Source: Spiroplasma kunkelii CR2-3x
Lineage (GTDB): Bacteria > Bacillota_I > Bacilli_A > Mycoplasmatales > Mycoplasmataceae
DNA: 64,000 nt
Direction: 5' to 3'
Assembly: GCF_001274875.1 (NCBI RefSeq)
Contig: NZ_CP010899.1
Span: 868,001-932,000 of the forward strand
Shown: positions 1 through 64,000 of the stretch, in pieces
Numbering within the stretch: position 1 is the stretch's first letter
How the letters are laid out: each line of letters starts with the position of its first letter
Program-made: the position numbers and the translations under genes
Notes under the pieces: generated by a model
Told to the model about the DNA's origin: nothing
Databases searched by the model: none
The model's input: the letters and a program-made list of their open reading frames with translations, nothing else

Positions 1-569
1 TTCTTATTAACACGATAATATTCTTGTACTACTTTAAGTTTTTCAATATTAGGACCTAATCAATAATCTAAAATCACAATATCTTGAGCAACATTTTGAC
101 CACTAGTTTTTAGTGCAGCATATGCTGCACCATTAGAATCATACTTAGCTCCTCAATATGTCATATCAGATGGTTTATAATTTAATGCCGCAAAAGTTGT
201 GGTAAAAATAAAAACAGCAATAAAAAAATTCATTAAAGCTCCTGCGACAATAAAAATTAAGCATTTTCATTTTGCAATATTTTCCATTTTTCGTTCTTCA
301 GGAACTTCTTCCTCTTCACGCCCTTTTGGTGGATCAACTAATTGACTTGCAATATAAACATATCCTCCAAAAGGAAAAATTCGGATTGAATAACGAGTTT
401 CTTTTTTTCCTCAAGAAAAAATTTTGGGACCAAAACCAATTGCAAATTCATAGACATATGCTCCCGCTAATTTCGCAATAATAAAATGTGCAAATTCATG
501 AATTGTAACTAACATTAATAAAATTATAATCCCAATTACAAAACCTAAAACCACCATTCCTGCTGACAT
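1..569 (-). CDS. rseP: Site-2 zinc metalloprotease (RseP/M50), C-terminus beyond window
   Basis: Membrane-embedded M50 protease that cleaves transmembrane segments of regulatory or signal-peptide substrates. The visible N-terminal 189 residues start with a hydrophobic helix carrying the zinc motif HEFAH (about residue 25), followed by the family stretch FGPKIFSW and FPFGGYVYI, and a second membrane helix near residue 115 ([14 protein letters not shown]). The start at 569 has a good AAGGAG site about 12 bases upstream. It is the last visible gene of the minus-strand pyrH-frr-uppS-cdsA-dxr series, a common order in mollicutes. Truncated only by the window edge. Confidence 0.93.
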
Positions 570-607
570 TTATTTCTTAACTCCTTACTTTTTTATTCAA
601 AATAACA

Positions 608-1753
608 TTATTTTTCAGAAAAATAATTAATAATATCTCTTTTAATGATATCATTTAATTCTTTGATTTCACAATAATTAATTAATTTTTGCGGTTTAAT
701 TTGATTCATAAAATATTCAATATAATCAACAATTTGATAAAATTTAATTCTTCCGGATAAGAAAAGCGAACGTAATGTTTCGTTTGCTGCATTAAAAGCA
801 ATGGCTAATGAATTATTTTCATTTAAGCAACGATAGGCTAATTGTAGCGCTTTTCAACGAGATAAATCAGCTTTTTGAAATGTTAAGGTTATTAATTTCT
901 CAAAATTTAATGGTTTTAAGAACGAACTATTTTTTCGAATTGGATAATATAAAAAATAATTTAAAACTTGTAACATTGAAGGTTTTGATAATTGTCCAAT
1001 AATTGAAAAATCGGCATATTGTACGGCTGAATGTAAAATAGCTTGTGGATGTAAAATAACAGTGATTTTTGAAGTTTTAAATAAATGATAAGCTTCTATA
1101 ATTTCAAATCCTTTGTTTACCATTGTTGAAGAATCAATGGTAATATTTTGTCCCATATTTCAAGTTGGATGTTGCAAAGCTTGTTGCTCATCAATTGTTT
1201 TTAAATCAGCTAATGTTTTATTAGCAAACATCCCCCCTGAAGCTGTTAAAATAATTTCTGAACACGGGTTGGTTTGGTCTAAACATTGAAAAATAGCACA
1301 ATGCTCAGAATCAATTGGATATAATTTATTATTATTTTTTGCTAATAAATTGTTAATTAAATCCCCTGCTACTACTAATGATTCTTTATTTGCTAATAAT
1401 AACGTACGGTTTTTATCATATAAAGTTTGTAATGTTGGGTATAATCCTACAAAACCACTAATTGCATTTAAAACCAAAGCTGTCGGAAAAGCAGCTAACA
1501 TTACATTAATTCCTGCTTCTTTAGTTACAAAAGTTATATTTGGATATTGCGCTGTTAAAATAGCTTGTTGTGTTTCATCACCAAGATGAACAATCCTAAT
1601 TGTGCTATGTTTCTCTAAAATCTTAATTAGAACTGAAATATTATGATAAATACTAACAGCTGTAATTTGAAAATCATTTGGATTTGATTCAATAATTTGT
1701 AACGCTTGTTGACCAATATTTCCAGACGCACCAAAAACAATAATATTTCGCAT
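608..1753 (-). CDS. dxr: 1-deoxy-D-xylulose 5-phosphate reductoisomerase
   Basis: Second enzyme of the MEP isoprenoid pathway: converts DXP to MEP using NADPH and a divalent metal. 381 residues, normal length. NADPH fold at the start (GASGNIGQQAL), then NKESLVVAGD, the metal/substrate segment PIDSEHCAIFQCL, ASGGMF, and MGQNITIDSSTMVNKG. One in-frame TGA at 1160-1162 encodes the Trp before NMGQ, so the gene is intact under genetic code 4. It starts 6 bases after the cdsA stop and has no strong ribosome site of its own, which suggests translational coupling. With uppS and cdsA it makes a lipid-carrier and envelope lipid operon. Confidence 0.96.
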
Positions 1754-1759
1754 TATAAA

Positions 1760-2851
1760 TTATCGTTGTAACACTATATTTGAAATAATAAACATTAGAA
1801 AAAAGACTAATGAAAATGAATCCAAACGATCTAAAATACCACCATGGCCAGGCAATAAATTACTAAAATCTTTAATATTATAACGACGTTTAATTCATGA
1901 AAATGATAAATCGCCTAATTGTGACAAAATGCTTAATACAAACGCTAACAGAAAATAAATGACATAACGCATTACATTTTGATCATTATCATTTGAGAAA
2001 AAGTTAAAAACCCAATGGTTACTAGTTGCAAAATGAAACATTAAAATAGCATAAGTAATTGCAATTACTGCTGCTAAGATTATTCCCGTTACAGCACCTT
2101 CTCATGTTTTGTTTGGAGATATTGTTGGCGCTAATTTATGTTTTCCATAAGTAACACCGCCAACAAACGCAAAAGTATCAGTTAAAATAATAATTAATGC
2201 TAATCATACCACACTACTTCAACCATAAGCAGGATTTAACATAAATTTATTCATTGCTTTTAAAGCAAAAGTTAAATACAAGGTAAAAATTAAAATTAAT
2301 GTCATTTTACTAAAAGTAATTTCTTTTGAACTAAATACTAAACAATAATATCCTAAAATCGCACATAAATAAATAACAAAAATAATTCAGGGTTTTAATC
2401 AATTTCAATTTAATAATGTATAAAATGGGTAATTAATTGAACCGATTCCACCATATTCTGTTGCGATTGATTCAGCTGGAAACAAAAATAAAAAAATTAT
2501 TAATAAATATGTAATGACTTGAGTATAAATTGGTCACTTTGTTTCTCCAACTAACCGCAAAATTTCATAGTTAACTAAACCTAAAATAACAGCATTAATG
2601 CCAATAAAAACATAATTAGCAATTTCAATATGTGGAACATTACCATGTCATTCTGTTGCAATTGCCCCTGTGAATAAATATAAACCTAAAAAGACTAATA
2701 ACAAATAAAATGTAATATGACGAGCAACATATTTTTTTTGAAACATATCTTTATGTTCTTTACTTTTTGACGCTTTATTTGTTAAATTATAATCTCCTGT
2801 TGATTTTTCATTTTCATTAACATGAACATTATCTTCCTGATTGTTTATCAC
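1760..2851 (-). CDS. cdsA: Phosphatidate cytidylyltransferase
   Basis: Makes CDP-diacylglycerol from phosphatidic acid and CTP, the precursor of phosphatidylglycerol and cardiolipin; polytopic membrane enzyme with about eight helices. The family signature is near the C-terminus: S-x3-KR, then KD and PGHGG followed by DRLDS. The start is uncertain. GTG at 2851 lies about 7 bases after a GGGGGA box at 2858-2863 and is preferred; TTG at 2866 or 2857 would extend it. It overlaps the end of uppS. The roughly 50-residue hydrophilic N-terminus before the first helix is longer than in typical CdsA. Several TGA codons read as Trp. Confidence 0.93.
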
Positions 2852-3536
2852 TTTCAATTCCCCCAAATCTTCTATTTCTATTATTATAATCTAATATTGC
2901 TTCAGTTAAAGCATTTTCATCAAATTCTGGTCAAAATGCTTTGGTAAAATATAATTCGGCATAACGATTTTGTAATAATAAAAAATTACTTAACCTTTGT
3001 TCACCACCACATCGAATCATTAAATCAATATCTGATAAATCTGCGGTATATAAATGTTGAAATAATGTCTGTTCATCAATAGTTGTTAATTTTTCACTTA
3101 TCATTTGATTAATTGCTGTTAATAATTCTTCAATGGCTCCATAGTCAAAAGCAAATGTTAAAACCATTCCATTATTATCTTTTGTCCGTAAAATAGCATT
3201 ATCAATTGCTGCTAATGTTTTAAGTGGCATTTTTGTACGCCGACCAATATGATTTAAAACAATATTTTCATTCTTAAAATTATTAACTTGTTTATTATTT
3301 AATAATCGCTCTGGCATCGCCATTAAATATGCAACTTCTTGCGCACTTCGTTTTCAATTTTCAGTTGAAAAACAATAAATCGTTAAATATTTAACACCAA
3401 GAGCATTTGCTTTTAATGCGACATCTTTAATCCGTTTTGCTCCTTCTTCATGGCCAGCTGTTCGTTCTAAACCTTGCTTAGTTGCTCAACGACCATTACC
3501 ATCTAAAATAATTGCAATATGTTGTGGTATTTTCAT
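2829..3536 (-). CDS. uppS: Isoprenyl (undecaprenyl) diphosphate synthase
   Basis: Cis-prenyltransferase that condenses isopentenyl diphosphate into a long polyprenyl carrier. 235 residues. Opens with the FPP-binding motif ILDGNGRWA (residues 9-17). Later motifs are FSTENWKRS, FAFDYGA and LSDIDLMIRCGGEQRLSNFLL, the last matching the family's DLxIRTSGExRxSNFL box with Thr-Ser replaced by Cys-Gly. A TGA at 2931 is Trp. It sits between frr and cdsA and its 3' end overlaps cdsA. Spiroplasma has no wall, so the product presumably serves glycan or other lipid-carrier needs; that use is inference. Confidence 0.95.
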
Positions 3537-3597
3537 GCCTTATGTCCTTCTTCCCCATTTTGTTAATTATACCAAGAGTTATAAAAAAATGAAAGTT

Positions 3598-4146
3598 TTA
3601 AACTTCCATTAGTTCTTTTTCTTTTAGAGTTGCTTTTTCATCAATTTTTTTAATAAATTGATCCGTTAATTTTTGAACTTCCCCTTCATAATATTTTTTA
3701 TCATCTTCAGTTAATTCAGAATCTTTTTTAAGGTGTTCATTACTATCTCGTCGTTCATTCCGAATTGCTACTTTAAACTGTTCACTAGCTTTTCACATTT
3801 CCTTAACCAACATTTTACGACGTTCTTCAGTTAGCGAAGGAATATTTAACCGAATTAAATCTGCTTCTGAATTTGGTGTTAAACCTAAATCTGTTTTATT
3901 AATTGCTGTTACAATTAAATTAATAATTGAACGATCATATGGTTTAATAACTAATTGTCGTGCTTCTGGCACCATTATATTAGCCAATTGTTGAATTGGT
4001 GTTAGTGTTCCATAATAATCAATCATAATATGTGATAACATATTTGGATTGGCACGACCAGTACGAATTTTAATTAATTCATTTTCAAATGAAACGATTA
4101 TTTTTTCCATTTTTTCTTTTGTTTGATTAATAACTTCTTGCGACAT
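3598..4146 (-). CDS. frr: Ribosome recycling factor
   Basis: Releases ribosomes from mRNA after termination, together with EF-G. 182 residues, normal length, with the characteristic N-terminal helix (MSQEVINQTKEKMEKII), the conserved IRTGRANP segment and a long C-terminal helical domain containing RRDSNEHLKK and the final KEKELMEV. One TGA near 3793 is the Trp in KEMWKA. The start at 4146 abuts the pyrH stop with no gap, consistent with coupled translation. Confidence 0.97.
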
Positions 4147-4872
4147 TTATTTTTTCCCTCCTGTAACAATTGTTGAACGTGCATTACCATGTGCTGCCTT
4201 ATAAATATTATCTGGTTCATTAATATCAAAAACAACAATTTTAACATCATCTTCCATTGCTAAACTAGATGCTGTTAAATCCATTACTTTTAATTGTTTT
4301 TTTTGCAATTCATTTAAACTAATATTATCAAAGCGAACTGCATCAGCATTATGGCGCGGATCTTTATCATAAATACCATCAACCCCATTTTTTGCCATTA
4401 ACATAACATCTGCATCAATTTCAATTGCTCTAATTGTTGCTGCTGTATCAGTTGTAAACTTTGGTTGGCCAGTTCCTCCAGCAATAATAACAATTGCTCT
4501 TTTTTCTAAAGCAGCTTTTGCTTTTTTAAACAAATATGGTGAAGCAACTTCCGGAACTTGAATTTTTGAGGTTACAACAACATTCTGACTACCTTCATTT
4601 TTTAATACAGCCTCTAATGCTAAAGCATTCATTACTGTTGCTAACATCCCCATATAATCTGCACTAATTGGATTCATTTTAATTGTGTCAGCACGATTAC
4701 CGCGTCAAATATTACCACCACCAACAACAATAGCAATTTGTAATCCTTCTTTTTGTAATTTAACAATTTGTTTTGCAATATCATAAATTTTTTTTGCATC
4801 ATATAAATCATCAGAATTCCCTAATGCTTCACCAGATAATTTTAGTAAAACTCGCTTATATTGTAATGCCAT
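4147..4872 (-). CDS. pyrH: UMP kinase
   Basis: Phosphorylates UMP to UDP; hexameric amino-acid-kinase-fold enzyme of pyrimidine metabolism. 241 residues. Visible motifs are YKRVLLKLSGEALG at the start, IVVGGGNIWRG, the uridylate-kinase segment MNPISADYMGMLATVMNALAL, IIAGGTGQP with FTTDTAA, and the C-terminal VTGGKK. Start chosen at 4872 behind AGAGGAAAG. First gene of the operon seen here; pyrH-frr is a widely conserved pair. In many relatives rpsB-tsf lie upstream, but here a decayed gene occupies that place. Confidence 0.97.
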
Positions 4873-4989
4873 TATAACTTTCCTCTTTTTTTCTATTTTA
4901 TTCTAATATATTATAAATTGTTTTAACAAATAATCAAAATAAAATTACAAATTAGTAAAGAAATTTACTTTATCAAAAACTACTTAATA

Positions 4990-6136
4990 TTAACTTAAAC
5001 TTGGCAAATAAAATGTTAAAAACTCATGTCAAAATTCTCATGCTTTTGTTTTTAAAGCATCGTTTTTAAAGCATCACTTGTTAAAAGTCAATATACAAAT
5101 CCCTCCGTAAAAAATTCAAAATTATCTCTAAATGAAAATTTAATAAGATGAAAAAATGGAAAAATCTTTTCTTTTGTTAAACTTTGTTGCTGGTGAAAGT
5201 TATTAATTTTTTTAATAAAAATGTTTTTAATTGTTCAATCACATTAATTTTATAATCTAAGCAGCAAATGTTCAAGTTCATGACATAGATTGTAAAAAAT
5301 ACACTTTGTTGTGAAATTCCACCTTCAATCCAATTTTGCTTTCATATCTCTTCATAGTTACAATTTATTGCATCATATGCAATTGCAATTTACCGGTTGT
5401 TTAAATTTGCATAACCCTTTGTTTATAAAAATTGTCCGTCTTTAATAATAACAGAACTTAAAACTTTATTAATTTCTTGTTTTGTTAAAAGAAAAACACA
5501 AATATTATAAAATAATGTAATAATTTCTTTTAATTTATTTTGATAAATTGAATAATAATGATTGATAAATTGTTGTCAAGAATGTAGAACTGGTTTATCT
5601 AAAAAAGACAATAATTCATCATAAGAAATAAATGCTTTTTGATCATAAGAATGGTAAATTAGTATAATTAACTGGACTTAAAAAAGCATTTGTTAAATTT
5701 TGTTCAAGTTTTGTTGCAATATTATTATTAATTCACATTCCTCGGTAACCTCGATTTTGTACTCAAGTTTTATTTGGGGCATATTGTCGATTTAAATCAA
5801 TTTGATTAGCAATTGATTTATCAATATTATAATAAAGAATCACTGATCCTCGATAAAACGAAAAATCACTTGAAACAATTGTTGCTGAATAAGAACTAAT
5901 GTTATTTTTAATTTTTATTTTATTAATATTTAAATTAGGAAATTGTTGTTTTAATTTTTCTTTAATCTGTATTTTTTGGGAATATATAGGCCATTAGTTT
6001 TAAGAGTTTTTAAATTGTGGTAAGTAACAATTGTCCCTAACTCAAGTGGTCTTGGATTTAAATAACCAAGATATCAGACATACAGAACAAAACTGACAAA
6101 AACCGTTACCATTAAAACTAATGTTGAATTAACCAT
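4990..6136 (-). pseudogene. Decayed single-TM hypothetical protein gene
   Basis: Remains of a roughly 380-residue protein. The start at 6136 (MVNSTLVLMVTVFVSFVLYVW) gives one N-terminal transmembrane helix. Recognisable extracellular-looking stretches follow in different frames (FSFYRGSVILYYNID; NRGYRGMWINNNIA; NYEEIWKQNWIEGG; EGFVYWLL). Lesions: a frameshift near 5965-5975, an in-frame TAA near 5387-5395, and a 14-bp exact tandem duplication at 5048-5075 that shifts the last 20 codons. I do not recognise the family. It fills the pyrH-ffh gap on the operon strand. Confidence 0.75.
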
Positions 6137-6273
6137 TCACCATTTTTTGCTATTTTTTTCATATGTTTTTTCTTTTCTAAAACTTTTAATAATTTATAAT
6201 GTTTAATCTTGGATAGTCATTTTATTATTTAGAAATAATTTTGTTAAAACAACATTATTTTCTATCACAAAAT

Positions 6274-6298
6274 AAAAACTGTTTAAAAAACAGTTTTC
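6274..6298 (-). terminator. Rho-independent terminator after ffh
   Basis: Stem AAAACTGTT/AACAGTTTT with an A/T loop, followed on the minus strand by a T-rich run. It lies about 10 bases past the ffh stop and should end the rny-ffh transcript. Confidence 0.85.
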
Positions 6299-6307
6299 TT
6301 AAATAGA

Positions 6308-7666
6308 TTAATTAAAACCCATTCCGCTTAGACCACCCATCCCAGGAATATTTGGCATACGCCCTGATTTAATTTGACGAGCAATTTCATCAACTTGTTT
6401 TTTTGTTTTTTCAAATTGATTAATTAGCTCATTATATTCTTTTTCAGTTCGTCCTGAGCCTTTTAAAATCCGATTTTTTCGTGATAAATGTTTTAATAAT
6501 CGTGGTTCACGACGTTCTTTCACTGTCATTGATGATAATAATACTTCGGTTACTTTTAATTTTCGTTCAGCATCATCAATTTTTTCATCACTTAATTTTG
6601 GCATTCCAGGTAATAATTTCATAATTCCGCCTATTTTACCCATTTTTGAAATTTGGCGCATTTGGTTTAATAAATCTTGCAAATCAAACTGTCCCATCAT
6701 CATTCGATTCATTGTTTTTTTGATATCACGTTCATCTAATACATCTTTTGCTTTTTCAACTAAGGTTTGAACATCTCCCATTCCTAAAATTCGATCAGCC
6801 ATTCGGTCAGGATAAAAGATTTGTAAATTACTCATTCCTTCTCCAGTTCCAATAAAAGTAATTGGTAATTTTGTTAAATGTGTAATTGACAAAGCAGCCC
6901 CACCACGAGCATCACCATCTAGTTTTGTAACAACTACTCCTGTTAATTTTAATAACTGATTAAATTCAGTAGCAACATTAATAATGTCTTGCCCTGTCAT
7001 CCCATCAACAACAAGAAGAATTTCATCCGGGGTAATATTATTTTTAATTTCTTTTAATTCGTGCATTAACTCAGAATCAATATGTAAACGTCCAGCTGTA
7101 TCAATTAAAATAACATCATTTTTATTATCTTTTGCATAAATAATTGCTTGTTGCGAAGTCGTTACTGGATTTTGTGTTCCGCGCTCAAAAACTTCAATAT
7201 TTAAATTTTTTCCAATTGTTTTTAATTGTTTAATCGCTGCTGGTCGATAAATATCACAAGCAACTAATAATGGTTTTTTGTAATATTTCTTTTCAACTAA
7301 CTTAGCAATTTTCCCCGTTGTGGTTGTTTTACCACTTCCTTGTAAACCAACCATCATTACAATTGTTGGTTTTGAAGTAAATGATAATTCTTTAACTGTT
7401 TTTCCAAATATATTAACTAATTCTTCATGCACAATTTTAACCATCATTTGTGATGCATTTAATCCATCAAGAATATATTCACCTCGTGCTTTTGTTTCAA
7501 CAGCTTTAATAAAATCTTTAACTACTTCATTATTAACATCAGCCTCCAATAATGCTAATCAAATTTCACGCATTATTTCAGCAATAGCATCAGTCGTTAA
7601 GGTTGATTTTTTCATATTTTTTTCAATTGATTTTTTCAATCGATTCGCTAAAAAATCTCCAATCAT
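6308..7666 (-). CDS. ffh: Signal recognition particle GTPase Ffh
   Basis: Protein subunit of SRP: binds signal peptides and 4.5S RNA and docks with FtsY. 452 residues. N domain (MIGDFLANRLKKSIEK), then the G domain with P-loop GLQGSGKTTTTGK, DTAGR and TKLDGDARGGA, then the methionine-rich M domain (MNRMMMGQFDLQDLLNQM; SRKNRILKGSGR) and a Gly/Met tail PNIPGMGGLSGMGFN. Start at 7666 is preceded by AAAGGAG. It follows rny by 83 bases on the same strand and ends at a clear hairpin terminator. TGA is Trp in MREIWLALLEAD. Confidence 0.98.
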
Positions 7667-7749
7667 ATTTTTTCTCCTTTAATAACAAATACACTCTTAT
7701 TAATTAATTATACTAAAATTAACATAAAAAAGAATAAAATTTTTTTTCT

Positions 7750-9279
7750 TTAAATAACAGTTTCAGTAACCCGTAATTCACGGATAACTGTAATAACAAT
7801 ATCACCAGGAATTGCCTTTGCTTGTTTAATTTTTTCCTTAATATTAAGCGCAATTTTATGAGTACGAGCATCATCATTAATAATTGGATTAACAATAATT
7901 CGAATTTGTCGTCCTGCTTGTAAAACATAAGCTGATTGGACACCATGGACTTTTTGGCAAATTTTTTCTAACTCATTCATTCGAGCAATATAATTTTCAA
8001 CATTATTATTACGACTGCCTGGACGAGCAGCTGACAACGTATCAGCTGCTGATACTAAAACAGAATAAGGATTAGTTACTGGTACTTCGCCATGATGCGA
8101 AGCAATTGCATTAATAATAATTGGATGTTCATTACATTTTGTTGCAATTTGAACACCTAAAGTAACATGACTTCCTTCATTTTCAAAATCAACTGCTTTT
8201 CCAATATCATGTAATAACCCAGCACGCATTGCAATTGCAGGGTCTAACCCCAGTTCACTTGCCATTATTGCTGCTAATTTTGCTACTTCGACAGAATGTA
8301 ATAAGACATTTTGACCATAACTAGTTCGATATTTTAAAATTCCTAAGTGACGAATTAATTCAATATCTAAATTATCAATTGCTAATTCAGCCGCAATTTC
8401 TTTTCCTGCTTCAAGAATTGTCATTTCGATTTCTTCTTGTTCTAATTTTATTGTTTCTTCAATTCGCGTTGGTTGAATTCGACCATCAAGTAATAATTTT
8501 TCTAAAGTTTTTTTTGCAATTTCCCGACGAATTGGGTTAAAAGATGAAATTTGTACAACATTAGGTGTATCATCAATAATTAAATCAACCCCTGCTGCTA
8601 TTTCAAATGTGCGAATATTACGTCCATCTTTCCCAATAATTCGTCCTTTCATATTATCATCTTCTAAATAAATTGAAGTTGTTGTTTTTTCTGCCACAAC
8701 TTTTACTGCATAACGTTCAATTGCAGTAGTAATAATGTTAATGGCTGTTTGTTTGGCATTAATTTTTGCAGTATTTTCAGCATTTCGTAAAAATTCACCA
8801 ATTTCCTTTTGATACCGATCACTTATTTCTTTAAAAAGAACATCTTTTGCTTCTTCAAGTGAATATCCGGCAACTTTTTCAAGTTGATGAAGATTTCGTT
8901 CTACCATTTCTTGATAATAGTTAATCTTTCCTTGCAATTCTTCTTTCTTACGAAACACTTCTTGCTCTTTGCCATTTAATACTTCTTCTCTCTCAACAAT
9001 TAAACGTTCTCTATCTACTAAAAATTTTTCGGTTGCTAAAAATTCTTCACGTTTGCGAGTTAATTCATCTTTCATTTCTTGTCTAATTTGTGCTGCTTCA
9101 ACACGTCCATCTGCTTTAGCAGCATTAATAATTTTTTTTGCTTTATCTTTTGCTTGTTTAATTTTTAATTTTGTTTTTTTGATTAATTTAAATCTTAAAT
9201 ATTTTTCAAATAAATATCCAAGAAAGTAACAACATATTGCAACAGCAATAAGGATAATTACTCATATGTGTGTTTGCAT
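7750..9279 (-). CDS. rny: Ribonuclease Y
   Basis: Membrane-anchored endoribonuclease that initiates mRNA decay in Firmicutes and mollicutes. 509 residues, normal length: one N-terminal membrane helix (MQTHIWVIILIAVAICCYFLGYLF), a long charged coiled coil to about residue 190, a KH domain with GxxG (GRIIGKDGRNIRTFE), then an HD domain (HSVEVAK...AGLLHDIGKAVDF). The start at 9279 has AAAGGAG 8 bases upstream. Genomic order is rny then ffh. The promoter carries a perfect palindrome at 9347-9362. Confidence 0.97.
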
Positions 9280-9346
9280 AATTATTTCTCCTTTACTTAA
9301 AAGATTAAGTAAGAAGTATTAATTTAAATATATAAGTGGAATACTA

Positions 9347-9376
9347 GCAATGAAATCATTGCCACATATTATTATA
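9347..9376 (-). promoter_or_regulatory. rny promoter -10 with overlapping palindrome
   Basis: On the minus strand a perfect TATAAT (9376 down to 9371) is followed at the expected start point by the palindrome GCAATGA-TT-TCATTGC (9347-9362). A symmetric 16-base site just downstream of a -10 box is a typical operator position. No convincing -35 box is visible. The cognate regulator is unknown. Confidence 0.5.
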
Positions 9377-9516
9377 CTCTTTTTTAGAAAAAAATTCGCA
9401 GAAGATTTCAATTTTATACGAATATTTTTTCATTTTAACCCTATATTTTAATATTTTTTTATTATTTTTATTAACTTTTAATCAAATTTTAATCAATTTC
9501 AACATCATATTTCTTT

Positions 9517-10058
9517 TTAATTTCTATTAGAAAAAAAATCATTTAATATTTTTCAATTATATTTTTGCTTTTCTTCTTGTGTTGATAATAAAAAATTTAC
9601 TAATCAACTAATAACATTAGGTTCTTTTACATAATCATAATTGTATCAAGCATACTTGGAATTGATAATTGAATAAGCAAGCTCTTTTTTATTTTCTCAA
9701 GATTCATCTTATTTACCCTTTGCTTTTACTAAATATGTAATTAAATAATCACTTGGTAAAATATTATAATACATCTCTTTATTTAAAAAAACTTGCTTAA
9801 ACTTATTCCATCTTTTAAAAAATTTCAGAATCACTTTTTAAACGAAAAATATGTTTCAAAGGCATGCGTAAATTGATGTGCTATTACATGTGCTATTACT
9901 TTCAAAATTTTCAATAATTGCTTGAAAATCTTGAAAAAATTCATTTTAAAAATTACTTGTTGATAATTTATCTTCTTTTTCATAAGAACTTATGGCAACA
10001 AGTTTTGGCATCATAGTAACAAAACTTGTAACAGTTAATAAACTTAAATTTTTTTCAT
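9517..10058 (-). pseudogene. Decayed secreted protein, possible zincin metalloprotease
   Basis: Starts at 10058 behind GAAAGGA with a spiroplasma-type signal peptide (MKKNLSLLTVTSFVTMMPKL). Fragments in other frames include IAHQFTHAFETYFSF, which resembles the HExxH zinc helix of secreted metalloproteases with Glu replaced by Gln, and YAWYNYDYVKEPNVISWLVNF. Lesions: an in-frame TAA after STSNF, at least two frameshifts, and a 12-bp tandem duplication (9876-9899) immediately before the H-x3-H motif. The metalloprotease reading is inference from one motif. Confidence 0.6.
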
Positions 10059-10247
10059 TCTATTTGTGTCCTTTCTTTTTTTTATTTATTATTCTTTAGA
10101 AGCCATACTACGGTTGTTTGATATTAAATGATTAATAACCTAACCCTTTTCATTTGAATTTAGTAATTTTATTATACATAAATATTAAATATATATTATT
10201 ACTTATTTAATATTTTTTGTTGCATTTGCAATTACAATTTACAAATG

Positions 10248-10285
10248 AAAAAATGTTTTTTCTTTTTAAAAAAAAACATTTTTTT
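10248..10285 (-). terminator. Terminator hairpin after ferritin gene
   Basis: A 13-bp stem AAAAAATGTTTTT/AAAAACATTTTTT directly abuts the ferritin stop codon; T-rich on the minus strand. All A/T apart from one G-C pair per arm, so of moderate strength. Confidence 0.6.
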
Positions 10286-10808
10286 ATGCATGGGGACTAA
10301 AAGGGTCAATAACTATTAAAGTATCTGGTTCTTCTTTTTTTCCCATTTTTCGATCAATTTTATAATAACTATTATTTGACATTTTAATTCATTCAATAAT
10401 ATCTTTTACTTCAGATAATTCTTCATAAAAGTCAATAATAAATCAATCATAAAATTTATAAGTAACTAAATCACCAACTGCATTCGCATGCTGTGCTAAT
10501 TTATTTGTTAATTCAGCAAAATATGCTCGCTTTGTTTGATAGGTTTCCATTAATTCAATAATATTTTTAATATCTTTATATTCTTCAGCAATATTTTTAA
10601 TTTTATAATGTCCATCGCGGTCTAAAACAAAATTCATAATTCGACGTTGATGTAAAACTTCATCTTGTGCTTGAACTTGGAAATAATGGCTAAAACCAGG
10701 AAACTCTAACTTATCAGCGGCTGAACTTAAATTATAGCAAAAAAATTGCATTTTGATGTGTTCATGAATATAATGTTCTAAATCTTTTTCAATATCGTTT
10801 GTTAACAT
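10284..10808 (-). CDS. Ferritin-like iron storage protein
   Basis: Non-haem ferritin family: four-helix bundle that oxidises and stores iron in the cytoplasm. 174 residues. The first helix pair carries YNLSSAADKLEFPGFSHYF, then the diiron motif DEVLH with Glu50 and His53 at the canonical spacing. The third helix has ELMETYQTKRAYFAEL, containing the equivalent of Glu94. In my alignment the first-helix ligand, usually Glu seven residues before the conserved Tyr, is Ile18, with Glu16 nearby, so ferroxidase chemistry may be altered. Start at 10808 behind GAAAGAGAG. Monocistronic, with its own terminator. Confidence 0.87.
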
Positions 10809-10853
10809 ATTTTTTCTCTCTTTCTATTCTTATTGTACACTCTTAAAAGTTAA

Positions 10854-12707
10854 TTATTCTCATTTTAATTTAAAAGCAATTTTTTTATTAAAGTAATAAA
10901 ATTGATTTTCTTTAAATTGGAATTTTAATATTTCAATTTTTTTTGCTTTTGGATTAATTTTTAATTCATCAAAAGCAATTAAATCATTCAAATCAAGATC
11001 AAAAATTGTTGTTTTTTGTTCATTAATATTAGGATAAAATTGATACCATCTCGTTTTAATTTCATTTGCTTTTTCAGGAGTATGAATAATAGCATTTAAT
11101 AATAGTCCCAATTGTTTTTTCGTTAATGTAAAATAATTATTATCATCAGGTTTTGATAAGATTAATGTTGTTTGTTGTAAAATTTTACTTAAATTAAATT
11201 TAAAAGTTTGATTAACAACTAATTCATCAATAAATTTATTATTTGTTTCTGGCAAAGCAACTATTTTAAAACTATAATTAATAACTTCGTGCTTGCTTGC
11301 TTCTTGTTCATTTGTTTTAACATATTTTAATTCAAAATATTTTTCAAAAGGTTCACCTTGATATCCTAAGAATTCCATAACTTTTTTCTTAATTACTACT
11401 GGTAATTTATTAACATAATTATTTTCACCAATAATGATACTATTATTTAAATATTTTTCAAATTTTCATGTTTGCAAACTATGAAAATCAACATATTCTT
11501 TTTCATACATAAACCCATTTTTGCGGAATTTTTTCGACGCTCCTCATTGCGCATAAATTGCTAATCCTAAACCAATAATGGCAATTAAAATTAAGACCGT
11601 ATAATCTAGCGTACGATTATTTTTAATAAATAAACTTGTGTCATCACGTTGTGTTTCTAAAATAAAACGAATCAAATTTCATAAAAAGAAATAAAAACCA
11701 GTTTGCACGCCGCTACGTGTGATTGCATAACGCCCCGGATTATTTAATTTTGTTAATGCAGCACTATCATTATGTCATCATTTTTTAATTCTATTGGTAA
11801 AACCAGTTTGTTTTTTTGAACTATCTATTTGCCCACTTTTTTTAGCCATTTCATCTAATTGCTTTTGGTTTGGTACATAGTTAAAATATGCTTTATCCCA
11901 AACTTCTTTTCAAGTCATTTTATCAGGTTTAAGATATTTTCGATTAAAAAAATGAATAAAATTATATTTTAAATCAAAAGGATATTCTTTAGGGTCTTTT
12001 TTCCATGGTTTTTTACTAAATAATTGTCCAGCAACAGGAATAAAAAAAGTAATAAATAATCATGCTAAAAAATTAAAGAATGATTCATATAAAAAGATCG
12101 GTTGGCGAAAGACAATTTCACCAATGTTATTTGTTTCTGGTGATAAACCATCTCACTGCCATAAGTTATCCCGAATAAAAACTGGTAATCAACGTAATGA
12201 ATCATATGAAGTAACACTTCCTAATAATTCATGATTAAAAAAATTACCTCAACGACCTAATACTTGTCCTAATAAAATGTTTGGAATAATACAATCCGTA
12301 TAAACTCAAAGTGAAACTTTTGCTTTTCGACCAACAATCCCAAAAACAATTAAGCCAATAATTGTTCCGAACAAAACACCACCATGAATACTCATTCCTG
12401 GTTCTCAGAAAGCAAATAATGTAAAAAATAAAATTGGATTTTTAACATCATATTTACCAAAAAAACTTGCTCCAAATAATGAAAATGGAATAATAGCAAA
12501 AATTGATCAAATTAATGGTTCAATCGGAACCTTTTTTAATTTTAGTCGAATAAAACAAGCTAAAACCGAACAAATCATTCCTATTGTAATAAAAACAGCA
12601 TACATATGAATTCATCCGCCATATGTTGCCAAAATATTATGTGGTGTATTAATTGGCTTAATTCATTCTGCATTTGGTGGTACGCTTGTTAATAATAAAC
12701 TGTTCAT
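10854..12707 (-). CDS. lgt: Prolipoprotein diacylglyceryl transferase with long C-terminal extension
   Basis: Attaches diacylglycerol to the lipobox Cys of prelipoproteins, the first step of lipoprotein maturation; polytopic membrane enzyme. 617 residues, more than twice the usual 260-300. Hallmarks are EPGMSIHGGVLFG and the signature GRWGNFFNHE, followed by QPIFLYESFFN and the final catalytic-core helices around residues 370-430. The extra residues are a loop insert about 250-340 and a hydrophilic tail about 440-617, seen also in other mollicute Lgt. Start at 12707 behind AAGGAG. It supports the many lipoproteins of this organism. Intact under code 4. Confidence 0.94.
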
Positions 12708-12891
12708 TTTTTTTCACTCCTTAAGTGTTTTTATTTTCTAAATTATAAAACAATGCATAATTATTATATACCAAGTTCAAATAAAAAAGTCTATTTATTT
12801 TTAGAACTTAATTGTAATCTTACTTTTTTTTAAAATTATATTTTACCTAAAACAATATTACTTTTTTTTAGAAAGCGATGTGAAATAACAA

Positions 12892-13511
12892 ATGACTAGC
12901 ACTGCGTTATCAGAAACAGCAGTTAATAAAATTAAAGCACTTCACCAAGAACATATACAAAATCATTATCGAAAAATTACTAGTTTTTGACGTAAATCAA
13001 TCATTGTTGATATTATTTTCAATTCATTAATCTTAATTTTTACTACTGCTTTATTTATTGGTATTATTCTTACTTTTATTGGTAATAATTGGTAATAATA
13101 ATGACCCTGCACTTACATTTTATTTAATATACTTACCTTTACCGCTGTTAGTAGTAACAATTATTGTTTATATGTTGATTAAAGCCGGTACTATTAGTAT
13201 TAGTCTTTTTCTTAATCGATTAGATTATAATGAATATTACCGAATTGCAATTTCTGATATTTGAAAAAATAAAGTTATTTTAGATGAAATAAGTAATAAT
13301 TTTAAGATTATCACAGAACCCAATTTCACTAGTTTTAGTAAAAATCCCAAAAAATAATTTATTACAACAAAGTTTAATTAGTGTTAGTAGCTTAGAAGAA
13401 AAAATTGATAATAAAGTTATCAATGGTACAATAAAAAATAATATCTTTTCATTAGGTATTATTACTGTTTGCATCCTGTACGATGAAGCTCCAAAAAACA
13501 ACTCTTGTTAA
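12892..13511 (+). pseudogene. Decayed two-TM membrane protein gene
   Basis: Begins MTSTALSETAVNKIKALHQEH, with a first hydrophobic segment (ILIFTTALFIGIILTFI) and a second (YLIYLPLPLLVVTIIVYMLI). A 10-bp exact tandem duplication at 13078-13097 shifts the frame inside the first helix. A second shift occurs near 13320-13345, and the tail IPKNNLLQQSLISVSSLEEKIDN continues to 13511. Family not recognised. Transcribed divergently from lgt and ends on a strong terminator hairpin. Confidence 0.7.
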
Positions 13512-13527
13512 AGGGTTGTTTTTTTAT
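13495..13527 (+). terminator. Rho-independent terminator
   Basis: 12-bp stem AAAACAACTCTT/AAGGGTTGTTTT with one G-T pair, loop GTTA, followed by further T residues. Ends the decayed membrane-protein transcript before the phage-derived region. Confidence 0.85.
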
Positions 13528-13539
13528 TTGAAAACAATC

Positions 13540-13846
13540 CAGCAATTTAATAAATATTTTGGTGGTCTAACCCAACAGTAAACAGTCTGGAAATAATAGA
13601 CACTTTAACAAGTGATAGTCGTGATAAGTCCAAGGTTAATATCAAACGACAATAAAAATAGAGATAGTGACTTTATAAATAAATTTGCGTATAGCATTAG
13701 GCTCTTCAAGGTGCAAGTAGATTTATTTTAAAAACTGAACGCTTTAACCTGAAATGGTGCGGATGAAGAGAGATAATTCTCTGGCACAACAAAGAAAAAA
13801 CAACTACAAAGTTGTAGTCATTTTTAGTTAATTAATGAGGGTAACT
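13540..13846 (+). other. Gene-free leader of the phage region, possible structured RNA
   Basis: No open frame. It is less A/T-biased than its surroundings and has several short stems, for example GAGA/TCTC around 13769-13784 and the perfect ACTACAA/TTGTAGT pair at 13803-13819 just ahead of the first small gene. The equivalent place upstream of the homologous gene near 38361 also carries ACTACAA/TTGTAG elements, so a cis-acting role is plausible. Similarity beyond those elements is weak. Confidence 0.35.
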
Positions 13847-13978
13847 ATGAAAAAGAAACTTTGTTTTAAAAAAAGATATTGAGGATATTGTTTTACATGT
13901 GATAAACAAAATAAATATATTCTTACACAAGATGAAATTACTGATTAACATTGAGCATTAAATACTAGAAAGAATTAG
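13847..13978 (+). pseudogene. Small Cys-containing phage-region protein, nonsense mutated
   Basis: 43-codon gene MKKKLCFKKRYWGYCFTC... with a CxxC pair, behind GAGGGTAAC. The homologue on the minus strand at 38230-38361 is the same length and reads DEITDEHW; here the Glu codon GAA has become TAA (13946-13948), leaving a 33-residue product. In-frame sequence beyond the stop (HWALNTRKN) is conserved, so the stop is recent. Function unknown; the CxxC suggests a small metal-binding protein. Confidence 0.7.
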
Positions 13979-13986
13979 AGGGAAAA

Positions 13987-14298
13987 ATGGCAAGTTATAA
14001 ACATTTTAATCAATGTAGAAGAATATACTTTCCTAGTGATTATGAAATTAAACATAAACCATTAGAAACTTTTAAAAAAATTAAAATACATGGTCATTTT
14101 GAAATGACATTTAAATTTAATAGTTATTGTGGCATTACTGAACATAGACATAGCGGCATAACTATAAAAGAATATTCGGAGGAATTAAAAAATGAAACAA
14201 GAAAAATATATATACTTAGTGCTAATAAAATATTTACATTTAGAAGGATTTGTAAGTGCAGAATCACCATTTTATACATTAGCAGAAGCAAAGATTAG
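13987..14298 (+). CDS. Hypothetical phage-region protein
   Basis: 103 codons from ATG at 13987 behind AGAGGG, beginning MASYKHFNQCRRIYFPSDYE, basic and soluble. The last third overlaps the next gene (14192) in another frame, so the true C-terminus was probably earlier and a frameshift may have extended the frame. I do not recognise a family. No copy of it is seen in the inverted cassette near 38.2 kb, which goes directly from the CxxC gene to the next one. Confidence 0.45.
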   Translation: MASYKHFNQCRRIYFPSDYEIKHKPLETFKKIKIHGHFEMTFKFNSYCGITEHRHSGITIKEYSEELKNETRKIYILSANKIFTFRRICKCRITILYISRSKD

Positions 14299-14371
14299 TG
14301 CTGAGAGTAGTAATAAAAACGGATGCTTAACAACTATTATTGATTTAGAAACTATTGAATGACGGAGATAA
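14192..14371 (+). CDS. Small hypothetical phage-region protein
   Basis: 59 residues, ATG at 14192 behind CGGAGG. Reads MKQEKYIYLVLIKYLHLEGF, then FYTLAEAKISAE and TIIDLETIEW. Its homologue at 38052-38216 on the minus strand carries a stop at DL*DETIEW, so this copy is the better preserved one. It looks like a short alpha/beta protein; function unknown. Followed within 6 bases by the next gene. Confidence 0.6.
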
Positions 14372-14376
14372 ATAAT

Positions 14377-14634
14377 ATGAAAGAAATTAGAAATTTACAA
14401 TTATCAGAATTTCAAAAAGAAATTATTAATAAATTAGATGATTAATACTGATTTGAATTTGGCGGTTATGAAAATAGTATTTTTATTTTTAATAAAAAAC
14501 AGGAATTTTTAATCACAATAGATAAAAAAGATGACACTGCATCAATAAATGAAAGTTTAGAATTTTGTAAAAGCAGAATTGAAAAAAGTTTAAAAAACCA
14601 TAACCAACGTGTTAAAGATGAAAAAAAGAATTAA
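14377..14634 (+). pseudogene. Small phage-region protein with GAA-to-TAA stop
   Basis: 85 codons in one frame, MKEIRNLQLSEFQKEIINKLDD, then TAA (14443-14445), then YWFEFGGYENSIFIFNKKQEF and a helical tail. The inverted homologue at 37876-38046 reads KLDDEYCYE at the same place, so Glu changed to stop here. The C-terminal half after the DD residues is not shared by that copy. Confidence 0.65.
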
Positions 14635-14671
14635 ATATTATTAAAACTTATATTAAAGGAGAACAAATAAT

Positions 14672-14815
14672 ATGGGTACACTAATATTAATATTATTAAT
14701 AATTAATATTATTTCATCTATTTCACCCTTATTTACATTGTCTTTTTTAATATATGGAATAAACAAAATTACTAGAACTGAAAAAGCAATCAAAAAATTA
14801 AAGGAGAATAAATAA
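14672..14815 (+). CDS. Small single-TM protein
   Basis: 47 residues, MGTLILILLIINIISSISPLF followed by a charged tail with ITRTEKAIKKLKENK. One N-terminal hydrophobic helix. Good AAAGGAG ribosome site. Position in a phage early-gene run suggests a small membrane accessory protein; function unknown. Confidence 0.55.
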   Translation: MGTLILILLIINIISSISPLFTLSFLIYGINKITRTEKAIKKLKENK

Positions 14816-14816
14816 T

Positions 14817-14954
14817 ATATATAAAGATGAAAATGGAAATATTTACACTGAAGAAGAATTATTTAATGAAGCATTAGAAGAATGTCATTCAGAAGAGAGT
14901 GCTTATGACTATATTGAGACATTAATTGAAGAAAAGAATTTGGAGGAATTATAA
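14817..14954 (+). pseudogene. Small acidic protein that has lost its ATG
   Basis: Open frame IYKDENGNIYTEEELFNEALEECH to a TAA at 14952-14954, with AAGGAG at the right distance upstream. The codon at the expected start is ATA (14817-14819), so ATG has probably mutated to ATA. About 45 residues, very acidic. The next gene starts one base after the stop. Confidence 0.5.
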
Positions 14955-14955
14955 T

Positions 14956-15381
14956 ATGAAAACATTAAAAGATATGATTAAAGATTTAACAGGAGTTACT
15001 GTTGAAAAAGAAAAATTAAATCAATATTTAGAAAGTGAAAGATTAGATTTAGAAGGTGCTAATTTAGAAGGTGCTAATTTACAAGGTGCTAATTTATGAG
15101 ATGCTAATTTAGAAGGTGCTTATTTAACTGGTGCTAATTTATATGGTGCTTATTTAACTGGTGCTAATTTATATGGTGCTTATTTAACTGGTGCTAATTT
15201 AGAAGGTGCTAATTTAAAAGGTGCTAATTTACAAGGTGCTTATTTAACTGGTGCTAATTTATATGGTGCTTATTTAACTGGTGCTAATTTATATGGTGCT
15301 AATTTAAAAGGTGCTTATTTATGTGGTATTAAAATCACAAAAAAACAATTAGAACAATTAACTATTGAGGAGGATGAATAA
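14956..15381 (+). CDS. Pentapeptide-repeat protein
   Basis: 141 residues. Residues 1-34 form a helical leader ([20 protein letters not shown]), followed by 18 near-perfect A(N/Y)LxG pentapeptides and a short tail ([15 protein letters not shown]). Pentapeptide proteins fold as a right-handed beta-helix; some mimic DNA and protect gyrase, others are structural. Here the function is unknown. It lies in an intact stretch of the phage early region and its stop overlaps the next start (TAATG). Confidence 0.85.
15058..15327 (+). repeat. 15-bp tandem repeat array coding the pentapeptides
   Basis: Eighteen units of GCTAATTTAnnnGGT or GCTTATTTAnnnGGT, with a higher-order 30-bp unit ([10 protein letters not shown]) repeated five times. 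Near identity at DNA level indicates recent expansion by slippage. Confidence 0.9.
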
Positions 15382-15557
15382 TGACAAAAACAGAATCAAT
15401 TAAATTTGATAAATTACAAGAAGAAAATGAAGCACTTGAACAAGAAATTTTATCCTTAAAGCATTGAATACAAAACGGTGGTTGTCATGAACATATACAA
15501 AAGGATATTGATAAATTACAAGAAGAAAATGAAGCACTTAAAAAAGAGCTTGCTTAA
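15381..15557 (+). CDS. Small coiled-coil protein
   Basis: 58 residues. The segment DKLQEENEAL occurs twice (residues about 9-18 and 42-51) in a leucine-heptad context, predicting a coiled coil interrupted by HWIQNGGCHEH. Translationally coupled to the pentapeptide gene by a one-base overlap. Function unknown. Confidence 0.6.
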
Positions 15558-15600
15558 TTAAAACAAAAACAATTACCTAATAAGGAGAATAAATTAAATA

Positions 15601-16375
15601 ATGAATAATATAGTTCAAAATGTTTCTTTTCCTTTTGTTATTAAAGGTAATGATTTTAAAGAATTAAGTTTAAAAGCATTAAATATTAAAAAATGAATGG
15701 ATGAAAATGGGTAATAATTAGCAGAATTTATTTATCGTCATCGTAATTATTATAATACTAATGGTTATAAAGATGTGTATTTAAAAGATATTACTAATCT
15801 TGTAAGTAAAATATATATTTTTTTTCGTGAACCATTAGAATTAATTAAAGTATTTAAAGATGATTTAAATCGGATTCATACTAATATTATTAATTTTGAA
15901 AAATATATTGAAAATCATAAAATTGAAATTAAAAATAATATTAATCAAGTATGCATTAAAAAAACAAAATTAATTATTTAAAGAACAAGAATTAAAAAAA
16001 CAAGAATTACTTGAAAAAGCAAATAGTTTAACACCAGATATGGGTCTTGATATAGAGCAAATTCAAGATGAACAAGTTCGTGTAATGGAACAAATTAAAC
16101 AAATTGATAAATTATTAGAACCAATACAATTAAAAAAATTTAGTATTAATTTAATTAAAGAAAAATTATTAATAAAAGATATTGAAGTATTAGGGATTTA
16201 TTATGATTTTTTAGAAAAAGCAGATAAGTTAGACCTTATTAATTTAATTAAAAATTATTTAATTGTTAATGAAAAAAGTGTTAAAAATGAAATTAAAGCA
16301 CAATGAGATACAAATACAGATAATAAAATAGTTGGTATTAAAGGAATAAATATAAAAATTAAAGGAGTTAAATAA
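15601..16375 (+). pseudogene. Decayed phage protein, possibly DUF1351 family
   Basis: MNNIVQNVSFPFVIKGNDFKEL... with tandem stops after MDENG (15715), a long helical region (FREPLELIKVFKDDLNRIHTNI), a frameshift near 15980, then LFKEQELKKQELLEKANSL through to IKIKGVK. Size, helical middle and position directly upstream of recT match the DUF1351-type proteins of phage recombination modules; that assignment is inference. Confidence 0.5.
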
Positions 16376-16377
16376 AA

Positions 16378-17226
16378 TGGCAAATGAATTATAATAATAT
16401 ATTAAAAGTGCAATTATTAAATATGAATTAAAAGTTAATGATAAATATGTAAAAGAAAATATTTTAGCACTTGAAGAATTAAAAATGAAAAATGGACAAA
16501 ATTATATGCAATTAGTTAATAATTCTTATAATGCAAAATAACAGCATTAGGTATTATTAAATTAAGTAATAAAGGATTAATTTTTGGTAAAGATTTTAAT
16601 ATTATTTCGTTTAAAAATAAATTAACTATTTTTATTGATAGTAAAGTTTATTGTAGAATAATTGAAGAAGCAGGATATAGTCCACGAAAAGCAATTATTT
16701 TAAAGGTGAGAAATTTGAATGAGATAGTTTAAATTCATGTCCTAAAATACATGAAATTAATTTTAATGCAAATACTAGTGATTTTAATGAAATAATTGGT
16801 GCTTATGCTTTTGCAAAAGATAAAAATGGTAATTATCAAGGTATTTTATTAAGAAAAGCAGATATTGAACGATTAAAAAATAGTAGTCCAAGTGGTAATA
16901 GTGAATATTCACCTTGAAATAAATGACCAAAAGAAATGGTTGAAGCAAAATTATATCGTAAATTAGCATTGGAAATGGGAATTGATATTTCTGATATTGA
17001 TTTAGATGAAAAAGAAATTAAAGAAGATCGTAATTTTGAATATATTTCATTTAAAGATATTAATGTCGCCAAAAATAAGAGGCAAATTAGCGATGAGCCA
17101 TTATCAAATAATATAAATTTTACCCCATCTTATCCAGAAATAGCAGATAATGTAGTTAAAGAAGATGATATCTCAAATGTAACACCAGTAATTAATAATA
17201 ATGATGAGGATTGAGCAACTTGATAA
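16378..17226 (+). pseudogene. RecT-family single-strand annealing protein, decayed
   Basis: RecT anneals complementary single strands in phage recombination. MANEL then TAATAA, followed in shifted frames by LKVNDKYVKENILALEELK, DSKVYCRIIEEAGYSPRKAI, ILLRKADIERLKNSSPSGN, and the RecT hallmark NSEYSPWNKWPKEMVEAKLYRKLALEMG. The last part (16700-17226) is a long open frame ending EDWATW. At least three lesions lie in the first 330 bases. Its stop overlaps the start of the resolvase gene. Confidence 0.7.
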
Positions 17227-17671
17227 AAGTAGGTATTGACCCATCAGGAACTGGTACTACTGCTATTGTTGTATATGAAGAAAATAAAATAATTGAAAAA
17301 CAAGAATTTTTTAATAAAAAATGAAGGTAGCATTACGAATATATTGATGATTATGTTTATAAGTATTTTGATAAGTATTATTATCAACCAAATAAAGATG
17401 ATTTTTCTCCATTTTGTCCATCAGATGAGATGATTTATTACGATTGCTTGGAGTCTATAAGGTAAATAATGATTTTAATTGAGTATCACCAAAACATACT
17501 AAGTCAGTTGTTAAAAATATGGAAAATTTAAGTAAGTATCAACAAATAACAGCAGTTTATGAAAAAGATAATTTATTAACTTATGAATATCGTAAAGGTT
17601 GATTTTATAATAATGAAAAAATAAGTAATCATCTTCGTGATGCTATTATTATTGCTAATTATGAAAACTAA
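17220..17671 (+). pseudogene. RuvC-like phage Holliday junction resolvase, decayed
   Basis: TTG start, IKVGIDPSGTGTTAIVV (first acidic residue of an RNase H/RuvC fold), an in-frame TAG at about 17328, a frameshift near 17455, then KVNNDFNWVSPKHTKSVVKN and the C-terminal active-site helix NHLRDAIIIANY. The order recT-resolvase-methyltransferase is typical of phage early modules. Product would be non-functional. Confidence 0.6.
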
Positions 17672-18434
17672 TTTAGGTAAATTATATTTAGGTGATAGTT
17701 TAAAAATATTAAAAATAATACCTGATAAAAGTATTGATTTAATATTAACTGATCCACCATACCTTTACCCCGATATTGCTAAAAAATTAGAAAATAAAAA
17801 AAGCATATTGAATATAATTTTAAAAAAAATGCAAGATCCTAATTGTTCTAATATTCAATATCAAATTCGGAAAAGAGAACTTGAATTTTTACAAGGTGAA
17901 TTTATTGATAGTTTTGATATACCATCATATTTTAAAGAATGAATGCGAATTATTAAAAAACCAAATTTTATAATTTATTTATCAAAACAACAATTAAAAG
18001 AATATTTAATTGAAATTGAAAATTATAATTTAAAATTTGAATTAATAATTTATCAAAAAACAAATGATGCACCTAGTAATAATACATATCGTAAAGATAA
18101 AGAATTATGTTTATATATTTATAATAAACCGATTTCTTATAGTAATGTTTGAAATCAAGATATGCAGACTGTTTATCAAATAACAAATAGTAATAATCAA
18201 TTTTTATGAACAATTAAACATCCTACTGTTAAAGATATTAATTTAATTAAATTACAAATTAATAAACATAGTAAAGTTGGCGATACTATATTAGATTGTT
18301 TTTTAGGAAGTGGAACAACTGCTATTGCTTGTGAACAATTAAGTCGGCATTGAATTGGTATAGAAATTAATAAAAAATATTATAAATTAGCAAAACAAAG
18401 ATTAAATAGCATTCAAACTACATTATTTTTTTAA
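17661..18434 (+). CDS. DNA (N4-cytosine/N6-adenine) methyltransferase, beta-class, intact
   Basis: 257 residues. Catalytic motif IV comes first (ILTDPPYLYP, residues 32-41) and the SAM-binding FxGxG motif near the C-terminus (DCFLGSGTTAIACEQ), followed by WIGIEINKKYYKLAKQRL: the order of beta-class amino-methyltransferases. It is uninterrupted apart from TGA-Trp codons, although the genes immediately upstream and one downstream are broken. No adjacent restriction gene, so an orphan phage-type methyltransferase. Target sequence cannot be read from the protein. ATG at 17661 overlaps the resolvase end. Confidence 0.9.
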
Positions 18435-18446
18435 AGGAGATTATTT

Positions 18447-18605
18447 ATGAAAAGAAAATTAATTCGTAATATTAATGTTTACTTAAATGAAAAACAAGAA
18501 AAAGTTTGAAATGAATTACCTGAATTATATACCAGCTCACAACGAATAGAACATCTTATTAATTTTTATATAAAACACAATAAAGGAAATAATAAAAATG
18601 AATAA
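18447..18605 (+). CDS. Small ribbon-helix-helix-like protein
   Basis: 52 residues, MKRKLIRNINVYLNEKQEKVW... with a short basic beta-strand, two helices and RIEHLINFYIKHNKG at the end; this is the pattern of Arc/CopG-type DNA-binding dimers. Strong AAAGGAG site, 12 bases after the methyltransferase. A regulator of the phage module is possible. TGA is Trp at residue 21. Confidence 0.55.
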
Positions 18606-18806
18606 ATTTATTTTATGTTATCGTACAAAAAAGGTAATAGTCCATGTAAAAACTTATTTGGTGAATATATAACTGGTATTGATGTTAAAGATGTAGATAT
18701 TAATTCAACTTGAGATTGAGAATATTTTATTAAAACATATGGTGAAAAGAATTTAGTTATTTGTAAAGATGATAATTTAGAATTAATGTTAAAAAATAAA
18801 AAATAA
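18599..18806 (+). pseudogene. Small phage-region protein, frameshifted
   Basis: MNKFILCYRTKK, then a frameshift in an A-rich run (about 18630-18640), continuing NSPCKNLFGEYITGIDVKDVDIN...WEYFIKTYGEKNLVICKDDN. About 68 residues when repaired. Function unknown. Last gene before a terminator. Confidence 0.5.
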
Positions 18807-18826
18807 CCAACTAGGGTTATTTTTTT
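18801..18826 (+). terminator. Terminator of the phage early region
   Basis: Stem AAATAACC/GGTTATTT with loop AACTAG-type bases and six further T. It also lies at the 3' end of the convergent minus-strand gene. Confidence 0.8.
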
Positions 18827-18831
18827 AAATG

Positions 18832-19280
18832 TTATTTATTTCATCTTTTTTTAAGACAATATTGATTTCAACTTGCTACTTGTTCTATTGTTTGTTTACA
18901 ATTATGACAAATATTAACATTATGTTTTTTTTAAATACTTACGAAATATTAATCAACCAAATAATATTAAATATAAGATATAACTTGGAATTTTATAAAC
19001 TTTTTCTAAACATTTACCAATAGGTAATTTAATTGCTGGTATTTTAGGTATTTTAGTTGTTAATCAAGCAGTACCATGTAATATTGGATAAGATATAACA
19101 ATCCCAGCATATCCAAAAAATCCACCATCAGTTATTTCATGTTGACCAAACATAAATTCTTTAACTGGTTCTAAACTTTGAATTCAATTAAAATGTAAGC
19201 TAGTAAAAAATAATCCATATAAACTTAAAAATGGAGTATGATATAAAATTGATAAAACATTAGGTCGGGGTTTATTTAAC
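18832..19280 (-). pseudogene. Truncated phage/spiroplasma membrane protein with zinc-finger-like tail
   Basis: Reads NKPRPNVLSILYHTPFLSLYG, FMFGQHEITDGGFFGYAGIV and LPIGKCLEKVYKIPSYILYLILFGW, then after a one-base shift in a poly-A run the tail NICHNCKQTIEQVASWNQYC, a CxxC-x15-C pattern. The N-terminus is missing at about 19280. Opposite orientation to the surrounding phage genes. Family not identified. Confidence 0.5.
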
Positions 19281-19344
19281 TAATGGTTCAGATGGTTCTA
19301 ATATACTCATTAATAGTGTTCGTATTTTACGACAAGAGGTGTAA
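19281..19344 (+). pseudogene. C-terminal fragment of a phage-region gene
   Basis: Open frame NGSDGSNILINSVRILRQEV then stop, directly in front of the next gene. Only the last 20 residues remain; nothing can be said of its function. Confidence 0.3.
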
Positions 19345-19346
19345 AT

Positions 19347-19544
19347 ATGATAGATAAAGAAAACATTATTATTAAAAATGAAAATGGTACTTATTGACAA
19401 AGATTAGGTTTTGAACAAAGAAACCCAAGTCAAAGTTTTAAATCTTGAAAAAATCGCAAGTTTTTAAAATATGATAAATATCCATTTCATATTAAAAAAG
19501 CATATATTATGCGATATAATGAATTATATAAAGCAATACTATAA
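19347..19544 (+). CDS. Small basic hypothetical protein
   Basis: 65 residues, MIDKENIIIKNENGTYWQRLGFEQ, rich in Lys/Arg and aromatic residues; ribosome site AAGAGG upstream. Reads through two TGA-Trp codons. Probably a phage-region gene; no family recognised. Confidence 0.45.
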
Positions 19545-19676
19545 GGGGTTTTATCCATATCATCAATAAAACAAGTTGCTTGATGTTTTGATGCAATTTT
19601 ATTTTCTTTTGTTCCTATAAAATAAGGGGGTTCAAGCAAGTCATAACATACATTCAGCACCTTTACGATTAGTTGG

Positions 19677-20381
19677 TTATAATCATACTTGATAACGGTA
19701 TTTTTCTGAAAATTCAGGAATATCAATATACTTAGCACTATCAGTTGTAAATGATGGTATTGGAACTGGTTCTCATCTAATTTTATTACCTATTCTCTCA
19801 ATTATTTTTTGAGCAATCTCGATTGTAATTTTTAATTCCCAATCTTTACTCAAAATTGTGTCATTATCAAATGGAACAGATAATTCATTATTAGAATTAT
19901 ATACAATACTTTTATTATCAAGTTTAATGGAAATATTTTTTATATAATTATTAATAAAATTCTCTAATAATTGTTGTGATATTTCAATTTGTCATATTCC
20001 ACTTTTTTCAGTACTAGATCATGGAATAATTGATAAATTATTAGATGTAAGCATACTTTTTTTTCATACATATTTAGCATCTGCTTCACTTAACATAATT
20101 GGTCTATTTTTATGATTAGTATCAGATTTCCCAAATCAATTATTATATTGATTTGTAAAACCATAATTATCTGGATTTATTTTAGTTAATGTTTGAGACT
20201 TATAAAAATTTGCTTTTTCTAATAAACTAATAATATCAGGTGAAAATTCTATTCTCATATTAGTAGGATATGTATAACTGGTAATACCATCACTACTACT
20301 TTCTATCAGTAAGCACTTTTTTATTATATAATTAGTGTAGAAATAAAAAGATGGAAAAATGATTAAATTTATTTGGTGCAA
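19677..20381 (-). CDS. Hypothetical protein fragment (open frame, 234 residues)
   Basis: One continuous frame when TGA is Trp, including RIEFSPDIISLLEKANFYKSQ, MLSEADAKYVWKKSML, WQIEISQQLLENFINNYIKN and SAKYIDIPEFSEKYRYQVWL. The part before about residue 25 runs antisense into the lipoprotein signal region at 20351 and is unlikely to be genuine, so the N-terminus is probably lost. Acidic, soluble, no recognised domain. Confidence 0.4.
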
Positions 20382-20888
20382 TTATATTAATAGATACAAG
20401 TACATCTAGTTTAGTTGGTTGTTAAAGTAAAGATGTTGAATATACTTACGAAAAATTATTAAAACTTAAAAAAATAAATAAAATAGATACTTATAACCAA
20501 GAAATTAAAGATAATTTAGAATTAATAGCACCACAAGAAGAATCATTTAATATTATTGATAATCATAATCATTATTTTTATGTAGTATGGCGTGGCGATG
20601 AAAATATAACATGAAGAATTATTAAGTTTAAATATAATTATTCTATTCCTTTAATTTTGGATACCGACATTTTTGGTAATTCAATTTTTTTAAAATCAAA
20701 TGAAAAAAACATATTTAAGTATTAAAGATAATGCTCATGATTTTTCTTTTACTAATTGAATATGAACACGTCAGAATTATTATAATTATAAAAAATATTT
20801 TAAAGCAGTTTATCGTTGAAATTTAAAAACAAAAGAACCTAATTTAGTTATTGATAATTATGGTAGTATAAAAGTTAACGAAGGATAA
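20351..20888 (+). pseudogene. Lipoprotein with stop codon at the lipobox
   Basis: MEKWLNLFGAIILIDTSTSSLVGC is a typical spiroplasma lipoprotein signal with lipobox LVGC. The codon right after the Cys is TAA, then SKDVEYTYEKLLKLKKINK continues in frame. A second lesion near 20695 shifts the frame into KKTYLSIKDNAHDFSFTNWIWTRQNYYNYKK to a stop at 20886. Mature part about 155 residues, beta-rich, with no family assigned. Terminator follows. Confidence 0.7.
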
Positions 20889-20916
20889 AAAAAGAGATTT
20901 AATTATCTCTTTTTTA
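20889..20916 (+). terminator. Terminator after decayed lipoprotein gene
   Basis: 10-bp stem AAAAAGAGAT/ATCTCTTTTT, loop TTAATT, followed by T residues. Confidence 0.8.
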
Positions 20917-20929
20917 TTTATTATTATGA

Positions 20930-21353
20930 ATTGAAATGAAGCATTCTGAAAATTACTTTTTCTTTGCAGATACTTTACCAAAAAACCTTGAAATTGAAAC
21001 CAATATTGTGCCACACCAAAGTAAATTTAAAAAATTTATTTTAAATAATAAAGAAATTGAATTAGAAGGAACAGAATTTCCTAATCTTTTTGATACTAAT
21101 ACAACATACTTTATAAAATTATGTAAAATTTTAACCCCAAAAGCAATGGCTAATTTAATCGATAATAGTAACAAATATTAAGAAGTTTTATCAATGTCAT
21201 TTGTTAACGATAAATTTACTCTTTTATTAGATAAATACTTTTCAAAACAAAATTTTAAAACCAATAATTGCAAGAAATAGAAATATCCAAAATTTTATTG
21301 ATGATTTAATTGCTAAAATTAAACTAGATTTATTTTATTTAAAAAGGTTTTGA

Positions 21354-21368
<15 letters not shown>
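20930..21368 (+). pseudogene. C-terminal fragment of a DUF3137-type protein
   Basis: Reads LPKNLEIETNIVPHQSKFKKF, IELEGTEFPNLFDTN and CKILTPKAMANLIDN, then SFVNDKFTLLLDKYFSKQNF and, after frameshifts, RNIQNFIDDLIAKIKLDLFY. The pattern of LExxEFxxxFxxx, then ILTPxxM and sxSFxxxxL is that of DUF3137 domains common in spiroplasmas. The N-terminal two thirds are missing. Its 3' end overlaps the convergent treC stop by about 15 bases. Family call is from memory of the motif. Confidence 0.5.
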
Positions 21369-23024
<1,656 letters not shown>

Positions 23025-23032
23025 TCAAAGAT

Positions 23033-24601
23033 TTATTTATTAATATTTTCAACAACTTTTGGTTGTTTTTTAAAACTAATTAAATTTGTCCCCTTAACTT
23101 GTAATATTTCATCTCGTATTTTTGTAAAACGTGGAAGTTTTTCTAAAAATCATGTTAAGGCCATTGTTACGCTCATTGTTAGTAATGCACTAAGAATAAA
23201 TCACATATACCCCGTACCATTAAATGTTTCAACACCTTGGATTTGACTAAATGATTGAATTGATAAAATTCCTAATCATGCCCCATTTCCAATTCCATTT
23301 GAAGTTACGCCTGCAACGGTTAATAACATTGCACCACTTGCTGAACCAACAATTGCTGCTAATAATGGATACAGAAAGCGTAAATTAATTCCATATAACG
23401 CTGGCTCAGTTATTCCCAATCAAGCCGACGTTATGGCAGAAATTCCAATTTCTTTCATTTTTGGGTCCTTTCGGTTATTAATAGTAAACATTAAAGTGGC
23501 ACTTCCTTGGGCAATATTTGACATACATAAAATTGGAAAAATAAATGTTCCCCCAATTTGAACTGTATCTTGAATCATTACTGCATTAAGCATCGTATGA
23601 ACACCAGTAATTACGATTGGCGCATATAATAATCCTAAAATTGGTCCAAAGAAATATTTTGCAATCGGATTAACTAACACTCAACTTAATCCAACTGAAA
23701 TTGCACTTCCAATGATATAGCCAATTGGACCAATTAAACATAATCCAACTGTAAAAGATAATAAAATTGTTAATAATGGCACAAAAATTTGTTTTAGAAC
23801 AGCGGGAACAATTCGATTTAATCCTTTTTCTAAATAAACCCCAAAAAATGCTACTCCAATTGTTGGAATTACTTGCCCTGTATATTGAATTTTTCAAGGA
23901 AAACTTCATGCTCCAAAGTCAAATGTTGGTGCCACATCAAAAATTCATAATGAATTATTAGCACCTTTAGCAATTTCAAAAATATCAACTAACGGTGGTA
24001 ATAACAATGTTAAACCAATAATAATCCCAAGAACTGGCGAGCCTTCTATTTTGGCAAATATTGATCAACAAATTGTAACTGGAATATATCAAAAGACAGC
24101 TTGGGCTGGAATTCACAAAAAATCATCTAACCCTTTAGCAAATCCTGAAATACTTACCAATGAAGTTCCTTCCCCATTTCAATTTGCTTCTAAAATGTTA
24201 CGAAATCCCAAAATTAATCCCCCTGCTATTAAGGCTGGGACTATGGGAATAAAGATTTCTGAAAAATGTTGTAATAATCGTTGATATCATTTTCCTTTTT
24301 TTACTGTTGATTCATTTGTTATATTTTCTCCTAATTTTTCTGTTTTAGAAGTTAAGTATTTTTTAAATTCAGCAAAATAATTATTGACATCAGGTCCAAT
24401 TACAATATGATATTGCCCAATTGGTTGAACCGTTCCTTTAACATTATATAATCCTTCTATTTCCTTTGAATTCGCTTTTGTATTGTCTTTTAAAACTAAT
24501 CTAATCCGGGAAACACAATGAGTATATGAAATAATATTGTCAATTCCTCCCAATAATGGAATTAACACTGCTATTTCAGTACTATATGTTTTTTTTGTCA
24601 T
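23033..24601 (-). CDS. treB: Trehalose-specific PTS EIIBC permease
   Basis: Imports and phosphorylates trehalose. 522 residues. The N-terminal EIIB domain has the phosphorylated Cys in THCVSRIRLVL (about residue 28) and the GTVQPIGQYHIVIGP segment. The EIIC domain has about ten helices (IVPALIAGGLILGF, ITGVHTMLNAVMIQDT, ITEPALYGINLRFLYPLLAA). No EIIA domain is fused, so a glucose-type EIIA elsewhere would be needed. Specificity is inferred from the adjacent treC. Promoter and palindromic operator lie immediately upstream. Confidence 0.92.
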
Positions 24602-24616
24602 AATTTTTATCTCCTG

Positions 24617-24645
24617 TATGGAATCATTTCCATATCATGATTATA
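24617..24645 (-). promoter_or_regulatory. treBC promoter -10 with palindromic operator
   Basis: TATAAT on the minus strand at 24645-24640 is followed at the start point by the perfect palindrome TATGGAA-TCAT-TTCCATA (24617-24634), ending just before the ribosome site of treB. Next to a LacI-family gene, this is a good candidate for its operator, with trehalose-6-phosphate as probable inducer (inference). Confidence 0.65.
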
Positions 24646-24669
24646 ATACACATTTTTTAAAATATAAAA

Positions 24670-25659
24670 TTATTTTAAAAAATTTTTAATCTCATAACTT
24701 AAACATTCAATTGTTTTATTTTTTGTCATATTATTTTCATCTAAAATTTGCTTTAACTTGAGAATTATTTTTGTTGCTAATTCACCATAGTTAATGGCAA
24801 TATAATAATGTTTTGGCAAAATTGGCAGAAAAAAGTCATTACTATTACAAATATCTGTTAGTAAACTATTAGTAATATTATTTTTCATTAAAAAGGAAAT
24901 AACAACTTTATAGCAGGTATGTGTCCCTACAATAATAATTTTATTATTTAAATCAATTGTTTTAACTAATTCTCAAATTATTCGTTCTTGATTCTCAAAA
25001 AAAAAGTACGATTGAAATTGATAATTACGACGTTTAAATCAATCAACAACAGTATCATATCGTGCAAATCCAGTTGGTAAATTTGTTACCGGATTCTCAC
25101 CAATATAAAGAATTTCTTTTTGCTTGTCAAATTCATGATTCAGTGCCATTTCTTGGAGCAAAGCATACATCATTTCATTATCATTATTAATAAAAACAGT
25201 ATCCCCTCATTGACGACCATATACAATAATTGGAACATTAATTCTCTGTAAAAAGAGGCGGATATTTTGGTCATTACTAATCGTAAATAAAATTAAAGCA
25301 GCTGGTTTACGGCGAACAATTTTTTGTAAATTTAATAAATAACGATCTTCATCATAAGTTGTTTCAACAACAAAAGAAACTACTTTAGCAAAATCATCAT
25401 TAATTTGTTTTAAAATTGATTTAACAATAAATGTATTACTACTTGTTAAATCAGGAATTAAAATATATACTTCTAACATTTTCTTTTTAATTGAATGCGC
25501 AGCAAAATCAGGTTGAAAATTATATTTTTCCACAACTTTTTGAATTAAAAGACGCTTTTCTTTACTAACATAACCGCCATTAAAATAACGTGATACTGTC
25601 CCAACACCAACGCCACATTCAGCAGCAATTGTTTTAATTGAAATTTTTTTAGTTTTCAT
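24670..25659 (-). CDS. LacI-family transcriptional regulator, probably of trehalose genes
   Basis: 329 residues. N-terminal LacI helix-turn-helix: SIKTIAAECGVGVGTVSRYFNGG and the hinge-helix region NFQPDFAAHSIKKK. The rest is a periplasmic-binding-protein-like sensor (VYILIPDLTSSNTF, IVYGRQW, NLPTGFARYD). The start at ATG 25659 is chosen because it matches the LacI N-terminus and overlaps the end of the upstream membrane-protein gene by 11 bases. Adjacent to treB with an operator between them, so it likely represses treBC. It is unlike the GntR-type TreR of Bacillus. Confidence 0.85.
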
Positions 25660-25912
25660 TAAAACCTTTTTTAAAAAACCAATTTTGCTTAATAATGGGA
25701 CTAAATAATAAAAATAGTACACAATAAAACATTATTATTGCAATAATAAAAATAAAAAAATAAGGAAAATCTCATCGTTTAATATATAAAAATTGAAATA
25801 ACAGTCCAACTATAATTCCAGTCATAAGAAAAATTAAATGATAAAACCATGGGATTTTCTTAAAAATTTTTTGTCAAAGACCTTTTTCTTTTGTCAATGA
25901 AAAACTATTCAT
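25649..25912 (-). CDS. Small two-TM membrane protein
   Basis: 87 residues, MNSFSLTKEKGLWQKIFKK followed by two hydrophobic helices (FYHLIFLMTGIIVGLLFQFLY; FPYFFIFIIAIIMFYCVLFL) and a basic tail. Good AAGGAGTG ribosome site. Its stop overlaps the start of the lacI-type gene. Function unknown. Confidence 0.65.
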
Positions 25913-25987
25913 GTTAACCACTCCTTATTTGTCATAATTATATGCTAATTTAATAAAAATAGTTTTAATTAATTTAAAATATTTTAA

Positions 25988-26587
25988 CTATTCATTAAAA
26001 TTTAATAATTTTGCAAATAATGCTCAACATTCATCACGGGCAATTTTATTTCGACTTGATGTTTTAATAAAATAATCACTATCAGCAAAATTTAATTTAG
26101 CTTTAATAATATTTTCATGCTTTTGAATATCATTTTTTTTGACCTTATCAAGTTTTGTTCCAATTAAAACGGTCAAAATGTTAAAATGTTTTAAATATTG
26201 ATACATTTCATAATCATCTTGAGTTGGTGGATGACGTAAATCTACTAACAAACAGACAAATTTTAAATTTTGGCGTTGAGTTAAATATTCTTCCATCATT
26301 TTTGCAAAATCCATCTTATATTGGTTACCAACTTTTGCAAATCCATATCCGGGTGCATCAACAATTCGAAATTGATTATTATTAATTATAAAAAAATTTA
26401 ACATACGGGTTTTCCCAGGAATTTGAGAAACTTTTGCTAATTGACGCTGATTTGTCAACATATTTAAAAAACTTGATTTACCAACATTACTTTTCCCTAA
26501 AAAAGCAATTTCTAATAAATCATCATTAATTCAACATGCTTTATTAACCGCTGATGTAACATAACTTGCATTTTTAAACTTAAACAT
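25988..26587 (-). CDS. engB: Ribosome biogenesis GTPase EngB/YsxC
   Basis: Essential TRAFAC GTPase for late 50S assembly. 199 residues. P-loop GKSNVGKSSFLN, switch region PGKTRMLNFF, DAPGYGFAKV (G3), GTKLDKVKK (G4) and TSSRNK (G5) are all present. Start at 26587 overlaps the stop of the upstream methyltransferase by one base. TGA is Trp in KACWIN and in ECWALF. Confidence 0.95.
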
Positions 26588-27369
26588 TATTTTTCCTCCA
26601 TCTGACGATTAATTTCATACATTAAAATTGTTCCTGCCTGAGCAACATTTAATGACTCAAGTTGTGAATTAATTTTAATTTGGACATTATAATCACTAAT
26701 TTCTTGCAATGTGGTGGAAAGGCCATGCCCCTCATTACCCAGTGCTAAAATATACCGATCATTTTGCTTAAACTGACAATCTTGTAAATAAACACTTTTT
26801 TGATTTAAACCTGTCGTAATAATTTTATATTGGTTTAATTGGAAGTTTTTAATTTCATTTAAACCAATCTCTTTAATTGCAACTTTAAAAATCGCACCTT
26901 GACTAGCACGTAAGACTTTATCATTAAAAAGATCAACAGTTTGATTATACAAAATAATATTTGTAAAACCAAAACCAAGGCCAGTTCTGATTAATGTTCC
27001 GACATTACCTGGATCTTGAATGTTTTCTAATAAAAGAATATTTTGATTAAATTGAAAATTATTTTGTTCCTTAACCTTCGTTAAATAAATAACACCGATA
27101 ATATTTTGACTATTTTTGCTTTGACTCAACTTAGTTAAAATTAATTCCGGAACTATTGTTAATAAAATATTATTAAAATTCTTTAATTTTGGTTGATTTA
27201 CTTTTGTTGTTAAAATTTCAACAACAATATTTTGTTGTAATGCTTCATCAATAATGTTTCATCCTTCAATTAAGGCTAAATTAAATTCTTTTCGGTATTT
27301 TTTTTCTTTTAATTTTGCCAATAATTTAATATGTTCATTTTGCGTTGAATTAATTTCTCGATAATTCAT
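26587..27369 (-). CDS. SPOUT-class 23S rRNA 2'-O-methyltransferase (RlmB/TrmH-like)
   Basis: 260 residues. N-terminal substrate-binding domain (KLLAKLKEKKYRKEFNLALIEG), then the SpoU trefoil-knot core: ENIQDPGNVGTLIRTG (motif 1), ALGNEGHGLS (motif 2) and LESLNVAQAGTILMYE (motif 3), which bind SAM. The exact rRNA or tRNA target cannot be decided from sequence. Overlaps engB, forming a ribosome-maturation pair. Confidence 0.9.
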
Positions 27370-27385
27370 AAGATGGAATGCTTTC

Positions 27386-28096
27386 TTAATTGACATACAT
27401 AAAACCAACAAGGTATTTTTTGGTTTTTGGGTCATCTCATTTTTCTTTTGTCTTTGCTGTTTCGCGCATTACAACAGCCATTGCTCTGGGACGTTTTGGT
27501 GTATCTTGCATTTTCCCTAATAAAACCGCTAATCCAGACCTATTATTTTTATCATTAATTTCTTTATTATAATCTTCGGCATCCTTAACTCCAATTTGTT
27601 TTGCCATAATTTTAACCTTGTTTTTTTCATATCAACGCTGAAATTTTTGATATTTTTCAAAAGACCATTCTTTTTCTTCTCAACCTAAGAAAATGCGGTC
27701 TTTTTCTTCATCTCAACTAGTTAAATAATCACGAAAATTTGTTTGTGCAGTTGGTCCTTGTTCCATCATTTTAAAAGTTTGATTAATTGTTTCTTCTAAT
27801 GTATCATACCCATAACCAATAAAAGCATTACCAATTCAATGATGTTTATAAATTGGTTTTAATAAATTAAGAGGTTCAGTAAATGTAACAGCATATGCTC
27901 AATATTTGTCGTCTGCTTTACTACGAAAAAGTTCATATCCAAATTTTTGATGCTTAATAACAACAGCATCTTTTTTAATTTTACAAACTAAATGCTTAAA
28001 AGCTGTTACAATAGCATTAATTTCCACATCAGTTAATGGTGCCTTTAATTTTGGCTGTTTTAATTTTAAAATATGTTCTGTATAATACGATGGCAT
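27386..28096 (-). CDS. Conserved hypothetical cytoplasmic protein
   Basis: 236 residues, MPSYYTEHILKLKQPKLKAP, mixed alpha/beta with a Trp-rich charged centre (SWDEEKDRIFLGWEEKEWSFEKYQKFQRWYEKN) and a basic C-terminus (DTPKRPRAMAVVMRETAKTKEKWDD). No membrane helix or signal. Six TGA-Trp codons, intact. Lies 17 bases upstream of the methyltransferase start on the same strand, likely the same operon. Family not recognised. Confidence 0.75.
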
Positions 28097-28217
28097 TTCC
28101 TCAACCTCATTTTTAGTTAAAATTAACTACTAATTATAATTTTATCTTGGATATTTTGTTAAGTAAAGTAATAATTTGAAATTAACAAATAATCCATTAT
28201 AATCATAATTTCATAAT

Positions 28218-28251
28218 AATTAAAAAAGGAAATTAATTTCCTTTTTTAATT
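28218..28251 (-). terminator. Perfect 34-bp palindrome acting as bidirectional terminator
   Basis: AATTAAAAAAGGAAATT and its exact complement with no loop spacer; T-rich on both strands. It follows the stop of the minus-strand Cys-rich gene by 8 bases. Confidence 0.75.
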
Positions 28252-28258
28252 ATAAAAT

Positions 28259-28719
28259 TTATTTTACTTGAGCATTTAAATAATCTTTTAAAAATTTTAA
28301 TGAACAAACATTAACATTATCAATGCGCATTATTTTGGGTTTAAGTTTATCACATTGATAGCAAACAAATGCTTTTGATTCATTTAAGTGATGACTACAA
28401 GTTTTTTCTTTATGAACTCAACATTCAGTAATTGCTTCTACTAATAATTCAAAATTATCACCATGGTCATTCACAATGCGTAAAAAATTAAGTCCTTTGG
28501 TAATATCATGACCACAAGTTGTTTTAATTAAAAATGATAATATTTCATATGATGAATTAGCAAAAAGTAAATTTGACTATTGATTTTCATAATTACATGT
28601 ATGACAATCAACATATGGGATATTTGTTAGTGTTTGAATTTTTACTACTGATTCAGCTATTTTAGCTAATCATTTATTGTTATTCAAAACTTATTGTTAT
28701 TCAAAACTTTAGTTTTCAT
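28259..28719 (-). pseudogene. Cys/His-rich hypothetical protein, broken by tandem duplication
   Basis: MKTKVLNNNK, then a frameshift caused by a 17-bp exact tandem duplication (28674-28707), then WLAKIAESVVKIQTLTNI, YVDCHTCNYENQ, an in-frame TAG near 28576, and TTCGHDITKGLNFLRIV, CWVHKEKTCSHHLN and AFVCYQCDKLKP. Several CxxC and CxxxxCxHH motifs predict a zinc-binding protein. Start behind AAGGAG, overlapping the upstream Cys-rich gene. Confidence 0.65.
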
Positions 28720-28722
28720 AAC

Positions 28723-29046
28723 TTACTCTCCTTCTTTAATTGTTTTATTCAGATATTTGCGTAAACATTCTCGTGAGCAAAAATTATTATTATCAAGTAA
28801 TAAGTATTAGTTATGTTGGCAAAGTAATTTCTTGCAATAAATACATGCAACATTATTTTGTAATACTTTAATATATGAATTAGTAACATCATTCATTTGA
28901 TTACATTCGTTACATAACTCAACAATAAAATGACCAATTGTTTCTGTTTTAACATTAATCTTATCAAAACTAAATCCAAAAAAAAGATCATAAATATTTA
29001 AATCAAATGAGTTAGTATTTCTCGCAGCAGAAACATATTTTTTCAA
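28723..29046 (-). pseudogene. Zinc-finger-like small protein with internal stop
   Basis: MKKYVSAARNTNSFDLNIYD, then VELCNECNQMND, CIYCKKLLCQHN, an in-frame TAA (28807-28809), then LLLDNNNFCSREC and LRKYLNKTIKEGE. The spacing CxxC...C...FCSxxC resembles FCS/MYM-type zinc fingers. It sits directly upstream of another Cys-rich gene and may have been its partner. Confidence 0.55.
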
Positions 29047-29049
29047 TTT

Positions 29050-29640
29050 ATTTTACAAGATATTAACCAATTAAAATTAAATTATGGTGATAAAATAGCA
29101 AAAATTATTTTAAATAACTGTGGTATGCATATTTTTTTACATACCAACGATTTAGAAACAATAAAATATTATAGTGAATTATTTGGAAAAAAAACAATTG
29201 AACAAATTAGTATTAATGAAAATAAAAGCAATATTAGTATTTCAAAAAATTTAAAAAGTCATCCCTTAATGTTAACTAGTGAGTTATAAAATTTAAAACA
29301 AGGGTAAGGAATTGTTAAAATAGCACGCTATAACCCAATGAAAATAACTTTAAAACTATGAAAATATTTAAAGTTAGTATAAAAAACAAACATATTTCAA
29401 TTAAAAGAAATTAATTATATAAATTTTAATAAAAAATATTTTTATGATATTAAAAATAACAAAAAAGAAATAAAAAAAATGAAATTAATGAATTTGTCAA
29501 TTTAACAACAACAGAAATTAAGACAAATATTAATAATTTAAAAATGCAATTAAGAGAGTATGAAAATACAAATTATAAATCTATTCAAAATAAAACAATG
29601 ATAAAATTACTTTTACAAAAAATCAAAAACCTTTAAATAG
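29050..29640 (+). pseudogene. C-terminal fragment of a TraG/VirD4-like coupling ATPase
   Basis: DINQLKLNYGDKIAKIILNN, then CGMHIFLHTNDLETIKYYSELFGKKTIEQIS, then SKNLKSHPLMLTSEL-stop-NLKQG and MKITLKLWKYL. This matches the C-terminal part of type IV coupling proteins (Q-L...YG...I..NC...I...ND..T...YS...G..T), as carried on spiroplasma plasmids. N-terminal ATPase half absent; stops and a frameshift follow. A plasmid or conjugative-element remnant beside the restriction operon. Confidence 0.6.
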
Positions 29641-30032
29641 AATTAAACAAAAAAACAAGAAAACCAATAATTATTCTTAAAAGAAATAATTATTTTTTAT
29701 AAATAGTAAGATTTCACAAAGTGGTCAAGCTGAAACACTAAAAAATAAACGAAGTGGGAGGATATCTGTAAGGTTAATCAACTAATTAAATTAGTACTAC
29801 ATGAGGCAGAAGAGTAGTCGCAAGTGATTAACTAAACCATACCTAGGGGAAAATATACTTAAATGAGAAAAAGCAATAAAATTATTTAACAAATAACTAG
29901 TAAATCTATCTTTTTCCAACAATTTTAATATAATAAAATTAAAATATTATTACTTTAATAAAAATTTGGTTTTTTATTATATAATGAAAATAATTAAGTA
30001 TTTATAATCAAAATTACTAGAAAGAGTTAAAG
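29641..30032 (+). other. Intergenic region with hsdR promoter
   Basis: No gene. It has a stretch less A/T-biased than its surroundings (29705-29860) with possible stems and no open frame, then an A/T-rich leader with TATAAT at 29980-29985. The hsdR start lies about 45 bases further, behind AGAAAGAG. No terminator is seen for the TraG fragment. Confidence 0.4.
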
Positions 30033-32822
30033 ATGGAAAATAAATATATTAGTGAATCAGAATTAGAAAAAAAGCTTATTAGTAAATTAAAAATTGAAGG
30101 TTATGAATATATAAAATTAAATAATGAAGAAGATATTAAAACTAATTTTAGAAATCAAATTTTTAATCATAATAAAAATGAATTAAATAATAAACCATTA
30201 ACTTATAAAGAATTTGAAAAATTATTATTTAAAATTACTGGTAAAAGTATTTTCAATTCTGCAAAAATATTAAGACAGAAAATTACAATTGAGCGTGATG
30301 ATTTTGAAAAAGTGGATTTAGAATTATTTAATAAAGATAAATGATGTGATAATATTTTTCAATTTACTAATCAATTAAAAATAAAAAGTATTTTTCAAAA
30401 TAGATATGATATAATAATTTTAATTAATGGTTTACCTTTAATACAAATTGAGTTAAAAAAACCAAGAATAAATTTTAAAGAAGCTTTTAATCAAATTAAT
30501 AGATATAAAAAAGAATCTCATAAAGGATTATTAAAATTTATTCAGTTTTTTATAATTTCTAATCTTATAGATACTAAATATTTTTCAAATAATGATGGTA
30601 ATATTTTATTTGAAAATTCTTTTTATTGAACTGATGAATTAAATAATAGAATAACTAATTTATTTGATTTTACCAAAAATTTTTTAAATAAATGTCATGT
30701 TAGCAAAATGATTGCAAGATATATGATTATTAATGAAAGTAAAAAAATATTAATGATAATGAGACCTTATCAAATTTATGCAGTTGAAAAACTTATTAAA
30801 ATAGCAAGTGAAACTAATAATAATGCTTATATTTGACATACAGCTGGATCTGGAAAAACTTTAACTTCTTTTAAATTAAGTCAAATTTTAAAATATATGC
30901 CAGAAAAAGAAAAAATATTTTTTTTAGTTGATAGAAAAGATTTGGATTTTCAAACCATTGAAGAGTTCAATAAATTTGAAAAAGATAGTGTTGATTATAC
31001 TAGAAGTACTTATAATTTAATTAAAAATATTCAAGATTCCACTAAAAAAATAATATTAACTACAATTCAAAAAATGGCTAATGCTTGTAAAAATGAAAAA
31101 TATAAATCAATAATGGCTAAATTTAAGAATAAGAAAGTGATTTTTATTATTGATGAATGTCATAGAAGTCAATTTGGAAAAATGTATGTTAGTATTAAAA
31201 AAATTTTCGAACATGCACAATATTTTGGATTTACTGGCACACCACGATTTGAACAAAATAAATCAGAAGATGGAAGAACAACAGCTGATATATTTCATAA
31301 ATGTATCCATAAATATTTACTTAATAATGCAATAGCAGATGGTAATGTTTTAGGTTTTAATGTTGACTATATGGAATCAATTAAAAATAAAAAAGACACT
31401 AATGATGAATTGATTGAAGATATTAATAATGATGAATTATTAATAATTGATTCCAGAATTAACTCTATTTCAAAAAATATAATTGAAACATTTTCAAAAA
31501 AAACATACGGAAAGAAATATAATGCTATATTTGCTGTTAAAAATATTAATATGGCAATTAAATATTATAAAACACTTAAAAAATTAAAACATAATTTAAA
31601 AATTGCTTCAATTTTTACATTTGAAGCAAATGAAGATTTAAATAATAAAGATTTTTCTTTTAAAATAGAATTAGAAAAAATAATTAAAGATTATAATATA
31701 AACTTTGATACTAATTTTAATATCAGCAGATTTAATGATTATTTTATTGATTTACAAAAGAAAGTTAAAAACAAAGAAATTGATTTATTAATTGTTGTTG
31801 ATATGTTTTTAACAGGTTTTGATTCACCCATAACTAGTGCATTATATTTAGATAAATTATTAAAATATCATAAATTAATCCAAGCATTTTCACGAACAAA
31901 CAGAATTATAAATATTACTAAACCATTTGGTAATATTGTTTGTTATCAAACTACTAAAAAAACTGTTGATGAAGCAATTTTATTGTTTTCTAATAGTATA
32001 ACTACTGATCAAATATTAATGAAACCATTTGATTATTATGAACTAGAATTTATTAATTTAGTGAATAAATTAAAAAAAGATTATAGTTGTGCTTATGATG
32101 TAGGAAATGATGGTGACGAAGTTAAAATTAAAGAATTTATTTTTTTATTTAAAGAAATAGTAAAAATATTATTAAAATTAGAAACATTTATTGAATTTGA
32201 TATTAATCAAAGTAAATATAATTTTAGTGAAAATGAATATAATGAATTTAAATCTCGTTTTTTATCATTTAATGATGAAAAAATTAAAAAAGAAAAATTA
32301 TCTGTATTAGCAGATGTTGATTTTGAACTAGAATTAATTTATAGTAATAAAATTAATGTTCATTATATTTTAGAATTATTAAAAAAAATAGATTTAAACA
32401 ATATTAAAAGAAAAGAAAAACAAATTAAAGAAATAAAAAAAGGATTATTAGAATCAACTGATCCAGTATTAAAATATAAATCAGAATTAATAAATTCATT
32501 TATTGAAAGAGTTATTCCTACTCTTAAAAATACTGCAGATTTAGAAGTATTATATGAACAATTTTGTGATAAAAAATATGAACAACAAATAATTAAAATT
32601 AGTAAAAAATATAATATAGATAAATTAGATATTAATGAAATTATTAGTGAATATCGTTTTACTAATCAATTGCCTTCTAACTTAATTAGAGAAAAAATTA
32701 ATCAACAATATACTGAAAAAATAGCTATTAATAAAAATATCTCTAAAATAAAAGCAAAAAATGAAGTAAAAAAAGAATTAGAATTAAATATAATTAATTT
32801 AATTAATGAGTTTGAAAGTTAG
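30033..32822 (+). CDS. hsdR: Type I restriction enzyme, R (motor/nuclease) subunit
   Basis: 929 residues, intact. The N-terminal nuclease domain has the PD-(D/E)xK core: RYDIIILINGLPLIQIELKKP, then QINRY. The helicase motor has Walker A HTAGSGKTLTS, DExH box IIDECHRSQFG, motif III GFTGTPRF, motif V DMFLTGFDSP and motif VI QAFSRTNR. The helical C-terminal domain should contact the methylase core. Cleaves unmodified DNA after translocation. First gene of the plus-strand operon hsdR-hsdM-hsdS, with its own promoter at 29980-29985. Confidence 0.96.
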
Positions 32823-32834
32823 GAAAAAAATATT

Positions 32835-34337
32835 ATGACAACACATGAAAAACAAAATTTACAACAACAACAATTATTTTCTAAATTATGAGATATTTCT
32901 AATACTCTACTAGGGACAATGGAACCATCCGAATATAATGTACAATATATAATAGAAAAAGATTTAAAAATAGAAGGAATTGATTATCAAACCGCTTTAA
33001 CTAATGAAAAATATCGCAATTATTTTTTAGAAGTTTTATATGATAATGATAGTGCTGTATATTATATTGAACCAGAATATTTATGACAAGAAATAATTAA
33101 TAAAATTAATATTGGAAAATTTGATATCTTCTTATTAAGAAAAGCATTTAAAAATTTACCAAAAACTGGTCATTTGTCAGAAAAAGAATTCGAAAATTTA
33201 TTTGATTCTGTTGATTTAGATTATAGTAAATTGGGAAAAACAGAAACAGAAAAAAGTAAAATAATTGCTAAAGTAATGTTAAAAATTAATGAAATTAATT
33301 TTGAAATTAATGAGTCGGAAATTGATATTTTAGGTGATGCCTATGAATATTTAATTAGTAAGTTTGCTTCTGAATCAGTAAAAGAAGCAGGTGAATTTTA
33401 TACACCACAACCTGTTTCTAAATTATTAGCTAAATTAGTTAGTCAAAAAAAAGCAGAAATTAAAACTGTTTATGATCCAACATGTGGTTCAGGTTCATTA
33501 TTATTAAGAGTATATAAAGAATTAAAAATTGGTTATTTATATGGTCAAGAATTAAAAAAAAATTCATATAATATAGCAAGAATGAATATGATGTTGCATG
33601 GTTTAAAGTATAATAAATTTGATATTTATAATGGTGACACATTAGAAGATGATGGATTTAAAAGACAACAATTTGAAATAATTGTTGCAAATCCGTCATA
33701 TAGTACTCATTGATCGGCAAATCAAAAATTTTTAAGTGATGAAAGATTTAGTGCATATGGAAAATTAGCACCAAAAACAAAAGCTGATTTTGCTTTTATT
33801 CAAAATATGATTTATAAATTATCTGATAATGGCGTAATGGCAGTTGTTATTCCTCATGGCATTTTGTTTAGGGGCAATGCTGAATTAATTATTAGAAAAT
33901 ATATGGTTAAAAAAAATTGAATTGATACTATTATTAGTTTACCAGCTAATATGTTTTATGGTACATCAATTCCAACTTGTATTATTGTGATTAAAAAATG
34001 TAAAATTGATAATTCAATTTTTTTTATTGATGCTTCGAAAGAATTTAAAAAGCAAGGAAATAAAAATGCTTTAACCGATGAAAATATTATTAAAATTATT
34101 AATATTTTTAATAAAAGAAAAACTATTGATAAATTTTCTAATTTAATTGATATAGAAATAATTAAAGAAAATGATTATAACTTAAATATTGATCGTTATA
34201 TTGATAATACAAAAGAAAAAGAAATTATTAATATTAAAGAATTACAAAATAAATTAATTAATAATAAAAAAGAAATTCAAAAATTAGATGAAGAATTTAA
34301 TTTAATGTTAAAAGATTTGGTGATTAATAATGAATAA
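32835..34337 (+). CDS. hsdM: Type I restriction enzyme, M (methylase) subunit with altered motif IV
   Basis: 500 residues. N-terminal helical domain (SKLWDISNTLLGTMEPSEYN), SAM-binding motif I DPTCGSGSLLL preceded by GEFYTPQPVSKLLA, and the C-terminal FRGNAELIIRKYMVK and ISLPANMFYGTSIPTCIIV segments are all typical of HsdM. Two oddities: the catalytic NPPY/F motif reads NPSY (33691-33702), and the N-terminal region lacks the family's NYILGFIFYKYLSE-like stretch after EY, as if about 18 residues were deleted in frame. Either may reduce methylation. Overlaps hsdS by 8 bases. Confidence 0.93.
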
Positions 34338-35541
34338 ATCTCTGGTACCAAAAATTAGATTTAAAAGATTTAATGATGAATGAAAAAAATATAAGCTTAA
34401 TGATATTGGATTTTTTTTTCGTGGGCTTTATAAGAAAACAAAAGCAGATTTTGAAATAAATAATTCTAATTTTTACTATGTTACATATACAAATATTTAT
34501 AATAATAGATTTATAAAAATTGATTCTTTAAAATATGTAAATATTAATAACAATGAAAAACAAAATCGTTTAATTAAAGATGATATTTTATTTACAATGA
34601 CTTCAGAAACTTATAATGAAGTAGGACTTTGTTCTATTTTTGATTCAGATACTGACAATGTTTACTTAAATAGTTTTTGTTCTGGTTTTAGAATAATTAA
34701 TATAAGAGCCATAAATTCTATTTTTTTACTTTTTTTACTTTTATCAATTCAATATAGGGAAAAAATTATTAAAATGGCTAATGGTTTTACTAGATATAAT
34801 TTATCAAAAAAATTATTATTAAATTTACAAGTTAAAATTCCTAATATTATCCAACAAAATAAAATTGCTGATTTTTTTACTATTATTGATAGAAAAATTG
34901 AATTAATCAAAGAAAAATTAAGTTTATTAGAAAAACAAAAACAATATTACTTAAATAATATATTTGCAAATGAAAAAAGTTATCCCAAAATTAGATTTAA
35001 AGGGTTTAATGATGAATGAAAAAAATATAAAATTAATGAAATTTATAAATTAAAAAGAGGATGTGTTATAAGCAAAGAAATACTTTTAAAAAATAAAGAA
35101 GCTAATTTTTTTCCTGTATATTCATCTCAAACATCAAATAATGGAATAATGGGTTGAACTAATAGTTATCTTTTTGAAAAAAATAAAATTATTTGAACAA
35201 CCGATGGTGCTAATGCTGGTACTATTAGATTTGTGAATGAAAACTTTTATGCATCTAATGTTTGTGGAGTTTTAATTGGTAAAAAAGATCATTATAATAA
35301 TTATTCATTTGCTATTTCAATTAGTTTAGAAGCAAAAAAACATATAAATAAAAATGGTAATCCAAAGTTAATGAATAATATTATGGGGAATATTAATTTT
35401 TATAATTCAAAATTAAAAAATGAACAAAATTTAATTGGACAATTTTTTACTATTATTGATAAAAAAATTGAGTTAGTTAAAGAACAATTAAGTTTATTAG
35501 AAAAACAAAAACAATATTACTTAAATAATATGTTTATTTAA
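34330..35541 (+). CDS. hsdS: Type I restriction enzyme, S (specificity) subunit
   Basis: 403 residues; determines the bipartite target of the complex. Two half-subunits, each starting PKIRFK(R/G)FNDEWKKYK, then a divergent target-recognition domain (about 25-165 and 240-350), then a conserved coiled-coil spacer FFTIID(R/K)KIEL...LSLLEKQKQYYLNN. The two spacers and the two domain starts are near-identical at DNA level, providing recombination sites. Both halves are intact, so the subunit should recognise a split asymmetric site. Start overlaps hsdM. Confidence 0.95.
34869..34971 (+). repeat. hsdS internal direct repeat, copy 1 (coiled-coil spacer)
   Basis: About 95 bases encoding FFTIIDRKIEL...QKQYYLNNIF, repeated with few changes at 35440-35535. 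A second pair, about 45 bases coding PKIRFKxFNDEWKKYK, lies at about 34344-34391 and 34983-35030. Confidence 0.9.
35440..35535 (+). repeat. hsdS internal direct repeat, copy 2
   Basis: Second copy of the spacer repeat of 34869-34971, at the end of the second half-subunit. Confidence 0.9.
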
Positions 35542-35759
35542 TTTATGGTTTTTATCTGATTTTTATATAAAAATAAAACTTTTACATAATTTTGTGGTTT
35601 TTGTAAGTGTTTATATTTTGATAATGATAAAAGTATTTAATGCCATTAATTATCAATTATTTTCTATAAAATTAAAAGAAACCATTGATGACATATATTT
35701 AAAATTATTATATAATTTCATTAATTAAGTTATTAACACTTAAAAGGAGTAAATTTATA

Positions 35760-37085
35760 TGTTTTTAAATAGTTTTATAAAAGATATAAACTTTGTTGAA
35801 TAAGTAAATATCGATGTTAATTTAATAGAAAAACAAAAAATGAAATAAAAATATGAAAACCTTGATCAAAAATTAAGAGAGCAAAACCGTAATGGCAAAA
35901 ATGGTTATATTTTGTGAGGGAAAAAGAATAAAATGATAAAAACTCCCTTTGGCAATATTATAATTAAATCATCCAGATTTCATTATTATGATAAAAAAGA
36001 AAAAAAATTTAAAACAACAACTTTATTAAATAAAAAAAATGGTTTAAAAAATAATCAAACAATTATTTTAAGTGTTAAAATAGAATTTTGAAAATTAATG
36101 GATAGTGCTAAAAGACAAAGAGATATTATGGATATGTACCCAAAATTAAATATATCTAAGATGACAATCACAAATATTAATAAGGAAATTGATTTTGCTA
36201 AATTATTTAAAGAACAATTAAAAAAAGACTGAAAAAATAATTGTCCAAACACCATATTTGTATGCTGGAGTTGACGATTCTTTTAATAATTTAACAAAAT
36301 ATAAAAAAATAGAAAAAAATATGTTTAGAACAGCATATTTTCATACTGGATATTATGAAATAAAAAGCACTAAAAGTAAAAATGTTCTAAAAGATAAAAA
36401 AATTTTTATTGTTATAAAATCAGTAAAAAATAAATACTATCTTATTAAAAAATATAAAAAAGAATTTTTACATTTTTTAAATCAAAATTTTAATATTGAA
36501 AATTGTAAGTTAACGCTAGCAGGTGATGGAGCAAAATGAAGCCAAAAATTTGCTAATGAAATTGGTGCAATTTTTATTTTAGATCAATTTCATTTAATGA
36601 AAGAATTAAAAACAATATTTCCTTATCGAAGAAGAAAACTTACTAAAAATTTAACCGATAATGAAAAAATAAGAAAACAATTTTATTGAGATATAAATAA
36701 ATTATTTAAAAATGGCAATCCTGATGAATCAATAAAATATTTAAAAAAATTAATTACAAGAAAAAATATTAAAGAATATCCATTCTTAAAAGATAAAAAA
36801 GATAAAATCAAAGATTTCATTAAATATATAAAAAATAATTCTGAGTGTATTAAAGTTTATAAAGAGGATTGATATATGGGGTCTTGTACTGAACCACAAA
36901 TTTCGCATAATGTAAAATGATTAAAAGGATATGGTGCTAAATCATATAGTGAAAAAGTTTTTAAAAATATGATTGCAATAAAAATGGCGAAAGAAAAAGG
37001 TGTTAATTTAATTGAGTTTTATATTAATAAATTAAACAAAAAAAATGAAAAAGAATATAATTATTATTTTAAAAATGAAGATTAA
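35760..37085 (+). pseudogene. ISLre2/UPF0236-type transposase, decayed
   Basis: MFLNSFIKDINFVE-stop, LDQKLREQNRNGKNGYILWG, TPFGNIIIKSSRFHYYDKKEKKF, a frameshift near 36240, then PYLYAGVDDSF, LTLAGDGAKWSQKFANEIGAIFILDQFHLMKEL, and the C-terminal GSCTEPQISHNVKWLKGYGAKSYSEKV. The GDGA...LDxFHxxKxL and GSxTExxxSH patterns are those of UPF0236/ISLre2 transposases. Two TAA stops and one frameshift inactivate it. Good ribosome site AAAGGAG upstream. No clear terminal inverted repeats found. Confidence 0.75.
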
Positions 37086-37140
37086 AAATATTTATCAAAT
37101 AAAAAACAACAAATAATTTTATTGTTTTAACTAAAAAATT

Positions 37141-37671
37141 TTATTCTGTTTGAGAATGAAAACTCTTTATATTACCATTATTTTCTATTAAAAAAAATAA
37201 ACCGTTTCTATTATTATTTATAAATAAAGATTCATATTCATTTAAAAGTAAAATATTAAGTCCTTCAAAAAATAAATTATAAAATTGTTCGTTATTTTTT
37301 CTTAATAAAGAAATAAACTCATTAGTTTCTTCATTATTTTCTACTAATTTAGAAATTATAAAATTAATTATATTTCTAATATTAACATTTAAATTTTCTT
37401 CTTGTAAATAAATATTATTTATTTGTTGCATAGAATTATCTGATAAATAAAGAACTCACGGTTCAATATTATAAGTAGTTTTAGGTTTACAATTTCCAGT
37501 AATAATAGTAGTCATCAATGTATCTTTTAAAATTTTATTTACTCCTCTTGTACTTACACTTTCAGAACTTCTATTAGAAGAATTATTTGAATTCATTGCC
37601 ATTAAAGGTAATACCCCACTTGTTGTTATAGCTGTTGTTCCGATTAAACTTAATAATTTTTTTATATTCAT
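37141..37671 (-). CDS. Secreted protein with Sec signal peptide
   Basis: 176 residues, MNIKKLLSLIGTTAITTSGVLPLMAMNSNN: a positively charged start, a hydrophobic core and an AxA-like cleavage site but no lipobox Cys. A Ser/Asn-rich linker (NSSNRSSESVSTRG) follows, then a helical domain (IYLQEENLNVNIRNIINFIISKLVENNEETNEF; FYNLFFEGLNILLLNEYESLF). One TGA-Trp; intact between decayed neighbours. No family recognised; possible surface or host-interaction protein by inference only. Confidence 0.65.
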
Positions 37672-37679
37672 AAATATAT

Positions 37680-37875
37680 TATTTCTTTCTTTTTTTATTT
37701 ATATGTATTTAATATACATAATTTAACTATATTTGATTATTTTTCTTTTGTCAAATTTCTTTAAAAAATCTTTGGGAATGTTGTGTTACTTAATGAACTA
37801 CTGGAATATTTATTAATAAAAATTGTTCGGTTTCATAAGGCAATATTTTTGATATTTTACCGTTAAAGCCAATTT
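37680..37875 (-). pseudogene. Short remnant downstream of inverted phage cassette
   Basis: Minus-strand reading GFNGKISKILPYETEQFLLINIPVVH-stop-VTQHSQRFFKEIW, about 40 residues. It sits where the homologous cassette at 14.5 kb has unrelated sequence, so it marks a recombination or truncation junction. Origin unknown. Confidence 0.35.
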
Positions 37876-38046
37876 CTACATTATGTCATCTGTTTTATTT
37901 ATTCTTATTAAGAATTCCTGTTCTTTATTAAAAATTGTAATACTATCTTCATAACCGACACTAGTTTCATAACAGTATTCATCATCTAATTTATTAATAA
38001 TTTCTTTTTGAAATTCTGATAATTGTAAATTTCTAATTTCTTTCAT
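37876..38046 (-). CDS. Small phage-region protein, inverted copy of the 14377 gene
   Basis: 56 residues, MKEIRNLQLSEFQKEIINKLDDEYCYETSVGYEDSITIFNKEQEF. The first 50 residues align with the 14377-14634 gene; here the Glu codon is intact, but a TAG ends the frame about 30 residues earlier than that copy. Function unknown. Confidence 0.5.
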   Translation of the reverse strand: MKEIRNLQLSEFQKEIINKLDDEYCYETSVGYEDSITIFNKEQEFLIRINKTDDIM

Positions 38047-38051
38047 ATTAT

Positions 38052-38216
38052 TTATTCTCCTTGCCATTCAATAGTTTCATCTTATAAATCAATAATAGTT
38101 TTTTCTCTAAAACATTTATTTTTAGCAGTAACCTTTGCTTCTTCAAAGGTATAAAATAATTCAGTATCTATTCCAGTATATAAACTTTTTGATATTAATA
38201 AGTATCTTTTTTCCAT
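38052..38216 (-). pseudogene. Small phage-region protein, inverted copy of the 14192 gene
   Basis: MEKRYLLISKSLYTGIDTELFYTFEEAKVTAK... IIDL-stop-DETIEWQGE. Aligned with the 14192-14371 gene (FYTLAEAKISAE; IIDLETIEW). The in-frame TAA marks decay. Same gene order as in the 14-kb cassette. Confidence 0.55.
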
Positions 38217-38229
38217 AATTTAATTCCCC

Positions 38230-38361
38230 CTAATTTTTTCTAGTATTTAATACTCAATGTTCGTCAGTAATTTCATCGTGTGTAAGAATATATTTATTTT
38301 CTTTATTACATGTAAAGCAATAACCCCAATATCTTTTTTTAAAACATATTTTCTTTTTCAT
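38230..38361 (-). CDS. Small CxxC phage-region protein, inverted copy of the 13847 gene
   Basis: 43 residues, MKKKICFKKRYWGYCFTCNKEN... DEITDEHWVLNTRKN. Same length as and about 85% identical to the 13847 gene, and undamaged here. CxxC pair and many basic residues. Ribosome site AAAGGAG upstream. First gene of this inverted cassette. Confidence 0.6.
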
Positions 38362-38369
38362 AATTATTT

Positions 38370-38460
38370 TTAAATTCTCCTTTTTACAATTAACTACAAA
38401 GTACTACAATGTTCTACATTTTGTAGTTACTTGTAGTATTAAGTACCTCCTCATCAAGTC
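38370..38460 (-). promoter_or_regulatory. Palindrome-rich leader of the inverted phage cassette
   Basis: Contains several overlapping TACTACAA/TTGTAGTA-type inverted repeats within 80 bases. The equivalent leader at 13803-13819 has ACTACAA/TTGTAGT. Conserved symmetric elements before the same gene suggest a repressor operator or leader hairpin. Confidence 0.4.
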
Positions 38461-38700
38461 CCCACTAGTAGATTAATTAAGAAATCCTTGCCCAGTTCTT
38501 AAAAGTTATTTAACCTCTACTCACACGATTTTATTTTTATCCTTGCAATTAATAGTTATGAAAGAACCACTACGCGTCTATCTTAATCAAAGTCATTAAT
38601 TTACAAAATCGCAAAAAAACAAGTTAACAGCTCTAATGGTTTCATGCCGGCGGAAATGCCTTGTTGGGGAACCTTCCCTAAAAGAGCCAATTATTTAATT
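38461..38700 (+). ncRNA. Candidate structured RNA, no open frame
   Basis: About 240 bases with no coding potential. The last 75 are conspicuously G+C rich for this genome and can fold with nested stems: AGCTCT with AGAGC closing a junction, GGTTTC/GAAA plus CC, and GGGGAA/CCTTCCC. A terminator hairpin follows at 38721-38752 on the same strand. Not recognised as tmRNA, RNase P, SRP or a known riboswitch. Strand choice rests on the terminator only. Confidence 0.4.
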
Positions 38701-38720
38701 TTTAGAGTTAATTTTCAAAT

Positions 38721-38752
38721 AAAAAAACCAACCCAATAATGGTCGGTTTTTT
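38721..38752 (+). terminator. Terminator after candidate RNA
   Basis: Stem AAAAAACCAAC/GTCGGTTTTTT with one mismatch, ending in six T on the plus strand and seven T on the minus strand, so possibly bidirectional. Confidence 0.75.
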
Positions 38753-38769
38753 GTCATACTTCATCCTTT

Positions 38770-39177
38770 ATTCTACAATTTAATCCAAAAACAGCAAGTT
38801 TACGAACATTTTATCGTAAAATAGATGAATTTTGGCAAAATAAATCACCTAATAAACCATATACTTTTAATGATTTAACCAATGAATTCAATCTTTCTCG
38901 CAAGTGAAGATATGATACTTATGCGAGCAAAAAGATAGTTCCTTTGCTTGAAAAAACAAGTTAATAGAATTGAAAGTGAAATAATTAATTTTATGATGAA
39001 ATCACCTGATGGTGCTAAATTATATTGACAACGAGCATTTAATTATAAATATTCACTACAAGAAAAACAATTGGAACAAGAATTAAACTTAAATAATCAA
39101 CAACCATCACCTGGAGAAACAACATCTAAATATCCTAAAATCGCAAAAATTTATGAACCAGAACCATATTCAACATA
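38770..39177 (+). pseudogene. Phage protein fragment, possibly terminase small subunit
   Basis: FNPKTASLRTFYRKIDEFWQNK, then YTFNDLTNEFNLSRKWRYDTY, a frameshift near 38950, then VNRIESEIINFMMKSPDGAKLYWQRAFNYKYSLQEKQ and GETTSKYPKIAKIYEPEPYST. An HTH-like N-terminus followed by DGAKLYxQRAFNYK resembles small terminases of phages; the assignment is tentative. N-terminus missing. Confidence 0.4.
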
Positions 39178-39387
39178 AACATAACGATTTTCTGAATCTT
39201 GATATGTTTTGAAACCCAATTCTGTTCCTAACTTAATGACATATTTTAAAACTTTTTTGTTTCTTCACCAAATGGTTCTACTGGTTTTGCTTCACTACAA
39301 ACTGAAGGAATTCGAATAATATCCTGAATTTTTTTGAAAATCTTCATCAAAGTATTCTGTTAGTAATTTATCAACATTAATTTCCAT
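39163..39387 (-). pseudogene. pepV: N-terminal fragment of a PepV-like M20 dipeptidase
   Basis: MEINVDKLLTEYFDEDFQK, a frameshift, then IQDIIRIPSVCSEAKPVEPFGEETKK, another shift, then LKYVIKLGTELGFKTYQDSENRYVYVEYGSGS. This is the start of PepV/M20 dipeptidases (DIIxIPSV...FG....LxxxLxxgxxxGF). The metal-binding core is absent; the fragment stops where phage sequence begins, so the gene appears cut by phage-related rearrangement. Confidence 0.65.
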
Positions 39388-39485
39388 AATTTTCTTCCTT
39401 TCTTATAGTTTTAATATCTTATATTTTCTTAATTATCAATTATAATTATTCACAATTCTTATTTAGTTACATTATATCATAAGTC

Positions 39486-40565
39486 TTAATCCATAATATT
39501 AACTAAAATATCATTTAAAATATTTAAACCTTGGCTTGTACAACGTAAATGATTATTATCAAAAACTAAATTATTTTTTTGTATTTCTACATCAATTTTA
39601 TTTTGATAGTAATCTACTGCTGCTTTTGCATCTCTAACCTTTGTTAAATCAATGCCATTTAAAACACGTAATCCCATCATTAAAATTTGAAAATAATAAT
39701 CCTTTACCGACAATTCTGTTTTAGTTTGTGTTCAGTTAGCATATTTTCGCGAATTCTCTAATAAATAGTAACCATCATTATTAATAAAACCAGCTGCACT
39801 AGGACCAAGCAGTCAAAAAGACTTATTAGTTCAATACGCTAAATTATGTTGTGATTTTTTGTTATTATTAGTATAATTTGAAATTTCGTATCTTTCATAA
39901 CCTATTTTAGTTAATGCAGTATTAATAATTTCATCAAATGCAATATCATACTCTGGTAATTTAATTTTTGTTTTACCCCAATATGAATTTTCTTTTAAAA
40001 TTAATGAATATCAACTAATATGATCAGGTTGTAATTTTTGAATCATTAACAAATCTCCCTCAATATCATCTTGTGTTTGATCAAATAAATTATAAATTAA
40101 GTCAAACGAAATATTATCAAAACCTTCTTGACGAGCTAAGTAATAACTATTAACAACAGCAGCACTATTATGATAACGATTAACTTTTTTTAATAACTGA
40201 TCGTTAAAAGTTTCAACACCAATTGAAAGACGGTTAATCTGATATTTCTTTAAAAGTTGTAATTGACTTTTTGTAATTTTTTCTGGATTTAACTCAATTG
40301 TATATTCAATTATTGGGTTTTGCACAACTTTTTGTAATAGTTGTAATAGTTGTTCTAATTGATTATTATCTAAACTATTTGGTGTTCCTCCTCCCAAATA
40401 AATTGTTTTTAAAGCAAAATCAGGGTGGGGTTGAGCAATCTCATGTGCTAATGAAGTTAAATATTCTTCAATCATTATTGGGCGTGATTTTTTAATTTTA
40501 AAAAAATCACAATAAAAACAAATATGGTCACAAAAAGGAATATGCACATATAAATGTTCAATCAT
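39486..40565 (-). CDS. hemW: Radical-SAM haem chaperone HemW-like protein
   Basis: 359 residues. Radical SAM cluster motif CDHICFYCDF (C-x3-C-x2-C) near residue 12, IYLGGGTPN, IELNPEKI, RLSIGVETF and the HemW-like C-terminal domain ending TSQGLNILNDILVNIM. Formerly annotated as oxygen-independent coproporphyrinogen III oxidase; mollicutes lack haem synthesis, so the substrate here is unclear. Several TGA-Trp codons; intact. Flanked by decayed DNA on both sides. Confidence 0.92.
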
Positions 40566-40763
40566 TGTTAATCCTCACTTCTTTTATATTTTAATAATAT
40601 AGATTTATAATTTAAAGTGCAACAATTATATGCTTTTTAATTTTTAAATTAAAAGATTTCATTTAAAATTAATCAACCTCAAATTCAATTATTTGCCACC
40701 ATTATTAATAATCATTTCTTCCTTGCTTGGAAAAATAAAAAAAACAATAGTCAAAGTCATTCA

Positions 40764-41404
40764 TTAATAATATGCTATTTTTAGCATATTTATATTTGCA
40801 ATTTTTGTTAATAATTTTACAGTAAAAGATTTTTCAGTTTTATTAATTAGATTAATTGTATTTTCAGAATCACTAGGATTATTAATCGATAATACTTTTA
40901 GATTTGAATTTGTTTTACTGTTAAAAAAATTAATAATAGGTATAAAAATTGAAGTAATATAAGTTCCTTCTGACTTTTGTTCTAAAACACTAGCAACTTC
41001 AAGTACCTTATCAAAAGTCGCTTGGTTCACCTTAAAAACCAAACGATGATTCTCATAATATGCTTCTAATTTAAAATAATGTCAAAAATTCATTACAATA
41101 TTTGCAAATTGCTTAAGCTGAAAATCAAAGACATTTTTTCTAATAAAACTTTAACTTCTTGTTCTAGATTTATGGAAGTCCGCAAATGTTTAAATGGTGA
41201 ACCTTCAAGTATAAATTTTTCTACTATCATACTTCTAATTTTAATTTCAACATAAGAATCTTCGTACTCAGTTACTTTTTTTAGAATATATGTTTCTTTA
41301 TAAAAATTTAACAAATTTTCTTGTGTTAATTTCATTGAGTCATATCCCTTGCCGGCTCATGCTAAAACAGAATCCTTTTTAAAGGAGATAGAATTTAAAT
41401 TCAT
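40764..41404 (-). pseudogene. Frameshifted hypothetical protein
   Basis: MNLNSISFKKDSVLAWAGKGYDSMKLTQENLLNFYKETYIL..., a one-base shift near 41125, then FANIVMNFWHYFKLEAYYENHRLVFKVNQATFDKVLEVASVLEQKSEG and KTEKSFTVKLLTKIANI. About 210 residues when repaired, soluble, no family recognised. One lesion only, so inactivation looks recent. Confidence 0.55.
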
Positions 41405-41655
41405 AAAAAAGTATTTCTATAATCGGATAAATTACTATCAAAAAATAAAATATTTTTTATTCTTTAAAGTCTCCATAACAATGGAACAAATTATCCTGCT
41501 GGGATGTCATTCATAACTATATTTTCTCACTCTAATTTGAAATTTTTAATCTTTTAAAACTTTATTAACAAACATAGTAAAATACTCCTCAATATTATCC
41601 TGAAGCTTACTTAAAACATCTAAATCATTAGTTATAACTACTAGTATAGAAACCA
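41405..41655 (-). other. Decayed sequence between hypothetical gene and plectrovirus
   Basis: Minus-strand scraps such as VVITNDLDVLSKLQDNIEEYFTMFVNKVLKD and NDIPAG-stop-FVPLLWRL suggest small former genes, but nothing is intact or recognisable. Plectrovirus similarity begins at about 41656, where the sequence starts to match the complement of 61470. Confidence 0.35.
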
Positions 41656-41733
41656 CACACATTTTGTATTTTTGGTTTTTACAGTTTTGGAAAGTAAATT
41701 TTTTTTAATATTTTTAATTAAGAATTTGAAATT

Positions 41734-41856
41734 ATGCAAACAAAGCAATATTTTATTTTGCGGTCATTAGTAATTAAATATGCAAAAGATATTATTATTA
41801 TTATTAATAATACTGTAAATAAAATAGTAATTAATAATGTAAAAGAAAATGAATAA
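41734..41856 (+). CDS. Plectrovirus small basic protein
   Basis: 40 residues, MQTKQYFILRSLVIKYAKDII... NTVNKIVINNVKENE. Homologues at 61273-61383 and 62323-62436 read LVKKYGKDNVINTVNKI. Probable small DNA-binding or regulatory virus protein; function unknown. Confidence 0.6.
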   Translation: MQTKQYFILRSLVIKYAKDIIIIINNTVNKIVINNVKENE

Positions 41857-41889
41857 ATTATCCGCGTAATTTATTAGCGGTAATTTATT
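41852..41889 (+). repeat. Plectrovirus hairpin, copy 1
   Basis: Arms AATAAATTAtCCGC and GCGGTAATTTATT around an 11-base loop, followed by a G+C-rich stretch (about 41903-41936). Equivalent hairpins lie at 61228-61270 and 62290-62327, at the same place between two small genes. Confidence 0.8.
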
Positions 41890-41959
41890 TAATATTGTTT
41901 ATTTTGAGCGTAGCGAACACGCAGAGCGTAACACGATATTTTTATAGAGAAGATATATT

Positions 41960-42082
41960 ATGCCAACTTGATTAACGACAATATTTAGTGTTGTTATTAT
42001 ATTAGGGATTTTTTATTGAATTGGTTTATTAATTTATCAAAAAATTCGTCAAATTGAACGAAAGAAAAAAGAAAAAAAATAA
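41960..42082 (+). CDS. Plectrovirus small membrane protein
   Basis: 40 residues, [40 protein letters not shown]: one membrane helix and a strongly basic cytoplasmic tail, as in minor coat proteins of filamentous phages. Homologues at 60990-61139 and 62097-62219. Confidence 0.7.
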
Positions 42083-42117
42083 ATTGAAAGAAGTGAGGAT
42101 AAAAAATAATATTAGGT

Positions 42118-42357
42118 ATGTATTTAACAACAGCAGTTAATTTTTTAGCAAATACACCTAAAACTATGTCTGAGGGTATGAATGGTATTTGAACTGGATT
42201 AACTAGTGCATTATGAAAAGTTAAAGAAGGTATAACAAATATTTTACCTGAGATAATGGTTTTTTTAGGCAATGCGTGAATTATTTTAATTTTGTTTGCA
42301 ATTTTTTTTGATTATTAAAGTATTAAACTTTTTTGTGTTATGGTTAAAGGATTTTAG
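42118..42357 (+). pseudogene. Plectrovirus coat protein gene, frameshifted
   Basis: MYLTTAVNFLANTPKTMSEGMNGIWTGLTSALWKVKEG..., then one extra T in a poly-T run (42301-42309) changes the final helix and stops after FFDY. The intact homologue at 61823-62071 continues FLIIKVLNFF. Its upstream ATG has also become ATA (42109-42111). The coat of SpV1-type viruses is this small two-helix protein. Confidence 0.75.
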
Positions 42358-42423
42358 TATTTATTATTTATCATATATTTTAACTGTGGCACACTAGTTT
42401 TTATATGTGATTTGATGTAAAAA

Positions 42424-42522
42424 ATGAATTTATTAAATAGAAAAATAAACTTATTATATTTAATATTAAAGTTCTTAATAGTTATTTTCAGTGTGCCAAT
42501 TTTTATTATTTTATTTATTTAA
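42424..42522 (+). CDS. Plectrovirus small hydrophobic protein
   Basis: 32 residues, MNLLNRKINLLYLILKFLIVIFSVPIFIILFI; almost identical at 60568-60666. A single membrane helix; conserved in both virus copies. Confidence 0.55.
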   Translation: MNLLNRKINLLYLILKFLIVIFSVPIFIILFI

Positions 42523-42562
42523 CAATGTTTATTAAACAAATATTTAGTTAGGAGATTATATT

Positions 42563-42910
42563 ATGGATATTAAATTTAAAACAACTAAGGAATATAAAAA
42601 ATTAAAGAGAGATTTTATTAAAGATATTTTTTTATTAAGTTCAGTTACTTTTTTAGTTGTTTTAGTTGGCTCTGCTTTTTTAAGTTTTTTTATTTATTTG
42701 TTAATATTGAGTTGAAATGATAAAGATTTTTCACACTATTTGTACTTGCAATTATTATATATTTATGTGTCTGTAATTGTTTTTATGGGTATTATTTTTG
42801 CAATTATTATGTATATAAAATATATTTTTGAAATTAAGGTAGAATTTTATGTTGAAAAAGGAAAATTAAATCAATATTGACAAATTGAAGGAGTTGATAA
42901 AATTGAGTAA
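42563..42910 (+). CDS. Plectrovirus three-TM membrane protein
   Basis: 115 residues, [18 protein letters not shown] then hydrophobic helices ([43 protein letters not shown]) and the acidic tail [14 protein letters not shown] at 42563 behind TAGGAG. Intact here, while the copy at 60018-60343 is frameshifted. Function in the virus unknown. Confidence 0.6.
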
Positions 42911-43338
42911 TTTTGTTAAGAAAAATCAGAATATAGAAAATTATTTTATTAGTAAGGAATTTATCCCTTTTACAACAGATAAAGCAAGTTTTATTAATTT
43001 ACCCAATCATAATCGCCATATTGGTTTTTGGTTGAGTAATAAGTTTATTTATCCGAGTGAAAAACATTCAGAGCAAGTAGCAATCGGTTTGATTTATGAT
43101 AATTCTTATCCCCTATTATAAAGTATGATGAAAATTTAAAGAGAAATATTTGAAAATATTTAATTGGAACAGCCTTAATCAATTTATATAATCAATATAA
43201 ACAATATTATTTTACTAAAATGAAATAAGCGTTATTTTCAAGTGAACCTAAAAAAGTAAAAGCAAATAATAACAATAATAATTTTACAAATTTAAGTATT
43301 TAAAAAGTGCAAGAATTAATTAATGATTTAGAAAGTTT
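42903..43338 (+). pseudogene. Plectrovirus cytoplasmic protein, frameshift plus nonsense
   Basis: TTG start, [19 protein letters not shown]... to YDNSYP, then one extra C (43114-43117) breaks the frame, and GAA has become TAA at 43226-43228 (ATGAAATAAGCG against ATGAAAGAAGCG in the intact copy at 59585-60025). Confidence 0.7.
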
Positions 43339-43345
43339 AAATTAA

Positions 43346-43495
43346 ATAAGTTTATATGATTATTTATTTCAATTTGTTAGTTATATTATTGGTGCAAATG
43401 CCCCTGAGTTTTTATATGTTATATCGTTTGTGTTATTTATTGTTTTGTTTTTTGGAATGTTTTTTAAACTTATTCAAAAAATGTGGAGTTTTTAA
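43346..43495 (+). pseudogene. Plectrovirus small TM protein that lost its start codon
   Basis: ATA-AGT-TTA where copy 2 has ATG-AGT-TTA; the frame then reads LYDYLFQFVSYIIGANAPEFLYVISFVLFIVLFFGMFF to MWSF-stop. In copy 2 the start is good but a TAG interrupts the same helix. Confidence 0.6.
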
Positions 43496-43497
43496 AA

Positions 43498-43701
43498 ATG
43501 TAAAATGAATGAATTAAATTAAAAGAGTTTTTTATTCATATATTTTTGTTTATAGATAAAACAAATGTTGAAAGTATTACAATGTGGAATTTAACACAAA
43601 ATGAATATTTAACTTTAATGGTTGGTATTTTAATTGTGATTTGGTTTTTTACTTGGTTTTTAATGTGAATGGTTTTTAAGATAGTTGGGTATTTTAAATA
43701 A
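43498..43701 (+). pseudogene. Plectrovirus TM protein with CAA-to-TAA stop at codon 2
   Basis: ATG-TAA-AAT-GAA; the intact homologue at 59229-59432 starts ATG-CAA-AAT. The remaining frame (IKLKEFFIHIFLFIDKTNVESITM...FTWFLMWMVFKIVGYFK) is undamaged to 43701. Two hydrophobic helices; probable minor coat or assembly protein. Confidence 0.65.
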
Positions 43702-44465
43702 TGAAAAAGTTTATATTTTTCTTTAAAAACTATTGTTATATTAGTGGTTCAATGCTTTTGTTTAGTTTGGTTAATTTATTATTTTGGATAATTTCTTGGT
43801 ATTGTGTTGGTTTAGTATTTTGAATATTATTTGCTTTATAATGTGTTTATTTTGTGTGATAATTGTGAAAAAATATTTTTTATCAGTTAAATCCTTTTCG
43901 TTTAGTTCAGTTTATTTGACATAATCCGTTATCAGTTATTATTGGAAAGTTAGGGACCGGTAAAACATTACTTTTAACTTATTTATCGCAAGTTATGAAA
44001 TTATTCACATATGAAATTTATAGTAATTATCCGTTAGAAGATGATAAAGTTAAAGTTTTAACATTTAAAAATTTAGATTTTACCGATCGAACAAAACCAG
44101 TCCCACCCGATGATAGTGTTATTTTATTTGGTGAAAGTTATTTGTATATTGATGGAACTAGTCCTCATGATGAGAAAAAAGTTCATAGTGGTAAAATACC
44201 GTGAATTGTTTTAGCAAGACATTTCGGTAATCCTGCGTTGTTTACTGCTCAGCGTGAGGGTATGATTTAAAATAATATTCGCCAGTTAGCAAGTGGCATT
44301 ATTATTCCAATTTCATTGAAAAAACCAGTTATTAAGAAAGGTTTTAATTTTTTTAACCGTTTCTTTATTATGCGAATTGGTATTTTCCAAGATATTACCG
44401 ATTATGAAATTTGAAAAACAAAATCAGTAGAACGAACAGCACAAGATACAAAGTTAAAGAAATAG
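43701..44465 (+). pseudogene. Plectrovirus P1 assembly ATPase (Zot-like), nonsense mutated
   Basis: 255 codons in one frame. N-terminal helix MKKFIFFFKNYCYISGSMLLFSLVNLL, Walker A IIGKLGTGKTLLLTYL, Walker B-like SYLYIDGTS, and LARHFGNPALFTAQREGM. TAA codons at about 43840 and 43862, and after REGMI (44268), stop it. Zot-like proteins drive extrusion of filamentous phage. Copy 2 keeps only the first 36 codons. Confidence 0.7.
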
Positions 44466-44478
44466 GTTTATTATACAG

Positions 44479-44943
44479 ATGGACGCTAAATATTTTGTAC
44501 CAAGTAAATTTTCAGTTAATAAAAAGTATTATGTTTATGATTTTATTGATGAAAAAACAAGATTAGCATTAGGATATGTTTATAATAAATTAAGTATTGA
44601 TAATGCTATTGCCGCTGTTAAAAAATCAATTAGTGATTTTAAAAATATATTTGGTGTTTAAATAACACGAATTAGAACTGATAACAGTTCTGAATTTATT
44701 AATAATTATCGGAATAATTAAAAAATTAGTGTTAAAAAAACTAATTTTACTTAATTTTTAGCAGATAAAAATGTTTTCCATCAAACAACACCGGTTCGTT
44801 CTCCGCAGTAAAACAATAAGTTAAATGCAGTTAGTTTACAGAATAAATTAAATGATTATTATTATTTTTATAATTTTGAAAGAGTGCATAAGTCTTTAAA
44901 TTTTCATACACCATTTAACTTTTTGAATAGTTTAATTAAATAA
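44479..44943 (+). pseudogene. DDE transposase fragment (plectrovirus ORF3 type)
   Basis: MDAKYFVPSKFSVNKKYYVYDFIDEKTRLALGYVYNKLSIDNAI..., stop, ITRIRTDNSSEFINNYRNN, stops, FHQTTPVRSPQ, then an internal deletion and NDYYYFYNFERVHKSLNFHTPFNFLNSLIK. Catalytic core order D-D(E) as in IS-type integrases found in SpV1 genomes. At least four in-frame TAA or TAG codons. No terminal repeats detected. Confidence 0.7.
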
Positions 44944-45217
44944 TTTTAAATTATTAAGTTTTTGTATTTAAACTAATTTTTAGTTTGTTTAATTTTATAT
45001 TTTTTATTTATTTATTTTATGATATTTTTATAATTATAAATAAATATTTTTATTATTTTGTTATTTTCTTGTAATCTTTAAAATGTCTGTGGTATAACAC
45101 ACAATCCTTTAAATATCACTTCATAATCAATATTAACTTGCACTGTAATTCCAAATACCTCTTGTGAAGTATCTTTTAATAACCTCCCGATGTTAATTGG
45201 AAGAAGGTGGCATATTG
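44944..45217. other. A/T-rich spacer with minor coding remnant
   Basis: No gene. On the minus strand, 45064-45195 can be read INIGRLLKDTSQEVFGITVQVNIDYEVIFKGLCVIPQ, a coherent 37-residue scrap of unknown origin. The rest is A/T repeats. Confidence 0.35.
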
Positions 45218-45705
45218 ATGAAACGGTTATTAACCATTTTTATTGCTTTTGTATTAGGCAGTGGTAATGTGTTTGGGGTGACTAGTTGTACCGCGCGAGG
45301 AAAGCATGAACGTGATGATAAAGATGAATTAGATCATAATCAAGATCTTGGTATTTTAAATGATATAAAAGAGGAAGTAAATCAAACTTTTGCAGCGTGC
45401 TGAGATACAAAGGCAACAATTGATATTAATGATTATACTGATGAAATACCATTTGTTGCAGAGTTAGTTGATGAGTTAAAAAAAGAGAATGATGGTTTGA
45501 CATTGACGGATGAAAGAATTAGTAAATATTGTTTTTTAACATAGTTGCTTACTGGTTTTAAAGTAGAGTTTGCTAATTTGAATCAAAGTTTACGAGATCG
45601 CTATTCAAATTATTATGTTGATACAATGCCGTTTTTTTATATGAGCATAATATTTTATTTACTTTGTATAATATTAATTTTGATAACTACTTATTATTTA
45701 TTATA
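45218..45705 (+). pseudogene. Lipoprotein gene with in-frame TAG
   Basis: MKRLLTIFIAFVLGSGNVFGVTSCTARGK: Lys-Arg start, hydrophobic core and lipobox GVTSC at residue 24, behind GAAGGTGG. The mature part EVNQTFAACWDTKATIDINDYTDEIPF reads to TAG at 45542-45544 (108 residues), after which the same frame continues LLTGFKVEFANLNQSLRDRYSNYYVDTMPFF and a C-terminal hydrophobic helix. A 108-residue secreted form could still be made. Confidence 0.6.
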
Positions 45706-45745
45706 ATATTGAATAAAAAAGCACATTTATACCCTTAACAAATTA

Positions 45746-45772
45746 TTTGCAAGATAAATTCTATCTTGCAAA
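45746..45772. repeat. Perfect inverted repeat
   Basis: TTTGCAAGATA/TATCTTGCAAA with loop AATTC, between two convergent gene remains. It has no T-run on either side, so it is not a standard terminator. Confidence 0.6.
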
Positions 45773-45924
45773 TAAAAGAGATTAAGAAATCATATTATTA
45801 AAATGTAATGCTATTTTCATATAAAAAATGTTTATCCTAACATTATAATTTAATAATAAACAATAACAATTATTATTTATCTTTTGGTTAAGAAAAACAT
45901 TATCAATTATTTTTAAAACAATAT

Positions 45925-47640
45925 TTAATTTCGGTTAAACCAACGACCAAGTAATGCATCACAGTTTCGTTTACGACGACGAGCAATTAATCATGGAATT
46001 GAAATTACTAGTGTTAAAATAATTAAGAAAATAATAAAAATTACTAAACAAATACGATTTGTTTTTTTCTTTAAAGCTGCTAATTCTTCTGGATGAACAA
46101 TTTCATATCCATAATAACCAATAATATTTGCTTTTCTTTTTTTTGTTAAAACAATATTAGCAATATGAACACCTAATGTTACAATTAAAATAATAATTGT
46201 AATTGTAATGGCTGCTGTTAAATCATCAACAATGCCTCAACTTCAAAAACCAAACCGAAACTCTTCACCTGAATGTTGTTGAAAACCATATAAAATTCCT
46301 AAAATAATTCCACCAAAGAAATAAGTCGGAAATGCTAATCAATTTAAAACAATACTACGAATAATCATTTTTTTATAATTATCAATTAAGAAATGCGGAA
46401 TAGTATGATTACCCCGTATTAAATTAAAAAGATAACTATTTGTTTCAATTCGAACTCGTGATAAATCAAAAATACCAGCAAACAATAATCCTAGAGAAAT
46501 TAACAAAAAAGTAATTGTCAAAAATGGATGAGGAATATATTTCGCTTTAATTCCCATAATTGTTTCTAATTCTTGTTGATGAGAAATAAAATATAATGCA
46601 ATAAATAAACTTGTCAGCATTGTGCCAAGAAAACCAATAATAATCATAATTAAGGTACGAACTTTTTCCGAACGAATCTCACGAGCAATTTCTAAAGGAA
46701 TTAAACGGTTAGCATATTCCTTATTAAAACGACGACAACGTTGTTTTTCTGATAACTGTGGTTGATAAGCATAACGATTATTTTCCCTACTGTTTGTTAA
46801 AGCTGGTGGGTCAAATTGCGCTGATGGAGTAAAATGACCTTTTTGATAATACGATGGTGGCGCTGGCATTGAATTTGTCATCATTTGATTATTATCAAAA
46901 TATTGTGCTGAATTTGCACCACGATAGGCACCTTTGCTATCATAAGCTAATTCTGAAAGATTAAATTGTTCATTAACTTGTGATTGATGATACGGTGATG
47001 CAACACGTGATTGATAAGGAGGACTATATTGATTTGCATGCATATTATCATCGTTAACATAACCATCACGGTAGTTCTGATATCCCATAAATTCAGCATT
47101 GTAATATCGCCCTTGATTTTGTTGTCCTGACCAATATTGATCATAATTAGAACTTGTTACATGCTGCTGAATTCTGCGTGGCAAAATTTGTTGATGAACT
47201 AGACGCGAATAATTTTGCGCCGCATCATGATTATAATATGGTTCAACATAACCAGGTGACATTTGTGAGGCATTTACATTCATTACCTCACGGTCTTCTT
47301 CAGGATACTGGCGGTCATTATTATTAGCATAATAATTATATTGGTTACTTAAGTTCATTCGTGCTGGACGAATTGTATTATTATTTTGATATAACATTTC
47401 CATATTATTTAATTGGTTTTTTTTATATACTTCATTTGGACGAAAGTATTGATTTGACGAAAGATGATTTTTAGGCATTCCATTTGTTGGATAGAGTTGA
47501 TTTTTATTAAAATCAACATTATTTTGGTTTCTTAATTCAGGATTAAAATTATCACCAAAACGATTTGCTGATTGCATTGGTGGTTGCTCGTGTTGTTTAT
47601 CTTTCACCATAAACGATTTAACCTTATTAAAAAAACCCAT
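45925..47640 (-). CDS. Large membrane protein with N/Q/Y-rich cytoplasmic domain
   Basis: 571 residues. Residues 1-335 are hydrophilic and very rich in Asn, Gln, Tyr and Pro (NNVDFNKNQLYPTNGMPKNH; YNYYANNNDRQYPEED), with no membrane helix. Then a basic segment (EKQRCRRFNKEYANRLIPLEIAREIRSEKVRTLI) and about six helices to the end, closing with IARRRKRNCDALLGRW. ATG at 47640 chosen (MGFFNKVKSFMVK), because the upstream in-frame codons look unrelated. May belong to a conserved mollicute membrane family. Intact under code 4. The low-complexity half suggests a scaffold or phase-separating region (inference). Confidence 0.75.
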
Positions 47641-47704
47641 GCTTTGTTTCACCTGCCCTAAATGTGAATAACATTGTATTAACATTGTATTAAAAAAGAA
47701 ACTG

Positions 47705-47965
47705 CTAGTTTTTATCACCCATTTTTTTAGCTAGCATAATTTCTTGTTCAAAATACTCAATGTTTTCCTTAAAACTAGTTTCTTGTTTTAATTTTACAAT
47801 ATTTGTTCAATTACTACTGCTTTTTTTACTTCGAAATAAAGAAAAAGTAATAATAAAATAAACAAATAATAATAGCGCTGCAAATCCTAGTAGAAAACCA
47901 ATTAACCCGATTACTGGAATATCTAAATCTAAGATTGTTATGCTTGTTGTCAAGAAGCCCTCCAT
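47705..47965 (-). CDS. Small membrane protein
   Basis: 86 residues, MEGFLTTSITILDLDIPVIGLIGFLLGFAALLLFVYFIITFSLF: one long or two short helices, then a basic coiled tail (SFKENIEYFEQEIMLAKKMGDKN). ATG at 47965 behind GAGGG. Lies 64 bases upstream of the N/Q-rich membrane-protein gene on the same strand; a possible partner. Confidence 0.65.
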
Positions 47966-48033
47966 ATAAACACCACACTATCTATAAGTATTATACTATA
48001 CTTTTTAAAATTTATGCAAAAAATATATTATTT

Positions 48034-49347
48034 TTATCCTAAACCCTTTTCTAATGTCTCTAATAATTTAGTTTTTACTTCATTTTGTGTTTGATAAGTT
48101 AATTTTAATGATAAGTAAAGTGCTCTTGTTTAATTTGATCATAAATCATTCCAATTGTTGTTGTTAATTTAGTAATCTTTGCATCGTTATTAATATAATT
48201 AATAATACTATCATCAATCCATTTTGTTTTTTCAATTTCTAATCAATTTAAATTTGTTTTTGAAGATTGGTCATTATTAATTCAACAAGAATCAAGTTGC
48301 TTATTATCTCATTGTTTAGTTACATTATTATAAATACAAGTTGTTGAATAGATATTTAGATAAAGCTTCTATATATTCATCACCATATATTTGAGATTGT
48401 GCTGTATAAATTCCAACAACTTTTATTTTCGTTTTATTATATTTAATTCGGTCAATTGTATCTTGGGTTTGTGGTCCTACAACAGGAAAAATAATATTTG
48501 CTTTTTTAGTAATTAAATAATCAGAAATCACTTTTCCTTCTCCTTGATTAAATGATTGTGAAAACCATGACTCATTGTCATTTAATACTTCTTGAACTTT
48601 TCTTATTGGTAATAAATTATTAATTTTGGGGTTTATGTTTTTAATTATTGCTAAAATATCTGTCATTAATTTATGTAAATTAGGATATCTAACATCGTTC
48701 TTAATAATTTCATTAAACACATCCGCTGATAATAAAAATCCTCATAAATAATTTGAAACACCAACTGGATTATCCATTCCTCCATAAGTTACAATATTTA
48801 ACTGTTGTTGAAATTCTGTTTGATGCAAATTAAGTCATATTGCTGTAACAAAACCCGCTAAAAAACCAGTAATTTCTTTTTTAAATAAAATTACGACAAT
48901 ATTATCAGCTAACAGACCATATCGGTCCATATTTTTATGAACATTCTGACCACTACTATCAATAAAAATAACATTATCCACTAAGTTTTCTGCTCAACCA
49001 ATGGTATTGGCATAAGTAAAATTAGTGTCTTTGCCCCAGCAATACTAGCTGTAATATAAGCTGCTTTAAATTCACCCGGTGTAATACCATTTGGTTCAAA
49101 ATAGTTATCTCGCAATGGACTTTCTTGTCATTGTATCATTGATGAAACTTGGGTAAATTGTGACACGATATATTTGATTGTTCCTTATCACGCTGATTGA
49201 ATATAAGATTTATCATTAATTGACCCACCAATAGTAATTACCCAAATATCATACATATATTGGTATTTTTTAACACAAAATGTTAAAAAAATAACAGAAG
49301 TAGTGCTAATTTGTAGTGCCATTAAAATCTTAATTATTTTTTTTCAT
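48034..49347 (-). pseudogene. BMP-family nucleoside-type substrate-binding protein, decayed
   Basis: Frames give MKKIIKILMALQISTTSVIF (one extra A breaks it), YDIWVITIGGSINDKSYIQSAW-stop-GT, FEPNGITPGEFKAAYITASIAGAKTLIL, then DNVIFIDSSG, GFLAGFVTAIWLN, IVTYGGMDNPVGVSNYLWGFLLSADV and VVGIYTAQSQIYGDEYIEALSKYL. These are the landmarks of Bmp/PnrA-like lipoproteins that feed nucleoside ABC importers. Three or more frameshifts and a TAA at the expected Glu of QSAWEG. Confidence 0.75.
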
Positions 49348-49418
49348 TATAATCTCCTTTAACCATAATTTAAAAAATACTAAAAATATTCTTTTATTAA
49401 AAACAACAATTATTTTAT

Positions 49419-50936
49419 TTAAGTTTTTTTCTTGTTATTTGTTTCAGAATTAATATTTGATTTAACACTACTAATAAAATTTTCGCGTAATAATAGATTA
49501 ACTTTCGGAACTAATAAACGTAAATGATTACGATATTCAGCTAAAATTAGGTCTGAAGTATAATAAAATATTAACAATAAAAGTAAAACAATTATGGCAC
49601 AAATTGTTGAAATAATTGTTGTAATATTATCAATTTGAATCGCAAAATTATCACGGGGAATATATTGTTGACCATAAACATATTCTTTAAATATACCAAC
49701 CTTTTTATCACGCATCACATCATCAACAAATTTAATAATTAATTCTAATCCAAATCATAATAATTGAAATTGTGCTACAATCGGTTTATTTGTTGGTGAA
49801 CGATATTTTCATTCACACGTCATTGCAAACAAAATATTAAAACACATAGCAAAAGCTAATCCATTAATAACTTGCAATGCTAAGTAAGCTTCTGACGAAT
49901 GATTAAATGCAGTAATACTAAAGAAAATAAATCATAGTAATAACCCTAACCCAAAGCAATATTTAACACCAATTTTATTATACAGTAAATGACAAGCTAA
50001 ATAAGCACCAAAAAATTGTGGAATTAGGAATAATTGCTCATTTAAACGCACAAATTGGTTGACTTTTCAAACATCATGGTATTTTTCTCATGTGCGTTGG
50101 CCTAACAATCAAAGATAAATATTTGATTGAGACACTTCTTTTAAAATAATAATTAAAATTACCATAAAAAAGATAATTAATACTTTTCCCCATTTAAATG
50201 GTTCAAACATTTTTTGCTGTTCAATCGTAAATGATGTTGATGTAAATTCTTTATGTGAAAATAAAGCATATAAAATTGTTGCACCCGCAATAGCAATTAT
50301 TGCACCAATTCCAATAATTCCTATTTGCAACTGATTAGTTAAATTACTTCCTACTGTAATAACAATATTATTAAACTCACTACCAAAAATAAGCGCAAAT
50401 GTCATTAATGGTGCTACTAAACTAATTGTTTTAAATGGAAAAAACTTACAACCATATTCTTCATTATTATATGATAAAAAATAACTAGCTTTTGTAATAA
50501 TTCCAAAACCAAGAAAAAATGCCGCGATAATTAATGTTGGTGCAGAAGGATAAATAATTAAAATAAAAATTCCAAGCATTGATATTCCAAACATTGTATA
50601 TTGAAAAAAATGTCAACCAATACGAAAAAAAACCTTATGTAAAAATATATAAGGAATCATCGCTAAAAAAGCATAAAGAGAAAGGGAAATTGCTACAATA
50701 ATGGCAATTCCCTCCATATTATTAATTGATGCGGCAAAGAATAAATCGCGGAAATCAAAATTATCACCAATAATTGATGATAATGCAAATCAATATAAAA
50801 ACGTTTGAATAAAGAATGCCTTCTGACTAGTATGTTTAATTTTAATGTTTTTTATTAAAATTAATATGTAAAGAACAAATAACAATAATAACATTAATGG
50901 ATTAAATAAAAAAACATCTCAATTATTTTGTAACAC
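49419..50936 (-). CDS. Polytopic membrane transporter, MFS-like
   Basis: 505 residues with about twelve hydrophobic helices (FNPLMLLLLFVLYILILI; IIVAISLSLYAFLAMIPYIF; YPSAPTLIIAAFFLGFGI; WGKVLIIFFMVILIIIL) and a long central loop. GTG start at 50936 after GAGGG. The 12-helix layout and length suggest an MFS-type permease; substrate unknown. A conserved-looking DVWKVNQFVRLNEQLFLIPQFFGAYLACHLLYN segment begins the second half. Intact, several TGA-Trp. Confidence 0.7.
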
Positions 50937-50983
50937 ACCTGCACCCTCTTTCTGTTTTATAAATTATAACATAACCTAAATAA

Positions 50984-52657
50984 TTACATTTGTTCAATAA
51001 CATTAACCCCTAATAAATTAAAGGCATTTGATAAAACTTGATAAATTACTTTAATAAATACTAAACGCTGTTTTGTTAATTCTAAGTTATCTAAATTAAT
51101 AACTTTTGATTCATTATAATATGAATGGAATTGCCACGCAATATTTTGCACATAATCACAGACAAGATGTGGTTGACGTAATTTTGCTGCTCCTTCAATG
51201 CAACGATTAAATAAATCAATTTCATTTAAAAGGTCTAATTCTTTTTGTGACGTTAATAATTCAAAGGTTTTAACATCCGTAATATTAATTTTGCTTATTT
51301 TGGCTTGTTTTAGCACGCTATTACAACGCGCTGTTGCATATTGTGCATAATAAACAGGGTTTTTTGAAGAATGCTCTTTTAAAATACCAATATCTAAGTC
51401 CATATGACTTTGAGCACTTTTTGAAGCTAACATATAACGAATCGGGTCAACTCCAATTTCTTCAATTAAGTCAATTAATCAAACTGCTGTCCCTTTTCGT
51501 TTACTCATTTTATATTCATCACCGTCTTTAATTAAACGTACCATTTGAATCATATCAATATCTAAAATGTCTTTTTTATACCCTAATAACTGTAACCCCG
51601 CTAACATTCTTACAATATAACCGTGATGATCACCACCTCAAAAATTAACCAATTTATCTGCTTTGCTTCGCATTAAACGTTCATTATGTGATGCTAAATC
51701 AGGAGTAATATAAGTTAAATGACCATTTGATTTAACTAGAACACGATCTTTATCATCACCAAAGTCGGTTGTTTTTAATCATAGTGCACCATCTTGTTCA
51801 TAAGTTTTTCCCAATTTGGCATATTTGGCTAATGTTGCATCAATTTTTCCTCCCTCGTACATTGCAGCTTCAGAAGAATAATATTTAATATCAACTCGAA
51901 ATAATTTTAATTGCTTTTTAATAATATCTAAAAATAAATCAACTGATTTTTTACGAAAAATTTCATGTACCTTTGGATCAATAATTTTATAATCCTTATC
52001 AAAAGTTAAATTAATAAATTTATCTTGATAATTGTCAACAAAATATTGTGCAACATCAACATACATATCACCACGATATGCATCAGAAGGTAATTCGGTT
52101 TTTTTACCCAATAAATTTAAATAACTAACAAAAACGGTCACTGCTAAAATATTTATTTGATTACCAGCATCATTAACATAATATTCAGTTTGAACATGAT
52201 AACCAGCTGCTCGCAAAATGCGAGCAACACTATCAGCAATGGCACCATTCCGAGCATGACCAATATGTAAAAATCCCGTTGGATTAGCTGAAACAATTTC
52301 TAAATTATAAGTAAAATTCTTTGGAGCTGAATATCCATATTTTTCTTCTCGTTTTAAAACCTCATTAATAACTTGATATAACTGATCATCAGCTAAGGTA
52401 AAATTAATAAATCCCACACCAGCAATTTCAATTTTTTTAAAATATGATTTATTATTTTTTTCAATAAAAGCAATAACTTCTTCAGCAATTTTATTTGGTG
52501 CCTTTTTTAATTTTTTTGCTAGTAACAAAGCCAAATTGGTTGATAAATGACCAAATCCTTCTTGACGTGGTTTTTCAACCATCACTGGTGTTGTTAAATT
52601 ATTTGCCTTTAAGTACTCTTCTAACAGATTTTCAATTAATTTAACATTCGTATTCAT
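50984..52657 (-). CDS. argS: Arginyl-tRNA synthetase
   Basis: Class I synthetase charging tRNA-Arg. 557 residues. N-terminal additional domain ([20 protein letters not shown]), HIGH motif in [20 protein letters not shown] variant KMSKRKGT, and the Arg-specific anticodon-binding C-terminus ending [12 protein letters not shown]. Four TGA codons are Trp (QDGALWLKT, VNFWGGDHHG, TAVWLID, NIAWQFH). Start at 52657 behind GAAAGGAA. Confidence 0.97.
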
Positions 52658-52710
52658 AATTGTAGTTCCTTTCTTCTTTTATTTATATATATTTTACATA
52701 GTTTTTATAA

Positions 52711-53982
52711 TTACTTATCTTTTTTTCTAATTTTACAATAATAAAATCCATCAGTATTATTTTCATAACCAAAAATTTGTTCTGTTGCAATAATTTTTAA
52801 ATCCGGATGTTTTACTAAAAAATTGCGGATTTGAACAGTATTTTCATATCCACAAAAAGTACAAGTAGAATAAACCAAAATTCCACCTGGTTTTAACAAT
52901 TGATAAGCTTTATCTAATAATTGTTCTTGAATCTCAACTAAATTTGCTAATTCTTGATTAGTAAAAGTATGATATTTAATTTCTGGTTTTCGTTTAATTA
53001 CCCCTAAACCACTGCAGGGGGCATCACAAAGAATTTTATCATATTGAATTTCAGGATTAATTTTTCTAGCATCTAATAAATGTGGATAAATATTCGTAAT
53101 TCCTAATCAACTAGCATTCATTTTAATTAAGTTAATCTTCTTTTCACTAATATCATATGCATCAATAATCCCTTTGTTGTTCATGATTTGACTTAAATGT
53201 GTTGTTTTACCACCCGGTGCACTGCACATATCTAACACGCGATCAGTTTCTTGCGGATTTAATACTTCTGCAATGCGCATACTCATTTCATCTTGAATAA
53301 AAATTAAACCTTTTTTAAACATTTCTGAATTAACAACTGGTTTATCGGCAATGACACCTACAGAAGATACTAAACTTTTTGTTAAATTATAATTTGAATA
53401 TTGAGCTAATAATTCATCTCGACTAATTTTTAGGGTATTAATGCGAAATGAAAGTTTTGGAATTGTTAAACTATCAACCATTACTTGCTGAGCAATATCT
53501 TCACTATATTCATTACGAAGAATTAAATATAATGATGATGGAAAGCTATATTTAATACTTAATTTTTTTGTTTCATCAGCAATATTAATTTCAAAAATAT
53601 CATCTTTACTAACAAAAATCTTTTTTAACGTAGCATTAATAAAACCAGCATACTTTGGATTTAGATTTTTACTAATATTAACAGCTTCATTAACAATTGC
53701 ATAATTAGGGATACGATCTAAAAAACGAAATTGATAAATACTCATTCATAATAAAACTTGTAATTTTTGATTAGTTTTTTTGGATTCAATAAATTGATTA
53801 GCAATATATTCTAAATACAATTTATTTTTTAAAGTACCATAAACAATTCGATAAATTAAAGTTTTATCTTGGTCAGTAAAATCATCATTTTGTTCTACAA
53901 TATTTGATAATAAATGATTACTAAACTTGTTTTTTGCAAAAATTTTTCATAAGATATTTCATGCTATTTCTCTTGCTTGCAT
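52711..53982 (-). CDS. rsmB: 16S rRNA m5C967 methyltransferase RsmB
   Basis: 423 residues. NusB-like RNA-binding N-terminal domain (MQAREIAWNILWKIFAKNKFSNHLL), then a Rossmann methyltransferase with SAM motif VLDMCSAPGGKTTHLSQ, catalytic CDAPCSGLGVIKRKPE and the second catalytic Cys in LVYSTCTF. Methylates 16S rRNA C967 (E. coli numbering). Start 17 bases past the gmk stop behind AAAGGA; part of the series rsmD-gmk-rsmB-argS. Confidence 0.95.
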
Positions 53983-53999
53983 TTTTTAATCCTTTAAAC

Positions 54000-54575
54000 T
54001 TACGAACGATTAACAATTTCTTGTTCTAAAATTGTTTTAATTTCTGCAACTGCTTGTTCTACAGTGTTATTTACCACAACATAATTATAATTACTTTGCA
54101 ATGGAAGTTCATCAGCCGCTTTTGCTAATCGTGCTTGTAATACTTCTTCGGGTTCACTTTTTCGGCCTCGAATTCGTTTTTCTAATTCCTCTAAACTTGG
54201 TGGAATTAAAAAAATTGAAACTGCATCACTTACTTTCTGTAACACTTGTGTTGCACCTTGTACTTCAATTTCTAATAAAACATTTTTTCCATTATTAATT
54301 TGTTCAATACAATATGATTTTGGCGTACCATAATAATTATCGACAAATTCAGCATATTCTAATAATTCATTATTTTTAATTGCAGCTTCAAATGTTAGTC
54401 GGTCAACAAAAAAATAATTTACCCCTTCAACTTCATCCTGCCTTTTTGTTCTTGTTGTCATTGAAATTGAATAAGCCAAATTCAACTCCTCATATTTAAA
54501 AAGTTCTTGGCATATTGTCCCTTTCCCGACTCCTGATGGGCCAGAAAAAATAATTAAAAAGCCCTCTTTCTGCAC
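54000..54575 (-). CDS. gmk: Guanylate kinase
   Basis: Converts GMP to GDP. 191 residues, normal length. P-loop FSGPSGVGKGTI, GMP-binding SMTTRTKRQDEVEGVNYFFV, EYAEFVDNYYGTPK, LLEIEVQGATQV and LIPPSLEELEKRIRGRKSE. Its start follows the rsmD stop by one base. Confidence 0.98.
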   Translation of the reverse strand: MQKEGFLIIFSGPSGVGKGTICQELFKYEELNLAYSISMTTRTKRQDEVEGVNYFFVDRLTFEAAIKNNELLEYAEFVDNYYGTPKSYCIEQINNGKNVLLEIEVQGATQVLQKVSDAVSIFLIPPSLEELEKRIRGRKSEPEEVLQARLAKAADELPLQSNYNYVVVNNTVEQAVAEIKTILEQEIVNRS

Positions 54576-54576
54576 A

Positions 54577-55140
54577 CTAACGTTCTCCTTTTTCTAATCT
54601 TAATATATATAAATACTTTTTTTTATATGTTTTACAACGTAACATAACTAAATTAAATTGATCAAATGACAACATTTGATTTGATTCACAAACTATTATT
54701 CCATAGTTATTAATAATATTGTTATTCAATATTATAGTAATAATATCATAATAATAATCAATTTGCTTAAAAGGTGGGTCTAAAAATAAAATATCAATTA
54801 ATACTTTATGTTGTATCATTCAATTTAATAAAACTTTATAATCATAATTTAATACTTTTGCATTATTTATTTTTAAGTTATTTAAATTAGTTTCAATAAT
54901 TTTGGAGGCACCTTGGTGTGAATCATTAAAATAACATTGTTGTAACCCACGTGATAACCCTTCAATTCCTAATTGACCACTTCCAGCAAAAATATCTAAT
55001 CCAATTTTATTTTCATAAATAAAATAATTATCTAAAATATTAAATGTATCTTCTTTAACACGTGCCGTCATTGGCCGGGTATTTATTCCATCTAATGTTT
55101 TAATTTGATAACCCTTATATTTTCCACTAATTACGCGCAT
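54577..55140 (-). CDS. rsmD: 16S rRNA m2G966 methyltransferase RsmD
   Basis: 187 residues. MRVISGKYKGYQIKTLDGINTRPMTARVKEDTFNIL is the RsmD N-terminus; SAM motif LDIFAGSGQLGIEGLSRG; catalytic LDPPFKQIDYY. A TGA at 54820 is the Trp in LNWMIQ. First gene of the rsmD-gmk-rsmB-argS series. The C-terminal half is Ile/Asn/Tyr-rich, reflecting A/T bias. Confidence 0.93.
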
Positions 55141-55241
55141 CTTCTTAACCCTTTTCTTTTCTTTTTTTTATTATACTAAAACTTTAGAATTTTCTTTAAT
55201 AATTGCTAAATATGTTATAATTTTTTAAGAGGTGATTTTTA

Positions 55242-55823
55242 GTGTTTCAAAATGAAATACCAACTAAAGACTGACTAGTATTTGATAATACACCGTCAAT
55301 TCGACAACCATCAATTGATGTCTCTTTAACATTAGCACCTGAAAATGAACTTGTAATGCAAAAATTAATTGATTTTGTAAGATATTCCCAAGATCCGCAA
55401 AAAAATAGTGGTCATACAATTATACCAGCTGTTGGTTTAGCTGCTCCTCAAATTGGACATAATATTAAAATGTATTATATTAGAATTGAAGAGACAGATA
55501 AAGAAACAGGAGATAAAAAAATAATTGAACATGCAATGATTAATCCTAAAATTATTGGAAAAAGTGAACAAATAGCTTGTATAAAAGAAGGCGAAGGTTG
55601 TTTAAGCGTTAATGGTGATAAAGAAGGTTTTGTCCCTCGTAGTTTTCGAATTATTATTAAAGGTTATGATTATTTAAAACAACAACAAATAACAATTACT
55701 GCCCGTAGTTATGAAGCAATTGTTTTTCAACATGAACAAGCACATTTAGAAGGTAAATTATATTATGATTTAATTAATAAAACCGAACCTTGAATGAAAA
55801 AAAGTGATTGAATTATTTTATAA
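55242..55823 (+). CDS. def: Peptide deformylase
   Basis: Removes formyl from nascent N-terminal Met. 193 residues. The three motifs are present: GLAAPQIG (motif 1), EGEGCLSV (motif 2, with the metal-binding Cys), and the H-E-x-x-H motif 3 as QHEQAHLEG, where most family members have HEFDH. GTG start behind AAGAGGTG. Divergent from rsmD. A degraded duplicate follows at 55925. TGA-Trp in KDWLVFD and at the C-terminus. Confidence 0.95.
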
Positions 55824-55828
55824 AAAAT

Positions 55829-55856
55829 AAAAACTGGTAATACCAGTTTTTATTTA
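55829..55856 (+). terminator. Terminator after def
   Basis: 10-bp stem AAAAACTGGT/ACCAGTTTTT, loop AAT, followed by ATTT. Confidence 0.85.
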
Positions 55857-55924
55857 GTTTTAAATACTAATTATATTTTCTTATTTTAATTCTTATGATA
55901 AAATCCCATCAGAGGTTATTTTTA

Positions 55925-56525
55925 ATGCTACAAAATGAAGTACCAACTCATGACTGATTAGTATTGGATGACACTCCATCAATTCAGCAACCATTAATTG
56001 ATGTGTCTGTATCCTTAACACCCGAAAATAAACTTGTAATGCAAAAATTAATTGATTTTGTAAGATATTCGCATACTCCCCCCCCAAAAAAAAATAATGC
56101 CAATAAGATTAAACCAGCTGTTGGTTTAGCCTCTCCTCAAATTTGACATAATCTTAAAATGTATTATATTCGAATTGAAGAGACAGATGACGAAACAGGA
56201 GATAAAAAAAATAATTGAACATGCAATGATTAATCCTAAAATTATCGGAAAAAGTGAACAAATAGCTTGTATAGAAGAAGGCGAAGGTTGTTTAGGCGTT
56301 AATGGTGATAAAGAAGGTTTTGTTCCCCGTAGTTTTGAGATTATTGTTGAAAGTTATGATTATTCAAAACAATAACAAGTAACAATTACTGCCTGTAGTT
56401 ATGAAGCAATTGTTTTTCAACATGAACAAGCAAATTTAGAAGGTAAATTATATTATGATTTAATTAATAAAAACGAACCTTAAATGAAAAAAAGTGATTA
56501 AATTTAGTGATTGAATTATTGTATA
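55925..56525 (+). pseudogene. Degraded tandem duplicate of peptide deformylase
   Basis: MLQNEVPTHDWLVLDDTPSIQQP... is about 80% identical to def. Damage: a poly-C/poly-A run at about 56076-56095 inserted in the loop, motif 1 changed to GLASPQIW, a frameshift near 56205, motif 2 changed to EGCLGV, a TAA after DYSKQ, and motif 3 changed to HEQAN, so the second zinc His is lost. C-terminal stops near 56481 and 56497 add to this. Confidence 0.9.
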
Positions 56526-56692
56526 AAAATAATATTTAACTTTTTTAAAACAAAATTTTTTTGGTAATCTTACTAATCTTTATGTTATAATTTATTGGAT
56601 ACTAGTAAATTAATTTTTTTCTTTTTAATAATATCCAATTTAATAAAGAAAAAACTATGCGTTAATTTTAGAATTATGAGGTGATAATTTCA

Positions 56693-58453
56693 ATGAATGA
56701 AGAAAAGAAAGAAACAAGTAAAAACAAAACAATAGTTACAAAACCAACTAATATAGTAGCAAAACAACCAATCCAAAATGTTGTTAAAAATAAAATTCCA
56801 ACAAAAGTGTTTGCTTTAGGTGGATTAGAAGAAGTTGGAAAAAATACATATTGTATCGAGCATGATGAAGAGTTAATTATGCTTGATGCAGGAGTTAAAT
56901 TTCCAAGTTCAACAATGCTTGGAGTTGATGCTGTTATTCCGAATTATAATTATTTAAAAGAAAACCAACGAAAAATAAAAGCATTATTTATTACACACGG
57001 CCATGAAGATCATATTGGTGGAATTCCCTATTTATTACGGGAAGTTAATATTCCAATTATTTATGCACCACGATTAGCAGCTGCTTTAATTCGTGATCGT
57101 CTAAAAGAAGCAAAATTGGAACAAACAACAATTGTTAAAGAAGTTGATAATATGAGTGTTATTAAAACAAAAAACTTTAAAATTAATTTTTTTGCTGTTA
57201 ACCATAGTATTCCTGATGCCTTTGGAATTTCAATAGTTACTCCAAACGGAAAAGTTGTTTCAACTGGTGATTATAAATTTGACTGAACACCATTAGGACA
57301 TCGTGCTGATATTGAACGAATGGCAAATATGGGGCAAGAAGGTGTTATGTTATTAATGGCTGATAGTACCAATGCTGAAGTTGAGGGTTACACTCAAACT
57401 GAAACAAAAATTATTAAAAATATTGGTGAATTATTTATTAAAGCTAAGGGGCGAATTTTAATTTCAACTTTTGCTTCAAATGTTCATCGAATTCAACATA
57501 TTGTTGAAATTGCAAATAAATATGGACGAAAAATTTTAGTGTTTGGTCGCAGTTTAGATCGCATTATTAAAATTATTCGTCAAATGGGACATTTAAAAAT
57601 TTCTGATAAGGCATTTATTAAAGCTAATGATGCTAAAAACTATAAATATAATGAGATATTAATTATTTGTACTGGAAGCCAAGGTGAACCAATGGCAGCA
57701 TTATCCCGAATTGCAAATAATCAACATCAACATATTTCTATTATTCCTGGTGATACTGTTATTTTTTCATCATCACCAATTCCCGGCAATCAAGCTGATG
57801 TTGAACGAGTTATTAATAAACTAGTTCGTGCTGGTGCTATTGTGCAAGAAAATAGTCATTTAAATCAAATCCATACGTCTGGTCATGCTTCACAAGAAGA
57901 ACAAAAATTATTATTTACCCTATTGAAGCCAAAATACTTTATGCCCATGCATGGTGACTATCGTATGCTTCGCCAACATGGTGAAACAGCAATTAGTGTC
58001 AATGTCCCAAAAGATAATGTCTTTATTTGTGCTAATGGTGATCAAATTGAACTATTAAATGGAACAGCAGCAATTGGTAAAAGAATTGAAGCTGAAGCTG
58101 TTTATGTTGATGGAAAAGATTTATCAGGTCAAACAACCGCTGTTGTTCGTGACCGTGAAATTTTATCAAAAGATGGGTTAATTGCTGTTGTTATTTCAAT
58201 TGATTCGCAAAATAATCAATTACTAACACCACCACGCATTATTTCAAGAGGAAGTTTCTATGTTAAAGAATCTGGAAATATTATTAATGAATCAATTCGT
58301 TTAGCAACCGAAGCAGTTAATGAAGTTTTAAAAACCCAAAAACCAACTTTTGGCGCTCTTAAAAATGCTATTAAGCAATCATTATCTCCTTTCATTTACC
58401 GTTATAAACGTCGTAATCCATTGATTATTCCAGTAATTTTAAATAAAAAATAA
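56693..58453 (+). CDS. rnj: Ribonuclease J
   Basis: Metallo-beta-lactamase/beta-CASP RNase with endo- and 5'-3' exo-activity, acting in mRNA decay with RNase Y (also in this window). 586 residues. Zinc motif THGHEDHIGG, TGDYKFDW, MADSTNAEVEG, beta-CASP ISTFASNVHRIQ, TGSQGEPMAALSRIA, HTSGHASQEEQ and MPMHGDYRML. The C-terminal domain ends RRNPLIIPVILNKK. N-terminal 35 residues are Lys/Asn-rich. ATG at 56693 behind GAGGTG. Own terminator downstream. Confidence 0.97.
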
Positions 58454-58482
58454 AAGAATATGTAAAAATATTCTTTTATTTT
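58452..58482 (+). terminator. Terminator after rnj
   Basis: 10-bp stem AAAAGAATAT/ATATTCTTTT, loop GTAAAA, then ATTTTTT. Confidence 0.85.
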
Positions 58483-58593
58483 TTAATATATTATGAAAAT
58501 CATTTTTAATTCACCTAATAAATTTTTCTTTTCCTTTATTTACAATTTACAAATATAACATATAATTTAATATTAAGAGAGGAACCAATATAT

Positions 58594-59112
58594 TATGACT
58601 AATGAACAAATTGAATTATTATGAAATACCTTGAAAAAACAAAATAATAGTGTTAATCTTCCCCTTACCACTTTTCTTGGTTATAACAAAAAAACTGACA
58701 TTGGAACAGTTTTAGCATTATTTGATGCAAATGGTTATCCAGTTATCACATTAAATGAAATTGGATTTATTGCTTTTGATCACACTGTTTTTTATGCCCT
58801 TCCCTTGGCGGGGGTCAAATTTCTCATAGCATTTCTAAAATTGAACATCAAATGCCAATTGACCAAGCAAGAGAATTAAAAATTGGTCATCCAAATTTTG
58901 AATATGATCCAATTGTTCGTGTTGTTTAATTTCCAACTGCAACAATTGAATTATGTGGTGGAACCCATGTTAATAACTTAAAAGAAATTAATTTTTTTGA
59001 AATTTGAGATTGTTGAGTTGATAAAAAGAAAGTTCGAATACAATTTTCAACAAATAAAGAAGTAACAGAAAGTTATTTTGCTAATTGAATTAACCAAAAA
59101 AAGATAATTTAT
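58594..59112 (+). pseudogene. AlaX/AlaRS editing-domain protein, broken and cut by plectrovirus
   Basis: MTNEQIELLWNTLKK..., TTFLGYNKKTDIGTVLALFDANG, FIAFDHTVFYA, a frameshift inside the expected ESGGQ motif (58795-58810), GGGQISH, IGHPNFEYDP, a TAA near 58927, then ATIELCGGTHVNNLKEINFFE, the signature of alanyl-tRNA editing domains (CxGxH zinc motif), and DKKKVRIQFSTN. It starts with its own ATG and ribosome site, so it was either stand-alone AlaX-like or a rearranged alaS piece. Plectrovirus DNA begins at about 59112. Confidence 0.75.
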
Positions 59113-59229
59113 ACCAAAACCAACACAATACCAAGAAATTATCCAAAATAATAAATTAACCAAACTAAACAAAAGCATTGAACCACTAATATAACAATAG
59201 TTTTTAAAGAAAAATATAAACTTTTTCAT
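59112..59229 (-). pseudogene. Plectrovirus P1 N-terminal fragment
   Basis: MKKFIFFFKNYCYISGSMLLFSLVNLLFWIISWYCVG is identical to copy 1, then sequence switches to chromosomal DNA antisense to the AlaX-like gene. ATPase domain lost. Confidence 0.75.
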
Positions 59230-59432
59230 TATTTAAAATACCCAACTATCTTAAAAACCATTCACATTAAAAACCAAGTAAAAGACCAAATCACAATTCA
59301 AATACCAACCATTAAAGTTAAATATTCATTTTGTGTTAAATTCCACATTGTAATACTTTCAACATTCATTTTATCTATAAACAAAAATATATGAATAAAA
59401 AACTCTTTTAATTTAATTCAATCATTTTGCAT
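59229..59432 (-). CDS. Plectrovirus TM protein, intact
   Basis: 67 residues, MQNDWIKLKEFFIHIFLFIDKMNVESITMWNLTQNEYLTLMVG, two hydrophobic helices and a VGYFK end. Homologue of the stop-mutated gene at 43498; identical length. Probable minor coat or assembly protein. Confidence 0.65.
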
Positions 59433-59434
59433 AT

Positions 59435-59584
59435 TTAAAAACTCCACATTTTTTGAATAAGTTTAAAAAACATTCCAAAAAACAAAACAATAAATAACAC
59501 AAACTATATAAGATATAAAAACTCAGGAGCATTTGAACCAATAATATAACTAACAAATTGAACTCAATAATCATATAAACTCAT
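59435..59584 (-). pseudogene. Plectrovirus small TM protein with TAG
   Basis: MSLYDYWVQFVSYIIGSNAPEFLYLI-TAG-FVLFIVLFFGMFFKLIQKMWSF. Copy 1 has TCG (Ser) at the stop position but lacks the start codon. Confidence 0.6.
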
Positions 59585-60025
59585 TTAATTTAAATCTTCC
59601 AAATCTTTAATTAATTGTTGCTCTTTTTCAACAGTTCAATTTATTAAATTATTATTGTTATTATTTGCTTTTACTTTTTTAGGTTCACTTGAAAATAACG
59701 CTTCTTTCATTTTAGTAAAATAATTTTGTTTATATTGATTATATAAATTGATTAATTCTGTTCCAGTTAAATATTTTCAAATATTTCGCTTTAAATTTTC
59801 ATCATACTTTATAATAGGATAAGAATTATCATAAATCAAACCAATTGCTACTTGCTCTGAATGTTTTTCACTCGGATAAATAAACTTATTACTCAACCAA
59901 AAACCAATATGGCGATTATGATTGGGTAAATTAATAAAACTTGCTTTATCTGTTGTAAAAGGGATAAATTCCTTACTAATAAAATAATTTTCTATATTCT
60001 GATTTTTCTTAATATAATTACTCAA
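59585..60025 (-). CDS. Plectrovirus cytoplasmic protein, intact
   Basis: 146 residues from TTG at 60025, [29 protein letters not shown]..., ending [13 protein letters not shown] with a run of six Asn. TTG is chosen because GGAG lies about 9 bases upstream and the preceding gene ends there. Homologue of the broken gene at 42903. Function unknown. Confidence 0.65.
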
Positions 60026-60343
60026 TTTTATCAACTCCTTCAATTTGTCAATATTGAATTAATTTTTCTTTTTCAACATCAAAATCCACCTTAATTTCAA
60101 AAATATATTTTATATGCATAATAATCATAAAAATAAATGATATAAAAGCAAATACAGACATAATAATTTCAAAGAATGGAAAATCTTTACCATAACTTAA
60201 TATTGAAAGATAAATAAATAAACTTAAAATAAATAAATTAATAATATGTCCAAAAAACAAATCAAATTTAATCAAAAAATATCTTTAATAAAATCTCTCT
60301 TTATTTTTTTATATTCCTTAGTTGTTTTAAATTTCATATCCAT
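60018..60343 (-). pseudogene. Plectrovirus three-TM membrane protein, frameshifted
   Basis: [24 protein letters not shown], then the reading shifts by one base near 60275 into IKFDLFFGHIINLFILSLFIYLSILSYGKDF... to [11 protein letters not shown]. The copy at 42563-42910 is intact. Confidence 0.65.
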
Positions 60344-60419
60344 AATATAATCTCCTAACTAAATATTTGTTGTAAATTAACAGCTCACAACTTAACTAAA
60401 AAAATTAAACACTTATTTA

Positions 60420-60580
60420 GAAAACATTTACAGCTTAATAAACAATGTTATAAATAATGTTCGTATAATGTTTATTTATTGTAATAAACACTGATTATTA
60501 ACAATGTTATAAAAAATGTTAATATATTGTTTATTTAATGTTTAATAAACACTGTTAATAAACATTGTTAAATATATAAA
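60420..60580. repeat. TAATAAACA/TGTTTATTA repeat cluster
   Basis: At least seven copies of AACAATGTT, TGTTTATT or AATAAACA and their complements in 160 bases, able to form alternative hairpins. Copy 1 has only one or two units here (42520-42545), so the cluster expanded in this copy. Confidence 0.75.
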
Positions 60581-60666
60581 ATAATAAAAATTGGCACACT
60601 GAAAATAACTATTAAGAACTTTAATAGTAAATATAATAAGTTCATTTTTCTATTTAATAAATTCAT
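60568..60666 (-). CDS. Plectrovirus small hydrophobic protein
   Basis: 32 residues, MNLLNRKMNLLYLLLKFLIVIFSVPIFIILYI; matches 42424-42522 with three substitutions. One membrane helix. Confidence 0.55.
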   Translation of the reverse strand: MNLLNRKMNLLYLLLKFLIVIFSVPIFIILYI

Positions 60667-60732
60667 TTTTTACATCAAATCACATATAAAAACTAGTGTG
60701 CCACAGTTAAAATATATGATAAATAATAAATA

Positions 60733-60990
60733 CTAAACTCCTTTAACCATAATACGGAAAAAATTTAATATTTTTATAATACAAAATATAGCAAACGGAA
60801 TTAAAATAATTCACGCATCGCCTAAAAAAACCATTATCTCAGGTAAAATATTTGTTACACCATCTTTAAATTTTCATAATGCACTAGTTAATCCAGTTCA
60901 AATACCAGTCATACCCTCAGTCATAGTTTTAGGTGTAGGTGCTGTTGTTATTAAAAAATTAACCGCCGTTGTTAAATACATACCTAACAT
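60733..60990 (-). CDS. Plectrovirus coat protein, copy 2a
   Basis: 85 residues, [34 protein letters not shown]... FKDGVTNILPEIMVFLGDAWIILIPFAIFCIIKILNFFRIMVKG. Amphipathic helix followed by a membrane helix and a basic end, as expected for a filamentous virus major coat. Strong AAAGGAGG site; start overlaps the previous stop. Intact, and the N-terminal ITTAPTP is three residues longer than in copy 2b. Confidence 0.8.
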
Positions 60991-61139
60991 TATTTTTTAT
61001 CCTCCTTTCTTTCAATTTCTTTTTTATCTTTTTTATTTCGTTCAATTTGACGAATTTTTTGATAAATTCCTAAACCAATATAAAGAAAAATCCCCAATAC
61101 AATAAGAACACTAAATATTGTCGTTAATCAAATTGGCAT
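60990..61139 (-). CDS. Plectrovirus small membrane protein, copy 2a
   Basis: 49 residues, [49 protein letters not shown]. Homologue of 41960-42082 but with a nine-residue longer charged tail. One membrane helix. Confidence 0.7.
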
Positions 61140-61227
61140 AATATAACTCCCTTCTAAAAAATTAAAAAATTGAAATTTGCAAACTCGCTCCGCTCGTTGT
61201 CGCTTCGCTCCATTAAAAAACATTATT

Positions 61228-61270
61228 GAATAAATTATTCCGCGTAATTTATTAGCGGAATAATTTATTC
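61228..61270. repeat. Plectrovirus hairpin, copy 2a (16-bp perfect arms)
   Basis: GAATAAATTATTCCGC and its exact complement around the 11-base loop GTAATTTATTA. A G+C-rich block of CTCGCTCCGCTCG/CGCTTCGCTC type lies at about 61183-61211, before the next small gene. Confidence 0.85.
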
Positions 61271-61272
61271 TT

Positions 61273-61383
61273 TTACTTTTTAATTTCAATATCTTTTGCA
61301 ATCTTATTAACAGTATTAATAACATTATCTTTACCATACTTTTTCACTAGCGACCGCAAAATAAAATATTGCTTTGTTTGCAT
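61273..61383 (-). CDS. Plectrovirus small basic protein, copy 2a
   Basis: 36 residues, MQTKQYFILRSLVKKYGKDNVINTVNKIAKDIEIKK. Homologue of 41734-41856. AAGGAG-type ribosome site upstream. Confidence 0.6.
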   Translation of the reverse strand: MQTKQYFILRSLVKKYGKDNVINTVNKIAKDIEIKK

Positions 61384-61497
61384 AATTTCAACTCCTTAAT
61401 TAAAAATATTAAAAAAATTTACTTTCCAAAACTGTAAAAACCAAAAATACAAAATGTGTGTGGTTTCTACACATTTATAATTAAATTGATATTTTTA

Positions 61498-61739
61498 ACA
61501 CTATATACTGTTTACAAATTTTAAAATAGAAATATTTTTTACAACATTATTTATATTAATTCTTACTAAAAAAATATTTTTCATAATAGACTCAATATTA
61601 TGAATAATAAACAATATAAATTTATCAACCATAGAAAATATAGTTAATCTTATATATATAATAGGAATTTTTATTATTCCAATATTAACAATAGTAATAA
61701 AGTTTATTAAAAAATAAATTTGTAAACAGTATATAGTGT
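61498..61739. mobile_element. 242-bp insert with perfect 24-bp terminal inverted repeats
   Basis: ACACTATATACTGTTTACAA plus TTT at one end and the exact complement at the other. Inside is a single plus-strand open frame for a membrane peptide. It sits exactly between plectrovirus copies 2a and 2b. It resembles a miniature inverted-repeat element, but no target-site duplication is obvious. Confidence 0.6.
61518..61721 (+). CDS. Hydrophobic peptide inside inverted-repeat element
   Basis: Frame without ATG at its start: FKIEIFFTTLFILILTKKIFF, IIDSILWIINNINLSTIENIVNLIYIIGIFIIPILTIVIKFIKK. Two strongly hydrophobic helices; one TGA-Trp. Expression is doubtful. Confidence 0.3.
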
Positions 61740-61822
61740 AAAAATAAACAATAAAATTATTTAATCAAATCACATATAAAAACTAGTGTTACACAGTTAA
61801 AATACATGATAAATAATAAATA

Positions 61823-62071
61823 CTAAAATCCTTTAACCATAACACAGAAAAAGTTTAATACTTTAATAATTAAAAAAATTGCAAACGGAATTAAAATAAT
61901 TCACGCATTGCCTAAAAAAACCATTATCTCAGGTAAAATATTTGTTATACCTTCTTTAACTTTTCATAATGCACTAGTTAATCCAGTTCAAATACCATTC
62001 ATACCCTCAGACATAGTTTTAGGTGTATTTGCTAAAAAATTAACTGCTGTTGTTAAATACATACCTAACAT
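61823..62071 (-). CDS. Plectrovirus coat protein, copy 2b
   Basis: 82 residues, [41 protein letters not shown]... FAIFLIIKVLNFFCVMVKGF. Intact. Nearly identical to the frameshifted copy 1 gene, and about 75% identical to copy 2a. Strong AAGGAGG site. Confidence 0.8.
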
Positions 62072-62096
62072 TATTTTTATCCTCCTTTCTTTCAAT

Positions 62097-62219
62097 TTAT
62101 TTTTTTTCTTTTTTCTTTCCTCGAATTTGTTTAATTTTTTGATAAATTAATAAACCAATTCAAGCAAAAATCCCTAATATAATAACAACACTAAATATTG
62201 TCGTTAATCAAGTTGGCAT
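62097..62219 (-). CDS. Plectrovirus small membrane protein, copy 2b
   Basis: 40 residues, [40 protein letters not shown]; one helix and a basic tail. Same length as copy 1. Confidence 0.7.
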
Positions 62220-62289
62220 AATATATCTTCTCTATAAAAATATCGTGTTACGCTCTGCGTGTTTGCTACGCTCAAAATAAACAATATTA

Positions 62290-62327
62290 AATAAATTACC
62301 GCTAATAAATTACGCGGATAATTTATT
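62290..62327. repeat. Plectrovirus hairpin, copy 2b
   Basis: Exact reverse complement of the copy 1 hairpin at 41852-41889. Confidence 0.8.
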
Positions 62328-62436
62328 CATTTTCTTTTACATTATTAATTAATATTTTATTTACAGTATTAATAACATTATCTTTACCATACTTTTTCAC
62401 TAGCGACTGCAAAATAAAATAATATTTTCTTTCCAT
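62323..62436 (-). CDS. Plectrovirus small basic protein, copy 2b
   Basis: 37 residues, MERKYYFILQSLVKKYGKDNVINTVNKILINNVKENE. Homologue of 41734-41856. It is the last recognisable virus gene; a hairpin at 62441 lies just upstream of it. Confidence 0.6.
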   Translation of the reverse strand: MERKYYFILQSLVKKYGKDNVINTVNKILINNVKENE

Positions 62437-62440
62437 TAAA

Positions 62441-62466
62441 AAATCAACTCAGAAAGAAGTTGATTT
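62441..62466 (-). terminator. Hairpin before plectrovirus copy 2b
   Basis: Stem AAATCAACT/AGTTGATTT; on the minus strand the stem is followed by TTTT, so transcripts entering the virus from the right could stop here. Confidence 0.5.
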
Positions 62467-62659
62467 GTTGCACTTCAATTACAAAATGCATAATTAGTAT
62501 CTTTTATTAAAATTATTTATATATTTAATTCTTTCCATAATATTTAATATTAATTATTTTGTTATATATAAAAATAATTATAAATGGTAAATAAATCAAA
62601 AAGTGTATTAATTTAATTAAAATAACTCTCAAAATAAATAAGATAGTATTTTATAAATT

Positions 62660-63130
62660 ATGAAAAAATCTGTTAAAAATAAAAAAGAGAAAGGAAACAA
62701 GTGAAATAAAAAAAATATTTAGTTTATTAGCACCCATTATTTTTGGTTTTGGAACTATGTCTAAAATCATTGCCACTAGTTCATTATTAGACCAGCAAAG
62801 AGAACCATTAATAATAGAGGGACAATCAAATTTAGATTTATATATAAAAACAATGATAATAAAGGTGATATTGTTTTTAATGATTGAGATTTAAAAAAAG
62901 ATGGATGACAATTGTGACATACATTTAATATTCACTTAATTAACCCTATAAATTACAAATAATTATGTTTTTAGATCAAGAAAGTGATTTTTTTCAAAAA
63001 TTAGCTGAGGAAATATTGAATATTACGGTGATAAGTTAAATAAATATAATAATTTTTATAGTAATAATGAAACTTGCAAAAAAATGATTAATGCTAAGAT
63101 TGTTGACGTCATTAGATTATATAATGATTA
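62660..63130 (+). pseudogene. Decayed secreted protein
   Basis: MKKSVKNKKEKGNK then, in shifted frames, IKKIFSLLAPIIFGFGTMSKIIATSS (signal-like helix), FRFIYKNNDNKGDIVFNDWDLKKDGWQLWHTFNIHLINP, FLDQESDFFQKLAEEI and KKMINAKIVDVIRLYND. At least three frameshifts. The DNKGDIVFNDWDLKKDGW... segment looks like an alpha/beta secreted domain, but I cannot name the family. Confidence 0.5.
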
Positions 63131-63242
63131 ATAATAATATTACTATAAATAAATCTCTAAAGAATCTTTTTTATAAAATCATTCATTGTCTTAGAATATA
63201 ACTAATTAAATATATATATGCATAAGTTTGTTTCAAAAAAAT

Positions 63243-63266
63243 AAAAAGCATTAAAATGCTTTTTTA
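63243..63266 (-). terminator. Terminator after CPBP protease gene
   Basis: 10-bp stem AAAAAGCATT/AATGCTTTTT with a very short loop, 8 bases past the stop; T-rich on both strands. Confidence 0.75.
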
Positions 63267-63273
63267 AAATTAA

Positions 63274-64000
63274 TTATGCTAAAAATTTTGGTGCAGCAAG
63301 AATTAAAATCGCAACAATGCAATTATAACCGGCATGCGGAATTATGGTATATGTAACATTCCCATTAACAATAAGAAATAGCATTCCTAGTGTTAATGAT
63401 GCTCCAATATATCCAATAAAATGTTCTCAATCACCGGTTCCAGAGACATGCATGCCAGCAAAGAAAATTGTTGATGCAACAAATCCAAGTCATTTGTTAC
63501 CACTTAAACTAAAAATTCCGTGTCTAGTTGCTAATTCTTCAATAACTGGAGCAATTAAAATTGTATAGATAAATAAGAAAGCGATATTTCATCATTTATC
63601 TAGTCCTTTAATTAAATTATTTTGATTGTTTGAAGTTGTTGCTGTTATTAATAATTGTAAATAAACAAAAAATAAATGAATTGAAAAAACAGCAATAATA
63701 CTAATTGAGCAAACAACAAAAAGACGTTTGCAATCTTGTTTTAAAGTTAATTTAATTTTTTCAAAAATTAATGGTGATGACCGATAAAAAATAAAAATTG
63801 TCACCAATCCCGAAATTATTAATGTTAATAAATTAATTGTTGTTTGAATACTATAAGATGGGTGAAACTGATTTACAATGGTTCCAATTACTAAACCAAT
63901 AATATTTGGAATAAAATAAAAATAATAAAAGTAAATAGCACCTGACCGCATAATTTCACTTTGTGCACCACTAATAACAAAATATGAACCAACTGCAACA
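63274..64000 (-). CDS. CPBP-family intramembrane glutamic protease, N-terminus beyond window
   Basis: Polytopic membrane protein of the CAAX-protease/bacteriocin-processing (Abi) family. The family motifs are in the C-terminal half: APVIEELATRHGIF (EExxxR), FFAGMHV (FxxxH) and HAGYNC (HxxxN). Preceded by helices such as INLLTLIISGLVTIFIFY and CSISIIAVFSIHLFFVYLQLL. Reads open to the window end. Substrate unknown; these proteins occur in lipoprotein or peptide processing and in bacteriocin self-immunity. Confidence 0.88.

Follow-up and report, generated by a model that had tools for sequence, protein, structure and literature searches.

A 242-bp inverted-repeat-bounded unit beside a virus-in-virus junction in Spiroplasma kunkelii is probably a cassette of SpV1-like filamentous viruses with a small opposite-strand gene

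The window analysed here is a stretch of 64,000 nucleotides from the chromosome of Spiroplasma kunkelii CR2-3x (NZ_CP010899.1, positions 868,001 to 932,000), a Spiroplasma-type genome that was read with genetic code 4. Beside the junction of two integrated virus copies, 2a and 2b, lies a unit of 242 bp whose 24-bp ends are inverted complements of each other (Table 1). An earlier note on this DNA had described perfect inverted ends around a small hydrophobic ORF, and we found both: the complementarity of the ends at 61498-61739 was computed to be exact, and small hydrophobic open frames are present on both strands of the unit (minus strand, 90 aa; plus strand, an open stretch of 72 codons). Pairing of the arms extends imperfectly to ~45 nt at 87%. 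When up to three mismatches were allowed, the 24-mer arm was matched within the 64-kb window only by these two arms, and there were no matches in 100 dinucleotide shuffles. A second 242-bp copy, oppositely oriented and with a single mismatch between its arms, lies on the same chromosome at C1:933144-933385, and a remnant with only one arm lies near C1:1394846; the copy in the window is the only one with neither a mismatch nor a wobble pair in its arms.

Table 1. Positions of the features discussed (window coordinates unless a contig or locus is named)
Feature	Position	Strand	Remarks
Virus copy 2a	59117..61471	-	A-deleted form of the region downstream of ORF7
Left end of virus copy 2a (TGTAGAAACCACACACATTTTG)	61450..61471	-	same end at most integrated copies examined, preceding DNA different each time
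15-bp target of the copy 2a insertion (ATTTAATTATAAATG)	61472..61486	-	uninterrupted in the sister copy, C1:933396-933410
Arm A' (virus-sense downstream arm)	61498..61521	-	corresponds to inverted repeat A', X51344 5780-5810
Decayed small membrane-protein gene (probable)	61499..61717	+	the 72-codon open stretch; positions 13-84 of the 84-residue model match; N-terminal part replaced, no clear start codon
Interior, 194 nt	61522..61715	.	shorter than in long copies (~256-266 nt)
Arm A (virus-sense upstream arm, nearest ORF7)	61716..61739	-	exact complement of 61498-61521; aligns with inverted repeat A, X51344 5493-5523
ORF7 of virus copy 2b	61826..62071	-	gene preceding every element copy
Head-to-head pieces (G002)	L262:4754-6580 and L263:4704-6635		left end, ORF7, cassette A, ORF7 reversed, left end reversed
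Cassette C, inverted-repeat-bounded, 305 bp	L075:147-451; also L271 (G000:C1:1381400-1382100)		gene opposite to viral genes

A search of phage records identified the same sequence in SpV1-R8A2B (X51344, NC_001365), where the arms are annotated as inverted repeats A and A', directly after ORF7 and adjoining inverted repeats B and B' with ORF8. The window unit is likewise directly downstream of ORF7, its arms are homologous to A/A', and its interior shares the backbone of the X51344 interior but has a different tail. The R8A2B unit measures 304 bp between arm ends and has one mismatch between its arms, whereas the window unit measures 242 bp and has perfect arms. Because these repeats are already annotated, the element itself is not new.

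From eight genomes we collected 100 virus copies and took up to 1.6 kb of sequence beyond ORF7 in each; with eight reference sites, drawn from phage and plasmid records and from the window itself, this gave 108 ORF7 sites. Both A arms were present at 46 of the 108, each time ~80 bp past ORF7, and these sites are spread over five Spiroplasma genomes, R8A2B and an S. citri plasmid; genome-wide maps of the arms matched this layout. Exact 21-mer scans of genome-contig and viral-contig collections gave no outside match, no copy of the element was found outside such sequence in the genomes and records searched, and an Rfam search returned no family. The unit is neither confined to this locus nor invariant: besides the second chromosomal copy and the remnant, related genomes hold dozens of copies with differing interiors, for which the earlier note had proposed to look. 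Total length ranges from 103 to 316 bp, and most of the interiors can be read as one ~265-nt interior with deletions. An inverted interior was seen in none of the 46 two-armed copies, and the idea of an invertible element was rejected. (Note that in genome G008 one copy, at L265:405-1731, is interrupted by an insertion with transposase-like reading frames.) Taken together, we think it probable that the window unit is cassette A of SpV1-like filamentous viruses (genus Vespertiliovirus), that is, one small opposite-strand gene between inverted repeats of ~24-31 bp at a fixed place after ORF7, here adjoining a nested-insertion junction.

The unit was said to be absent from virus copy 1 (41611-43813), and comparison bore this out. 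The copies without the unit (among them 2a, copy 1, SkV1 and C74) are deletions that end inside cassette B, the neighbouring unit of SpV1-R8A2B that is bounded by B/B' and holds ORF8. Cassette B resembles cassette A in its small hydrophobic frame and its outer flanks, but its arms differ and ORF8 is annotated on the viral strand; no significant similarity was detected between ORF8 and the cassette A protein. Read outward, the ends of cassettes A and B, and of a third unit that we call cassette C, have in most cases an AATA-(about 5-6 nt)-TTAATTAT-like flank that may point to a shared origin. Of cassette B itself, the copy in L066 (X51344) has a near-exact ~16-bp direct repeat (TATCAAYTTAATTATA) at its borders, and copies lacking B hold the repeat once; thus, B would either have been inserted with a duplication or been deleted between direct repeats.

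The earlier note had placed the unit exactly between copies 2a and 2b and had suggested a role in tandem integration. The unit does adjoin the junction, but it belongs to copy 2b: copy 2a begins with the standard integrated end (TGTAGAAACC...) at 61471, 26 bp outside the unit and inside virus 2b. The sequence ATTTAATTATAAATG directly before 2a is the flank of the element in copy 2b, and the fact that it runs uninterrupted in the sister copy argues, together with the position of the 2a end, that copy 2a is nested in copy 2b and that the element did not cause a tandem array. Most integrated copies in this genome start with TGTAGAAACCACACACATTTTG or something close to it, each after different DNA, and at the other end AAAATGTATGTGGTATACTACA or a close variant is seen in many. 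In seven pairs (L211/L236, L208/L244, L209/L246, L210/L235, L212/L234, L206/L258 and L205/L239; ends TGTAGAAACC... and ...GGTATACTACA) identical 15-bp flanks, for example GGTGTTCCAAGAAAA and AATCAAAAGAAATAG, are found on both sides. These target duplications newly delimit the integrated copies, and the fact that the copies have ends and duplications of their own speaks against the proposed role in integration. A search for the far end of copy 2a did not find it, and only one copy of the target is visible. ORF3 of SkV1 has an rve domain (DDE-type), and according to the ICTV these phages transpose, a circular intermediate being provided by the packaged genome (PMC8295915). The virus-in-virus junction can be explained if copy 2a, using a transposase-like route of its own with TGTAG...CTACA ends and a target duplication of 15 bp, entered copy 2b at a distance of 26 bp from the element; the element would then touch 2a because 2a inserted beside it.

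Long interiors of cassette A are open on both strands. The frame opposite to the viral genes (window plus strand) has 84-85 codons and fills the space between the arms, where the public SpV1-R8A2B record annotates no gene. Between the two types of element (R8A2B versus L173) this frame has the lowest pN/pS of the six frames, 0.44, with values of 0.42-0.49 over four comparisons with the long copy L173 (Fisher p 0.003, uncorrected for the six frames). The viral-sense frame was considered as the gene and rejected: its pN/pS between the two types is 0.70, which is not significant, and it does not resemble the corresponding strand of cassette C. A model of the opposite-strand frame found 14 full-length matches free of TAA and TAG in three species (genomes G002, G004 and G006), and about 35 of its 49 matches are partial or broken. 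The frame has no ATG; immediately within the arm there is a AAAGTAGGTG that resembles a ribosome site.

The case for an opposite-strand gene depends chiefly on homology to the protein of cassette C, a unit of SpV1-like copies that was not found in the phage records searched. The cassette C gene encodes 89 aa, has an ATG start and begins MVFSPHKS inside the arm. Profiles of the cassette A and C proteins align with an hhalign E value of 1.4e-5, and the opposite-strand pair scores z 7-8 over shuffles, with other strand combinations at z 2.1 or below; each protein has two hydrophobic segments. Pfam gave no match for any of the three cassette proteins, and in PHROGs only ORF8 itself was matched (phrog_34178). 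In IMG/VR the cassette A protein had no relative, and the cassette C protein matched three viral contigs from one source. From these sequence comparisons we infer that a small gene for a membrane protein has been overlooked on the opposite strand of the cassette A interior and that its product is made. The evidence for an overlooked family of opposite-strand genes in two hairpin-bounded cassettes of spiroplasma filamentous viruses is new. In the window copy, the N-terminal part has been replaced by sequence common to the end of the cassette C gene (a 36-nt stretch of the interior is also present in cassette C elsewhere in the virus), and thus this copy of the gene is probably dead, a decayed hybrid.

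The 18 distinct arm pairs comprise 576 positions, of which 505 are Watson-Crick and 22 wobble pairs; shuffled pairings gave a mean of 494.8 (sd 3.2), and none of 2000 reached the observed value in this comparison, which ignores kinship. At position 15 the two arm types are distinguished by a T-A to C-G change that is compensated, G-T forms occur at positions 14 and 16, and position 9 is an A-C mismatch throughout one arm type. (Note that most elements fall into the two types, so that independent compensatory events are few.) In predicted RNA folds the arms lie in the stem, with z of about -5.6 to -10. Since the changes in the arms largely keep pairing, the arms likely act as a hairpin: in single-stranded viral DNA, or in RNA made from it, they would pair as a long stem and leave the gene looped out between them, and on these predictions the stem would also form in the cell. 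A role in packaging, which the earlier note had also raised, is possible, and the existence of phages C74 and SkV1 without the element indicates that it is dispensable.

If the arms acted only as a hairpin (a terminator, a packaging or replication signal, or an RNA stabiliser), the interior could be a gene-less spacer. The preserved pairing and strong predicted stem would suit such a spacer, as would the broken frames of many chromosomal copies and the persistence of the arms in many integrated copies whose interior has been shortened by deletions, at the extreme to 55 nt. However, neither the constraint on the opposite-strand frame nor its strand-specific protein homology to cassette C is expected of a spacer, no T-run follows either arm, and C74 argues that the element is not essential for packaging or replication. 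We therefore regard a hairpin around a mere spacer as unlikely and prefer a cassette that carries a gene.

Inverted arms might also recombine or fold back to generate head-to-head virus copies. At two places in G002, two copies of ORF7 face each other across a single element, the left flank lies on either side and the breakpoints fall within the arms; the head-to-head arms in L262 and L263 are 97.2% and 99.6% identical. Both cases are centred on the element, but they are only two, no reciprocal right-right product was found, and L263 has no target duplication at its two left ends. Moreover, such products are a consequence of inverted repeats and not proof of purpose, and we consider it decidedly unlikely that the arms are explained in this way.

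The earlier note had also raised a miniature transposable element, that is, one inserted into the virus and still moving by its 24-bp ends. The terminal inverted repeats, the size range, the differing interior lengths and the presence or absence of the unit between virus copies are what one would look for in such an element. Against this, every located copy is at the same place after ORF7 and none at an unrelated genomic site, the virus copies without it are deletions running into cassette B rather than empty sites, and the compared flanks have no target duplication. The confinement to SpV1-like sequence argues that the unit is not an independent transposon, and we judge mobility by the 24-bp ends to be highly improbable.

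In CTX-type filamentous phages, an attP hairpin forms from inverted arms in single-stranded DNA, and the arms of cassette A could fold into a duplex of similar appearance. A Xer/dif-like site pair for virus integration, as suggested earlier, can nevertheless be practically dismissed, since the host lacks tyrosine recombinases (PF00589 is absent from its genome and present in 14 of 14 control genomes), a Firmicutes-type dif query had no match with three or fewer mismatches in the genome, integration uses other, transposon-like ends with 15-bp duplications, and the one 28-bp core candidate, a marginal 21/28 match to Bacillus subtilis dif in the variable interior of the window unit, was not visible in the other interiors compared, no core being conserved between copies.

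What the product of cassette A might do can be judged from its predicted character. For a membrane protein encoded on the opposite strand of a persistent phage, superinfection exclusion comes to mind, and we tentatively propose that it acts at the membrane, with superinfection exclusion or prophage immunity as the most plausible roles; if superinfection exclusion is the role, the proteins could bear on the virus resistance of spiroplasma lines with integrated viral DNA. In CTX-type phages, repressor genes run opposite to the main phage operon, and cassette A resembles these as a small opposite-strand gene in the intergenic region of a filamentous phage. Its product, however, is hydrophobic and of membrane type with no repressor domain, and its gene is bounded by inverted repeats. 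Single-stranded promoters such as Frpo serve conjugative plasmids. By analogy of early expression from an incoming single strand, the virion strand might be the template for the hairpin-bounded genes of cassettes A and C, with the arms forming a double-stranded promoter on incoming DNA and the membrane proteins being made before second-strand synthesis, perhaps blocking superinfection; we give this idea little credence.

Elsewhere in the window, a gene resembling peptide deformylase is tandemly duplicated at 88.6% identity (55228-55814 and 55911-56504), with the second copy broken into two frames, and self-comparison of the window revealed a tandem repeat array with a period of ~30 bp at 15047-15327.
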